A stretch of 64,000 nucleotides of DNA from Pseudomonadota bacterium (GTDB taxonomy: Bacteria; Pseudomonadota; Alphaproteobacteria; UBA2136; UBA6156): NCBI GenBank assembly GCA_016125035.1, contig WGMN01000008.1:39750-103749 (forward strand). The letters are read 5' to 3'. Under the pieces are notes generated by a model. The model was not told the origin of the DNA and ran no database searches. It saw nothing but the letters and a program-made list of their open reading frames with translations. Position 1 is the first letter of the stretch; the number at the start of each line of letters is the position of its first letter. The position numbers and the translations under genes were made by a program. This document shows positions 1-64,000 of the stretch, one piece after another.

Positions 1-539
<539 letters not shown>

Positions 540-549
540 TTACCACAAA

Positions 550-577
550 CAACAAGGGCTCCGAAGAGCCCTTGTTG
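550..577. terminator. palindromic terminator-like hairpin between rpmA and obg
   Basis: CAACAAGGGCTCCGAAGAGCCCTTGTTG palindrome. Confidence 0.6.
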
Positions 578-612
578 AATTCGCCTCCTCCCCGAGGGAA
601 CAGCTGTATGCC

Positions 613-867
613 TTACTGCGGCAAAACATTCACAAACCGGCGGTTCTTGTAGCCGGTTGAAAAATTCACCACCCCGTCGATCAGCGAGAACAACGTGTGA
701 TCGCGGCCCATGCCCACGTTGGCGCCCGGGTGATACTCGGTGCCACGCTGGCGGATGATGATGTTGCCGGCGATGGCCTGTTGGCCGCCGTACAGCTTCA
801 CACCCAACCGGCGGCCGGCGCTGTCGCGTCCGTTACGGCTGGAACCACCTGCTTTTTTGTGTGCCAT
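613..867 (-). CDS. rpmA: 50S ribosomal protein L27
   Basis: [29 protein letters not shown]... Confidence 0.98.
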
Positions 868-893
868 GGTCTACGCTTTCCTTAAATATTCAA

Positions 894-1211
894 TTATTTC
901 GCGGCTTCGATGCCGGTGATCTTAATCACCGTCATCGGCTGGCGGTGGCCCATCTTGCGGCGGCTGTTCTGGCGCCGACGCTTCTTAAAGGAGATGATCT
1001 TCGGCCCCTTGAACTGGTCCACCACCTCGGCGGTCACCTTGGCGCCCTTCAACAGCGGGCTGCCCACGGAAATCTTCTCACCGTCGGCCAGCAACAGCAC
1101 CTGCTCCAGGCTCACCTTGCTACCCTTGTCACCGCTTTGTTTTTCAACGGTAATTTGGTCGCCCTTGGCCACCTTCAGCTGCTTGCCGCCGCACATTACA
1201 ATCGCGTACAT
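894..1211 (-). CDS. rplU: 50S ribosomal protein L21
   Basis: MYAIVMCGGKQLKVAKGDQITVEK... FKKRRRQNSRRKMGHRQ. Confidence 0.97.
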   Translation of the reverse strand: MYAIVMCGGKQLKVAKGDQITVEKQSGDKGSKVSLEQVLLLADGEKISVGSPLLKGAKVTAEVVDQFKGPKIISFKKRRRQNSRRKMGHRQPMTVIKITGIEAAK

Positions 1212-1390
1212 GGCCGTTAATCCTCAATTCAATCGTTTCGCCCCACAACGGGGGCCACTGCGGCCTTCTAAACACGCCTGCCCTTTCTGTCAACACCTTT
1301 CACCCCTTTTTTCTCCCTGTCAGCCACGGGTCAGCCTATACTTCCGGGGCCCTCTATAAAGAATCAAGGGAAGGAGGTCGCGCCCACGCC

Positions 1391-1723
1391 ATGATATTCA
1401 AACTCATCAATTACACCGTGATGGGTATCGCCGTATTCTACGCGGCTGAAGGCGTTGGCCTGATCGAAAAAGGTAAATATTTTCCAACACTTCCCCGGCT
1501 CGAGTCCTCCGCCTCCGACCCTATGGCCTGGCTCGGGGCCGCCCAATGGGGCTTTTCGCAGTTGGGCACCCTGGCTTCCAGCCGCGGCGCCGATTTCAGT
1601 ACCGGCTCCGTCGCGGGCATCACCGGCAAAGGCTTCAATTCCAGCACCTTGCAAAGCTATGCCGAGCGCCTCTCCGCCCAGCGCGGCAACACCGCCCGCC
1701 TTCTCTCCGCTTACTATAAATAA
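1391..1723 (+). CDS. hypothetical protein (110 aa)
   Basis: Intact ORF with hydrophobic N-terminus, in a gap between reverse-strand genes. Confidence 0.6.
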   Translation: MIFKLINYTVMGIAVFYAAEGVGLIEKGKYFPTLPRLESSASDPMAWLGAAQWGFSQLGTLASSRGADFSTGSVAGITGKGFNSSTLQSYAERLSAQRGNTARLLSAYYK

Positions 1724-1736
1724 ACCAATAACTTAA

Positions 1737-2672
1737 TTAGTTGCGCACGGCGTATTGCTTACGCCCGGCAGGCTCATGGTAAATGCGCACCAGCAGCTCG
1801 GCCAGCACCCCCATGCCCAGCAGCTGCACACCCATTAAAATCAGCATTACCGCCAGCATCAGCAACGGCCTGCCGCCAATATTATCCCCAAACAGTTTCA
1901 ACACCACCAGGTAGGCGGCAAACAGCCCACCCGGCACCAGGCACACCAACCCGGCATAGCCAAAAAAATGCAGCGGCCGGTGCAAAAACTTCTGGAAGAA
2001 ATACAACTGGATAATATCCAGCATCACACGCACGGTCTTATCAATGCCGTACTTGCTGCTGCCAAATTGGCGCGCATGGTGGCGCACTTCCATCTCTTCC
2101 ACCTTGGCACCGTACTGCGCCGCCACCACGGGAATAAACCGGTGCAACTCACCGTAAATCTTCAATTCACTCAACATATCGGCACGGTAGGCCTTCAGGC
2201 TGCACCCCAGGTCGTGCAGCTTCAGGCCCGAGAGCTTGGCGATCAACCTGTTGGCCACCCTGCTGGGGAAGTTGCTGGTCACCGCATTGTCCTTGCGGTT
2301 CTTGCGCCAGCCAGAAACAATATCCGCCCCGGTCTCCTCCATGCGCGCAATCAACGCCGGAATATCCTGCGGGTCGTTCTGCAAATCGCCATCCATGGTC
2401 ACCACAATGGCGCCCTGGGCGGTGTCAAACCCTGCCTGCATGGCGGTGGCCTGGCCGTAGTTGCGGCGCAACGCCACCACGCGCAGTTCCTTGTACTTTT
2501 TGGCCAATTTGGCCAGCACCTGCGGGGTGGCATCGCGGCTGCCGTCATCCACCACCACCATTTCCCAACTCTTGCCGCTGGCGCGCATCACTTCGGCCAC
2601 CTTTTCCACCAGCAGCGGCACGCTTTCTTCCTCGTTAAACAGCGGCACCACCACGCTCACATCCAAGCTCAT
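1737..2672 (-). CDS. family 2 glycosyltransferase, DPM1/ArnC-like with C-terminal TM helices
   Basis: VSVVVPLFNEEESVPLLVEKV...VVDDGSRDAT...MDGDLQNDPQDIP. Confidence 0.92.
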   Translation of the reverse strand: MSLDVSVVVPLFNEEESVPLLVEKVAEVMRASGKSWEMVVVDDGSRDATPQVLAKLAKKYKELRVVALRRNYGQATAMQAGFDTAQGAIVVTMDGDLQNDPQDIPALIARMEETGADIVSGWRKNRKDNAVTSNFPSRVANRLIAKLSGLKLHDLGCSLKAYRADMLSELKIYGELHRFIPVVAAQYGAKVEEMEVRHHARQFGSSKYGIDKTVRVMLDIIQLYFFQKFLHRPLHFFGYAGLVCLVPGGLFAAYLVVLKLFGDNIGGRPLLMLAVMLILMGVQLLGMGVLAELLVRIYHEPAGRKQYAVRN

Positions 2673-2722
2673 CTAAAAATCCCTTATGTTGCCAAAACTT
2701 ATGCCGCCAACCGCCACCGCTG

Positions 2723-4528
2723 TCAACGCACCGGCACATTCACCGCATCGGCCTGCCCCACCATCAGCAGGCAGTACCCACCATCGCAGTCTTCTGCCAA
2801 AATCACCCCCCGCGCCGCCGCCAGCTCGCTGCGTATCCCGGCCACTTCCGTCACTTTGGTCAGCACCAGCACATCCACGCCGCCATGCAGATAATCCGGC
2901 AGCTGCAAAGGCTTTTCCAGCTTCACGAACGGCCGTTCATCAATGTACAGCACGCTGGGCTTGTGCACCCCAAGGTGGATCACCGGCACCGCCCGCGGAT
3001 ACCCCTCAATCTTCAGCGCCAGCCGCGCCAGCGGCGCCTGGCTATAGGCCCACACCACCGGCACCACGCCCCACACGATCACTCCCAGACATAGCGCCCA
3101 CACACCCGCCAGCGCGGGTAACGCGCCGCGCACATTGTTAAGCGTGGCCACCAGCAGCGGCACGGCCAGCAACAACAATACCCCCGCCAGCGGCACGGCA
3201 TGGCCCAGCATCACCGGCTGCTGCAATACGGCAAAGGCCAGCGCATCTTTGGGCGGCCATTTAAAGTCCAGCGCTACCTGCAACCACCCCAGCCAACCGT
3301 GCAAAGTGGTGCCGCGCAGCCCCTCCAACAGGGGGTTGGCCACCAGCGCCAACCCGGCCATCAACAGGCCTATAAGCGCCGCCATGCCCACCAGCCAGCC
3401 GGGCATGCGTCCGCGCGGCACACGCGTCAGCCACCACCCCACCAGCACCGCCAACGCCGGGTAGGCGGGCACAATGTAATGGGCCAGCTTGGTCTGGCTA
3501 AGGCTGAAGAACACCACATAAAACACCGCCCATATCGCACACAACGGCGGCAACGCGCGCACCACATCCTTGCCACCCAGGTTGCGCCACCAGTTGCGCA
3601 AACCATCGCGCAAGGCCACCGGCACCACACTCACCCAGGGGAAGAACCCCAGCGCCAACACCAGCACGTAGTAAAAATAGCTGTTGCTCTGGGTGTTACT
3701 CAATCCTCCGGCATAGCGCCCCACGTTCTGCACCACAAAAAATTCATAAAAGAACGCCCCCCCATGCGCGCGCACCAAAAGCAACGCCCATGGCACCACA
3801 ATCGCCGCTGCCACCAGCATGCTTTCCGCCACGGCAAAGGCCTTCCACACCTCGCGCTTTTCGCGCCGCGCCGCCAGCACCAGCAGCGCCACCACGGCGG
3901 CGGGCACCCACGCCACCGGCCCCTTGGCCAAAAAGCCCAACGCCGCCAACGCGCCGGTCATCCACCCGCGCCACCACGGCAACTTGCGCTTGCCACGCAC
4001 TCCTTTGGGCGCAAACAACAGGTAGATCAGCCACAAAACCAACGCCAGACTAAAAAAGTTAAGCACTCCATCCGCGGTGGCCGCGCGCCCCTCCACCAAA
4101 AAGCTCAGGTTCAGCGCCAACGCGGCGCTGGCCGCCAATGCCCACATCCTGTCGCCGGTCATGCGCCACAGCCATAAACCCAGCAGCAGCACGCACCCCA
4201 ACGCGGCAAGCGCACTGGGCAGCCGTGCGGCATAAAGCGAGCCCTCGCCAAGCCACGCCATCGCCGCATCCTGCAACCAGTAAATCAGCGGCGGCTTGTG
4301 GTAACGCGGCTCACCATTGTAGGTGGGCATCGCCAGGGCCGAGATCCCCTCGCTATGGTGCGCCCGCATCTCAATGGTGGCCTGGGTGAATATCGCCTCA
4401 TCCACGTCAAACAAACCATAACGGTCGTGCCCGGCCAGGTATATCCAGCCGCACAGCAGCGCCAAACCCACCGCCAGCAGCAAGCTTCTGCGCTGCACCT
4501 CACCCAACTCGCGCCACCAACCGGTCAT
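2723..4528 (-). CDS. ArnT/PMT-like polyprenyl-phosphate-sugar glycosyltransferase
   Basis: GLFDVDEAIFTQATIEM... RYHKPPLIYWLQ; many TM helices. Confidence 0.88.
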   Translation of the reverse strand: MTGWWRELGEVQRRSLLLAVGLALLCGWIYLAGHDRYGLFDVDEAIFTQATIEMRAHHSEGISALAMPTYNGEPRYHKPPLIYWLQDAAMAWLGEGSLYAARLPSALAALGCVLLLGLWLWRMTGDRMWALAASAALALNLSFLVEGRAATADGVLNFFSLALVLWLIYLLFAPKGVRGKRKLPWWRGWMTGALAALGFLAKGPVAWVPAAVVALLVLAARREKREVWKAFAVAESMLVAAAIVVPWALLLVRAHGGAFFYEFFVVQNVGRYAGGLSNTQSNSYFYYVLVLALGFFPWVSVVPVALRDGLRNWWRNLGGKDVVRALPPLCAIWAVFYVVFFSLSQTKLAHYIVPAYPALAVLVGWWLTRVPRGRMPGWLVGMAALIGLLMAGLALVANPLLEGLRGTTLHGWLGWLQVALDFKWPPKDALAFAVLQQPVMLGHAVPLAGVLLLLAVPLLVATLNNVRGALPALAGVWALCLGVIVWGVVPVVWAYSQAPLARLALKIEGYPRAVPVIHLGVHKPSVLYIDERPFVKLEKPLQLPDYLHGGVDVLVLTKVTEVAGIRSELAAARGVILAEDCDGGYCLLMVGQADAVNVPVR

Positions 4529-5304
4529 GCCTTCACCTTTTTCCCATAAGTCTGTTTCTCAAGGCCCATGGCTTGCCACAAAGCCAGGGCCACGGCGGCA
4601 CCCAGGCCAGCCCCAGCCACCACATCACCTAAATAATGCGGCGTCACCGATAAAAACCTGCTCACGCTCAACACCACCGCAGCGCTCCACAACACCCAAC
4701 GCCAGCGCGGAAAAGCCAACCCCAACCACACCGCCAATACCCACACACTGGCGCTGTGGCCACTGGGCATGCTCCACCAACTTGCATGCATGCCAAAGGG
4801 GTGGGCGGTGTAGGGGTCGGCACCGTTAAACAAAATCTCTTTGGGCCGCGGCCGCCCGATAATAACTTTAAGCACAATCTGCGCCAAACCTGTCAACGCC
4901 AGGGCGGGTATCGCCGCCAACACCATCCGCGGCCCGCGCTTCACGCCCTGCCAGCGCAAAGCCCAACGCCACTTGCCGCGCAACCATAACAACACCTGCT
5001 CACCAATGCCCACCAGCACGCGCGCCACAAACGCCACGGCGGGCTCGCGGCTTTTGCCGCGCCCCATGCAAGCCCACCCCAGGCCACCCAGCACACAGGC
5101 CCACAACAACGTGCGGCCCAGCGCCAGCCACCCCAGCACGCGCATCACACCGTTAAAATGTTGATTGTAATCAAGCCACAAACGCTGCTGCAAGGCCACA
5201 TCCAGGCCACTTCCCCACAACGCAAAACCCACCACCAGCCCTCCGGCCAGCACACTTAACGGAAGCACAAACCCACGCAAATCCATACTCCTGCTTATAC
5301 CCAT
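4525..5304 (-). CDS. PAP2-family membrane phosphatase
   Basis: KVIIGRPRPKE ... SMPSGHSAS ... SVTPHYLGDVVAG signature. Confidence 0.88.
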   Translation of the reverse strand: MGISRSMDLRGFVLPLSVLAGGLVVGFALWGSGLDVALQQRLWLDYNQHFNGVMRVLGWLALGRTLLWACVLGGLGWACMGRGKSREPAVAFVARVLVGIGEQVLLWLRGKWRWALRWQGVKRGPRMVLAAIPALALTGLAQIVLKVIIGRPRPKEILFNGADPYTAHPFGMHASWWSMPSGHSASVWVLAVWLGLAFPRWRWVLWSAAVVLSVSRFLSVTPHYLGDVVAGAGLGAAVALALWQAMGLEKQTYGKKVKA

Positions 5305-5330
5305 TTCTTCGCGCGCGGGCCACCTCCATC

Positions 5331-5351
5331 TAACTTCTAACTTCTAACTTC
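5331..5351. repeat. heptamer array (TAACTTC)x3
   Basis: taacttctaacttctaacttc in the divergent PAP2/ABC promoter gap. Confidence 0.9.
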
Positions 5352-5390
5352 TTCGCCACAATGCTATAACCCCTGCCTGAAAACCACACC

Positions 5391-7148
5391 ATGAGCACAC
5401 CCACCTCCCTCAACGCCACCTGGCCCATGCTCCAGCGCATCGCGCGGCACTACCTGTGGGCCCATAAGAAGGACCTCACCTGGGCGGGCATGGCCATGCT
5501 CATCATCGCCGCCGCACTGGCCATGCAGGCGCGGCTCATCCAGCCGCTTTTCGACAACGGCCTCATCCAGGGCAAGATCGGCGTTATCAACACGGTCATT
5601 TTCGTCATCGTGGCACTCACCGTCATCCGCGGCGTGGCCAGCTACTACCAGCTTTACTTCATGGAGGCGGTGGGCCAGCGCATCATCGCCCAACTGCAAG
5701 AGCAAATGTACGCCCGCACCCTCGCGCAATCCCTGGGCTTCTTCGCGGTGCACCCCAGCGGCACGCTGACCAGCCGCTTTATATCAGACCTGCAACGCCT
5801 CAAATACGCCGTCACGCAAATCTTCAATTCCGGCCTGCGCGATTTCGGCACCGTGCTCGGCCTGTTCACCAACATGCTGGTGCAAGACGCACGGCTCACC
5901 CTCTTCACCCTGCTCATCGTGCCGGCCACCATCGTGCCCATCCGCCGCTTCGGCCGCCTCACCCGCAAATACTCGCGGGTCAACCAGGAAAGCACCGCCC
6001 GCCTCGCCCACCACCTCAGCCAAACGCTGCAACACATCCGCCAGGTGCAATCCTATGCACAGGAAGGCCACGAGCAACGCCGCATGCACGGCCGCATCAT
6101 GGAGGTGCTCACCTCCACCCTCAAAGCGGTAAGCATCCGCGCCATGTCCTCTCCGGTGGTAGAGCTCATCGGCACAGTGGCCATCGCCGGCATCATGCTC
6201 TATGCCGGGCAACGCATTGCCTCGGGCACGCTCACGCCGGGGGCCTTTGCCAGCTTCATGGCCAGCCTGGTCATGCTCTCACGCCCGCTCAAGGGCCTCA
6301 CCAACCTCAACAACAACCTGCAAGAGGGCCTGGCCGCCGCCCAACGCGCCTTCGAGCTCATCGACGCCCCCATCGACCTCACCGACGCCCCCCACGCCAA
6401 ACCGCTCACCATCAAATCCGCCGCCATCAACTTCAAGGGCGCCACCCTCACCTACCCAGACGGCACCGTGGCGCTCAAAAACCTCACCCTCTCCATTCCC
6501 GCCGGGCACACCGTGGCCATCGTCGGCCCTTCGGGCTCGGGCAAAACCTCGCTGCTCAACCTCATCCCACGCTTCTACCACCTCTCCGGCGGCAACCTCT
6601 CCGTGGGCGGGCATGATATCGAGTCCGTCACCCTCAAATCGCTGCGCCGCAACATCGCGCTGGTCACGCAAGACGTCGCCATTTTCGATGACACCATTGC
6701 CGCCAACATCGCCTACGGCAATCCCAAAGCCCCCTCCTCGCTTATCGAGAAAGCCGCCAAAGCCGCCTCGGCGCACGGCTTCATCACCAACCTGCCGCAG
6801 GGCTACGCCACCATGCTGGGCGAGAACGGCCTCAAGCTCTCCGGCGGCCAGCGCCAACGCCTGGCCATCGCCCGCGCCATTTTGAAGGACGCCCCCATCC
6901 TGCTGCTCGACGAAGCCACCGCCTCGCTGGACACCGCCAGCGAGAAAGAGGTGCAAAAAGCGCTGGAAACCCTCAGCCAAAACCGCACCACGCTCATCGT
7001 CGCCCACCGCCTGTCCACCATCACCCACGCCCACACCATCGTGGTGCTGGCCGAGGGCGAAATCGCCGAAAAAGGCACCCACGCCCAACTGCTCAAAAAG
7101 AAGGGCCTCTACCACAAACTCTGGTCCATGCAGGCCCAGACGGAATAG
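5391..7148 (+). CDS. msbA: MsbA-like lipid ABC transporter, fused TM and ATPase
   Basis: GPSGSGKTSLLNLIPRFY, LSGGQRQRLAIARA, LLLDEATASLD. Confidence 0.9.
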   Translation: MSTPTSLNATWPMLQRIARHYLWAHKKDLTWAGMAMLIIAAALAMQARLIQPLFDNGLIQGKIGVINTVIFVIVALTVIRGVASYYQLYFMEAVGQRIIAQLQEQMYARTLAQSLGFFAVHPSGTLTSRFISDLQRLKYAVTQIFNSGLRDFGTVLGLFTNMLVQDARLTLFTLLIVPATIVPIRRFGRLTRKYSRVNQESTARLAHHLSQTLQHIRQVQSYAQEGHEQRRMHGRIMEVLTSTLKAVSIRAMSSPVVELIGTVAIAGIMLYAGQRIASGTLTPGAFASFMASLVMLSRPLKGLTNLNNNLQEGLAAAQRAFELIDAPIDLTDAPHAKPLTIKSAAINFKGATLTYPDGTVALKNLTLSIPAGHTVAIVGPSGSGKTSLLNLIPRFYHLSGGNLSVGGHDIESVTLKSLRRNIALVTQDVAIFDDTIAANIAYGNPKAPSSLIEKAAKAASAHGFITNLPQGYATMLGENGLKLSGGQRQRLAIARAILKDAPILLLDEATASLDTASEKEVQKALETLSQNRTTLIVAHRLSTITHAHTIVVLAEGEIAEKGTHAQLLKKKGLYHKLWSMQAQTE

Positions 7149-7266
7149 CCACTGTTGCAAACCCCCCTCACCCCACCCGCCATCCTTCCCAAACCCATTG
7201 CCTAACAAAATCAACAGCGTAAAATCCCCGCCAACCTTCACAACCCAATAAAAAGGACTCTCCCCC

Positions 7267-7875
7267 ATGGCTCCCAAGAAAAAAGCCGTCCGCCGCCCCG
7301 CTAAGGCCAAGGCCCCCGCGCGCGCTGCCGCCAAACCCGCGCCCAAAGCCGCCATCAAACCTGTCGCCAAGCCCATGCCCAAAGCCAGCAAGCCTGCCAT
7401 GCCCATGGGCATGTCCTGCTGCACGCCCGACCATACGGAATTCTGCGCCACCGCGCCTTGCGGCTGCCCGCTGTTTGGCATTATGTCCACCAAGGCCTTC
7501 TGGGCGTCCACGGTGCTGGCCTTCGTGGTCGTTTTTGTGTTCGACCTCTGGGCCCGCGCCCTGCTGATGGGCGGCCTGCCCCCCAAACCGCTGATGCTCC
7601 TCGACATGGTCGTCGTCGGCCAACTGGTGCTGGCCATGCTCTACACCGCGCTCATCCTGCTCATGGGCCGCACTGCCAGCTGGTGGGGCGGTTTCATCAC
7701 CGGCGCGCTCGCCGCCGCGCCTTCGGTGGTTCCCTTCCTGTTCTACCCGCACCTGGGCATCGCCATCCCCATGATGATGCTGCTCACCCCCGTGCTGCTC
7801 ACCCTGGCCAAGGGTGGCCTGGTGGGCCTGGCGGTCACCGCCGTCACCCGCTGCAAGGGCTGCCGCGGCAAGTAA
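7267..7875 (+). CDS. hypothetical membrane protein with Lys/Ala/Pro-rich N-terminal tail and Cys cluster
   Basis: MAPKKKAVRRPAKAKAPARAAAKPAPKAA... SCCTPDHTEFCATAPCGCP then TM segments. Confidence 0.75.
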   Translation: MAPKKKAVRRPAKAKAPARAAAKPAPKAAIKPVAKPMPKASKPAMPMGMSCCTPDHTEFCATAPCGCPLFGIMSTKAFWASTVLAFVVVFVFDLWARALLMGGLPPKPLMLLDMVVVGQLVLAMLYTALILLMGRTASWWGGFITGALAAAPSVVPFLFYPHLGIAIPMMMLLTPVLLTLAKGGLVGLAVTAVTRCKGCRGK

Positions 7876-7887
7876 CGTGGCGCCCGC

Positions 7888-7918
7888 CAAAAAGCCCCGC
7901 CTGTGGTGGGGCTTTTTG
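7888..7918. terminator. rho-independent terminator
   Basis: AAAAAGCCCCGCCTGTGGTGGGGCTTTTTGC. Confidence 0.85.
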
Positions 7919-7943
7919 CTGCACTGTGCTACATTCCCCTCCC

Positions 7944-8597
7944 ATGAAGCGCGCCCTCCGCCACCCCGCCACCCAGCGCCTGCTGGTGCATCTGCTCACC
8001 TTTTATGGCCGGCTGGTGCTGGCCACCTGCCGCACGCGCCTGGCCACCCCCTTGCCGCCGCAGCTCACCACCGCCCCGGCCCTGCTGGCCCTCTGGCACC
8101 AGCACATCGTCGCCGTGCCACCGCTCACCCGTCCTTCCGGGCGCCCGCTGCTGGTGATGATGTCCCCCAGCCGCGACGGCCGCCTGATGCGCGCGATCGC
8201 CGCCAACTTCGGCATCGGCGCGGTGGCGGGCAGCTCGCACCGCGGCGGCTTTACGGCGGTGCGCCAGCTTATCCGCGCCACGCGCCCGGCGCGCGGGCAA
8301 ACCGCGCCGCACCTGCTCATCACGCCGGATGGCCCGCGCGGCCCCGCGCGCAAGGCCAAACCCGGCGCCACGGAAATTGCCCGCCTCACCAACCTGCCGC
8401 TCATTCCCATGGGGGCCTGGGCACGCCCGGCGTTCACCATCAATTCGTGGGATAGCTTCCGCCTGCCGCTGCCCTTTGCCACCATCACCGTGGCTTACGG
8501 GGCGCCGATGCAACACCCCACGCCGCAACAACTCACCAAAGCGCTCAATGCGCTTACCGCAAAGGCACAAGCGGCCGCGGGCGCTTGCCAAGGCTAG
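7944..8597 (+). CDS. DUF374 lysophospholipid acyltransferase-like protein
   Basis: LWHQHIVAVPPL...SPSRDGRLM...AGSSHRGGFTAV...ITPDGPRGPARKAKPG. Confidence 0.9.
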   Translation: MKRALRHPATQRLLVHLLTFYGRLVLATCRTRLATPLPPQLTTAPALLALWHQHIVAVPPLTRPSGRPLLVMMSPSRDGRLMRAIAANFGIGAVAGSSHRGGFTAVRQLIRATRPARGQTAPHLLITPDGPRGPARKAKPGATEIARLTNLPLIPMGAWARPAFTINSWDSFRLPLPFATITVAYGAPMQHPTPQQLTKALNALTAKAQAAAGACQG

Positions 8598-8621
8598 GCC
8601 GCGCTTCTACGTTACCCCACC

Positions 8622-9893
8622 ATGTCATTGCTTCTCTACCGCCTCATCAAAGCCGTCCTGTCGCCGGTCATCTTCCTGCTCATGGCCTGGCGCATCTTCC
8701 GCGGGCGGGAGGACCGGGAAAGTTTCTCCCAGCGCCTCGGCCAAGCCGATTACCCGCGCCCGTCGGGCAGCCTGGTGTGGCTGCACGGCGCCAGCGTGGG
8801 AGAGGTCGTCAGCCTGGTGCCCGTGCTGCGCGAGCTTCGCCGCCGCGCGCCGCACCTGGCGCTGCTGCTCACCACCGGCACCACCAACGGCCATAAAATG
8901 CTGGAGAGGCACGTGCCGCACCTCACTGGCACCGGCCCGGCGTTTATCCAGTACGTGCCGCTGGATACCAAATCCGCCACCACCAACTTCTTTAAACACT
9001 GGAAGCCCGACCTCAGTGTGTTCGTGGAAAGCGAGTTCTGGCCGGAGCTTCTCTCCAAGGCCCCGCGGCCGGTGCTGCTCAACGGCCGCGTCTCCAACCG
9101 CTCGTGGCCGCGCTACCGCCGCTGGGGCTGGTTCTTCCGCCCGTTCATCCGCCGTTTTGTGCTGGCGCTGGCACAAAGCAAGCGCGACGCCGAGCGCATC
9201 GGCGCGCTGGGCGCCCCCAAGGTGCAAATCGGCGGCAACCTCAAGTTCGACGCCGACCCTCTGCCGTTTGATCCCACCCAGCTGGAAAAGTTCCAGGCCG
9301 TGCTGGCCGGCCGCCCGGTGCTGGTGGCGGCCTCCACCCACCCGGGAGAGGAAGAGATCGTCGCCCAGCTGCACAACGCACTGAAGGCTTCGGTGCCCGA
9401 TCTCCTCACCGTCATCGTGCCCCGCCACCCGCACCGCGGCACCCAGGCGGCCAATGATGTCGGCCGCCACTGCAAGTCGGTCAAACGCCGCGGGCTGGGC
9501 GAAATGCCGGTGCTCGGCGGCCAGCGCCACACCGATATTTATATCGCCGATACGCTGGGCGAACTCGGCCTGTGGTACCGTCTCGCCACCGTTGCGCTCA
9601 TCGGCGGCAGCCTGGTCAAACACGGCGGCCACAACCCGCTGGAACCCTTAAAACTCGGCATCCCTACCGTCACCGGCCCGCACATGTTCAATTTCCAGGA
9701 TATGGTCCCCGCGCTCACCACCGCCGGGGTGCTCACCATCAGCCCCAACCTGGCCTCCCTCACGCAGGATATCCAGCGCCTGCTCACCAACCCGCACACG
9801 CTGGAGCAGCAAAAAGCCCTGATCCTCCAGCAAATGCCCAAACTCGGCGGCTCAGCCCACCTCGCCGCCTCCCACATCCTCAACTTGCTTTAG
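8622..9893 (+). CDS. waaA: 3-deoxy-D-manno-octulosonic acid (Kdo) transferase
   Basis: WLHGASVGEVVSLVPVL... ESEFWPELL ... GGSLVKHGGHNPLEP. Confidence 0.95.
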   Translation: MSLLLYRLIKAVLSPVIFLLMAWRIFRGREDRESFSQRLGQADYPRPSGSLVWLHGASVGEVVSLVPVLRELRRRAPHLALLLTTGTTNGHKMLERHVPHLTGTGPAFIQYVPLDTKSATTNFFKHWKPDLSVFVESEFWPELLSKAPRPVLLNGRVSNRSWPRYRRWGWFFRPFIRRFVLALAQSKRDAERIGALGAPKVQIGGNLKFDADPLPFDPTQLEKFQAVLAGRPVLVAASTHPGEEEIVAQLHNALKASVPDLLTVIVPRHPHRGTQAANDVGRHCKSVKRRGLGEMPVLGGQRHTDIYIADTLGELGLWYRLATVALIGGSLVKHGGHNPLEPLKLGIPTVTGPHMFNFQDMVPALTTAGVLTISPNLASLTQDIQRLLTNPHTLEQQKALILQQMPKLGGSAHLAASHILNLL

Positions 9894-10010
9894 TTCCCCT
9901 CGCCGCAGCGAATTGCCGCTTGCCGCCACGTCCTTGCCGCCTTTTCGCCGCCCCGCCGCCGCCTTTTGCAGCGTTCGGCAGCGTTTTGCCGCCTGGCGGC
10001 AAACGTCCCA

Positions 10011-10382
10011 TCAGCCCCTTAGCACCCCCGCCGCCTCGCCCAGGCGCAGCAACAGCCCGGCCACGATCAACCCATACGCCAGCCACCCGTAAACCGTTAA
10101 TTTTTCACCAAAAATCAGCCACCCGCACACCAGCGAGGTCACCAGCAACGTGGCATACCACACCGGCACCACCATCGTCAGCGGCGCCCGCGCCACCACC
10201 CACACCAACCCCCCAAACGCACTGCCGTAAAAGAACAAAACGCCACAATAAACCAATATCTTAATAGCACTCCATCCGGCCATCCCCTGCCCCACTTTCA
10301 GCAGCACCGGCGCCAGCGCCCCCGCCACGCCCAGGTACATCATCATCGCCACCGGCGGCATACTCTTTCCCTTTCCGTTCAA
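10011..10382 (-). CDS. small EamA/SMR-like membrane transporter (123 aa)
   Basis: Hydrophobic 4-TM protein with EamA-like C-terminal pattern LVCGWLIFGEKLTVYGWLAYGLIVAGLLL. Confidence 0.65.
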   Translation of the reverse strand: MNGKGKSMPPVAMMMYLGVAGALAPVLLKVGQGMAGWSAIKILVYCGVLFFYGSAFGGLVWVVARAPLTMVVPVWYATLLVTSLVCGWLIFGEKLTVYGWLAYGLIVAGLLLRLGEAAGVLRG

Positions 10383-10401
10383 TCTGTTGTATCATAGTTT
10401 G

Positions 10402-11382
10402 ATGAACAGCCCAAGCTTCTGGTGGCTCCCCAACTCAACCTTGCCTGCCCGGCTTCTTCAGCCATTATCATTTATTTACAAATATTTAGCCTCACTCCAC
10501 GGCCAACTCCGCGCCGCCCGCGCCTATTACGCCAGCGTGCCGGTCATTTCGGTTGGCAATCTCACTCTCGGCGGCGCCGGCAAAACCCCGGTAACTATCT
10601 GGTTGGCCGAGCATTTTTCCAGCGAGGGCCACCAGGTCGCCATCGTCAGCCGCGGCTACGGCGGCACAGAAACCGACCAACCCCTGCAAGTCAATCCTGC
10701 CCAGCACACCGCCGCCCAGGTTGGCGACGAACCCCTTGAAATGGCACACCGTTTTACCTCCCAACCGGTCATGGTATGGGTCGGCAAAAACCGCCCGGCG
10801 GCGGTCAAACGCGCCGAGCAAGCCGGCGCCACCCTCATCCTGCTCGACGACGGCTTCCAACGCCGCGATATCTCACGCCAAATCAATATCTTGGTCATCA
10901 ACGGCGCCAACCCCTTCGGCAACGGCCTGCCGCTTCCCGCCGGGCCTTTGCGGGAAGACCTCTCCGCCGCGCGCCGCGCCTCCTTCGCCATCGTCCTCAA
11001 CGAACCTTCAAATAAAATCAACACCTTCTACGGGGTAGAGGCCTACCGCCTCAGCATCACCCCCACCCCGCAAAGCCTTGCCGCGCTCAAAGGCCCGCTG
11101 TTGGCTTTCGCCGGCATCGCCCACCCGCAAAAATTCTTTAAAACCCTTAAAGACCAAAATCTTAACGTGCTTGAAACCCACCCCTACCCAGACCATCACC
11201 GCTACACCCGCTCACAACTGGCCTTCCTCCATGCCCGCGCACAAAGCCTGGGCGCCAGCCTGGTCACCACCGCCAAAGACGCCACCAAGCTGCCACGCCA
11301 CTTCGCCCACGTCCTCACCACCACCCTTACGGGCGAGGATACCCACAACATCATCGAAGAGCTCAACCTGCGCCTGCGCTGA
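10402..11382 (+). CDS. lpxK: tetraacyldisaccharide 4'-kinase
   Basis: VISVGNLTLGGAGKTPVTIWLAEH...SRGYGG...VGDEPLEMA...LLDDGFQ; start taken at ATG 10402. Confidence 0.95.
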   Translation: MNSPSFWWLPNSTLPARLLQPLSFIYKYLASLHGQLRAARAYYASVPVISVGNLTLGGAGKTPVTIWLAEHFSSEGHQVAIVSRGYGGTETDQPLQVNPAQHTAAQVGDEPLEMAHRFTSQPVMVWVGKNRPAAVKRAEQAGATLILLDDGFQRRDISRQINILVINGANPFGNGLPLPAGPLREDLSAARRASFAIVLNEPSNKINTFYGVEAYRLSITPTPQSLAALKGPLLAFAGIAHPQKFFKTLKDQNLNVLETHPYPDHHRYTRSQLAFLHARAQSLGASLVTTAKDATKLPRHFAHVLTTTLTGEDTHNIIEELNLRLR

Positions 11383-11389
11383 AGAAAAA

Positions 11390-11514
11390 GGGCTTAACGA
11401 GCCGAGGTGATTTTTACGTTTTTCCGCAGGTCCGAGCACCGCAAGTGTACAAACTACGTACATGCGGAGCGCAGGGCCAAGGAAAACGTAAAAAGCACCC
11501 GGCCCGTTAAGCCC
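11390..11514. repeat. long-hairpin element, copy A
   Basis: GGGCTTAACG...CGTTAAGCCC outer arms, TTTTACGTTTTTCC/GGAAAACGTAAAA, GAGCACCGCAAGTGTAC..GTACATGCGGAGCGC inner arms. Confidence 0.85.
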
Positions 11515-11939
11515 TAAGTGTTGTGCCCGCCAGACATACTGTGCCAGAAGTAATGCATCACCCTGTCCAGCCCAAACAACAGCACCCCCAGCACCACTCC
11601 GCCAATGCAATACAGCAGCGGCCCGCCCCCCAGGTACACCCCCATGCCGTAAGCGGTCACGTAGGGCCACATCTTGCCCAGCGCCATGCCCAGCCCCAGC
11701 GTAATGCCCAGGCGGCAACCGTCTAAAAAGCCACCGGCGGCCACACCAAACAGCATGCCGCCGCACAGGTGCATCACCGCCCAAAAGGCCGGCACAATCA
11801 GCACCGCAATCAGCACGGCGTAATACACCCCCTCACCCACGGCGTGCCACTGCTGGCCGCCACGGGCATAAAAGTTGGCGGTCACGGCCATTACCAGCAA
11901 CGCCACAACAGCTTGGAAAATGCGGCGGATCGTGGTCAT
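11514..11939 (-). CDS. hypothetical small membrane protein
   Basis: ORF with several TM segments; stop overlaps end of hairpin element A. Confidence 0.65.
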   Translation of the reverse strand: MTTIRRIFQAVVALLVMAVTANFYARGGQQWHAVGEGVYYAVLIAVLIVPAFWAVMHLCGGMLFGVAAGGFLDGCRLGITLGLGMALGKMWPYVTAYGMGVYLGGGPLLYCIGGVVLGVLLFGLDRVMHYFWHSMSGGHNT

Positions 11940-11942
11940 GCG

Positions 11943-12791
11943 CTACTCCTCACCATGCACCGCGCCCTGTGGCGGTGCCTTCACCCACAAGATAGGGTCA
12001 ATCGGGTGGTTTTGCCAATACATTCCCCAATGCAGGTGGGGGCCGGTGCTGCGCCCGGTGGTGCCCACCCGCCCAATCACCTGCCCGGCGACCACCTTGT
12101 CACCCACTTTCACGTTCATCTTGGCAAGGTGCGCGTACACACTGGTCACCCCGGCCCCATGGTCCAGCATCAGCAGGTTGCCGGTCAAAAAGGTCATCCG
12201 CGCCAGCCGCACCACTCCAGCGGCGGGGGCACGCACCTCGGTGCCACGCGGGGCCGCCAGGTCATGGCCGCGGTGCCAGCTGTGCTCCTCGCCGTTGTAG
12301 GTGCGGCGGCTACCAAATACCCCGCTGGTTACCCCCCCTTTCACCGGCAGCAGAAACGGCTTGGCAAAGTCGCCATACTGTTTCTCGTCGTGTCTCTCCG
12401 CCACCACCCGCGCCGCGCCGATCGCCTTGTTGTCGGCAGCGATCATCGCTATCTCTTTCTTATCCGGCTGCACGGTACGGGGCGGAACACCCACCACGTT
12501 CTGCGTCACATATTCACGCGGCTTCACTTCCAGCAACACCTTGCGGCAATCCTTGCCCACACAAAGCCGCAAGGTGTTGTGTTCCTGCTGCTCACGGTCA
12601 AAACCCACCACAAAAATGCCATCATCCCCCACCGCTACCTTCTCGTCGTTAAAGCGCACCTGCGTGCCACCGGGCACCTTGGCGATGTAAAACCCGGCCT
12701 GCTCCAAATTCTCACGCAACACCTGCGGTGCCTGCACTTCCGCATGCACCACACCTGCCAGCAGCAATGCCACCGTCACCATGTATTTCAT
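11943..12791 (-). CDS. M23 family metallopeptidase (LytM)
   Basis: HRGHDLAAPRGTEVRAPAAGVV...DHGAGVTSVYAHLAKMNVKVGDKV...GPHLHWGMY. Confidence 0.92.
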   Translation of the reverse strand: MKYMVTVALLLAGVVHAEVQAPQVLRENLEQAGFYIAKVPGGTQVRFNDEKVAVGDDGIFVVGFDREQQEHNTLRLCVGKDCRKVLLEVKPREYVTQNVVGVPPRTVQPDKKEIAMIAADNKAIGAARVVAERHDEKQYGDFAKPFLLPVKGGVTSGVFGSRRTYNGEEHSWHRGHDLAAPRGTEVRAPAAGVVRLARMTFLTGNLLMLDHGAGVTSVYAHLAKMNVKVGDKVVAGQVIGRVGTTGRSTGPHLHWGMYWQNHPIDPILWVKAPPQGAVHGEE

Positions 12792-14014
12792 CGCAACTCC
12801 GCCTCCCTTTCTCCGTCTTTAAAATGCACCGTCACCGCCCCGGCCTTGGCCGTGGCGCTGCGCACCGTCTCCGCCCCACGGGTCAGGTACACAAACCCTT
12901 TGTCCAGCGGCATCATCGGGTTATGCGCCCGCAATACACGCTCCACACCGTCCAGCTTCTCACGCGCCTGGCGCAACCGCTGCGGGCCCAAATAGCCTAC
13001 CCGTTCCGCCAACCCTCCCAACCGTTCGTGCGCCTGCAACAGCAAGCGCCGCGGCTCGGGCAACAACCTTGCCAGCATGCTCAAACGCTCTTGGTGGCCA
13101 TCCAGAAGCTCTTCCATCATCTGCGCCAGCCGCCGCTGCGTATGGGCCAGCCCAAACAGCACATCATCACGCACCGGCACCACCAGTTCCGCCGCCGCAC
13201 TGGGGGTGGGCGCACGCACATCCGCCGCCAGGTCGCACAACGTCACATCCGGCTCATGCCCCACGCCCGAGATCACCGGAATATCACTCTCCGCCACCGC
13301 CCGCACCAACACTTCGGCATTAAACGCCATCAGGTCCTCCAGGCTGCCGCCGCCACGCGCCACAATCAGCACATCCGGCCGCTGCTCGCCACGCATGCGG
13401 TTAAAACCCTGCACCGCCGCCGCCACTTCCGCCGCCGCAGTGGCCCCCTGCACCGCCACCGGCCACAGGCTCACGTTGCGCGGGCAACGGTCTTCCAGCC
13501 GGTGCAGCATGTCACTAATCACCGCCCCGGTGGCACTGGTGATGATCCCGATCCGCCGCGGTAAAAACGGCAGCGGCTTTTTGCGCCCCGCATCAAACAA
13601 ACCTTCCGCCGCCAGCTTTTTCTTCAAGGCCTCCAGCTGCTGCATCAACGCTCCCAGCCCGGCGGGCTCCATGCGCTCGATCATCAACTGGTAGGTGCTG
13701 CGCTGCGGGTAACTGGTCAACTTGCCGGTGGCCACCACCAACGTGCCCGGCGGCGGCACCTCCACCCAGCGCGCCACCGTGCTGCGCCAGGCCACGCCGT
13801 TCAACACGGCATTCTCATCCTTCAAATCACAATACAAATGCCCGCTGGCCGGTATCTTCACCGCGCTCAGCTCCCCTTGCACCACCACCCGGGCAAAGTT
13901 GCCTTCCAACTGCCCCTTCACTGCGGCGGCCAGCTCGCTCACCGTCAGCACCGCGGTCTTGGGCCGCGCCGGCGCGGTGTCTTCCACCACGTCAAACAGC
14001 GGCCCGCTGGCCAT
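12788..14014 (-). CDS. xseA: exodeoxyribonuclease VII large subunit
   Basis: VQGELSAVKIPASGHLYCDLKDENA...RIGIITSATGAVISDM...VARGGGSLEDLMAFN. Confidence 0.95.
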   Translation of the reverse strand: MASGPLFDVVEDTAPARPKTAVLTVSELAAAVKGQLEGNFARVVVQGELSAVKIPASGHLYCDLKDENAVLNGVAWRSTVARWVEVPPPGTLVVATGKLTSYPQRSTYQLMIERMEPAGLGALMQQLEALKKKLAAEGLFDAGRKKPLPFLPRRIGIITSATGAVISDMLHRLEDRCPRNVSLWPVAVQGATAAAEVAAAVQGFNRMRGEQRPDVLIVARGGGSLEDLMAFNAEVLVRAVAESDIPVISGVGHEPDVTLCDLAADVRAPTPSAAAELVVPVRDDVLFGLAHTQRRLAQMMEELLDGHQERLSMLARLLPEPRRLLLQAHERLGGLAERVGYLGPQRLRQAREKLDGVERVLRAHNPMMPLDKGFVYLTRGAETVRSATAKAGAVTVHFKDGEREAELR

Positions 14015-14015
14015 G

Positions 14016-15344
14016 CTACTTGGCCTCCAGCGCGGGCCCGTTGCCTACCACCACCAGCACCATCTTGTCCGGGTGCAACAGGCGCTTGGCCACGCGCAGG
14101 GTGTCCTCGCGCTTCACCGCGGCAATGCGCTTGGGCCACTCTTGCATGTAATCCATGCCCAGCCCTTCGCTTTGCATCAGCGTCAACATCGCCAGCAACT
14201 TGGCATTGCTGTCCAGCCGCAGGGGGAATGAGCCAATCAAATACGCCTTGGCATCATTAAACTCTTCCTCCGTCACTTCCTTCTCACGCATGCCGTTCAA
14301 ATGCTTGCGCACCAGCTCCAGCGCTTTTTCCACCTTGGTGTTGTCGCTGGCCAGGCTCACATAAAACATCGAGCCCTTGGGCAAGGGAGAGTTCACACTG
14401 CGCACGTCATACACCAAACCATGCACCTCGCGCACATCCAGCCCCAACCGGCTGGTCAGCACACCACCCCCCAAAATCTCGTTCATCACCAGCAACGGGT
14501 AGTAGTCCGGGTCTTCGCGGGTCAGCCCCAACTGGCCCATCAGCACGGTGCCCTGCGGCACATCCATCTTGGCGGTCTGCACCACCGCTTTTACCGGCTT
14601 GGGCTCGTCCTTCACCGCGTTGCGCAGCGTGCCTTCAGGCAGGCCGGCCAAAGCTTTGTCCAACAAACCGGCCAACGTGGCGGCATCAATATCCCCCACA
14701 ACCGAAATCACCATGTTCTGCTTCGTCAACTGCGTATCATGCCAGGCCTTGGCATCAGCGGCGGTCAACGCACCCACCGTCTTCAAGGTGCCCTCACCGC
14801 TGTTGGCGTAGGGGTGGTCGCCATACACCAGCGGGCGGAATTTCCGCCACGCCACCACACTGGGCTCTTCATCACCACGGCGGATCCCCGCCAGCAACGC
14901 ATCGCGTATGCGCGCCACCGCCTCATCCTCAAAGCGCGGCTGGCGTATCGCCATCCCCAGCAACTCAAAGGCACGCTCCTTGTGCTCGCTCAAGGTCATC
15001 AGGTTCACGTCCAGGTCCACGCTGCTGGCGCTGCCGCTCAGCCTTGCGCCAATCTTTTCCAACTCATCGCGGTATTCCTTCGCCGCATACGGCCCTGCCC
15101 CTTCGTCCAGCAAACTGGCGGTAAAGGTGGCCACCCCTTCCTTGTCCTTGGGCTCAAAGGCGGCCCCGGCCCTAAAGCTTATCTCTACAGAGATCATCGG
15201 TGCGGCATGGTTCTCAATCAACCACGCATGATACCCCCCTTGGGTTACCACATCCTGGATTTTCCCCTCATCGGCCATAGCGTTCACACTGTATCCCCCT
15301 GTTAAAATTGCTGCTATTGCCAGCCACACTCTGTGCAGAATCAT
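14016..15344 (-). CDS. M16 family peptidase-like protein (secreted)
   Basis: YHAWLIENHAAPMISVEISFRAGAAFEPKDKEGVATFTASLLDEGAG; signal peptide from Met at 15344. Confidence 0.88.
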   Translation of the reverse strand: MILHRVWLAIAAILTGGYSVNAMADEGKIQDVVTQGGYHAWLIENHAAPMISVEISFRAGAAFEPKDKEGVATFTASLLDEGAGPYAAKEYRDELEKIGARLSGSASSVDLDVNLMTLSEHKERAFELLGMAIRQPRFEDEAVARIRDALLAGIRRGDEEPSVVAWRKFRPLVYGDHPYANSGEGTLKTVGALTAADAKAWHDTQLTKQNMVISVVGDIDAATLAGLLDKALAGLPEGTLRNAVKDEPKPVKAVVQTAKMDVPQGTVLMGQLGLTREDPDYYPLLVMNEILGGGVLTSRLGLDVREVHGLVYDVRSVNSPLPKGSMFYVSLASDNTKVEKALELVRKHLNGMREKEVTEEEFNDAKAYLIGSFPLRLDSNAKLLAMLTLMQSEGLGMDYMQEWPKRIAAVKREDTLRVAKRLLHPDKMVLVVVGNGPALEAK

Positions 15345-15390
15345 AGACAAGCCCCTTCCTGCGGCGCATCCTAGCCCAAACGAGAGAAGC

Positions 15391-15996
15391 ATGAAACTCA
15401 GTTTCGCCGAGCGTATGTTCGTCAACAGCCCAATCCGTGGGCTCAGCCTGCGTTTTGTCGAGCCCAGAATTTTCGACAACCTGGCCCCCTTCCCGCGCGG
15501 CGCCCACGTGCTGGATTTAGGCTGCGGCAACGGCACCGGCCTGGTGGCACTGGCGCGCAACCACGCCCCCGCCAGCCTCACGGGGATAGACGAAGACCCC
15601 GCCCAAATCGCCCTGGCCCGCACCCGGCTTGAAAAATCCGGCGTCACCGCCCGCCTGATCGAAGCCAATGCGGAAAAAATAACCCTCCCCGCCCACACTT
15701 ACGATGTCATCACCTGCACCGGCTGCCTGCACCACGTGCCCAAATGGAAGTCTGCCCTGGCGGAAGTCGCGCGCCTGCTGCGCCACGGCGGCCTGCTTTA
15801 TATGTTCGAGATCTATCCCCCCCTCACCGCCTTCATCAGCCTGTTCGCCGCCCACCCCAAAAACAGCTTCACCCACAAAAGCCTGGTGGAAGAACTGCCG
15901 CGCCACGGCCTCACCATCCTCGGCCAGCGCAACCTGTTCAACCTGGCGGGCTTTGTGGTGGCGCGCCGCACCGGCAACTCTAATCTTTACGATTAA
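15391..15996 (+). CDS. class I SAM-dependent methyltransferase
   Basis: HVLDLGCGNGTGLVALARNHAPASLTGIDEDP. Confidence 0.9.
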   Translation: MKLSFAERMFVNSPIRGLSLRFVEPRIFDNLAPFPRGAHVLDLGCGNGTGLVALARNHAPASLTGIDEDPAQIALARTRLEKSGVTARLIEANAEKITLPAHTYDVITCTGCLHHVPKWKSALAEVARLLRHGGLLYMFEIYPPLTAFISLFAAHPKNSFTHKSLVEELPRHGLTILGQRNLFNLAGFVVARRTGNSNLYD

Positions 15997-16881
15997 TCAA
16001 CCGGTCGCCACCGCCACCGCAATAGCCCCCGCCAGCAAGGCAATCCCCGCCCACCAGTTGTTGCGCTCACCGCGCTGCCACCAGCCCAGCACCGCCAGCC
16101 ACAAGGCCGAGAGCATCGTAATCGCCGCCACATAACCCGGGTTGGGAGAAAGCGCGATGGCCATCAGCATCACCACCAGCCCACTCAGCAGAATCGCCCC
16201 GAACAACACACTTTTCAGCAACTCCTGCCGGGTGAATGAAAACCCCTTGCGCCCGCCCATCGCCACCGCAAAGGCCGAGCCCGCGGTGCTGCTCACCGCC
16301 AGATAAGCCACCGTGTGCCCCGCCACCAACGCCAACCCGGCCAGGGCATCCGGCTCGCTCAGGGCTTCCTTGGCCACCACATCACCCACAGCGTAAAGCG
16401 CGGCCACCGGCACCATCGCCAACAGGGCCACCCAGCTGGCATCCACCCGGCGGATAAACATCAACGCCCCGCCGCACAAACCAAACCCCGCCGTCAGCAT
16501 CCCGGCGCGCCACGGCTCGCTCAGCAGCGGCAACAACGTCTGCGGCTCAAACAACGCCCACAGGGTAAAACCCATCAGCATTTTCATCGGCACGTAAAGC
16601 GCGGTCAAACGGCCACCATGCCTGGCGGCGGCGTTAAACAGCAAGGTGTCGGTGTAGGCCAGCAACACACCCATGCCCGCCGCCACCACATAAAACATCA
16701 CTTCCTGCGGCCACGGCCACACCAGCAAACTCAATAGCGCCAACGGCCACACACCCCCCACGCGCAACACCACCAGCTTACGCCCATCCACCTGGGCCCA
16801 CTGGTTGTAACCAATAATCACCGCGCCGCAAAAGCTGAAGCCGAACGCCAGCAGCACCCACAGGGGCAACGCGCCGGTCAT
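15997..16881 (-). CDS. EamA/DMT-like membrane transporter
   Basis: ~10 TM helices; paralogue of the adjacent upstream gene. Confidence 0.7.
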   Translation of the reverse strand: MTGALPLWVLLAFGFSFCGAVIIGYNQWAQVDGRKLVVLRVGGVWPLALLSLLVWPWPQEVMFYVVAAGMGVLLAYTDTLLFNAAARHGGRLTALYVPMKMLMGFTLWALFEPQTLLPLLSEPWRAGMLTAGFGLCGGALMFIRRVDASWVALLAMVPVAALYAVGDVVAKEALSEPDALAGLALVAGHTVAYLAVSSTAGSAFAVAMGGRKGFSFTRQELLKSVLFGAILLSGLVVMLMAIALSPNPGYVAAITMLSALWLAVLGWWQRGERNNWWAGIALLAGAIAVAVATG

Positions 16882-17747
16882 GCGGCCAGCACCATCAAAA
16901 TAATCGCCACACCAACAACCACCGTCCCCGCCAGCGGGCTGGCGTCATCCTTCACCCCCGCCAGCTTGTGGTAGGCCAGCAACCACACCGGCGCCAGCAG
17001 GGCCAGCATGCTCACGTAGGCCGGGCTGGGCCCCAGCACCAGCGCGGTAAAAAACAACACCTGGTTCAAGGTCGATCCAAACGCCGCCCAACCCGCCGCA
17101 CGCATCAGGCTGGGCGTTACCAGCGGCAACTCACGCTTGGGCCGCCACGGCAGCAACATGGCCGAAAAACTGGCGCTGGAAAGGCTCACCATAAACAGGT
17201 AGATCACCAACTGGTCACTCAGCAGGTCGCGGTTCACCACCAATCGCGCCATAATGTCCCCGGCGCCATAAAGCACCACAATCGGCAACACCGCCTTCAG
17301 GCTGCTCCAGCTCACGTCATGCCTGCGGAAGGAAAGCAGCGCCACCATCATCGTCACCATACACACCGCAATGCCAAAAATCTTCAACGGCTGCGTCATC
17401 AAATGCTCGCGCGCATGGGCAGAAAGCACAAACCACACCGCAAACACCGCCATCGCTTTCAGCGGCATGTGCAGCACCGCCACGCGGCCGTTGTGTTTTT
17501 GCGCCAGGTCCTGGGTGATGGTAAACCCCACGATCATCGCCGCTCCGCCAAAAATCGCTGCGATGTAAAACATCGGCTCGCCCGGCCAATTCTGCAGCAG
17601 CGCCAACGGCAGCCAGAATATGGCCGAGAGCATCATGCGCCACATATTCAGGCGGAAGCCCTCCTGCCCGGCCCTGCGGTTCATCTCCACATTCTGGGCG
17701 GTCATTATGCTGCTGCCCAGCGCGGCCAACACCCACAATGCACCCAT
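16878..17747 (-). CDS. EamA/DMT-like membrane transporter (tandem paralogue)
   Basis: ~10 TM helices; 4-nt overlap with next gene. Confidence 0.7.
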   Translation of the reverse strand: MGALWVLAALGSSIMTAQNVEMNRRAGQEGFRLNMWRMMLSAIFWLPLALLQNWPGEPMFYIAAIFGGAAMIVGFTITQDLAQKHNGRVAVLHMPLKAMAVFAVWFVLSAHAREHLMTQPLKIFGIAVCMVTMMVALLSFRRHDVSWSSLKAVLPIVVLYGAGDIMARLVVNRDLLSDQLVIYLFMVSLSSASFSAMLLPWRPKRELPLVTPSLMRAAGWAAFGSTLNQVLFFTALVLGPSPAYVSMLALLAPVWLLAYHKLAGVKDDASPLAGTVVVGVAIILMVLAA

Positions 17748-17758
17748 GGCTGCGGCTC

Positions 17759-19132
17759 CTAGTTGTCTTTGGTCGGTTGCAACGTCCCCAGTTGGGCAGG
17801 CTTGCCCACCAGCACCGCCAGGGTGCTGGCTTCGCTCTTTAAGTATTTCTTCGCCACCGCCTGCACATCCGCCGTGGTCAGGGTGCGCAGTTCGCCCTGC
17901 CAGTCGTCAAAGTGCTTCACATCTCCGCCGGCGGTCACCCACACACCCAGCCGGTACATGGTGTTGAACACATCGTCGCGGCCGTAAATTTCATCGGCCA
18001 GCAAGGTGGTCTTGGCCTTGTCCAGCTCAGCCTGGGTCACGCCGTGGTCCACCACGTCCTGCAACACCTGCCACACCACCGGGCCGATCTTGTCGGCGGT
18101 CACACCATCCTTGGGCTGCACGCTCACGTCCCAGGTGGTCTCCCCTACCCTAATGGCGTCGTACCCGGCACTGGCATCATCGGCCAAACCGTCCTTCACC
18201 ACCAACCGCTGGTAAAGGCGCGCACTGTCGCTGCCGCCCACAATCTCCGCCAATGCCCACAACGCGGTGGCCTCACCCTTGGCCGGCTTGGCGTCGGCCA
18301 CACCGTGGAAGCGGCTCGGCGCCCTGAACAACACTTCCCACAGCGGCACCTTCACCTGCGCATCCACCGCAATATAGCTCAGCGCTTCCTTGCGCACCGG
18401 CTCCACCGGGCTCTTGCGCGCGGGCACATCGGCGGGCTTCACCGCGCCGTAATATTTCTCCGCCAGCGGCCTGGCCTGGTCGGCGGTAATGTCGCCCACC
18501 ATAATCAAGGTGGCATTATTGGGGGCGTAATGGTGGTGGTACCAATCCAGCGCGTCATTCACCGTGTAACCGGCAATGTCCTGGCGCCAGCCGATGATCG
18601 GGTGCCCATAAGTATGGTGCGCATAGTGGCGGCGCATCACCTGTTCCATAAAGCGGTCGGCGGGGTTGCTGTCGGTGGTCAGCTTGCGCTCCTCGGCCAC
18701 CACCTTGCGCTCGGGCTGGAACACCGGGTCCGTCAGCGTCAAATGCGCCATGCGGTCACTTTCCAGGTCCATCATCACCGGCAGCTCCTGCACCGGCACC
18801 TTCTGGAAGTAGGCGGTAAAATCATAGCTGGTAAAAGCATTCTGCACGCCGCCCTTGCGCTGCACGATCTTGTCCATCTCGCCCGCCGGGTGGCGCGGCG
18901 TGCCCTTAAACATCAGATGCTCGGTCATGTGCGCCAGGCCGGTCTTGCCCGGCACTTCGTCCATCGCGCCCACGTTGTACCACACGCTGTGGGTCACCAC
19001 CGGCACGCGGTGGTCGGGCACCACCACCACATTCAACCCGTTATCCAGCTTAAATTGCTGTATCTCCATCGCCTGTCCCTCATTCATCATTAACATTGCG
19101 GCCAGCACGGCCACTGCCCCCAGGCGCCCCAT
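17759..19132 (-). CDS. M16 family zinc metallopeptidase
   Basis: KTGLAHMTEHLMFKGTPRHPAGEMDKIVQRKGGVQNAFTSYDFTAYFQ (HxxEH). Confidence 0.93.
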   Translation of the reverse strand: MGRLGAVAVLAAMLMMNEGQAMEIQQFKLDNGLNVVVVPDHRVPVVTHSVWYNVGAMDEVPGKTGLAHMTEHLMFKGTPRHPAGEMDKIVQRKGGVQNAFTSYDFTAYFQKVPVQELPVMMDLESDRMAHLTLTDPVFQPERKVVAEERKLTTDSNPADRFMEQVMRRHYAHHTYGHPIIGWRQDIAGYTVNDALDWYHHHYAPNNATLIMVGDITADQARPLAEKYYGAVKPADVPARKSPVEPVRKEALSYIAVDAQVKVPLWEVLFRAPSRFHGVADAKPAKGEATALWALAEIVGGSDSARLYQRLVVKDGLADDASAGYDAIRVGETTWDVSVQPKDGVTADKIGPVVWQVLQDVVDHGVTQAELDKAKTTLLADEIYGRDDVFNTMYRLGVWVTAGGDVKHFDDWQGELRTLTTADVQAVAKKYLKSEASTLAVLVGKPAQLGTLQPTKDN

Positions 19133-19135
19133 GGG

Positions 19136-19561
19136 CTATTCCTCGTCCTTGCCGAACCAGCGCTTAAACAAGCTTTTCTTCGGCTCCTCAGCTTTGGCGG
19201 CTGCGGCTTTATCCAGCTCTTCACGCACGTTGGGGTCGGCCACGGTGCCGGTCTGCTGCAGCAGCCACTGGTCGCCGGCGGGCACCTCCGCGGCGCTGCC
19301 GCTCACCGCCTGAGTGCCGGAAACTCCGGTTATCAACTCATGCGCTTCCATCGTCTGCTGGCGGTTCAGCATCGCCTCGTAATCACCTTTTCCGTCGCTG
19401 GGCGGGCGCAGCTGCATGTCGGGCGGCACCGCCAGGCTGGGGCCGTCAATCACCTGGGTTTCATCGGGCAAGGTGCGGCTCAGCAACGGCTTGCCGCCAC
19501 ATCCCGCCAGCGCGCTCATGGTTGTTAAGGCCGCCAATCCCAAAAGAATATTCGCCCGCAT
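19136..19561 (-). CDS. DUF3035-like lipoprotein
   Basis: LAGCGG lipobox; DETQVIDGPSLAVPPDMQLRPP pattern; next to lspA. Confidence 0.8.
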   Translation of the reverse strand: MRANILLGLAALTTMSALAGCGGKPLLSRTLPDETQVIDGPSLAVPPDMQLRPPSDGKGDYEAMLNRQQTMEAHELITGVSGTQAVSGSAAEVPAGDQWLLQQTGTVADPNVREELDKAAAAKAEEPKKSLFKRWFGKDEE

Positions 19562-19564
19562 GTC

Positions 19565-20062
19565 TTACCCCTTTTTGTTAAAAAACGCGTCGAGCAACAG
19601 TAAGCCCACACCCACCGTGATGCAAGCATCCGCCACATTGAAGGTATAGGGGAACCACCCCTTCGGGCTCGCCAGGATAAAATCCACCACCGCGCCATGC
19701 ACCACCCGGTCGGCCAGGTTGCCCAGCGCGCCGCCGATCACCAGCCCCAACCCTGCCTGGTGCCAACACCAGCCGCCTTTTTCTCCCAGCCAGTGGATAA
19801 ACCACCCGCTCGCCGCCACCGCCACCACCCCCAAAAGCAGCGGCGCATATGGCACACCATCCAGCATGCTAAAGCTCATCCCGCGGTTCCAGGCGAAGAT
19901 CAACCCAAAGTCACCCGCCGCGCCGTGCATAAACCACAGCGGCAGCCACCCCGCCGCCGCCGCATGCAACGCCAACGCCTTGCTGGCGGCATCAGCCAGC
20001 AACGCCACCGCCGCCACCCCCAAACCCGGCAAACGCCGCCGCACATAACCTTGCTTTTTCAT
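19565..20062 (-). CDS. lspA: lipoprotein signal peptidase
   Basis: FAWNRGMSFSML ... GGALGNLADRVVHGAVVDFI; start taken at Met 20062. Confidence 0.92.
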   Translation of the reverse strand: MKKQGYVRRRLPGLGVAAVALLADAASKALALHAAAAGWLPLWFMHGAAGDFGLIFAWNRGMSFSMLDGVPYAPLLLGVVAVAASGWFIHWLGEKGGWCWHQAGLGLVIGGALGNLADRVVHGAVVDFILASPKGWFPYTFNVADACITVGVGLLLLDAFFNKKG

Positions 20063-20748
20063 ATCACCTCGTCCTCCACCACCTCTGGCTGATAAACCAG
20101 CGGCACTGCCCCTTCCCCCGGTTGCACCTCGGTGTAAATCTGCGCCATCGCCACCGTGCTCATGCGGTCCACCACCTGCATGGTCTCGGCGCTCCATTTG
20201 CCAAAATCATCCGCCAGCAACGCATCCAGGTCGCGCTCCAGCCCGCGCGTGGCCACATAAAAATTCTCGCCCAGCTCTTCCACGTAAGCATCATGGGCCT
20301 CGTCCAAAAGCACCATCGCAGTGGCCAACACTTCCAGCGCATTGTCGTCGTCCAAACCCACCGCCTCGCCCAACTCCTTCCATTCGTCCAGCATCTCTTC
20401 GTCCACCGGCAAGTCAAAGGTCAGGCCGTCACCGGCCTCATTCAACAAGGTCTGTGCTTCCACCAGCGCCCGCTCGGGGTGCCAACCGCTCAGCGTAAAC
20501 AATTCACCAATCTGGTAGTGCGGCATCAGCTCATCACCACGCGCATCGCGCAGCTGCACCACCACCAGGCGGCACTTATGCGTGCGCACCGCCATCAACC
20601 ATTTCCAATGCCAGTAGGCGTGCTCCATGGCCTCGCCCACTGCCATGCTCAGCTTGTCATCCTCGGCTTCTTCCCACCCTTTCAGGCAGGCCTCCAGCAC
20701 CTTGGCGGGCAAAAAGACTTCCTTGGTGTCCAGGTCTTTTTTGCTCAA
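20059..20748 (-). CDS. hypothetical protein between ileS and lspA (229 aa)
   Basis: ORF overlapping both neighbours by 4 nt (operonic). Confidence 0.75.
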   Translation of the reverse strand: MSKKDLDTKEVFLPAKVLEACLKGWEEAEDDKLSMAVGEAMEHAYWHWKWLMAVRTHKCRLVVVQLRDARGDELMPHYQIGELFTLSGWHPERALVEAQTLLNEAGDGLTFDLPVDEEMLDEWKELGEAVGLDDDNALEVLATAMVLLDEAHDAYVEELGENFYVATRGLERDLDALLADDFGKWSAETMQVVDRMSTVAMAQIYTEVQPGEGAVPLVYQPEVVEDEVI

Positions 20749-23700
20749 CGCGCCGGGCCTTGCTGGTTCATCGCTTCCTCACAGCGCAAGCATACGCCAG
20801 AGGCCTCCAACTTCCCATAATAACGCCAACACCGCGGGCACTTGTGACCAACGGCTCGGGTTGCCCTCACAACAATTTGTTCATTCTTACTATCAACAAC
20901 TTTCAGCCGAGAGACACCCATAACCGTCCGAAATTCTTCTTCATCCAGCAACCCGGCAGATTTACTCACGCGGGATACATCCATTTGCACTTCCACATCC
21001 GCTTCGGCATTCGGGCCAAAAATACCTTTTGCCCTTTGTGCCTCCAACTCAACGTTTATTCTGCTACGCGCCGTTGTATAAAAATGCCATCGTTTATCAA
21101 ATTCCTTATCGATTTCGTTTCCATCCACCTCCTCAAACCGCGCCAGGTGAACACACTCACTCTCCCCATACCGCTCACGCCAAACCTCATCGGTGGTGAA
21201 CGGCATCAGCGGCGCCAGATGCGTCGCCAACCCGCGCAAAATCTTCACCAGCACGCTCTGGCAAGCCCGCCGCACTTCCCCATCCTTCGGGTCGCAGTAG
21301 AGAACATCCTTGCGCACATCAAAGTAGAAGTTACTCAGCTCCACGCCGCAAAACTCATACAGCACGCGGTACCCCTTATGGAACTGGAACGCATCAAAAT
21401 GCCCACGCACCTCGCTCAGCACCTTGCCCAGCCGATGCAACATGTAGCTCTCCAGCTCCGGCAGATTCTCCAGCTTCACATCATCATCACTAAAGCCATG
21501 CAAATTCCCCAGCAACCAGCGGAAGGTATTCCTGAACCGCCGATAAGCCTCCGACATGGAATCCATGATCTGCGGGCTGTACCGGATATCCTCGCTGTAA
21601 TCACTGCTCGCCACCCACAAACGGATGATATCCATCCCATACTTGCCCAGCAGCTGGCCCGGCTCCACGCCGTTGCCCAGGCTCTTGGAAAACTTCCGCC
21701 CCTCGCCGTCCACCACAAACCCGCTGGTCACCACGCTCTCATAGGGCGCATCACCATAGTTGGCCACACTGGTCAGCAGGCTGGAGTGGAACCACCCGCG
21801 GTGCTGGTCACTGCCTTCCTGATACAGATCCGCCGGGCGCTTGCCATCCTCGCGGTGGAAGCGCTGGCCCGGCGCACTGTCCGCCCGCAGCACGTGCGCA
21901 TGCGTGGTGCCGCTGTCAAACCACACGTCCAGAATATCCTGCACATAGTCAAAATCACTGGCCTTCACACCATGCTTATCCAACCACCCATCGGGGAACA
22001 ATTCCTCCTTCCGCCCGCTCTCAATCCGGGTGTCCCACGCATCAATCCCCTCACGCTCAACCAACCCGGCAATGTGCTCCCACACCGCGGGGTCAACAAC
22101 AATCCCACCCCTCACCACCTTCTCATCACCGATCAGCGATAACCGATCACCGATCACCGTAATCGGCACCCCCCAAGCCCGCTGGCGGCTAATGCACCAA
22201 TCCGGCCGATGCTCGATCATGCTGCCAATGCGGTTGGCGCCATACTCCGGCACCCACTGCACGCCGCGCACGCCCTCGCGCGCATAGATCCTGTCCAAAC
22301 TGCTCTGCCGCAAATCCTTGCCGGTCTCGGGTATCTTCACCCCATCCAACGCAATGAACCACTGCTCCGTGGTGCGGTAGATCAACGGCTTCTTGCTACG
22401 CCAACTAATCGGATATTTGTGCACCAGCTCGGCACGGTGCAGCAACCTCCCGCTCGCCACCAATTCAGCAATAATCTCTTCCTGCGTCTTCCAAATGTCC
22501 TTGCCCGCAATCTCCACCCCCGTTAGCGGCAACTTCTCCACCCACGCCTCATACTTCCCGCTGCCATCCACCGGGCACACCAGCGGCAAATCAAACTGCT
22601 TCCCAATTTGGTAATCCTCCGGCCCATGCGCAGGCGCAATATGCACCAACCCCGTCCCCGCATCCGTGGTCACGTGGAAACCCTCCACCACCGGCTGCAT
22701 CACCCCCACATACAAAGGGTGTTCATACATCCAATCTGTTAACTGAGAGCCCTTGAGAGGGCTGCTCTCTTTACTTACCTGGAAACCCGTCTGTTTAATA
22801 AAGTCTGAGGCCAAGGCCTTGGCAACCCAAACCGTTCCACCAAGCTTGCGCGCCGCCGCCGTTTTTTCAAAACTTTCGGTGTCCTGCCGCGAAATCTCTA
22901 TGGGGTTCACCATCCCGGTCAGCCCCACATATTCCTCATCCGCCTTCACCGCCACCGCCCGGTTCGCCGGCAACGTCCAAGGCGTCGTCGTCCAGATAAC
23001 GAGGAACTCGTTATCCCCCGCGACCTCGCGACCCCGTTCCCCGCTACCCTTCTTCACCGGCAACCCCACATAAACCGCCGTACTCTTATGCTTTTCATCA
23101 TACTCAACCTCGGCTTCCGCCAGCGCGGTCTCCTCCACCGGCGCCCACAGCGTGCTGCGCAAGCCTTTGTAAACCAGGTTGCGCGCCACCATCTTGCCCA
23201 GCTCGCGCACAATCCCCGCCTCGTTGCCCGGCGCCATGGTCAAATACGGGTGGTCCCAGTCGCCCAACGCCCCAAAACGCTGCCATTCGCTCTTTTGCAC
23301 ATCCACCCATTTTTGCGCGTAGGCCCGGCAACGCGCGCGCAACTCGGCCTTGCTCACATCGCGCTTGGTCTTGCCCTCGGCGCGCAGGTCCTGCTCCACT
23401 TTCCATTCAATCGGCAACCCGTGGCAGTCCCAGCCCGGCGCATAGGGGCTGTCAAAGCCACCCATAAACTTGCTGCGCACCACAAAGTCCTTCAGCACGT
23501 AGGTCAGCACGTGCCCCATGTGGAAGTTCCCGTTGGCATAGGGCGGCCCCAGGTGAACAATATATTTTCCCGCCCCCTCTTCCAGCCGCCGCTCGCGCAA
23601 CCGCTCATAAACCTTGCCGTCCAGCCACCCGGCCACCCAGCCCGGCTCGCGCGCCGGCAGGTTGGCGCGCATGGCAAAATCGGTCACCGGCAACTGCAAC

Positions 23701-23759
23701 GTCTTGCCGTAATCGTTGCCCTGCGCCGCCGCGCCCTTCTTGTCCGACATTTCAGCCAT
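20745..23759 (-). CDS. ileS: isoleucine--tRNA ligase
   Basis: HLGPPYANGNFHMGHVLTYVLKD; GWDCHGLPIEWKVE; KFSKSLGN; C-terminal CPRCWRY/CLRCEEA zinc motif. Confidence 0.98.
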   Translation of the reverse strand: MAEMSDKKGAAAQGNDYGKTLQLPVTDFAMRANLPAREPGWVAGWLDGKVYERLRERRLEEGAGKYIVHLGPPYANGNFHMGHVLTYVLKDFVVRSKFMGGFDSPYAPGWDCHGLPIEWKVEQDLRAEGKTKRDVSKAELRARCRAYAQKWVDVQKSEWQRFGALGDWDHPYLTMAPGNEAGIVRELGKMVARNLVYKGLRSTLWAPVEETALAEAEVEYDEKHKSTAVYVGLPVKKGSGERGREVAGDNEFLVIWTTTPWTLPANRAVAVKADEEYVGLTGMVNPIEISRQDTESFEKTAAARKLGGTVWVAKALASDFIKQTGFQVSKESSPLKGSQLTDWMYEHPLYVGVMQPVVEGFHVTTDAGTGLVHIAPAHGPEDYQIGKQFDLPLVCPVDGSGKYEAWVEKLPLTGVEIAGKDIWKTQEEIIAELVASGRLLHRAELVHKYPISWRSKKPLIYRTTEQWFIALDGVKIPETGKDLRQSSLDRIYAREGVRGVQWVPEYGANRIGSMIEHRPDWCISRQRAWGVPITVIGDRLSLIGDEKVVRGGIVVDPAVWEHIAGLVEREGIDAWDTRIESGRKEELFPDGWLDKHGVKASDFDYVQDILDVWFDSGTTHAHVLRADSAPGQRFHREDGKRPADLYQEGSDQHRGWFHSSLLTSVANYGDAPYESVVTSGFVVDGEGRKFSKSLGNGVEPGQLLGKYGMDIIRLWVASSDYSEDIRYSPQIMDSMSEAYRRFRNTFRWLLGNLHGFSDDDVKLENLPELESYMLHRLGKVLSEVRGHFDAFQFHKGYRVLYEFCGVELSNFYFDVRKDVLYCDPKDGEVRRACQSVLVKILRGLATHLAPLMPFTTDEVWRERYGESECVHLARFEEVDGNEIDKEFDKRWHFYTTARSRINVELEAQRAKGIFGPNAEADVEVQMDVSRVSKSAGLLDEEEFRTVMGVSRLKVVDSKNEQIVVRATRAVGHKCPRCWRYYGKLEASGVCLRCEEAMNQQGPAR
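22125..22159. repeat. heptamer array (ATCACCG)x5 inside ileS
   Basis: ATCACCG ATCAGCG ATAACCG ATCACCG ATCACCG. Confidence 0.92.
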
Positions 23760-23908
23760 GCTAAATCGCTAACCCCTTCAAATCCCCAAAATTCGTAAAA
23801 ATCAGGGGCCACCCTATCCAAAAACCCTTCCCCCCACAAGCGCCGCCTTGTATAATCCTTGGGCAAGGTAAAGAGTGCCACCGCGTCAACATCAGGGAGT
23901 TTACTTCC

Positions 23909-24094
23909 ATGTCTGCGCACAAGCCCGCTTCCGAACATACGGGTGTCTCTCCGCCCAGGGTCTCCGTCCACCAGGCCGGATTTCTGGCTAAAAGCTCCAT
24001 CCTTCAACTCCAAGAACAGGTCGCCAACGGCAACCAAGCCGCCACCCTTGAACTCAAGGAAATCACACGGCTGGTCTGCCCTCCGGCAGCCTGA
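23909..24094 (+). CDS. putative small protein (61 aa)
   Basis: MSAHKPASEHTGVSPPRVSVHQAGFLAKSSILQLQEQ..., upstream GGGAG; low-information. Confidence 0.4.
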   Translation: MSAHKPASEHTGVSPPRVSVHQAGFLAKSSILQLQEQVANGNQAATLELKEITRLVCPPAA

Positions 24095-24108
24095 ATAAGG
24101 ACTATCCC

Positions 24109-24243
24109 ATGCCAAATTCGGCAGAAGATATAATCGAAACGACGCCTCACCGTCGGTGGCCCCGTGCAATCTCGCACAAAGCCCCGACGGTGTTCGCGCG
24201 CCCAAGCCCGGCAGAATTCTTAAGTCTAATTACCAACAACTAA
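24109..24243 (+). CDS. putative small protein (44 aa)
   Basis: MPNSAEDIIETTPHRRWPRAISHKAPTVFARPSPAEFLSLITNN*, upstream AAGGA; below ORF-track length cutoff. Confidence 0.4.
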   Translation: MPNSAEDIIETTPHRRWPRAISHKAPTVFARPSPAEFLSLITNN

Positions 24244-24254
24244 TTACCAATAAC
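24227..24254. repeat. heptamer/14-mer array TAATTACCAACAAC TAATTACCAATAAC
   Basis: Two 14-bp near-copies, each two diverged 7-mers; contains stop codons of both convergent ORFs. Confidence 0.8.
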
Positions 24255-24758
24255 TTCTTCCCGCAACCGCCCGCTGCTCACCACCCCGCCGCCATCGCGC
24301 ACCAACCCCACCGAGGCCACCTCAAAGCGCCCGTCCTTGCGTAACGTCGCCACATCGCCGCTGGCGCGGTACCCAAAGCGGAAGTTCTCACCCACCACCA
24401 CCATCTTCGCATCCAGCCAACCCACCAGCACGCGCTCAATAAACTCCGCCGGCAACCACGCCGCCACGCTCAGGTCAAAATCCACAATCGCCACGCCGTC
24501 GGCACCGGCCTGGCCCAGCAACCTCACTTTTTCATCCTCGGGGGTCAGGCGCAGCAATTTCTGTTCGGGCATCAGCACCGCGCGCGGATGCGGCTCAAAG
24601 GTCAACGCCACCACCGGCAACGCCCGCAGCGTTCCGCCTTCTTTTGCCGCCTGCAGCACCGCTTTATGCCCCGCGTGCACCCCATCAAAGTTGCCAATCG
24701 CCACCACACTGCCGCTTTTCGCCGCTTTTTGCCGGGGGTATCTCAAGGTCCAAACCAT
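24240..24758 (-). CDS. ribF: FAD synthetase domain of RibF (flavokinase domain absent)
   Basis: VVAIGNFDGVHAGHKAVLQAA...GENFRFGYRASGD...VVSSGRLREEVIGN*; ends where the riboflavin kinase domain normally begins. Confidence 0.85.
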   Translation of the reverse strand: MVWTLRYPRQKAAKSGSVVAIGNFDGVHAGHKAVLQAAKEGGTLRALPVVALTFEPHPRAVLMPEQKLLRLTPEDEKVRLLGQAGADGVAIVDFDLSVAAWLPAEFIERVLVGWLDAKMVVVGENFRFGYRASGDVATLRKDGRFEVASVGLVRDGGGVVSSGRLREEVIGN

Positions 24759-24829
24759 GCGCTAAGGGGTACCACAGCGCCAACCCTCTTGCCAACGCCG
24801 CCTCATTCCGGCATACCGCCCCCGCCAGT

Positions 24830-24914
24830 GCCGGTGTGGTGAAATTGGTAGACGCGCCGGACTCAAAATCCGGAGGGGAAACCCGTGTCGGTTCGAGTCC
24901 GACCACCGGCACCA
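24830..24914 (+). tRNA. tRNA-Leu (CAA), CCA encoded
   Basis: GCCGGTG...CACCGGCACCA acceptor, CCGGA-CTCAAAA-TCCGG anticodon arm, GTCGGTTCGAGTCCGAC T-arm. Confidence 0.95.
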
Positions 24915-24925
24915 CTTTGTAATTA

Positions 24926-26152
24926 TTAAGCAACCTCCAGCCTGTCCGCCTTACGCAACTGGGGGAACATCCGCATCCACAGCCCCGCCACCAGCAGCGT
25001 TCCCACACCGCCCAACACCACCGCGGGCACGGTGCCCAGCAGGGCGGCGGTCACCCCGCTTTCAAACTCACCCAACTGGTTAGAGGTGCCAATAAACACA
25101 AAATTCACCGAGGTCACCCTCCCCCGCACCTCATCAGGGGTATTCAGCTGCACCAACGTACCCCGCACCACCACGCTCACCACGTCCGCCGCGCCCAGCA
25201 CCGCCAGCGCCAGTAGGGAAAGGGGGAACCACTGCGAAAGGCCAAACACCACCGTCGCCAGCCCAAACAACGCCACCGCGCCGAACATCTTCAACCCGGC
25301 ATGGCGCCGCAAGGGGTAGCGGGCCAACACCAGCGCCGTCAACAGGGCACCCAGGGCAGGCGCCGCGCGCAGCATGCCAAGCCCGCTCGGGCCCACGTGC
25401 AAAATATCATGCGCAAACACCGGCAGCAGCGCTGTGGCGCCGCCCAGCAGCACGGCGAACATATCCAGCGAAATCGCCCCCAGCACCATCTCATGGTTCC
25501 ATATGTACTTAAAGCCGGAGGCCATGGAGCGCAAACTCACCGGCGCCCTCGCCCCCGCCGCACGCCGCACTTTAATGCTGGTCAAAAACACTGCCGCCAG
25601 GGCGTAGCACACCGCCACGGTGGCATAGGCCTCTGCCGCCCCCCACAGGTACAAAAAGCCGCCCAACGCCGGGCCGGCAATGGTGGCGGTCTGCGTGGCG
25701 CTGGCGCTCAACGCCAAGGCCTGCGGCAACTCACCCGGCGTCACAATGCCCGGCAGCAGCGCCATACTGGCCGGACGCTCAAAAGCCCGAGCCACCCCCA
25801 CCAGCGCCACCACTACCAGCACGGCGGTTACATTCACCCAACCCCCTCCATTGGCCAGCGCCAACACAAATACCGCCACGGCTACAATCACCTGGCAGGT
25901 GCGCGCCACCAGCCTGCGGTCAAAGTTGTCGGCCACGTGGCCTGCGGGCATGGTGGCCAGCAGCAGGGGCAAAAACTGCACCAGCCCCACCATGCCCAGC
26001 ATAAAGGTGCTGTGCGTCAGGGCGTAGACCTGCCAGCCCACCACCACCCCCAGCATCTGGTAACTGCCGATAGAGAACAACACCCCCAACCAGTAGCAGA
26101 TGAAGTCCGGGTTGTGCCGCAACTTGGCTTTGGTCTGTAGTGCGCTGTCCAT
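24926..26152 (-). CDS. MFS transporter (EntS/MFS_3-like)
   Basis: 12-TM ORF; LPLLLATMPAGHVADNFDRRLVARTCQ; start taken at Met 26152. Confidence 0.85.
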   Translation of the reverse strand: MDSALQTKAKLRHNPDFICYWLGVLFSIGSYQMLGVVVGWQVYALTHSTFMLGMVGLVQFLPLLLATMPAGHVADNFDRRLVARTCQVIVAVAVFVLALANGGGWVNVTAVLVVVALVGVARAFERPASMALLPGIVTPGELPQALALSASATQTATIAGPALGGFLYLWGAAEAYATVAVCYALAAVFLTSIKVRRAAGARAPVSLRSMASGFKYIWNHEMVLGAISLDMFAVLLGGATALLPVFAHDILHVGPSGLGMLRAAPALGALLTALVLARYPLRRHAGLKMFGAVALFGLATVVFGLSQWFPLSLLALAVLGAADVVSVVVRGTLVQLNTPDEVRGRVTSVNFVFIGTSNQLGEFESGVTAALLGTVPAVVLGGVGTLLVAGLWMRMFPQLRKADRLEVA

Positions 26153-26392
26153 GGCTGTCCTTTTTGGGGGGTTAACCACCGCCCTTTACCAGAAGTCCCC
26201 CTCCGGCGCCATGGCCATGGGCACGGCGTGGGCGCCCACCTGATTCCAACGCAAAAAGAACGGTTTATGCAAAAATACCACACAGGTCACACTGCTGTGT
26301 CTTTCAGGTCTTCCCAAACCCGCCAGGGCCCGCTAGTCTCCCATCCATCGGCGCCTCCTCCCCCCCCCCACCCCTCGGCGCCGACCCTCTTC

Positions 26393-26420
26393 AAGCCCGC
26401 CACCCCGGCGGGCTTTTTCT
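26393..26420 (+). terminator. terminator-like hairpin
   Basis: AAGCCCGCCACCCCGGCGGGCTTTTTC. Confidence 0.7.
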
Positions 26421-26457
26421 TTGGCAAACGCTGCCCAAGCTGATAAACCTCCCGGCC

Positions 26458-27303
26458 ATGAACACCCTCCTGCCCTTCTCCTTCGCCAACCTGCCGGTGC
26501 GCGGCCGCCTGCTGCAACTGCAAGGCCTTACCCAGCACGTGCCTTCCTTTAACCAGGCCAACCAGGCCTGCGCGCAAACCCTGGCCGAGCTCCTCGCCGC
26601 CGCCGCACTCATCGCGCATGACGCCAAACACACCCTCGCCGTTTCGCTGCAGATCCAGCATCCGGCACTGGGCGTGCTGGTGTTCGCACACTCCAGCAAC
26701 CGCGGCAGCCTCAAGGCCTATGCCAACGCCGCGGCGCAGGTCACGCCGTTTTCCCAGCTCTCCAAGGTGGAAGGCGGCATCTTCGCCGTCACCATGGAGC
26801 CCGAGAACCTCGAGAACCGCTACCAGTCGCTCATCCCCCTCACCAAGCCCTCAGCGGCAGAGAGCCTGGCCGACTACTTCGCCACCTCGGTGCAAACCGC
26901 CACTTATTTCGTGGTGTTCGCCAACGCGCAACGCGCCTTCGCCCTCATGCTGCAATCCCTCCCGCATGAAAAAACCAACGAAGATGACTGGACCCGCCTC
27001 GGCCTGCTCAGCAAAACCCTCAGCGCGGAAGAAGTGCTGGCAGAAGACCTCAACCCTCAGTCTCTGCTGGAAAAACTCTTCGCAGAAGACGACCTCACGC
27101 TCTACCCGGCAGAAAATCCCACCTTCGTGCAAGAAGACCCGCGCCCGCGCATGCTCGCCGCACTGTCCTCGCTGCCCAGGGCAGAACTCACCGAGCTGAT
27201 GTCCCAGGGCACCGTCACCCTCACCGACAACACCACCGGCCAAACCATCACCTTCACGCCTGAAGAACTCGCCCACCTCGCCGACGACACCGGCACGCAA
27301 TAA
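26458..27303 (+). CDS. hslO: Hsp33-family chaperone homologue lacking the C-terminal zinc cysteines
   Basis: N-terminal Hsp33-like fold pattern; C-terminus FVQEDPRPRMLAALSSLPRAELTELMSQGTVTLTDNTTGQTITF aligns to the FxCxCxRER...CxxC region with no Cys. Confidence 0.8.
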   Translation: MNTLLPFSFANLPVRGRLLQLQGLTQHVPSFNQANQACAQTLAELLAAAALIAHDAKHTLAVSLQIQHPALGVLVFAHSSNRGSLKAYANAAAQVTPFSQLSKVEGGIFAVTMEPENLENRYQSLIPLTKPSAAESLADYFATSVQTATYFVVFANAQRAFALMLQSLPHEKTNEDDWTRLGLLSKTLSAEEVLAEDLNPQSLLEKLFAEDDLTLYPAENPTFVQEDPRPRMLAALSSLPRAELTELMSQGTVTLTDNTTGQTITFTPEELAHLADDTGTQ

Positions 27304-27403
27304 CGCGGCAACCGGCCACCACGGGGGCGTATGGGCCACACCCCCTCCCCCCAACGGGCCTCGGTGGGTTGAAACCTTACAACCAAGCCCGCACAATCCC
27401 CCC

Positions 27404-27862
27404 ATGCAATTCCGCCGTACCCTCTTTCTATACCTGCCTGCCGCCTTGCTAGCTTCTTGTGCCAACCCCATGCTGCAATCGCCGGAAGTCACGCACATCA
27501 ACCCCAAAACCGGTCAGGTGGAAACCTCCGGTTCCGCCAAGGAGATCGAAGCCGGGCTGCTCAAGGCCTTCCCGGATATCCCCATTCCCGCCAGCCATAA
27601 AATCGATCTCGAACGCTCGGTCATCTTCACCTCGCCCAACCAAACGGTGGGCAAACTCACCACGGAAGGGTCCGGCGACGTCGGCAGCATCTACGCCTTC
27701 TATACCCAGCAGATGCAAACCAACGGCTGGTCCCTGGTCAACAGCTTCCAGTCTTCCACCTCCAGCCTGTATTTCTCCAAGCCGGGGCGCTTCGTGGCCA
27801 TCATTATCGAGGCCGCCAGCCGCACCACCTCCCGCGTCACCATCAACGTCGGCCCGGAATAG
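27404..27862 (+). CDS. hypothetical lipoprotein
   Basis: MQFRRTLFLYLPAALLASCANP lipobox. Confidence 0.75.
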   Translation: MQFRRTLFLYLPAALLASCANPMLQSPEVTHINPKTGQVETSGSAKEIEAGLLKAFPDIPIPASHKIDLERSVIFTSPNQTVGKLTTEGSGDVGSIYAFYTQQMQTNGWSLVNSFQSSTSSLYFSKPGRFVAIIIEAASRTTSRVTINVGPE

Positions 27863-27927
27863 CCCTTGCCTTCGGGCAAATCTTCCCCTAAGGCTGGCGC
27901 ATAGCCACCTTCCTTGAGGTTTCCTCC

Positions 27928-28611
27928 ATGAACACACCTTCACTTGCCACGCCCGTGGTCAAGGTTTGCGGCATCCAAAGAGTTTGGGAAGCCGAAATGT
28001 GCGTTTCCTATGGCGCCAACACGCTCGGCTTCCTCGTCGGCCTCACCCATGAGGCCACCGATGAAATCGCCCCGGAAAACGCCCGCCACATCATCCAGAG
28101 ACTTCCGGCCTCCACGCAAAAATGGATGGTCACACACTTGCTGGATGCTAAGGAAATCAGCCAAAAGGCCACTTACATCCGCGCCACCGGCATCCAGATA
28201 CACGATGACCTCAGCGACGAAGGCATCAACTTTCTGCGCAAAAAGATGCCGCAAACGTCACTCATCAAGGCCATCCACGTCACCAACAGCCATGCAGTGG
28301 AAAAAGCTCTCCACTACAACAAAATGGAGGCCGTCAACGCTCTGCTTCTCGACAGCCGCACGTCCACCCGGCTAGGCGGCACCGGCCAAACGCACGACTG
28401 GAACATCAGCCGTGAAATCGTCAACGCTTGCACCAAACCGGTCATCCTGGCCGGTGGTTTAAAGCCCGAAAACGTGCAACTGGCCATCGAGCAGGTCAAC
28501 CCCGCCGGAATTGACGCCAACTCCGGGCTGGAAGACGACTTTGGCTTCAAAGACTCCGGTAAGGTCGAAGCCTACGCTGCCTGCGGGCTCAAAATCCCGC
28601 CACGACCGTAA
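27928..28611 (+). CDS. phosphoribosylanthranilate isomerase (TrpF)-like
   Basis: VKVCGIQRVWEAEMCVSYGANTLGFLVG ... LLLDSRTSTRLGGTGQTHDW ... VILAGGLKPENV. Confidence 0.85.
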   Translation: MNTPSLATPVVKVCGIQRVWEAEMCVSYGANTLGFLVGLTHEATDEIAPENARHIIQRLPASTQKWMVTHLLDAKEISQKATYIRATGIQIHDDLSDEGINFLRKKMPQTSLIKAIHVTNSHAVEKALHYNKMEAVNALLLDSRTSTRLGGTGQTHDWNISREIVNACTKPVILAGGLKPENVQLAIEQVNPAGIDANSGLEDDFGFKDSGKVEAYAACGLKIPPRP

Positions 28612-28620
28612 AACTGCCTT

Positions 28621-28657
28621 CTCGGGGCCCTGCCATTGCGCAGGGCCCCGCTTTTTT
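28621..28657 (+). terminator. rho-independent terminator
   Basis: CGGGGCCCTGCCATTGCGCAGGGCCCCGCTTTTTT. Confidence 0.85.
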
Positions 28658-28772
28658 CGCCTTTCCCCTTGCCATCCCCCCCATTCCCGCCTATAAGCCC
28701 CCTCACGGAGTACCCCCCACCACCTGGCGGAAAAGGGGGAAAGAGTAACCAAAACAGAGAGATAATTGGCCC

Positions 28773-29162
28773 ATGCCAACCATCAACCAGCTGGTGCGCA
28801 AGCCGCGCATCCTGCAAAAATCCCGTACCAAGTCGCCCGCCATGAAGTCCTGCCCGCAAAAGCGCGGCGTGTGCACCCGCGTTTACACCACCACGCCTAA
28901 AAAGCCCAACTCGGCGCTGCGTAAGGTGGCCAAGGTGCGCCTGGTCAACGGCTTTGAAGTCATTGCCTATATTCCCGGTGAAGGCCACAACCTGCAAGAG
29001 CACTCCGTGGTGCTCATCCGCGGCGGCCGTGTGAAGGACTTGCCCGGTGTGCGCTACCACATCATCCGCGGCGCGCTCGACACCCAGGGCGTGAAGGACC
29101 GCAAACAGGGCCGCAGCCTCTACGGGGCCAAGCGTCCCAAGGCCGGCGCTGCCGCCAAGTAA
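28773..29162 (+). CDS. rpsL: 30S ribosomal protein S12
   Basis: [12 protein letters not shown]...[37 protein letters not shown]. Confidence 0.99.
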
Positions 29163-29174
29163 TCAAGGGATTAA

Positions 29175-29654
<480 letters not shown>

Positions 29655-29667
29655 AAAACCACGGTTT

Positions 29668-29700
29668 CTTGCAAGCCCCGGTCTTCCGGGGCTTGCTTAT
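29668..29700 (+). terminator. terminator-like hairpin between rpsG and fusA
   Basis: GCAAGCCCCGGTCTTCCGGGGCTTGCTTATT. Confidence 0.7.
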
Positions 29701-29756
29701 TGGCGGCCAATCCGCTATACGCGCCAAAGAGTTTAAAAGCAGAGGAAACCACACAC

Positions 29757-31838
29757 ATGGCCCGCACCATCCCCATGACCAAAATGCGCAACATCGGCAT
29801 CATGGCCCACGTTGACGCCGGCAAAACCACCACGTCCGAGCGCATTCTGTACTACACCGGCCGCACCCACAAAATCGGCGAAGTGCACGAGGGCGCCGCC
29901 ACCATGGACTGGATGGCCCAGGAGCAGGAACGCGGCATCACCATCACCTCCGCCGCCACCACCGCCATGTGGAAGGATTACCAGATCAACCTCATCGACA
30001 CCCCCGGCCACATCGACTTTAACATTGAAGTGAAGCGCTCGGTCCGCGTGCTGGATGGCGTTATCGCGGCGTTTGACGCCGTGTCGGGTGTAGAGCCGCA
30101 ATCGGAAACCAACTGGGGCCACGCCTCCAACTACGGCGTGCCGCGCCTGTGCTACGTCAACAAGATGGACCGCGTCGGGGCGGACTTCGAGCGCTGCGTC
30201 TCGATGATGAAGGACCGCCTGCGCGCCAACGCCGTGCCCATCCAGTACCCGGTGGGCAAGGAGGACTACTTCCAGGGCATTATTGACCTGGTGGAGATGA
30301 AGGCCCTGATCTGGAAGGGTGAAGAGCTCGGCGCCAAATGGGACGTGGTGGAAATCCCCGCCGACCACATGGAAAAGGCCACACAATTCCATAACCAGCT
30401 GGTGGAAGCCGCGGTGGAATACGATGATGACGCGATGAACGCCTATCTGGAAGGGACCGAGCCAGACGCCGCCACGCTCAAGAAGTGCATCCGCAAAGGC
30501 ACCGTCACCATGAAGATGTTCCCGGTCCTGTGCGGTTCTTCCTTCAAAAACAAGGGCGTGCAACCCATGCTCGACGCGGTCATCGATTACCTCCCCTCCC
30601 CGGATGAAATCGCCGACGCCAACGTGCTCGCCACCATGGAAGACGGCACGGAAAAGGTGCTCAAGATCGGCGACGACCAGCCGCTCGGCGCCCTGGCGTT
30701 CAAAATCGCCACCGACCCCTTCGTGGGCAGCCTCACCTTCGTCCGCGTCTACACCGGCGTCATCTCGTCCGGTTCGGCGGTCTACAACGCCACCCGCTCG
30801 CGCACCGAGCGCATCGGCCGTATCGTTAAAATGCACGCCAACAAGCGCGAGGAAGTCACCGAACTGCGCGCCGGCGATATCGGCGCCCTCATCGGCATGA
30901 AGGACACCCGCACCGGCGACACCTTGTGCGATGAAAAGGATATCTTCACGCTGGAAACCATCAAGGCCATGGAGCCGGTCATCGCCCAGGCGGTGGAACC
31001 CAAATCCAAGGCCGACCAGGAAAAGATGGGCATCGCGCTGGGCAAGCTGATGGCCGAAGACCCGTCCCTGCGTGTGTTCACCGATGAAGAATCCGGCCAA
31101 ACCATCATGGCCGGCGTGGGCGAACTGCACCTGGAAATTATCGTCGACCGCATGAAGCGCGAGCATAAAGTGGAAGTCAACGTCGGCGCCCCGCAAGTGG
31201 CGTATCGTGAGACCATCACCAAAGCGGCAGAATGCGAAGGCAAACACGTCAAGCAAACCGGCGGCCGCGGCCAATACGGTCACGTCTGGGTCAAGTTCGA
31301 GCCGAATGAGACCGGCAAGGGCTACGAGTTCGTCAACGCCATCGTCGGCGGCGTGGTGCCCAAGGAATATATCGCCTCCATCGGCGAAGGCATCGAAGCT
31401 TCGTTGAAGAACGGCATGATCGCCAACTACCCGGTGGTGGATGTCAAAGCCACCTTGTTCGACGGTAGCTACCACGACGTCGACTCCTCGGAAATGGCCT
31501 TTAAAATGGCCGGTATCCTGGCGGTGAAGGAGGCGGCCAAAAAGTGCGCCCCGCAACTGCTCGAGCCGATCATGAAGATGGAAGTCACCTGCCCCACCGA
31601 CTACATGGGCGACGTGATCGGTGATTTGTCCTCCCGCCGCGGCATGATCCAGGGCACCGAAGACCGCTTCGGCCAAACCGTTGTCAAGGCCATGGTGCCG
31701 CTGGCCAACCTGTTCGGCTACGTCACCACCCTGCGTTCCATGACCCAAGGCCGTGGCTCGCCCTCCATGGAGTTCGACCACTACGACCCGGTCCCCTCCA
31801 ACGTGGCGCAAGAGATCATCGCCAAAAGAGCAGCCTAA
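29757..31838 (+). CDS. fusA: elongation factor G
   Basis: [54 protein letters not shown]. Confidence 0.99.
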
Positions 31839-31861
31839 TACTCTTGCAACGTAATGCAGAA

Positions 31862-31888
31862 ATGGGCGGCATATGCCGCCCATTTTTA
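31862..31888 (+). terminator. rho-independent terminator
   Basis: TGGGCGGCATATGCCGCCCATTTTT. Confidence 0.85.
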
Positions 31889-31956
31889 ATACCATCTATC
31901 CTTGACATACCAGTAACTTACCATCACCTTGTCCACAACTTTCAGGGAGCCATCGC

Positions 31957-32460
31957 ATGAACAAACTTGATATACGCACAGCCGTGCTGCTGCGCAACCG
32001 GGGCCGCACGCACACTCTCCTGCTTCGCCGAAGCCTCTCCAAAAAACTGCTGCCGGGGCTTCTCACCGGCGTCGGTGGAAAGGTCGAACCGCTCGAAGGC
32101 GAACTCGATAATATCCTCGCTTCTCTCCTGCGCGAAGCTGGTGAAGAAGCGCCTCAAATCAACTGGGCATCCATCCCCGACCTCCGTCCCCGCCTCATCA
32201 CGCACGATACGCGGTCAGATAACACCACCTACGTTATCTACTGGTACACCGGCACGCTCACAGATGAGCTTACCGACTTCTCCAGCAGCGAAGGCAAGCT
32301 GGAATGGTGCGAGGACTCCAACCTGCCGCTCAGCGACATGACACTGGCAGCCAGTGCGGCGATCCCCTTCGTCCTCAACCTTCCGGCCGACGATATCCGA
32401 CTGTACGACGGCATCCTTTTCAAACAGCAGGGAGCCACCAAACTGCTCACGCCTCGCTAA
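31957..32460 (+). CDS. NUDIX hydrolase
   Basis: LLTGVGGKVEPLEGELDNILASLLREAGEEAP (GX5EX7REUXEE). Confidence 0.85.
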   Translation: MNKLDIRTAVLLRNRGRTHTLLLRRSLSKKLLPGLLTGVGGKVEPLEGELDNILASLLREAGEEAPQINWASIPDLRPRLITHDTRSDNTTYVIYWYTGTLTDELTDFSSSEGKLEWCEDSNLPLSDMTLAASAAIPFVLNLPADDIRLYDGILFKQQGATKLLTPR

Positions 32461-32480
32461 AAAGTACAGCGTCCACGTAA

Positions 32481-32509
32481 AAAGGCGGCCCTACAGGGCC
32501 GCCTTTTGC
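32481..32509. terminator. bidirectional terminator
   Basis: AAGGCGGCCCTACAGGGCCGCCTTTTGC between convergent genes. Confidence 0.85.
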
Positions 32510-32522
32510 ATAGCCACGTGGC

Positions 32523-33266
32523 CTACTTCTTACCCTTGTCCCCACCCTTGGCATCCGCAGCCGGGGCCGCAGCGGCACCTTCAGCGGGCGCTTTCTGGTT
32601 GGTGGCAGGCACTTCACTTGCAGCCGGGGCCGCGGCCGCTGCTGCAGCGGCATCAGCCGCTTCATCTTCAGCGGTAGAGCTGGTGCGAGTGCTCACCACG
32701 CTCACAATGGTCAGGTCGCGGTCGGTCACAGCGGCCTTGGCGCCGGCGGGCATCACCACTTCGCTCAAGTGCACCGCATCACCAATTTCCAGCGCGGAAA
32801 TATCCACGGTAATATCTTCGGGGATGCTATCCGCACGGCACACCACTTCAATGGTGGTCTCCACCAGCTGCAGCACGCCGCCTTCTTTAATGCCGGGGCT
32901 GTTTTCCTGGCCGACGATCTTCACCGTCACATCCACGTGAATGCGGCTGGAGGCGTCGTACTTCATAAAGTCGATGTGGATCGGCTGTTCGGTCAGCGGG
33001 TCGCGTTGAATATCGCGCGCCAGCACCTTCAAACCACCTTTGTCGCCCATCGCCAGCTCGTGGGTGCGGGTAAAAAAGTGGCCTTGGCGCAGCGCCTTGT
33101 CCAGGTCCTTGGCGTTCACGCCAATTTCCTGGCTGTCGTGGCCCTTGGCGTAGATCACGCCGGGCACAAAGCCCTGGCGACGCATCTCGCGGGCGGCACC
33201 CTTGCCGTGGTTGGTCTTGTTCATCGCCTTCATGGCGAAGCTGTCAGAGGAAGTATGCGCGTTCAT
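32523..33266 (-). CDS. rplY: 50S ribosomal protein L25/general stress protein Ctc
   Basis: [22 protein letters not shown]...[14 protein letters not shown]...[23 protein letters not shown]. Confidence 0.95.
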
Positions 33267-33371
33267 CGCTGCTCTCCTTGGTCTGGTTCATTTCCGGCCG
33301 CTGGGGCAAATTCCCCGGCACCCGTTGCCCTGAACACGAGCCCAAGGCTGGGCCGTATTCAATGCCGCTTT

Positions 33372-33791
33372 CTAGGCGTCATAAGCCTGCAAGTCAAGCA
33401 CTTCCCGCAGTTTTTTCAGCATTTTAAGGCCCTTATCCGGGTAGGGGGTCACCTCTCCTTTGCCCCACACCGGCCCGGGCCAGGCCTCATCTCCTTGGAA
33501 CCGCGCGATAATATGGATATGCAGCTGCGGCACGGCATTGCCCAGCGCGGCTATATTCATCTTGTCCGCCTTGGTAACTTCCCTAAGCTTATCATGCACA
33601 TAACGCACTTCCTCCATCACCGGAAGGTAATCCTGCTCGGGCAAATCGGTCAAATCGCGGCAGCCTGTGCGCCGTGGCACCAAAATCAACCACGGATACT
33701 GGCTGAACTGGCCAGAAAGCAGCACCCGGCAAATCGGCAAATCGCCCACCAACAAGGTGTCAACTTCCAACTGGGGATGCAAGGTGAACAT
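33372..33791 (-). CDS. HIT domain protein
   Basis: [25 protein letters not shown]...WLILVPRR...[20 protein letters not shown]. Confidence 0.92.
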
Positions 33792-33866
33792 ACCTCCATC
33801 ATACCCCACAAATACCCCAAATTCCCAAGGGTTTTCATACGTGCCAAAGTGTGCCAAAACCCAACC

Positions 33867-35384
33867 ATGGCCAATCCTCAAGCCGCGCCGGAAGATAAAA
33901 ACTTCGCCACCCTGCAAACGCTCGGTGAGCTGGGCGATTCCTACAAATACGGCTTCACCACCAAGGTAGAGGCCGAAACCCTGCCCCCCGGCCTCACGGA
34001 AGAGACCATCCGCTTCCTCTCCGCCAAAAAGGCGGAGCCCGAATGGCTGCTCCAATGGCGCCTCAAAGCCTTCGCCCGCTGGAGCACCATGGAGCACGAA
34101 CCCACCTGGGCCAAGATCCACCACCCGAAAATCGACTACCAGGCCATCTCCTACTACTCAGCGCCCAAAAACTTCACCGAAGGCCCCAAATCGCTGGATG
34201 AGATCGACCCGGAGATCCGCAAAACCTACGAGAAGCTGGGCATCCCGCTGGCCGAGCAGGAAATTCTGGCTGGCGTGCAAAACCCGACCAACCAGGCCAA
34301 AGCCAACCCCATCGCGGTGGACGCGGTGTTCGACTCCGTCTCCGTGGCCACCACTTTCCGCGCCGAGCTTGAAAAGGCGGGCGTCATCTTCTGCCCCATC
34401 TCCGAGGCCGTGCACAAACACCCGGGGCTGGTGCAAAAGTACCTGGGCTCGGTGGTGCCGGCGGCAGATAACTTCTTCGCCGCCCTCAACTCGGCGGTGT
34501 TCACCGACGGCTCGTTCGTTTATGTGCCGGAAGGCGTGCGCTGCCCGATGGAACTCTCCACCTACTTCCGCATTAACGAGAGGAACACCGGCCAGTTCGA
34601 GCGCACTCTCATCATCGCCGAGAAGGGCTCTTACGTCAGCTACCTGGAAGGCTGCACCGCGCCCGTGCGCGACGAAAACCAGCTCCACGCCGCGGTGGTG
34701 GAACTGGTGGCGATGGAAGACGCCGAGATCAAATACTCCACCGTGCAAAACTGGTACCCGGGCGATGAGAACGGCAAAGGCGGCATCTACAACTTCGTCA
34801 CCAAGCGCGGCGCCTGCCGCGGCGCACGCAGCAAAATTTCATGGACCCAGGTAGAGACCGGCTCCGCCATCACCTGGAAGTACCCCAGCTGCATCCTGGA
34901 AGGCGACCACTCGGTGGGCGAGTTCTACTCGGTGGCCCTCACCCGCAACCACCAGCAGGCGGATACGGGAACCAAAATGTTCCATAAGGGCAAAAACACC
35001 CGCAGCATCATCATCGCCAAGGGCATCTCGGCAGATAACGGCGACAACACCTACCGCGGCCTGGTGGATATGGCCGCCACCGCCACGGGCTCGCGCAACT
35101 ACACCCAGTGCGATTCCCTGCTCATCGGCAACAGCTGCGGCGCCCACACCGTGCCCTACATCACGGTCAAGAACAGCACCTCCAAGGTGGAGCACGAAGC
35201 CACCACCAGCAAAATCTCCGACGACCAGCTCTTCTACTGCGCCCAACGCGGCCTGGCGGAACAAGACGCCGTGGCGATGATCGTCAACGGCTTTGCCAAA
35301 GAGGTCCTGCAAAAACTCCCGATGGAATTCGCCGTGGAAGCGCAAAAACTCCTCGGCATTTCCCTGGAAGGCTCGGTGGGCTAA
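33867..35384 (+). CDS. sufB: Fe-S cluster assembly protein SufB
   Basis: [13 protein letters not shown]...[20 protein letters not shown]...[23 protein letters not shown]. Confidence 0.98.
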
Positions 35385-35487
35385 TGTTATTTTTCAAGAT
35401 TCCAAAAACGCCGAAGGCCCCGCACAAGGCGGGGCCGTCGTCGCAGCGGCGCATCCACCGCAAATCTCTCTTGGCCGTGGCCTCACC

Positions 35488-35685
35488 TCACAGGTGCGCC
35501 ATGAAGGAACCGAAGCCCTTCGCCACAACCGCGGCCAACTCTTCATCGGTCAGGCCGCCACTGGCGGCCGATGCCGCGCAGGCCTTTCCACCCACAACCC
35601 CTTCCGGGGGCTTCACCTCCGTCGTGGTCGCAGCACGCGGGCGCTTGGGCCCACCGTTCAAATTGAGAAATCCGAAGTCGCTCAT
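35488..35685 (-). CDS. putative small protein (65 aa) antisense between sufB and sufC
   Basis: MSDFGFLNLNGGPKRPRAATTTEVKPPEGVVGGKACAASAASGGLTDEELAAVVAKGFGSFMAHL. Confidence 0.45.
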   Translation of the reverse strand: MSDFGFLNLNGGPKRPRAATTTEVKPPEGVVGGKACAASAASGGLTDEELAAVVAKGFGSFMAHL

Positions 35686-35808
35686 CGCCGTTTCCCCTCA
35701 AGGTTTTCTCTTGCCAGCGGCAAGGTATTTTATACGGAAGGCTCTCAGATCGTCCCCACAACCTAGGTACTTCCAGTCCAAAAATCAACCCACAAACAAG
35801 TAACTGAT

Positions 35809-36578
35809 ATGCTTAATATTTCCAACCTCAACGCCACCGTAGAAGAAGCCAACAAGGCCATTCTCAACAACTTCAGCCTGTCCATCGCCCCGGGCCAGGT
35901 CCACGCCATCATGGGCCCCAACGGCGCGGGCAAGTCCACCCTGGGCTACACCCTGGCGGGCCGGGAGGGCTACACCGCCACCTCCGGCACCGCCACCCTC
36001 ACCACCAATCACGAATCACGAATCACGACCTGCTGGAGATGGAACCGGACGAACGCGCCCGCGCCGGGCTGTTCCTCGCCTTCCAGTATCCGGTAGAGCT
36101 CCCCGGGGTCAACACCGCGCAATTCCTGCGCACGGCTCTCAACGCCCACCGCGCCGCACGGGGGGAGGCCGAGCTGGAAGCCCTGCCCTTCCTCAAACTG
36201 GTGCGCACAGAAATGCAAAAACTCGGCATGAGCGAAGAGTTCCTCTCGCGCTCGGTCAACACCGGCTTTTCCGGCGGCGAGAAAAAGCGCTTCGAGATTT
36301 TGCAAATGGCCCTGCTGCAACCCACCCTCGCCATCCTGGATGAAACCGACTCCGGGCTGGATATCGATGCCCTCAAAGTCGTCGCCCAGGGCGTCAACGC
36401 CCTGCGCAATCCGCAACGCTCGTTCCTCATCATCACCCACTACCAGCGCCTGCTCGACTACATCAAGCCGGATGTGGTGCACATCATGGCCGCAGGCAAA
36501 ATCGTCAAATCCGGCGGCCCGGAACTGGCCCAACAACTTGAAGCCCAAGGCTACGATGCCGTCATCCGTAACCCGTAA
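35809..36578 (+). pseudogene. sufC: Fe-S cluster assembly ATPase SufC, reading frame broken at a heptamer array
   Basis: Frame 1: [13 protein letters not shown]...[29 protein letters not shown]; frame 3: [28 protein letters not shown]...FSGGEKKR...[15 protein letters not shown]; switch at 36007-36027. Confidence 0.88.
36007..36027. repeat. heptamer array (AATCACG)x3 inside sufC
   Basis: aatcacgaatcacgaatcacg. Confidence 0.95.
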
Positions 36579-36594
36579 CTCGTCACCAGTCACA
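36567..36594. repeat. degenerate heptamer array CGTAACC CGTAACT CGTCACC AGTCACA at sufC 3' end
   Basis: Direct reading; includes the sufC stop codon. Confidence 0.8.
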
Positions 36595-36649
36595 TCCCAT
36601 GCCGCACACACATCTTCTTCTCACCACCAACCGCCCTCTCACTCCAAAC

Positions 36650-36677
36650 GGGTTACGGGCCACGGGTTACGGGTTAC
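36650..36677. repeat. heptamer array (GGGTTAC)x4 abutting the sufD start
   Basis: GGGTTAC GGGCCAC GGGTTAC GGGTTAC GGTA-ATG. Confidence 0.92.
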
Positions 36678-36681
36678 GGTA

Positions 36682-37929
<1,248 letters not shown>

Positions 37930-37932
37930 AAT

Positions 37933-37967
37933 CGTAACCCGTCACCCGTCACCCGTTACCCGTAAGG
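37933..37967. repeat. heptamer array (CGTxACC)x4-5 just after the sufD stop
   Basis: CGTAACC CGTCACC CGTCACC CGTTACC CGTAAGG. Confidence 0.92.
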
Positions 37968-37990
37968 GTCTCGGCATGGCGTTGCGCACC

Positions 37991-38025
37991 ACGGGCTACG
38001 GGTTACGGATTACGGGTTACGGTCT
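37991..38025. repeat. heptamer array (ACGGGTT)x5, inverted relative to 37933, abutting sufS ATG
   Basis: ACGGGCT ACGGGTT ACGGATT ACGGGTT ACGGTCT ATG. Confidence 0.92.
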
Positions 38026-39222
38026 ATGAGCTGGCACCACCTCTTCCCCGCGCTGCAAGCCCAACCCCACGGCCAGCGCCTGGCGTTCCTGGATAGCGCC
38101 GCCTCCGCACAAAAACCCCACGCCGTCCTCACCGCCCTCACCCAAACCCTCTCCGGGCCGTACGCCAACATCCACCGCGGGCTGTACCACAACAGCGCCG
38201 TCACCACCCAAGCGTATGAAGACGCCCGCGCCACGCTGGCCCGCTTCCTCGGTGCCCCCGCAAACAGTCTCATCTTCACCCGCAACAGCACCGAGTCCAT
38301 CAACCTCGTCGCGCAAACCTGGGGCCGCCAAAACCTCACCGCCAAATCCGTCGTCACCCTCAGCGAAGTCGAGCACCACGCCAACATCGTCCCCTGGCAA
38401 CTCCTGCAAAGCGAGATCGGCTTCACCATTCGCGTCATCCCCGCCACCACCTTCCTACAACCTACAACCTACAACCTACAACCTCTCTTACAAGGCACCA
38501 CGCTGCTCGCGCTCACCCAAATGAGCAACGTCACCGGCCTTAAGCCGGACCTCACCCACATCATCCCGCTGGCCAAACAACACGGCGCCCACGTGCTCAT
38601 CGATGGCTCCCAGGGCGCCGTCCACAGCCCGCAAAACCTCACGCAACTCGGCGCGGATTTCTACACCCTCACCGGCCACAAACTCTATGGCCCCACCGGC
38701 ATCGGCCTGCTCTACGCCCGCCCGGAAATCCTCGCCACCATGCCACCCTACCAGGGCGGCGGCGACATGATCGAACAGGTTACTCTCCCCACCGGTACCA
38801 CCTTCGCCCCACCGCCCGCGCGCTTCGAGGCCGGCACCCCCGCCATAGCAGAAGCCATCGGCCTTGCCGCCGCCGCGCAGTTCGTGGAATCCCTCGGCTG
38901 GCCCGCCATCACCAAACTGGAACACAGCCTCGCCACCCACCTCACCGAAGCACTGTCTTCCCTGCCCTTCATCCAAACCTACTCCCCCGCCGCCACCGGC
39001 ATCGCCGCCTTCAATGTCAAAGGCTGCCACCCGGCCGACATCGCCACGCTGCTCGACCAACAAGGCGTCGCCGTCCGCAGCGGCCACCACTGCGCCATGC
39101 CGTACATGAAGGCCCTGGGCATCGAAGGCTGCCTCCGCGCCTCCATCGCGCTGTACAACACCGAGGAAGACATCACCCAACTCACCACCGCCCTCACCAA
39201 AGCCCACAAGATGCTCACCTAG
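38026..39222 (+). CDS. sufS: cysteine desulfurase SufS
   Basis: IHRGLYHNSAVTTQAYEDAR...TRNSTESINLVAQTWG...DGSQGAVH...GHKLYGPTGIGLLYAR...VRSGHHCAMPYMK. Confidence 0.96.
   Translation: MSWHHLFPALQAQPHGQRLAFLDSAASAQKPHAVLTALTQTLSGPYANIHRGLYHNSAVTTQAYEDARATLARFLGAPANSLIFTRNSTESINLVAQTWGRQNLTAKSVVTLSEVEHHANIVPWQLLQSEIGFTIRVIPATTFLQPTTYNLQPLLQGTTLLALTQMSNVTGLKPDLTHIIPLAKQHGAHVLIDGSQGAVHSPQNLTQLGADFYTLTGHKLYGPTGIGLLYARPEILATMPPYQGGGDMIEQVTLPTGTTFAPPPARFEAGTPAIAEAIGLAAAAQFVESLGWPAITKLEHSLATHLTEALSSLPFIQTYSPAATGIAAFNVKGCHPADIATLLDQQGVAVRSGHHCAMPYMKALGIEGCLRASIALYNTEEDITQLTTALTKAHKMLT
38455..38482. repeat. heptamer array (CTACAAC)x4 inside sufS
   Basis: ctacaacctacaacctacaacctacaac. Confidence 0.95.
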
Positions 39223-39285
39223 CCATGCACCAACTTCTCCACAATCCTCAAAGCATGGCGAAGCCTAGCTATACAGGCCTGTTCC

Positions 39286-39350
39286 TTTTTGCCGGAGGCC
39301 GAGCTTTTGGGGCAGGGGCCCCAAAAGGGAGGATGGCACCGCAGGCAAAC
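39286..39350. repeat. palindromic element upstream of sufT
   Basis: CTTTTGGGGC-AGGG-GCCCCAAAAG core with imperfect outer arms TTTTTGCCGGAGGCC/GGCACCGCAGGCAAAC. Confidence 0.75.
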
Positions 39351-39353
39351 CTC

Positions 39354-39384
39354 CGAATCACGAATCACGAATCACGGATCACGG
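39354..39384. repeat. heptamer array (CGAATCA)x4 immediately upstream of sufT
   Basis: CGAATCA CGAATCA CGAATCA CGGATCA CGG; cyclically the same unit as the sufC array. Confidence 0.95.
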
Positions 39385-39390
39385 TTTCCC

Positions 39391-39756
39391 ATGCCCATTA
39401 AAATCGAAACCGCCGAAGACCTCGCCCACAGCACCGGCACCCTCCCGGCCGATGCCAGCGTGGAGCAAAAAGCCATCCACGCCCTGCGCCAACTGTATGA
39501 CCCCGAGCTCCCGCTCAACGTCTACGACCTCGGCCTCATCTACAACCTCGCCTTCAACGACTCCCAAAAAACCGCCCACATCACCATGACACTCACCGCC
39601 CCCAACTGCCCAGTGGCCGAGATCCTCCCCAAACAAGTGCAAGAAAAAGTCGCCGCGGCCACCGGCTACACCACCACCCTCACCCTCACCTTCGATCCCC
39701 CCTGGAACCGGGAGAACCTACCGCTAGACGCCAAACTCGCGCTAGGCCTGCTCTAA
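39391..39756 (+). CDS. sufT: SufT (DUF59/MIP18-like) Fe-S assembly protein
   Basis: AIHALRQLYDPELPLNVYDLGLIYNLAF...ITMTLTAPNCPVAEILP. Confidence 0.93.
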   Translation: MPIKIETAEDLAHSTGTLPADASVEQKAIHALRQLYDPELPLNVYDLGLIYNLAFNDSQKTAHITMTLTAPNCPVAEILPKQVQEKVAAATGYTTTLTLTFDPPWNRENLPLDAKLALGLL

Positions 39757-40634
39757 ACCCGCCACCCCTTCGCCTTTTCTTCCGGCTCCACATGAATGGT
39801 CACTCGCGCCCCCGCCACCACCTGCTCCAGCGCCGCCTCAATCCCATCGCAAATGCCATGCGCCTCGCGCACCGTCAGCCCACCCGGCACCACCAGGTGG
39901 AACTCCACAAACACCACCGCCCCGGCACGCCGCGTGCGCAAATCATGCGCCTCCAGCGCCACCCCTTTCTTGCGTTCAATCACCTCACGTATCTGCGCTA
40001 AAACCTCCGGCTCCACCGCCTCATCCATCAGCCCGCCAAAGCTCTCGCGGATCAACCGCCACCCGCTCCACAGCACGTTGCCGGCCACGGCAAACGCCAA
40101 CAGCGGGTCCAGCACATGCCACCCCGTCGCCATGGCCAAACCCACCCCGGCCAGAACCCCCACACTGCTCACCACATCCGCCCACAAATGCCGCCCGTCG
40201 GCCACCAACGCGGCCCGGCGCATCTTCCCTCCGCGCGCAATCAACACCCATCCCCATGCCCCGTTCACCACACTCGCCAGCAGGTTGGCCCCCAAACCCA
40301 CGGCGTTGTAGTCCACCTCACGCTCCACCCACAAACTCCCCCACGCATCGTGCATAATCAACGCCGCCGCCAGCACAATCAGCGCCCCCTCCAATCCCGC
40401 GGCAAAGTACTCGGCCTTGGTGTGGCCAAAGGGGTGGTCGTCATCCGCGGGCATCACCGCCACGCACACCGCCCATAGCGCCGCCAACGCGGCCATCACG
40501 TTCACCACACTCTCCACCGCATCGCTGTAAAGGGCCACACTGCCGGTCAGGTGGTAGGCCACCGCCTTCAGCGCCAACACCAGCAGGCCCACCGCCACAC
40601 TTCCCATTGCCAGTCGCTGCGCCGTCATCATCAT
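39753..40634 (-). CDS. cation diffusion facilitator family transporter
   Basis: VALYSDAVESVVNVMAALAALWAV...DDDHPFGHTKAEYFAAGLEG...VADGRHLWADVVSS. Confidence 0.93.
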   Translation of the reverse strand: MMMTAQRLAMGSVAVGLLVLALKAVAYHLTGSVALYSDAVESVVNVMAALAALWAVCVAVMPADDDHPFGHTKAEYFAAGLEGALIVLAAALIMHDAWGSLWVEREVDYNAVGLGANLLASVVNGAWGWVLIARGGKMRRAALVADGRHLWADVVSSVGVLAGVGLAMATGWHVLDPLLAFAVAGNVLWSGWRLIRESFGGLMDEAVEPEVLAQIREVIERKKGVALEAHDLRTRRAGAVVFVEFHLVVPGGLTVREAHGICDGIEAALEQVVAGARVTIHVEPEEKAKGWRV

Positions 40635-40648
40635 GCCGCCAGCATAGC

Positions 40649-40678
40649 GCAAAAAGAAAAGGGGCCGAAGCCCCCTCC
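40649..40678 (-). terminator. terminator-like hairpin
   Basis: AAAAAGAAAAGGGGCCGAAGCCCCCTCCCC. Confidence 0.5.
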
Positions 40679-40691
40679 CCAAACCACAACC

Positions 40692-41060
40692 CTATTCAGC
40701 CCGCACAAAGCTGTAAACCACCTGGCCCTGGGGAGAGAGCATGCAGTGGAACCTCACCGCCCGGTACTCTTTCTGGCCATACCATTGGCCTTCGCCATCA
40801 TAAACAGCGCCCACCGGCTGGCTGCCCACCGGCAACTTGGGGGCGGTCAGCACCAGGTTGTCGGTGTTCAGGCTCAGCGCGTTAAAATCGCTGCCAAAGG
40901 CCGCTTTTTGCGCACCTGCGGCATGGTCGGCGCAAGCTTGCAATTCGGGGGTCACCGGCAGCGCGGCGGGGGTAGGCACCGCCACAAAATAGGTCTCGCC
41001 GCAGCCGCTCAAGGCCGCCGCCACTGCAAAAACACTCATAAAACCAATATAGTTACGCAT
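40692..41060 (-). CDS. hypothetical lipoprotein
   Basis: MRNYIGFMSVFAVAAALSGCGETYF lipobox. Confidence 0.75.
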   Translation of the reverse strand: MRNYIGFMSVFAVAAALSGCGETYFVAVPTPAALPVTPELQACADHAAGAQKAAFGSDFNALSLNTDNLVLTAPKLPVGSQPVGAVYDGEGQWYGQKEYRAVRFHCMLSPQGQVVYSFVRAE

Positions 41061-41130
41061 AATTCCCGCTCCCTTTGCGCAACTGTATACTCCTTTTAAA
41101 CCCCGCATTCAAGCCACTTTATGGCTTTTT

Positions 41131-41868
41131 TTACTCTCCGGCTGGGGCGGGCGGCACCGGCCCCAACTTGCCCTCAGTCGCCGCAATTGCCGCCTTCAGC
41201 ACTCCCGGCACATCCAGCTCACTGGCATCAATAACCACCGCATCAGGGCACTGGATGGTATTATCCACATCCCTCGCATCACGCACCCGCATCTCTTCTT
41301 CCACTTCGGGCAGGCTAATCTCCTTGCCGCGCGCGGTGTATTCCAGCCAGCGCCGCCGCGCCCGCACCAACGGGTTGGCGGTCAGGAATATCTTCACCTC
41401 CGCATCAGGCGCAATCCGCGCCCCTGTGTCGCGGCCATCAAAAATAACCCCCACCAGCGGCTTCCATGCCTTGCCGTAATTTACCTGAAAATCCAGCAAC
41501 GCCTGACGCACCTCCGGCTGGGTGGCCACCAGCGGCGCATTTTGCGAGATCAACGGCGTGCGTATCTCATCCGTCACTTCGCGCCCATGCACCCACACAC
41601 CAAACACGTTGTTGCCTTTGTGGTGGAAGTCAAACTCCAGCGCACGCGCAAGCCTCACCACCTGCTCACGGTCACGCACATCCACCCCCTGCTCCAGCAC
41701 CCACCAGGCCAGCGCACGATAAAGCGCGCCGGTGTCTAAAAATTTCAGCCTGTAGCGCCGCGCCAGCGCCATCGCCAAGGTGCCCTTGCCGCTGGCGTAA
41801 ACACCATCCACGGTCAACGCCACCCCGGCCAGGGGGTTGCGTGTCTTGTCAGCCGGGAATCCGCTCAT
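41131..41868 (-). CDS. cmk: cytidylate kinase
   Basis: VALTVDGVYASGKGTLAMALARRYRLKFLDTGALYRALAW...IFDGRDTGARIAPDAEVKIFLTA. Confidence 0.92.
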   Translation of the reverse strand: MSGFPADKTRNPLAGVALTVDGVYASGKGTLAMALARRYRLKFLDTGALYRALAWWVLEQGVDVRDREQVVRLARALEFDFHHKGNNVFGVWVHGREVTDEIRTPLISQNAPLVATQPEVRQALLDFQVNYGKAWKPLVGVIFDGRDTGARIAPDAEVKIFLTANPLVRARRRWLEYTARGKEISLPEVEEEMRVRDARDVDNTIQCPDAVVIDASELDVPGVLKAAIAATEGKLGPVPPAPAGE

Positions 41869-42388
41869 GCGGCGCCACTCTAGGGGCAGAACCCTTCATA
41901 CACAACCAGATAAACCCCAAAAAGCTCACTACGCTCAACAAAGTATCAAACGGCAACCCCTCCGCGCCCAACGCATCCACCACACCATAAACCGCGGTCA
42001 GGTTAAACAGCACCGTCAACACCACTTCCGGCCAACCTGTCCAGCCCATGTCGCGCAACCTCATACGGCACAGCGGCACCATCGCCAGCTGCAACAGGGC
42101 GTTCACCAGCCCTCCCCAGTCCACATGGTGCACCACCGGCGCCGCCGCGCCTCCCCCCACACCGTCCTGCAGCTGCTGTAACTGCTGCTGCAACGCACCC
42201 AGGTCTCCACCTCCGCCACCCAGGGCACTCTGCGCGGAATGCATGGCATCCATCAGCCCCATCACCGGCGCCAACCAGCCAGAGGCATTCTCCACCCCGC
42301 CCACAAAAAAGAAGATCATCCCCGGCACGCTGGCCACCGCCAGAAACACTCCAAACTCCACCCGCCCCATCCGCCGCCAGGGCGCCAA
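41849..42388 (-). CDS. DUF805-like membrane protein
   Basis: GRVEFGVFLAV...MVPLCRMRLRDMGWTGWPEVV. Confidence 0.7.
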   Translation of the reverse strand: MAPWRRMGRVEFGVFLAVASVPGMIFFFVGGVENASGWLAPVMGLMDAMHSAQSALGGGGGDLGALQQQLQQLQDGVGGGAAAPVVHHVDWGGLVNALLQLAMVPLCRMRLRDMGWTGWPEVVLTVLFNLTAVYGVVDALGAEGLPFDTLLSVVSFLGFIWLCMKGSAPRVAPHERIPG

Positions 42389-42414
42389 GTACCAGCTTAA
42401 AAGTTCCTGCGGGT

Positions 42415-42909
42415 TCAGTTCAGCCTCGGCTTTACCAGGTTGCCGTACACCAGTTGGTAGCCTTCCACCGCGGTGTCGGCCAGCACGCGCTTGCCCACCG
42501 TCTCGGCCAGCGCCGCCAACAAAATGCAGTCAGATACAAACGCATCACATTTTTGCTGGCCCTTGGGGTCCAGCGGCTGCCCATCAAGGGGGAACGGGTC
42601 CTGCGCGGTGGCATTGCAAATGCTCGCCCCCACGCGCTGGCGCTCGTCGGCGGGCATATGCGCAAAGTCGCGCACCAGCTTGCGCCATTCGGCTTCGGGC
42701 AGCGCCAGGGTCAGCGCGTGGCCTTCCACCACCAGTTTCATCTGCAAGGTTACCATGCGCACATCCAAAAGGGCCTTCCCGCCCTGATCTTCATGCGCCG
42801 CCATACGTGTTTCATTCATCATGGCGCAAACCGTAGCCGAGTCCGCGCACCCGGTGCCAGCCCCGCCGCCCAAAGCATTGGCAGCGCGGCTCATACAAGT
42901 GCTTACCAA
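42415..42909 (-). CDS. hypothetical protein (start uncertain)
   Basis: ORF between DUF805-like gene and array region; alternative starts near 42819-42822. Confidence 0.55.
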   Translation of the reverse strand: MVSTCMSRAANALGGGAGTGCADSATVCAMMNETRMAAHEDQGGKALLDVRMVTLQMKLVVEGHALTLALPEAEWRKLVRDFAHMPADERQRVGASICNATAQDPFPLDGQPLDPKGQQKCDAFVSDCILLAALAETVGKRVLADTAVEGYQLVYGNLVKPRLN

Positions 42910-42960
42910 CCCACCATGCGTGTCAAAGCGGGCACAGTTCTGCCCAAAGGCAGGGCAGGC

Positions 42961-43053
42961 AGAAGCTGGCGGAGGCTGTAAGAAGTTGAAAGAAGCTGAT
43001 AGCCACGACGCTCCGCGCCGAACATCTTTCAGCTTCTTACAGCTTCTACCAGC
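42961..43053. repeat. inverted pair of degenerate AGCTTCT/AGAAGCT-type arrays
   Basis: CAGAAGCTGGCGGAGGCTGTAAGAAGTTGAAAGAAGCTGATAG ... CTTTCAGCTTCTTACAGCTTCTACCAGCTCTG. Confidence 0.75.
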
Positions 43054-44128
43054 TCTGATTCAGCAGCCACGCCAGCACCACCACCTGCGGCACGGTCAGC
43101 AACGGCAGCAGCAACGGCACCTTCCACCCTCCGGTCATCTGGCGCAATACCAGCATGGCGGTGTAATTGGTGGCCACCCCGGCCATAAGGAATGCAAAGG
43201 CATTGCCCGGCGCATGCGCCTTGCTCACCAGGTCGGCCGCCACCGGGGTGGTGCCCTCCGAACATATCTCCATCACCGAGGCCAACAGCAGCGTCAGCAA
43301 CAACCCCATCGCGGTGGGCCCCAAGTACTCGCCGTACATGCCGCCATCGCCCATCACCGCACGCAACACTCCGGCCAGCAACACACCCACCAGCAGCCAG
43401 CGCACCACCATCTGCGATTCCTTCACCCCATCCACCACCACACCGCGCCAAAAGCCAACACCCAAATCCGCCTGGCGCAGCCCGCGCCGCACTTCCGCTG
43501 CCAGCTTAAAGCCTTTGGGCAAGGTCACTTTGTTGGGGTTGGCACCCACCCAACCCAACGCCACCATGGCGTCCAGCACACCCCCCGCCACCACCGCCAC
43601 AATCAGCGAAAGGCCAATAAACACCGCCGTCAACTTCCACCCCATCAACCCGATCATGATCAATGTCATGGAGAACGAATTCCACGGGCTGGCCAGCAAA
43701 AACGCAATCACCTGCCCGGCGCTGGCCCCGCGCTCATAAAGCTTGGCGGCGATCAGCAAAATGCCGTGGTTGCACAAATCCAGCAACACCCCGGCCCCGG
43801 TGGCACGCAATATCCCGCCCAGGGTTCCACCGCGGCCCAGCACCGCCATCATCATGTCGCGCGGCACACGGCCCATCAGGCCCACAAAAAAGGCCCCCAC
43901 CAACACGCCCCACCACATCGCGTTCATCATCTCAAAGCTGGTCTGCGCCATCGCCACCAACCAGCCGGGCCCACCCAGCCGCTGCCAGCCCATCACATAA
44001 AGGGCGCCCACCACCAGCACACCACCCCACATCAGCCAGTCAAAGCCGCCTCCGCTATGGCAATCGTGCCCCCCACCGTGGTGAGAAGCATGCTTGGCCC
44101 TCGTGTGTCCGCAACAATCTGCGCTCAT
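43046..44128 (-). CDS. permease (DUF318/ArsP, SO_0444 Cu/Zn efflux-like) with His/Cys-rich N-terminus
   Basis: MSADCCGHTRAKHASHHGGGHDCHSGGG then permease TM core with ATGAGVLLDLCNHG and SPWNSFSMTLIMIGLMG. Confidence 0.8.
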   Translation of the reverse strand: MSADCCGHTRAKHASHHGGGHDCHSGGGFDWLMWGGVLVVGALYVMGWQRLGGPGWLVAMAQTSFEMMNAMWWGVLVGAFFVGLMGRVPRDMMMAVLGRGGTLGGILRATGAGVLLDLCNHGILLIAAKLYERGASAGQVIAFLLASPWNSFSMTLIMIGLMGWKLTAVFIGLSLIVAVVAGGVLDAMVALGWVGANPNKVTLPKGFKLAAEVRRGLRQADLGVGFWRGVVVDGVKESQMVVRWLLVGVLLAGVLRAVMGDGGMYGEYLGPTAMGLLLTLLLASVMEICSEGTTPVAADLVSKAHAPGNAFAFLMAGVATNYTAMLVLRQMTGGWKVPLLLPLLTVPQVVVLAWLLNQSW

Positions 44129-44559
44129 GCCCCCAACACTACAGGGTAATCGCGCATATGCCAAACAGCCATAGCAACGGCGCCGGCAGCCTCCACCATC
44201 CGCCCCAACCCGCGCGCCACCTTTTCGTTGCGCACCAAGGTCAACACCGCCGAGCCCCCGCCGTAAATAATCCTCAAGCAGCCCAGCTGCACAGCGTCAT
44301 CCAGCGGGGTGGCAAAACCCAGCACGCGCATCGCCCCCCACAGCGACACAAAGCGCAAATGGCTGTAAGCGGCCAAAAACAGCCGCAAACCATCTTTTTC
44401 CAGCACCAGCGGATAATAAACCTCGCGCAACGCCTCCATCGCCTCGCGCTGCACACCTATAAGTTGAAGTTCCCGCCCCGCAAAGTCCTCCGGACGCGCA
44501 TCAAGCAGGGGGAAGAACACCTCCTTTTCCAGGTACTCCATAAGTGAAATACAGGTCAT
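44125..44559 (-). CDS. hypothetical protein translationally coupled to the permease
   Basis: 144-aa ORF, ATGA stop/start overlap with the permease. Confidence 0.65.
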   Translation of the reverse strand: MTCISLMEYLEKEVFFPLLDARPEDFAGRELQLIGVQREAMEALREVYYPLVLEKDGLRLFLAAYSHLRFVSLWGAMRVLGFATPLDDAVQLGCLRIIYGGGSAVLTLVRNEKVARGLGRMVEAAGAVAMAVWHMRDYPVVLGA

Positions 44560-44771
44560 TTTTTTTGCATCCGTTCTTATTGTAATAAGAACACCCTACC
44601 ACGGGAGTATTAATATACCAAGGTAAAACTTATATAAGTTTATGAATTATAAGCTTATTTTAGAATACGTCATACAATATGTATATAATATAAACCGCTA
44701 ACGATAATAGCACCCGTCCCTATCAAGCATATATAGTATCATTTTGTGGGGATAGTGCTACATTAGGTAGT
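44560..44771. promoter_or_regulatory. AT-rich divergent intergenic region with several perfect palindromes
   Basis: GTTCTTATTGTAATAAGAAC (44573-44592), AAACTTATATAAGTTT (44626-44641), ATAAGCTTAT (44649-44658), TATAAT (44684-44689). Confidence 0.75.
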
Positions 44772-45212
44772 ATGCACACTCTGCTAGAACCCGGCGAAAA
44801 GGGCTTTCTCCTCACCGATATCGGGCGGCTTATCTATAAGGTATTCGAGCGCAAAGCCTGCCTGCTCGGCTACACACGGCCGCAATGGCACATCCTGGCC
44901 TACCTGTCGCAAACACCGGGGCTCACCCAGGTGGCGCTGGCACAGCTGATGGAGATCGAGCCCATCACTCTCTCGCGCCACCTCGACCGCATGGAGGGCG
45001 AGGGCCTGCTCGAGCGCCGCGGCGACCCTAACGACCGCCGGGTCAAGCGCCTCTTCCTCACCAGCAACGCCGCTCCCCAGCTCACGCAGATCCAGGCCGT
45101 GCGCGACGAAGTCCTGGCGCTGATGTTCCATGGCGTCCCCGCCACCAGCGAATCAGCCTTCAAAAACACGCTGGAATCCATCCGCAAAAACCTGGTCGAC
45201 CAAGCCAAATAA
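44772..45212 (+). CDS. MarR family transcriptional regulator
   Basis: YTRPQWHILAYLSQTPGLTQVALAQLMEIEPITLSRHLDRMEGEGLLERRGDPNDRRVKRLFLT. Confidence 0.95.
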   Translation: MHTLLEPGEKGFLLTDIGRLIYKVFERKACLLGYTRPQWHILAYLSQTPGLTQVALAQLMEIEPITLSRHLDRMEGEGLLERRGDPNDRRVKRLFLTSNAAPQLTQIQAVRDEVLALMFHGVPATSESAFKNTLESIRKNLVDQAK

Positions 45213-45299
45213 CCACCAGGCCATAGGCCCAGACCTCTGGCTTAAAAAAACAAAAATCCCGCATCACGCGGGTTAATCAGCTTAAACAACAAAGCCCTC

Positions 45300-45370
45300 A
45301 AAATTCGCTGGGCCGAGCATCGCGCGTGTACTTCTATCAGTACACGCGGAGCGCAAGACCGAGAAAAAAC
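45300..45370. repeat. long-hairpin element, copy B1 (shortened)
   Basis: AAAATTCGCTGGGCCGAGCATCGCGCGTGTACTTCTATCAGTACACGCGGAGCGCAAGACCGAGAAAAAAC. Confidence 0.85.
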
Positions 45371-45419
45371 AAAAACCAAAAAAAGCGGAAAAACCGCCCA
45401 CCCTCACGCCAAAGCACAT

Positions 45420-45547
45420 AAAATTCGCTGGGCCGCGTGGATTTTTGGTTTTCTCCGAGAGGCTGAGCACCGCAAATGTACTTCTATCAGTACACGCGGA
45501 GCGCAAGACCGAGGAAAAATCAAAAAGCCGCCGGGCCAGTAGAATTT

Positions 45548-45548
<1 letters not shown>
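45420..45548. repeat. long-hairpin element, copy B2 (full), abutting tRNA-Ala
   Basis: AAAATTCGCTGGGCCG...GAGCACCGCAAATGTACTTCTATCAGTACACGCGGAGCGCAAGACCGAG...CGGGCCAGTAGAATTTT. Confidence 0.9.
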
Positions 45549-45623
<75 letters not shown>

Positions 45624-45671
45624 ACAACCCGGCCTGTTTAAGGGCAGCCGGGGCTCTTGTCAACGCCCAGT

Positions 45672-48251
45672 TTAATGGCGCTTGGCCTTTTCCACCGTAA
45701 TCCCCCCCTTGTCGGCACTCACCAGCACCAAATCCCCTGCCTTCACCGTGCCGCCCAGCAGCATCTGCGCCAGCCTGTTCTGCACTTCGGTCTGGATAAC
45801 CCGCTTCAGCGGCCGCGCCCCATAAACCGGGTCATAGCCCCGCTCACCCAGCCAGTCTGCGGCCTTGTCGTCCACCCCCAGGGCAATCTGCTGGCCGGCC
45901 ACCAGGTCTTCCAGGCGCTTGATCTGGTTCTTCACAATGCCGCGCATCACACCCTTGTCCAGGCGGTTGAACAGCACAATATCGTCCAGCCTGTTCAAAA
46001 ACTCCGGCCGGAAGGCCCTGCGCACCACCTCCATCACCGCGTTTCTGGCCTTCTCTGCGGGCTGGCCGTCCTTCAACGCCGCCAGCGCCTCGCTGCCCAG
46101 GTTGCTGGTGAGGATGATCACGGTATTGGTAAAATCCACCGTCCGCCCCTGCCCGTCGGTCAAGCGCCCGTCGTCCAATACCTGCAAGAGGATGTTGAAC
46201 ACATCCGGGTGCGCCTTCTCCACCTCATCAAACAGCACCACGCTGTAGGGCCTGCGCCGCACGTCCTCGGTAAGCACGCCACCCTGCTCGTAGCCCACGT
46301 AGCCCGGGGGCGCCCCCACCAGCCTGCTCACCGCATGCTTTTCCATGTACTCGCTCATATCAATGCGCAGCAACGCCTTGTCGTCATCGAACAGGTAGTT
46401 GGCCAGCGCCTTCGCCAACTCGGTCTTACCCACGCCGGTGGGCCCGAGGAACAGGAACGAACCAATCGGCCGCTGCGGGTCCTGCAACCCGGCGCGCGCG
46501 CGCTGCACCGCCTCGGCCACGGTCTTCACCGCAGCTTCCTGCCCGATCACCCGCGCGGCCAGAATCTCCGGCAGCTTCAGCAATTTCTCGCGCTCGGTGG
46601 AAAGCATCTTTTCCACCGGTATCCCCGTCCACATCGCCACCACCCGCGCAATGTCGTCTGCGGTCACCACCTCTTTCAGCACACCCGTGTCCTGGCCCTG
46701 GCTGGCCTCAATTTTCTTCTCCAACTCGGGGATCTTCCCATAGGTCAGCTCCGCCACCTTGGCCAAGTCGCCCGCGCGCGCCGCCTGGTCTTTCTCCACC
46801 CGCGCCTGCTCCAAGGTTTCCTTCAAGGCCTTGGCGCCCTGCACCAGGCGCTGCGCCTCCTGCCACTGCTTGGTCAGCTTGTCGCTGTCCTTTTGCAGCA
46901 CACCCACCTCTTTTTCCAAGTCCTTCAAACGCTGCTTGCTCGGTGCATCGCTCTCTTTCTGCAGCGCCTCGCGCTCGATCTTCAGCTGCAGCAATTTGCG
47001 GTCCACCTCGTCCAGCGCCTTGGGCTTACTGTCAATTTCCATCCGTATCTGCGCGGCGGCCTCATCCACCAAATCAATCGCCTTGTCCGGCAAAAAGCGG
47101 TCAGCGATGTAACGCTTGCTCAGGTTGGCCGCGGCCACCAGCGCACCGTCGGCAATGCGCACCCCATGGTGCACCTCATAGCGTTCCTTCAACCCGCGCA
47201 GAATGGAAATGGTCTCGCCCACGGTGGGCTCTGCCACAAACACACTCTGGAAGCGCCGCGCCAGCGCCGGGTCTTTCTCAATATGCTGGCGGTACTCATC
47301 CAGCGTGGTGGCACCCACGCAGTGCAGCTCACCGCGCGCCAGCGCGGGCTTGAGCAAATTGCTGGCGTCCATCGCGCCCTCACCGCCGCCCCCGGCCCCC
47401 ACCAGCGTGTGCAATTCGTCAATGAACAGAATCACCCCGCCGCCCAGGCCCTCGATCTCCTTCAAAATGCCCTTCAAGCGCTCTTCAAACTCACCGCGGA
47501 ACTTGGTCCCCGCCACCAGCGCGCCTAAATCGAGCGAGAGCACACGCTTGCTCTTCAGCCCTTCCGGCACATCCTCGGCCACAATGCGCTGCGCCAGGCC
47601 CTCCACAATCGCCGTCTTGCCCACCCCGGCCTCCCCGATCAGCACCGGGTTGTTCTTGGTGCGGCGGCTCAGCACCTGAATGGTGCGGCGTATCTCCTCT
47701 TCCCGCCCGATCACCGGGTCCAGCTTGCCATTGCGCGCCAGCTCGGTCAGGTCGCGGGTGTACTTGCCCAGCGCGCCCTGCGCCTCTTCCGCGCCCTGGC
47801 TCTGCGCGGTCTGGCCGCCGCGCTGCTTTTCAATCTCGGCCTTCAGCGCCGGCAACTTCACCCCGGCGTCCTTCAGCACCGTCGCCGCCTCACCCCCCTC
47901 TTTGGCGAGTGTCAGCAGCAACCCGTCCGCGGCCACAAACCTGTCCCCCAGCTCCTTGGCGGTATCTTCGGCCTTGGCCAGCACCCGCGCCAGGTCCTGG
48001 CTCAACCCCACCTGCACACCTTCGCCGCTCACCTGCGCCAGCTTGCCCAGCCGCCGCCGCGTTTCGCCTTCCATTTTCCCCATATCGCCGCCGGCGGCAG
48101 CCAACAGCCGCCCGCCGTAGCCCTCGCCGTCGTTCAAATAGGCCGCCAGCAGGTGCAGCCCGCCAATCTGGCCGTGGCCCTCACGCAGCGCCAAACCCTG
48201 GGCCTCGCCCAGCAGTCTCAATACTTTTTCGGTCAGTTTTTCCGGGTTCAT
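45672..48251 (-). CDS. clpB: ATP-dependent chaperone ClpB
   Basis: [33 protein letters not shown]; middle coiled-coil region. Confidence 0.98.
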
Positions 48252-48481
48252 TGCCTGTTCTCCCTTGCTGCCTCAGTAAAGCGCATTAGCACTCACACGT
48301 CAAGAGTGATAGAGCTAGCTAAGTCATTGAACAATAATGTTCATAATTACAACACCCCCTGCTCCAACCCTTCCCCTGGCCACATCTTGCCTTGTCAGTC
48401 CGGCTCGCAAACCCCACCATATATTTAAGCCAACCCCCGTAAGGGCAACCGCCCCCAAGGGATATTGCAAGGAGGGCGAGC

Positions 48482-48583
48482 ATGAATCAGCACACAACGA
48501 AAGGAGGTGGTCCAATGTCTAGCATCACAAATGAGGGTATCTCAAGGCAGACGGTCACTTCCGACGGAGCTCACGTTCGTTAG
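48482..48583 (+). CDS. putative micropeptide (33 aa, or 22 aa from internal ATG 48515)
   Basis: MNQHTTKGGGPMSSITNEGISRQTVTSDGAHVR*; AAAGGAGGTGGTCC upstream of internal ATG resembles an extended Shine-Dalgarno; terminator follows. Confidence 0.55.
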   Translation: MNQHTTKGGGPMSSITNEGISRQTVTSDGAHVR

Positions 48584-48627
48584 GTAAGCTCCGGCAAGGT
48601 CACTTCTGCCTTGCCTCAGAGATGCGG

Positions 48628-48659
48628 GGGCCCCGGCCGAGCGCCGGGGCCCTTTCTCG
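48628..48659 (+). terminator. rho-independent terminator
   Basis: GGGGCCCCGGCCGAGCGCCGGGGCCCTTTCT. Confidence 0.85.
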
Positions 48660-48725
48660 TTCCGCACTTGTTTCGCTCCCACCTTCTGGTATACAGTAAA
48701 TCAAGCCTCACGGGAGACATCTGCC

Positions 48726-49181
48726 ATGATATCCGTCACCACAGTCATTATCCTCAATAGCGCGATCATGCTGGCTCTGCTGGCCAAACACTATATCGCC
48801 GACATTCCGCTGCAAACGCTGTGGATGGCCCTCAACAAGGGCAACATCCGGCACCCTGGCGGCTATGTCCATGCTGGCATCCACGCGGCGGGCACCTTGC
48901 TGGCCCTGCTGCCCTTCCTCTTCTGGCTGGGCAAAGGCATGCTACCACTGGTCATCACCTGCACTCTGGCCGACCTGGTCATCCACTACCTCATCGACTA
49001 CACCAAGATGAACATCGACAGGCACTTCAAGTGGTCGCACCTGGTGTACGAGCAAGACGTGCTCAAGGGCCGTATGGTCACTAGCAACACCTACTACTGG
49101 TCCCTGGTGGGCGACCAAATTGCCCACGTCATCACCTACGTCGGCATCACCGACTTCCTGCTCATCCGGGCAGTCGGCTAA
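48726..49181 (+). CDS. DUF3307-like membrane protein
   Basis: LLAKHYIADIPLQT...GGYVHAGIHAAGTLLALL...DLVIHYLIDYTKMNIDRHFKWSHLVYEQDVL. Confidence 0.75.
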   Translation: MISVTTVIILNSAIMLALLAKHYIADIPLQTLWMALNKGNIRHPGGYVHAGIHAAGTLLALLPFLFWLGKGMLPLVITCTLADLVIHYLIDYTKMNIDRHFKWSHLVYEQDVLKGRMVTSNTYYWSLVGDQIAHVITYVGITDFLLIRAVG

Positions 49182-49257
49182 AAGCCCCATAACCGCGAAA
49201 AGAACCCCGGCGTCAAAACCGGGGCTCTTTCTCGTTTTCCTGTCCACTTCAACGGGC

Positions 49258-49551
49258 TTAAGTGAATTCATCAATGCTGATATAGTTGAAGGGCGGCGCC
49301 GAATCGATGTTTAAGGCCGTCACCTTAAATTCCGCCTCGTGCTCCATCTCGTCGTTGAGAAGCTCGATACGGAACCTGGCGTCAAGCAGCTTAAGGAAAA
49401 GGCCCTTCAGCTCCGGGTCCTCCGCCAGGTTAATGTTGCTTTCCCCGCTGCGGTCAAACCCCGACGACCCGTGCTGTTCTGCGAGCAATCGCTCGATCTC
49501 CCTCATCAAGTTTTCCCTCAAACGGGCATTGCCAAACGTTTCGGTCGTCAT
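49258..49551 (-). CDS. hypothetical protein
   Basis: MTTETFGNARLRENLMREIERLLAEQHGSSGF...NYISIDEFT; start chosen internal to a longer ORF. Confidence 0.6.
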   Translation of the reverse strand: MTTETFGNARLRENLMREIERLLAEQHGSSGFDRSGESNINLAEDPELKGLFLKLLDARFRIELLNDEMEHEAEFKVTALNIDSAPPFNYISIDEFT

Positions 49552-49603
49552 CACCCCACTCCGGTGTTGTGTACGGTGCCCCTTTATCGCATATTGCAAA
49601 CCC

Positions 49604-49825
49604 ATGGCCCAGCACAAACCCCAAAACCCCACCAAGCCCTGCAAATACTGCGGCGAGCCCATCGCCTGGTCGCGCAACCTCGCGCCCATTTGGGATGGCG
49701 TGATGTTCTGCGACAACGCCTGCAAACGCCGCTATAACCGCGAGAACCCGCCCGAAGCGCCAGAAGGCTTCAACCTCAAAGGCCCGGCCGGCCAAAAAAA
49801 GCGCCGCCGCCTCGCCGCCTCCTAG
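49604..49825 (+). CDS. small putative zinc-binding protein (73 aa)
   Basis: KPCKYCGEPIAWSRNLAPIWDGVMFCDNACKRRYNRENPP. Confidence 0.75.
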   Translation: MAQHKPQNPTKPCKYCGEPIAWSRNLAPIWDGVMFCDNACKRRYNRENPPEAPEGFNLKGPAGQKKRRRLAAS

Positions 49826-49880
49826 GGCGCGGAAGGGTTTGGCTTGCCAAACCAAGCCCTTAAGGCTAATTTTCCCGCCC

Positions 49881-51756
<1,876 letters not shown>

Positions 51757-51776
<20 letters not shown>

Positions 51777-52071
51777 CCCGGCCGAAGGCCGTCATTGCGA
51801 GCGCAGCGCGCCAATCCCTGCCACCATCGAGCAACGCCTCGCTGCCATCGAATCCCGCAACGCCCGCGTGGAAAGCAACAAGGCGTGGGAGACCTCTCTC
51901 ACCCGGCGCCTCACCGTCAGCGCCATCACCTACGCCACCGCGTCCGCCGTGCTCTACACCCTGCTGGTGCCGGATTGGTACCTCGGCAGTATCATCCCCG
52001 TCTGCGGCTACTGGCTCTCCACCCTCTCGCTGCCCATCCTCCGCCGCTGGTGGGAATCCTCATGGCGTTAA
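51757..52071 (+). CDS. small 2-TM membrane protein
   Basis: TIEQRLAAIESRNARVESNKAWETSLTRRLTVSAITYATASAVLYTLLV...; overlaps end of metG. Confidence 0.7.
51780..51817. repeat. GTCATTGCGAGCG-type palindromic repeat inside a CDS
   Basis: GGCCGAAGGCCGTCATTGCGAGCGCAGCGCGCCAATCC. Confidence 0.75.
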
Positions 52072-52811
52072 CCTGGCGTCCCCACCTCGCCCAGGCCGCC
52101 TTCCCGCTCACCAACGCGGTTCTCCTCACTATCTTCGCCCTCGCCGCACCCTCTCTCGGCATCCCGGAACTCGCCGAACTCACCACCACCGCACAAACCT
52201 GGTTCGCGCACTACGGCTTTCCCATCCTCTTCATTAGCGCGTTCTTGGAAGCGCTGTACATGGTCAACTTTTACTTTCCCGGCTCGCTCATCATCGTGCT
52301 CGCCGTCCTGCTCTCCCCCAAAACCTTCTCCGCGCTGGCGCTGGTCACCGCCATCTGCTGGCTCGCCTTCATGGCGGCCAACCTGGTCAACTATGCGCTC
52401 GGCCGCTACGGCTTTTACCGGCTGTTCAACTTCTTGGGCGCGGAAGACATGCTCCGCCGCACCTCCAAATTCCTCGCCCGCTACGGCCACCTCACAACGT
52501 TCCTCGCCGCCTTCCACCCCAACTGGCTGGCGCTGGTAATGGTCTGCTACGGCATGAGCCGTTTCCCGCCCACCCGCGCCTTCCTCTACGCCGGGCTGTC
52601 CATGGCCGTCACCGGCCCCATCCTCACCACACTGGTGGCCACCACCACCTTGTTTACGCAGCACGGCGGCGGCCTGTTCATCACCCTCATCGCACTCTTC
52701 TACCTCTGGGCAGCGGCAGAGGTCGCAGCCTCCATCTGGCGTTCCCGCACAAAAAGAATGAGGGTACCACCAACCAGAAAATCCAGCGGGGGGATGCAAG
52801 GGGGTCGGTAG
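52062..52811 (+). CDS. DedA family membrane protein
   Basis: FLEALYMVNFYFPGSLIIVLAVLL...ANLVNYALGRYGFYRLFNFLG...FLARYGHLTTFLAAFHPN. Confidence 0.85.
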   Translation: MALTWRPHLAQAAFPLTNAVLLTIFALAAPSLGIPELAELTTTAQTWFAHYGFPILFISAFLEALYMVNFYFPGSLIIVLAVLLSPKTFSALALVTAICWLAFMAANLVNYALGRYGFYRLFNFLGAEDMLRRTSKFLARYGHLTTFLAAFHPNWLALVMVCYGMSRFPPTRAFLYAGLSMAVTGPILTTLVATTTLFTQHGGGLFITLIALFYLWAAAEVAASIWRSRTKRMRVPPTRKSSGGMQGGR

Positions 52812-52821
52812 ACCCCTTTGA

Positions 52822-52895
52822 GGCCGAAGGCCGTCATTCCACCCCCCATGCTCCAGCAGGCGAGGCTCTTCCGCGTTGCCATGGGGGGTAGGAAT
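52822..52895. repeat. palindromic element 1 of intergenic cluster
   Basis: GGCCGAAGGCCGTCATTCCACCCCCCATG...CATGGGGGGTAGGAAT. Confidence 0.8.
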
Positions 52896-52961
52896 CCACG
52901 GGGGGCAACACCCATGATGAGGCCTCACCACTGCAAATTTCGGCCTCCGGCTGCGGGAGCT

Positions 52962-53031
52962 GTCATCCCGGAAGCTAGGTGGGCCGAAAACGTCCTTCAC
53001 GTTTTCGGGGCGCCCACCTGCTGTCCGGGAC
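52962..53031. repeat. palindromic element 2
   Basis: GTCATCCCGGAAGCTAGGTGGGCCGAAAACG...CGTTTTCGGGGCGCCCACCTGCTGTCCGGGAC. Confidence 0.85.
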
Positions 53032-53110
53032 AAGCCCTCCCTACGCATGGGCTATCCGTTCTGCGCGTTTGCCAGTGTATTATTTTGGCCTCCAGCCATA
53101 GCGCCGGCCT

Positions 53111-53144
53111 AACCCAAAACCCGCCTTCGTCTGGGTTTTGGGTT
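53111..53144. repeat. palindromic element 3
   Basis: AACCCAAAACCCgccttcgtctGGGTTTTGGGTT. Confidence 0.85.
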
Positions 53145-53185
53145 GGCCTCGCATGCGGCCTGCTACTGGCGCAGCGACGGCCTCT

Positions 53186-53202
53186 TTGGGGCCATGCCCC
53201 AA
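53186..53202. repeat. short palindrome 4
   Basis: TTGGGGCCATGCCCCAA. Confidence 0.6.
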
Positions 53203-53278
53203 CCCCCCCTCTATAGCCAGGGGGTAAACCCCCTCGCACTCTCCCGCACTCCGTCGCACCGGCCGTGGGGCCCCACCC

Positions 53279-53338
53279 CTCGCTACCTCGCTACCTCGCT
53301 ACCTCGCTACCTCGCTACCTCGCTACCTCGCTACCTCG

Positions 53339-53356
<18 letters not shown>
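53279..53356. repeat. octamer array (CTCGCTAC)x8 followed by (CTCGTTC)x2
   Basis: Perfect 8-bp units 53279-53342, then 7-bp units 53343-53356; overlaps the resB stop. Confidence 0.97.
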
Positions 53357-57308
<3,952 letters not shown>

Positions 57309-57379
57309 CTACCCCAAACACCGCAGAAAATCAACGAAATCGCGCTACAAACGCTCTAAAAAACAGCTTTCACAAAAGG

Positions 57380-58651
57380 CTACTTAGCCATCACAACCTT
57401 CACCGTCAGTGCCTCCAACGGAAGATCCCTCACATAACGCTCAACCGGCTTGCTGGTGTCTATCGGCAGCTTCCATACCTGCTCACGGCTTTCACCCGGC
57501 GCAAGGTCGTCTTGCACTGCCACGCGTGAAATCTTTAAAGGCTGTCCGGCCGCATCCGCAAACGTCACCAGCAACTCGGCATTTTGCAAAACCTTGGCGC
57601 CTGCATTGGTTATCCGCATGGTGACCGTAATCCCGCCTTCAGCAGATTTGCTTTTTTTAATATCCTCAACACGCAACGCGTCTTTCCCTGAAGCCTGCTT
57701 TTCCGGCCCGGCCGCAGGGGCAACCGCAGCCGCCCCATTGCGGCTCATGCTATCCAATACTGCGGCAAAGTTCGGCATATCCACAATTTTCCAGTCACTG
57801 CCACTACCGTTAAGGTTGCGGCGCATCACAACCTGCAGCGGCAAAGTCAAACCCAAATCTTCACGCTCCAGCGGCACTTCCACCACCGCCATATTTTCAT
57901 CCTGCATGGCAATGTTCACCCTGCCCACACCCAGGCTGTCCCCACCCATGTTCTGCCATATTCCCAGCAGTAGGTTCTTCTCATCATCGGCCGGCTTGCC
58001 TTCGTGGGCCACCGCATCCATCACTTCATTTTTCAAAGCCGTCGCCAGTGCTGGCTTTGCCGTAGCCTGCTGCGCCTCCACAGGCAAAGCACCCGCATTC
58101 ATCTGTGGCGCCGTAAAAAGCTGGTTCACCACACTAGCGGCTACGGCATCCACGTCCACCCGGCGGGCAAAGCCATCCACATCCCCCTTGCGTACAGCCA
58201 CAAAAGCCTGATGAAGCACCAACCCCGGGTCAGCCGGGCGCTGGGCCACCATTACCATCACCACCACCACAGCCAGCACCAGGGCGCCAACCACCGGCCA
58301 CACCCAGCGACGACGACGTCGCATCTGCGGCAACACCACACTGCGGAAGGGCTGCCCCGTCAGGCGGATGCCCTTCTGCGCACTCAAAGTCTCAAGCTCA
58401 TGCATCACCCCGGCCTTCACGGCAGCCATCTGTTGGCGCATTTCTTCATCGCGCACGGGTGGGCTCACCTTCTCGCGCAAGCGTTGCCAAAGGCCCTTGT
58501 TCTCCTTTGCCGCCGCCACGGTTACAGGGTTGGCCCGCACCCGCGGGGCCGCAACCTCAGCAAACGGTTCCACCGGCGCGGCAGGCCGCACAGCCACACG
58601 GGTCACCGGCGTTCCTTTGCGGGGGGCCTTCTTGCGCGAGGTCTTAGCCAT
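57380..58651 (-). CDS. hypothetical membrane-anchored protein with C-terminal FxLYD/DUF3426-like domain
   Basis: Basic N-terminus, one TM (WVWPVVGALVLAVVVVMVMV), C-terminal ITNAGAKVLQNAELLVTFADAAGQPL. Confidence 0.65.
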   Translation of the reverse strand: MAKTSRKKAPRKGTPVTRVAVRPAAPVEPFAEVAAPRVRANPVTVAAAKENKGLWQRLREKVSPPVRDEEMRQQMAAVKAGVMHELETLSAQKGIRLTGQPFRSVVLPQMRRRRRWVWPVVGALVLAVVVVMVMVAQRPADPGLVLHQAFVAVRKGDVDGFARRVDVDAVAASVVNQLFTAPQMNAGALPVEAQQATAKPALATALKNEVMDAVAHEGKPADDEKNLLLGIWQNMGGDSLGVGRVNIAMQDENMAVVEVPLEREDLGLTLPLQVVMRRNLNGSGSDWKIVDMPNFAAVLDSMSRNGAAAVAPAAGPEKQASGKDALRVEDIKKSKSAEGGITVTMRITNAGAKVLQNAELLVTFADAAGQPLKISRVAVQDDLAPGESREQVWKLPIDTSKPVERYVRDLPLEALTVKVVMAK

Positions 58652-58732
58652 GGCATTCCTTTTCCGTTCGCGGTTTACTGGCCATAGGTATACTGCATAC
58701 TCACAGTATTCAGCAACAGCCCCGCACGGGGC

Positions 58733-60418
58733 TTAAGCAATCATCAATTGCCACTCGATCTGGCACCCCTGCGCCCCTATCCCCGCATAAATCACTATCT
58801 GCCTGCAGGGCAGCATCACTCCCAACTGCGGGGCGTACATGCTTTCCTTCACGTCCATGCGCCCTTTATCAGCCTTAAATTTAACTTTGCGCCCCCCCGC
58901 CAAGGTTAGCTCCGCCTCCTGCTCCGAAATCAACCTCACCGTAACATCCGGGTGCAGGTGGAAGTGCGCCGTCACACGCGTCCTTAACAGGCGCCGCACA
59001 AAGCGCGGCCGCACCTCAATCACATCCTCTCCCCGCAAGCGGCTTCCGTCGCCCGCCAGTACCAGCTTGCGCGTGTGCGTAATGCCTTTATGGGCATAAC
59101 CGTCATGTTTGCCTTGCGCCACGGCTTCTCCGCCGTCCACACCACTTACGCTCAAGCTTACGCGCCGAGGGCGCCGCCCCACCCTAAACACCCCCCAAAC
59201 CTCGGCGCTGTCCTCACCATCCACCTCTACCGTAGAATGCGCCGCCGTACCTCTCAACTTGTTACGCTGCCGGTGTTGATACCCATACGTCCCGCCATTC
59301 ACAATCACCCGCGCCCCATCAATCGCCATCTCAAAGCTCAAGGTGTCGGCATGGGCGTGGCCAGGGTTCTCATCGGGCCCTATCAGCCCCGCGTCAAACA
59401 CCACAAGGCTCAGCCCGCGCTCTAACCTTGCATAACCGCTCACAGGCAATACTGCCGCCGCCTCTTCCGCACCGCTCAACCGTAACAACTGCGCTATATA
59501 TTCAGGTTCCAACTGGGCAGAATCGTTAAACAACGCCAACCCCCCGTCAGGCAACCGCACTGTCGCCAACGCCGTTCCCATGTCAGCGCAAAGCTTGTCC
59601 AGCAAACGGTTGTCATCGCCGGTGGCCTTGCGCAGCACCGCACGTATTTCCAACAAGTCACGCAACACCTGGGCCTGATACAACGGGCTGCGTTCAAAGT
59701 GCCCCCCATCACTTAGCACCTGCACTTTCAATTGGCGCAGCAACCCGCTCATACCCTTTTCAAACAGGGTGCGCTGTCCATCCAAAGCCAATCCGCAATA
59801 AACCAATGCTTTGAAGTTCTTCAGCAAATGGTTACCCCCTAGGTCCCACTCACAGTTAGCGGCCAAATACACCGCCTGCCGCTGCAATGCCGCCGCAAAC
59901 GCCTCTTTAAAGTCCTCATCTGCCTCTTCCAGCAGCCATTGGCCGTAAGTCAACCACGCCACCAGCCGCAAGCTGGTGGGGTAAGGGTGCCATGCCACGG
60001 GGTGATAACTGGCAAAGTTCAGCAACCAGTCACCCACCAGCGCCTGGGCAGCTTTGCGGGCTTTGGCGGCCTTCAGGTCGGCCAGCCACTCCTGGTAATG
60101 CAAATGGAAGGTCCACAGCGCGCTGGCCTTTCCATGAAACCATTCCAATGGCGGTTGGCCAAGCACGTACGCTTCACCCGCAAAACAAAAACTGCCGCCC
60201 GCCACGGCGCGCCCGGCACCAACATCTCCTCCCACCAACACCACACCCGGCCACGCTATTTCCGGGTTAACGGTTTCTGTTGCCAACCGGCGGGCCCCAT
60301 AAAGCGGAGAAGAATAATACCGCCGCATCACCATGCTGCGCACCCGCCAGTAAAGCGCATGGGGCGGCACGTAGCGCAACGTGCGCAAAAGCCTCATCAG
60401 GTTATCCATCAACTGCAC
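58733..60418 (-). CDS. heparinase II/III family protein
   Basis: WDLGGNHLLKNFKALVYCGLAL...GHFERSPLYQAQVLRDLLEIR...NPGHAHADTLSFEMAIDGARVIVNGGTYGYQ. Confidence 0.92.
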   Translation of the reverse strand: MQLMDNLMRLLRTLRYVPPHALYWRVRSMVMRRYYSSPLYGARRLATETVNPEIAWPGVVLVGGDVGAGRAVAGGSFCFAGEAYVLGQPPLEWFHGKASALWTFHLHYQEWLADLKAAKARKAAQALVGDWLLNFASYHPVAWHPYPTSLRLVAWLTYGQWLLEEADEDFKEAFAAALQRQAVYLAANCEWDLGGNHLLKNFKALVYCGLALDGQRTLFEKGMSGLLRQLKVQVLSDGGHFERSPLYQAQVLRDLLEIRAVLRKATGDDNRLLDKLCADMGTALATVRLPDGGLALFNDSAQLEPEYIAQLLRLSGAEEAAAVLPVSGYARLERGLSLVVFDAGLIGPDENPGHAHADTLSFEMAIDGARVIVNGGTYGYQHRQRNKLRGTAAHSTVEVDGEDSAEVWGVFRVGRRPRRVSLSVSGVDGGEAVAQGKHDGYAHKGITHTRKLVLAGDGSRLRGEDVIEVRPRFVRRLLRTRVTAHFHLHPDVTVRLISEQEAELTLAGGRKVKFKADKGRMDVKESMYAPQLGVMLPCRQIVIYAGIGAQGCQIEWQLMIA

Positions 60419-60478
60419 GCCCTCACTCTAACAAACTGGCGTACACGCCTCCACTCAAATTGCCGCCAGCCAGGCCTT

Positions 60479-62527
60479 CTATACCTTAATGCCCATTTGC
60501 TCCAGCACATGCTGCACACCAGCCTTCATTTCGGCAAAGGCGCCCTGCACTTCCTGCGAAGAACCATTCACCTGGTCAGCGGCCACTCCCGTATCATTCG
60601 CAGCCTGTTCAATGCCATTCATGTTTTCATCCACCTGCTGCACGCGGTTGGCGGCATCCTTCACGCTGCCAGAGATCTGCTTGGCCACGCCACTTTGCTC
60701 TTCCACAGCGGCCGAGACAGTGGTCGCGTTGTCGCGAATACGGTGGATCGCCTCCACCACCGCCTGCAACGCCACCACGCTCTTCTCCGAGACATCCTGG
60801 ATGTCCTGAACCTGTTCCTTAATATCCACCGTGGCCTGGCTGGTGTGGCTGGCCAGCTTCTTCACTTCGTCTGCCACCACGGCAAACCCGCGGCCTGCAT
60901 CGCCGGCGCGCGCAGCCTCAATGGCGGCATTCAGCGCCAGCAGGTTGGTTTGCTCGGCCAGGTCGTTAATCAGGCCCACCACTTCGGTGATCTTCTTGCT
61001 GGCTTCGCCCAGGCTGCGCACCACCTCGTCGGTTTTTTGCGCTTTGCCCACGGCATCGTCAATCAGCACATTGGTCTCGCCAATGCTCTGGCTGATATCG
61101 TTAATGCTCACGTTCAGCTCTTCCACTGCGGTGCTCACCGTGTTCACATAGCCGGCAGCTTCGCTGGAGTTCTTCCGCACCACCTTGCTCTGCGTGCTGG
61201 TTTCCTCGCTGGCGGCCACCATGCTGCTCACCGCCTCACCCACCTGCCCGGTCGAGCGCGCCACCTTCTCGGCGCTCTCGCCAAAGCGCTTGGCCAGCTC
61301 CATGATCGGCTTCACCGATCCATTGGCCAAAAACGCGCCAAACAAGGTGGCCACCACGGCCATGCCTATCACCACGGCCAGCAACATATACATCAGGTGG
61401 TAGGTGCCTTTCAGCATTTCCGCCTTATCAATTCCCACCACCATGCCCCAGTCAATGCCGTGGCCCAGGTCCATGTGCTGCATGGCGCCATACATCGGCC
61501 CGCCATCCGAGCCATTGTAAGCAAATACGCCGGCGGTCACACCACCCTCAAAAATGTTCTTCAGGGCGTCCGCCAAAGCGGGGTTAACTTTTTCCCCACC
61601 CTTGCCCTCTTCAGCAGTCTGGTCGCTGCGGAACACTCCGTCACTCCCCACCAAAAAGCCGTCCACGCTCTCGCCCATCTTCTTCAACGGGGTAAAAAAG
61701 TCCTTAAAGTGCCCGGTGGGGATCTGGAACGCCAACGCCCCAATGGTCTTGCCATCTTCCATAATCGGCGCCACCACAAACATGGCGCCTTCATTATAAC
61801 TGGGCAAATAGGGGCTCATGTCGGCAAACTTTACTTTGTCTTCGTTGCTTGCCAAAACCGCACGCACCGTTTTGCCAAATGGCGTTTCGGCTTCCGGGCC
61901 TTCCTTCACACTGCTCTGGAAGTCAATTTCCTTAAAGTTGGTGTAAATAATCCGGCCACTCTCGCCATCAATCAAAAAGTAGTCGTAGTAGCCAAAGTCA
62001 TCCACAAAGTTGCGCCGCGCATCCTGGTACTCCGCATGCAGCTTGGAATACGCACTTCCATCACCCGCATCGTCCAGCTTCTGCTTCTCGCCAATCGGGT
62101 TGCTGTTGGCAGCTATATAAAGGTACTGCAGTGCCCGTGCCGTCGGGTCAGTGGGCATCCAGGCGTTCACTTCGTCGGCATGTCCGCCCGGGGTCTTTTC
62201 CACCTGGGTGGCATAGCGCGCGCGCAGTTTTTGCATATCCACTTTCACGCTGTCGGGGTCAAAGGCCTTTTCCGCCGCCGCCAGTTCCTTAAAAAAGTGG
62301 ATGATCTGCGGGTTATGCGCCTGGTCTTTGGCCTGGTTCTCCACCAGCTGGAAGTAGTCGTCCACACGCAAACCGGTGGATTCCTGCACCGATTCCAACG
62401 ACTGCTTCGCCGACTGGATGGAGCTCGTGTAAGCCAGGTAAATCGCCGCACCACCTGCCACAACCAGCGGCAAAATACCGGCCAGCATCACGCCGCCGAT
62501 CAAACGTTGTTTAAAGCTCAAAGCCAT
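60479..62527 (-). CDS. methyl-accepting chemotaxis protein
   Basis: [40 protein letters not shown]; periplasmic sensor region; TMs. Confidence 0.96.
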
Positions 62528-62681
62528 AGGAGCGGGCCTTCTTCTTGTTGTTGGGGGCGTTCGCCCCTTGTTATCAGGCACCTTAATCAACTTTCGCGGT
62601 GCGGTCACCTGTCCTTTGTAAGCCGGACGCGCACTTATGCACAAGCTGTGTTCATTTTACCCAAAAGTCATACCTGAAGCT

Positions 62682-62713
62682 AAAAAAGCCTCCCCGAACG
62701 GGGAGGCTTTTTA
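62682..62713. terminator. bidirectional terminator-like hairpin
   Basis: AAAAAAGCCTCCCCGAACGGGGAGGCTTTTTA. Confidence 0.85.
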
Positions 62714-62732
62714 ACACGGTGAGATCATCACA

Positions 62733-63215
62733 CTAGTTAATAATCTTCCAGCTACCGTCGGGCTGCTTGCAGGCCGTCCCATAGGCACGCTCTGTCTTGC
62801 CGCCAATGGTCACCGTCTGCTGGTACTCGCGGCAGGCATAACCTTCGCTGGTCTGGCCGGTGCGCACCGGGGTGATCGTCCCTTGCGCGCCGCTGTTGGG
62901 GTTGTACCAGGTCACTTCCTGGCCCACCGGCACAGTGGCGGCTTTGGTCGCGGCGTTGTTGTAGTAGCCTTGGTCTTGCGCAGTCATGCCTTGGGCCACT
63001 TTGCTACCTGCCCAGGCACCCAGCAGGGCGCCGGCCACACTGGCCACCACCTTGCCGCTGCCTTCACCAAACTGGCTGCCCAAAAAGCCGCCGGCCACAC
63101 CGCCCAGCCCCATACCAATCTGGTCATTGGTCAAACCCTGCTCGCCGCAGGCCACCAGCGGGCTGGCCAAACCGGCCAGCAGCGCAAAGGTGATAATCTT
63201 GTTCGCGTTCATCAT
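62733..63215 (-). CDS. RT0821/Lpp0805-like surface lipoprotein (glycine zipper)
   Basis: PLVACGEQGLTNDQIGMGLGGVAGGFLGSQFGEGSGKVVASVAGALLGAWAGSKV...CREYQQTVTIGGKTERAYGTACKQPDGSWKI. Confidence 0.85.
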   Translation of the reverse strand: MMNANKIITFALLAGLASPLVACGEQGLTNDQIGMGLGGVAGGFLGSQFGEGSGKVVASVAGALLGAWAGSKVAQGMTAQDQGYYNNAATKAATVPVGQEVTWYNPNSGAQGTITPVRTGQTSEGYACREYQQTVTIGGKTERAYGTACKQPDGSWKIIN

Positions 63216-63281
63216 CTGCTCGTCCTTCTCGTTTTTACACCACAGGAACCTGTAACCCGGGGCATCGCAATCCACCCCTAC

Positions 63282-63325
63282 AAGCTAACAGCTCTACCAG
63301 CTATCAGCTCTCCTTACAGCCTGTC
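63282..63325. repeat. degenerate AGCTxxC array
   Basis: AGCTAAC AGCTCTACC AGCTATC AGCTCTCCTTAC AGCCTGTC. Confidence 0.65.
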
Positions 63326-63400
63326 AACGCCCAACCTTACCACCGCCTAACCCTCCCTTGCCCTAAAATTTACCTAAAAAAGTGAAGAAGAGGGCAAAGC

Positions 63401-63442
63401 CCCCTCACCCCTAGCCCCTAGTCCCCAGCCCCTAGCCCCTAA
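63401..63442. repeat. heptamer array (CCCCTAG)x6
   Basis: CCCCTCA CCCCTAG CCCCTAG TCCCCAG CCCCTAG CCCCTAA; contains the stop of the next ORF. Confidence 0.93.
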
Positions 63443-64000
63443 GGCCTGCACACCTGCATCCGCATAGCGCCCCCACTCAGCACAAAGCGCATCTTACCGT
63501 AAGCCCCGGCAGCGCAGCTCTCAGCCCCACTGCCTCCCACCTGTACAGTACCGCTCACCTGCATGTTCCGCGCACTTGCTTCTATTAAGAACAAACTGCT
63601 GCCAGAAACCTCGCCGCTGGCCCCTTGGTACTGGATGCTCCCAGCCACCCCCGCGGCACTCAACCCGCCTGCACTCACACCGGTCAGCCCGCTACCATCA
63701 CCAATAAACTTCGCCGCACTCACATTCCCCGTCACACTCACGTTCTGGGTGGCACTGATGTTATTCACCGCAAGGTTACCAATCGCGGCGCTGCCCGCAG
63801 TCAGCCCCCCGCCAAGGGTGGCATCCCCGCTCAGCGCAAGGTTGGTCGCACTCACCCTACCGCTCACATCCAGCTTGGTCGCACTCACAGCCGCCAACAC
63901 GCTGTTGCCCGTCACCGTCAGCCCGCCAAAGCCGCCTGTCGCTGCGGTCAACCCGCCGGTCACCACACTGCTTCCACCCACCGTCAGGTTATTGGTCACG
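63439..64000 (-). CDS. C-terminal part of repetitive surface/tail-fibre-like protein (continues off window)
   Basis: Imperfect repeats LTVGGSSVVTGGLTAATGGFGGLTVTGNSVLAAVSATKLDVSGRVSATNLALSGDATLGGG; C-terminal GSGAESCAAGAYGKMRFVLSGGAMRMQVCRP. Confidence 0.75.
   Translation of the reverse strand, partial: VTNNLTVGGSSVVTGGLTAATGGFGGLTVTGNSVLAAVSATKLDVSGRVSATNLALSGDATLGGGLTAGSAAIGNLAVNNISATQNVSVTGNVSAAKFIGDGSGLTGVSAGGLSAAGVAGSIQYQGASGEVSGSSLFLIEASARNMQVSGTVQVGGSGAESCAAGAYGKMRFVLSGGAMRMQVCRP

Follow-up and report, generated by a model that had tools for sequence, protein, structure and literature searches.

A broken sufC frame at a heptamer tract and a dispersed family of heptamer arrays in core genes of an alphaproteobacterium

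The suf locus and the frame change in sufC

The window, by which the whole analysed stretch of 64 kb is meant, holds a suf operon in which sufC (35809-36578, forward strand) follows sufB and is itself followed by sufD, sufS and a SUF-associated gene, the flanking genes being intact (Table 1). The reading frame of sufC is open through the Walker A motif, runs into a perfect threefold AATCACG tract and is resumed behind it in another frame. This break had been claimed in a sequence-only reading of the same DNA, and it is borne out both by direct reading of 35400-37000 and by profile search. From position 35998 the codons CTC ACC ACC lead into the three AATCACG units, which are followed by ACC TGC; the perfect period-7 run covers 36007-36028 and has the sequence AATCACGAATCACGAATCACGA. 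The 5' frame (positions 1 mod 3), which includes the motifs GPNGAGKST and GTATL, is open from the ATG at 35809 to a stop at 36096 and encodes unrelated sequence between the array and that stop, while the 3' frame is carried by positions 0 mod 3 from 36027 to the stop at 36578. The two frames match positions 1-64 and 65-242 of TIGR01978, respectively, leaving no gap between the two parts of the protein. The 3' part alone, with 268 bits, lies above the cut-off of that profile (212.8 bits), and a single-frame, full-length match above the cut-off was not found for the deposited sufC, which is spread over two frames. The C-terminal part has kept 71-80% identity, and neither part carries any other lesion. 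The earlier arithmetic, according to which the downstream part requires a net +1 (mod 3) that an additional heptamer would supply, is right: the copy number of the unit sets the frame, with one, four or seven units in register and three units out of it.

Table 1. Genes and heptamer arrays at the suf locus and elsewhere; positions refer to the window unless prefixed by another locus.
Feature	Position	Strand	Evidence
ileS array (ORF 20748-23768, -), in frame	22125..22159	-	codon model, ORF context
sufB, intact	33981..35384	+	NF008773/TIGR01980
sufC 5' part, N-terminus through Walker A and GTATL, followed by out-of-frame tail up to stop	35809..36096	+	TIGR01978 positions 1-64; translation
sufC heptamer array, 24 bp, site of frame change	36004..36027	+	direct reading, array scan
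sufC 3' part, DLLEMEP to C-terminus	36027..36578	+	TIGR01978 positions 65-242, 268 bits; E. coli SufC alignment
CCGTAAC array at sufC end, inverted partner of 36648-36679	36566..36587	+	array scan, RNA folding
ACGGGTT array, ends 2 nt before sufD start codon	36648..36679	+	array scan, RNA folding
sufD, intact	36682..37929	+	TIGR01981
CGTNACC array, 31 bp, between sufD and sufS, inverted partner of 37991-38022	37933..37963	+	array scan, RNA folding
ACGGGTT array, ends 3 nt before sufS start codon	37991..38022	+	array scan, RNA folding
sufS, intact, with in-frame array	38026..39222	+	TIGR01979; PDB alignment
(CCTACAA)x4+CCT array in sufS, 31 bp, in frame, zero net length change vs same-genus SufS	38454..38484	+	array scan, alignment
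CGAATCA array, 31 bp, just upstream of SUF-associated gene (ATG 39391)	39354..39384	+	array scan, gene profile
CCTCGTT array in 495-aa ORF (53342-54826, -; no NCBIfam name), in frame	54102..54124	-	codon model, ORF context
der/engA (G000:C2); array at 1147-1170	L200:508-2063		TIGR03594
Arrays ending near start codons	window 36679/36682, 38022/38026, 39384/39391; L166:8749, L166:10371, L169:9297, L211:3050, L214:7710

The genome of this uncultured bacterium comprises 1.45 Mb in 18 contigs and is 90.7% complete. An intact sufC elsewhere, which in the sequence-only reading would, together with reads uniformly showing three copies, make the broken copy a simple pseudogene, did not turn up when this genome was searched: one sufC is present, and neither a second copy nor an IscU or ISC scaffold was found in it at E <= 0.001. 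Fe-S proteins, NuoG and MiaB among them, are encoded. A single isc-suf operon is common in Alphaproteobacteria (PMC11475020). Those family members whose sufC can be read across the site have an open, array-free gene with about three residues in place of the array, the SufC of a same-genus genome reading ATL-NGT-NLLELEADERA; a search for a genome of the same species that differs in copy number found none, the nearest being that same-genus genome. An apparent split in the sufC of the related genome G007 coincides with a run of N further downstream.

The regions between sufC and sufD (36566-36679) and between sufD and sufS (37933-38022) carry inverted pairs of arrays that fold into strong RNA hairpins (z -4.7 and -5.1), and similar pairs were seen at L160:10166-10338 and L198:12136-12290. 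Many intergenic arrays furthermore end 1-17 nt upstream of a start codon, at the position of a Shine-Dalgarno sequence, where they could affect translation.

A dispersed family of heptamer arrays

That the sufC tract is a member of a large dispersed family was absent from the sequence-only reading. Chance is excluded as the source of the tract, since seven near-perfect period-7 runs were observed in the window against 0.0 expected under a first-order Markov model, with all other periods at background. Arrays were then counted over 821 kb of the genome, about 57%, sampled in stretches. The first sample, 426 kb, yielded 58 period-7 arrays scoring at least 12, compared with 0-8 at the other periods from 5 to 13; the second, a held-out sample of 395 kb drawn after the array hypothesis had been formed, yielded 33, compared with 0-11 at the other periods from 5 to 12, and period 14, the doubled unit, was raised in it as well. 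When the score is lowered to at least 10, both samples together contain about 107 arrays. Exactly 31 bp, corresponding to four heptamers plus 3 bp, is the length of 31 of these 107, the runner-up being 32 bp (n = 10), and the held-out sample agrees. Perfect arrays cluster at 17, 24 and 31 bp, that is, at two, three and four heptamers plus 3 bp, and 14 of the 26 perfect arrays above the 17-bp threshold have lengths of 3 mod 7 (p about 3e-6, with one in seven expected).

Arrays of 31 bp follow the scheme XXXYYYYXXXYYYYXXXYYYYXXXYYYYXXX, for which 18 different units were counted. The commonest units (CCGAATT, AGGTTGT, AGGAACG, ACGAATC) contain neither GGG nor CCC. Minority letters amount to 0.6, 0 and 3.9% at the XXX positions and to 8.1, 10.5, 4.0 and 8.1% at the YYYY positions, a comparison in which the choice of the array ends favours XXX. 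Written in this 3+4 register, the sufC array comprises ACC and three copies of AATC ACG, and thereby falls exactly one unit below the modal length of 31 bp. Most relatives carry hardly any such arrays: none in 99 kb of G001, the same-genus genome, one each in 160 kb of G008 and 51 kb of G009, and six in 101 kb of G007. No period-7 array was found, at a slightly stricter score, in 769 kb from 80 loci of other, mostly alphaproteobacterial genomes. Two arrays of unusual dimensions were also noted, a perfect 8-bp array, CCTCGCTA in 8.6 copies, at 53278-53346 of the window, which adjoins a CCTCGTT array at the boundary of the ORF 53342-54826 (-), and a perfect CCGTAAC array of 60 bp (8.6 copies) at L210:7247-7306, far above the modal length.

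Arrays inside genes and a second break in der

Judged by a codon model and ORF context, applied to every sampled array, at least 25 arrays lie in frame within long ORFs, and two gene arrays are not in frame. The genes bearing in-frame arrays, mostly core or housekeeping genes, are sufS, ileS (IleRS), leuS (LeuRS, three arrays), pheT (two), dnaE, lon, pyrG (CTP synthase), recF, nuoG, nuoL (two), nuoM, nuoN, a lolC/E gene, mnmA, a nifS/iscS-type desulfurase gene, miaB, asparagine synthase, era, a phaC-like gene, a dsbB-like gene and an unnamed ORF; LQPTTYNLQP is an example of the peptides encoded in this way. Arrays inside genes account for 25-27 of the 91 that score at least 12, below the coding share of the genome by a comparison that is not a formal one. 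If insertion were blind to frame, at least 25 of 27 in frame would be expected with p about 2e-10, a rough value in that in-frame and broken arrays are recognised by different signs. Such a bias speaks for strong purifying selection acting on the genes concerned.

Alignments with solved homologues and with relatives place the examined gene arrays where homologues differ in length, as for example in LeuRS, CTP synthase and Lon. The net change in length is 0 residues in SufS and +5 to +11 in LeuRS and PheT relative to the same-genus protein, and would be +8 in a four-unit SufC. Net changes that range from 0 to about +11 residues are at odds with a single insertion of constant size and favour overwriting, or insertion accompanied by loss; a plain 28-bp insertion with a 3-bp target duplication is thus unsupported as the general origin. 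In-frame arrays of 23-24 bp exist as well (in the dsbB-like gene and at 54102), so that a length of 24 bp is not always a defect. The genome G007, which belongs to another genus, has arrays with other units within sufD, within sufS and close to where the clpB frame ends (L194:1410-1435, 3009-3039 and 3815-3845).

Only sufC and one further gene, der (EngA), are broken at an array among all those sampled. The frame of der changes exactly at (CCGAATT)x3+CCG, a site that separates the two GTPase domains, and the two halves are the best TIGR03594 matches and the sole pair that together covers the model, representing the only full EngA of the genome. Der is essential in the bacteria in which it has been studied. 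The arrays of sufC and der share no sequence, and both are 24 bp long, one heptamer short of 31, with the same frame step; a length of 31 bp would put both genes back in register. Other arrays that show a different coding phase on their two sides proved on re-reading to be gene junctions or ambiguous. When 172 kb of the genome's own coding DNA was searched by tblastn with proteins of relatives, the only convincing frame break was that of sufC, and the other candidates examined, all but one in L175, were effects of contig ends, antisense matches or gaps.

The missing unit and its relation to known repeats

From the family observed here and its modal length, from the in-frame position of its arrays in many core genes and from the parallel defect of der, we infer the state of sufC in the living cell and the cause of the missing unit as follows. 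The working sufC probably carries a four-unit array, and the deposited three-unit sequence would be a one-unit contraction, not a functional switch. The earlier claim that a functional sufC has one more unit is supported by the modal length of 31 bp, of which the sufC array falls one unit short, and by the same defect in der with a different unit. The sufC tract belongs to a dispersed XXX(YYYYXXX)n family with many unrelated units, in which n = 4 (31 bp) is commonest and whose arrays have entered genes as well as gaps, presumably persisting in genes only in frame and where the protein tolerates them. In sufC the array lies behind the Walker A part and ahead of DLLEMEP, at a place that relatives fill with about three residues, and four units would give an intact SufC enlarged by a loop of about 8 residues. 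By the same reasoning der is presumably four-unit in the living cell, and its contig sequence one unit short. As to the cause of the contraction in sufC, collapse of the tandem tract in assembly or consensus has a somewhat better than even chance; tandem repeats are known to cause assembly collapse (PMC6868369). Against it stands that many perfect 31-bp arrays have been retained in the same assembly, where collapse must therefore be the exception. Slippage during replication, affecting some members of the population, is an unlikely cause, albeit one of real weight.

Of the two possibilities raised in the sequence-only reading, a collapsed repeat (or else a variant that slipped by chance) is the better fit, and phase-variable switching of a core Fe-S gene found no support. 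Adaptive phase variation would require that gain and loss of units turn sufC on and off to the benefit of the population. The copy number does set the sufC frame, der is a second gene with the same one-unit step, and a heptanucleotide case is known from the hmw genes of Haemophilus influenzae (PMC8262952). However, SufC is the sole copy and probably essential, no IscU was found, Der is single too and likewise expected to be essential, 25 of the 27 gene arrays are in frame and reside mostly in housekeeping genes, and three or four units are few for a fast switch, all of which makes this reading very improbable. The view that the lineage has lost sufC for good, the gene being a true pseudogene and Fe-S clusters being assembled by other means, can appeal to the deposited gene being both broken and the only copy; it must contend with two parts that are fully SufC-like and free of further lesions, with intact sufB, sufD and sufS, with Fe-S enzymes still encoded and no IscU found, and with a loss of der that would be required as well. 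A fixed null is unlikely given a sole SufC and an essential Der, and little credence can be given to this explanation. Ribosomal -1 frameshifting at a genuine three-unit array is scarcely credible, for while the breaks in sufC and der both need the same -1 step, neither array shows, to the eye, a slippery heptamer of the type X XXY YYZ, folding of the RNA surrounding the sufC tract gives no more structure than that of its shuffles (z +0.95), and the two arrays have no sequence in common.

Among known repeats, the closest parallels to the family are the GGGNATC arrays of Xanthomonas and the GGGGA(T/C)T arrays of Nostoc, whose four-unit preference was linked to G-quadruplexes and which are under-represented in coding regions (Rehm et al. 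2015, PMC4692102). Shared features are the heptamer unit, the genome-wide dispersal, the clear four-unit preference (31 of 107 arrays at 31 bp in the present case), inverted pairs and a frequent closeness to start or stop codons. The Xanthomonas and Nostoc arrays, however, are each built on one G-rich unit, whereas the arrays described here employ many units, mostly without GGG, have a sharp length of 31 bp, and lie in frame within genes in more than a quarter of the sampled cases. The commonest units are not of the G-rich, G-quadruplex-capable kind. A four-unit preference with units mostly lacking G-runs, inside core genes, means that G-quadruplexes cannot be the general cause. In the elements known as Rickettsia palindromic elements, short repeats likewise lie in frame inside core genes of an alphaproteobacterium; they are, however, longer, palindromic and of shared sequence, whereas here direct repeats are found whose unit differs from site to site, and RNA folding gave no hairpin at the sufC tract. 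These elements are mentioned in PMC1950309 and PMC10969869. The TAACTGA direct repeats of marine Beggiatoaceae (PMC4679880) are similar as abundant, dispersed heptamers with few copies per set, but comprise one unit only, are mainly intergenic, and have related heptamers that are rarely repeated, unlike the many-unit arrays of this genome. The hmw1A gene of H. influenzae (PMC8262952) resembles sufC in having a heptamer tract that could change expression through its number of copies; there, however, surface adhesin genes with many units are concerned, and here core single-copy genes with few units and arrays nearly all in frame.

What appears to be new is that heptamer arrays of one fixed length, built from diverse units, have invaded core genes in frame; an earlier description of such gene-borne arrays was not found in a literature search that reached few of the subscription journals. 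Several bacterial lineages are known to be enriched in heptamer arrays. As a tentative proposal, which may well prove wrong, a unit-independent active process might write fixed-length XXX(YYYYXXX)4 arrays into chromosomes across this bacterial family, either over existing gene sequence or as insertions within it, and leave dozens of core proteins with short repeat-encoded peptides. If so, the four-unit preference in Xanthomonas and Nostoc would stem from that process and not from G-quadruplexes. The present genome offers both insertion sites and protein tolerance for study. The alarming sufC frameshift is likely to be a one-unit miscount, and false pseudogenes may be reported when genes are called, or completeness is estimated, for genomes of this kind.
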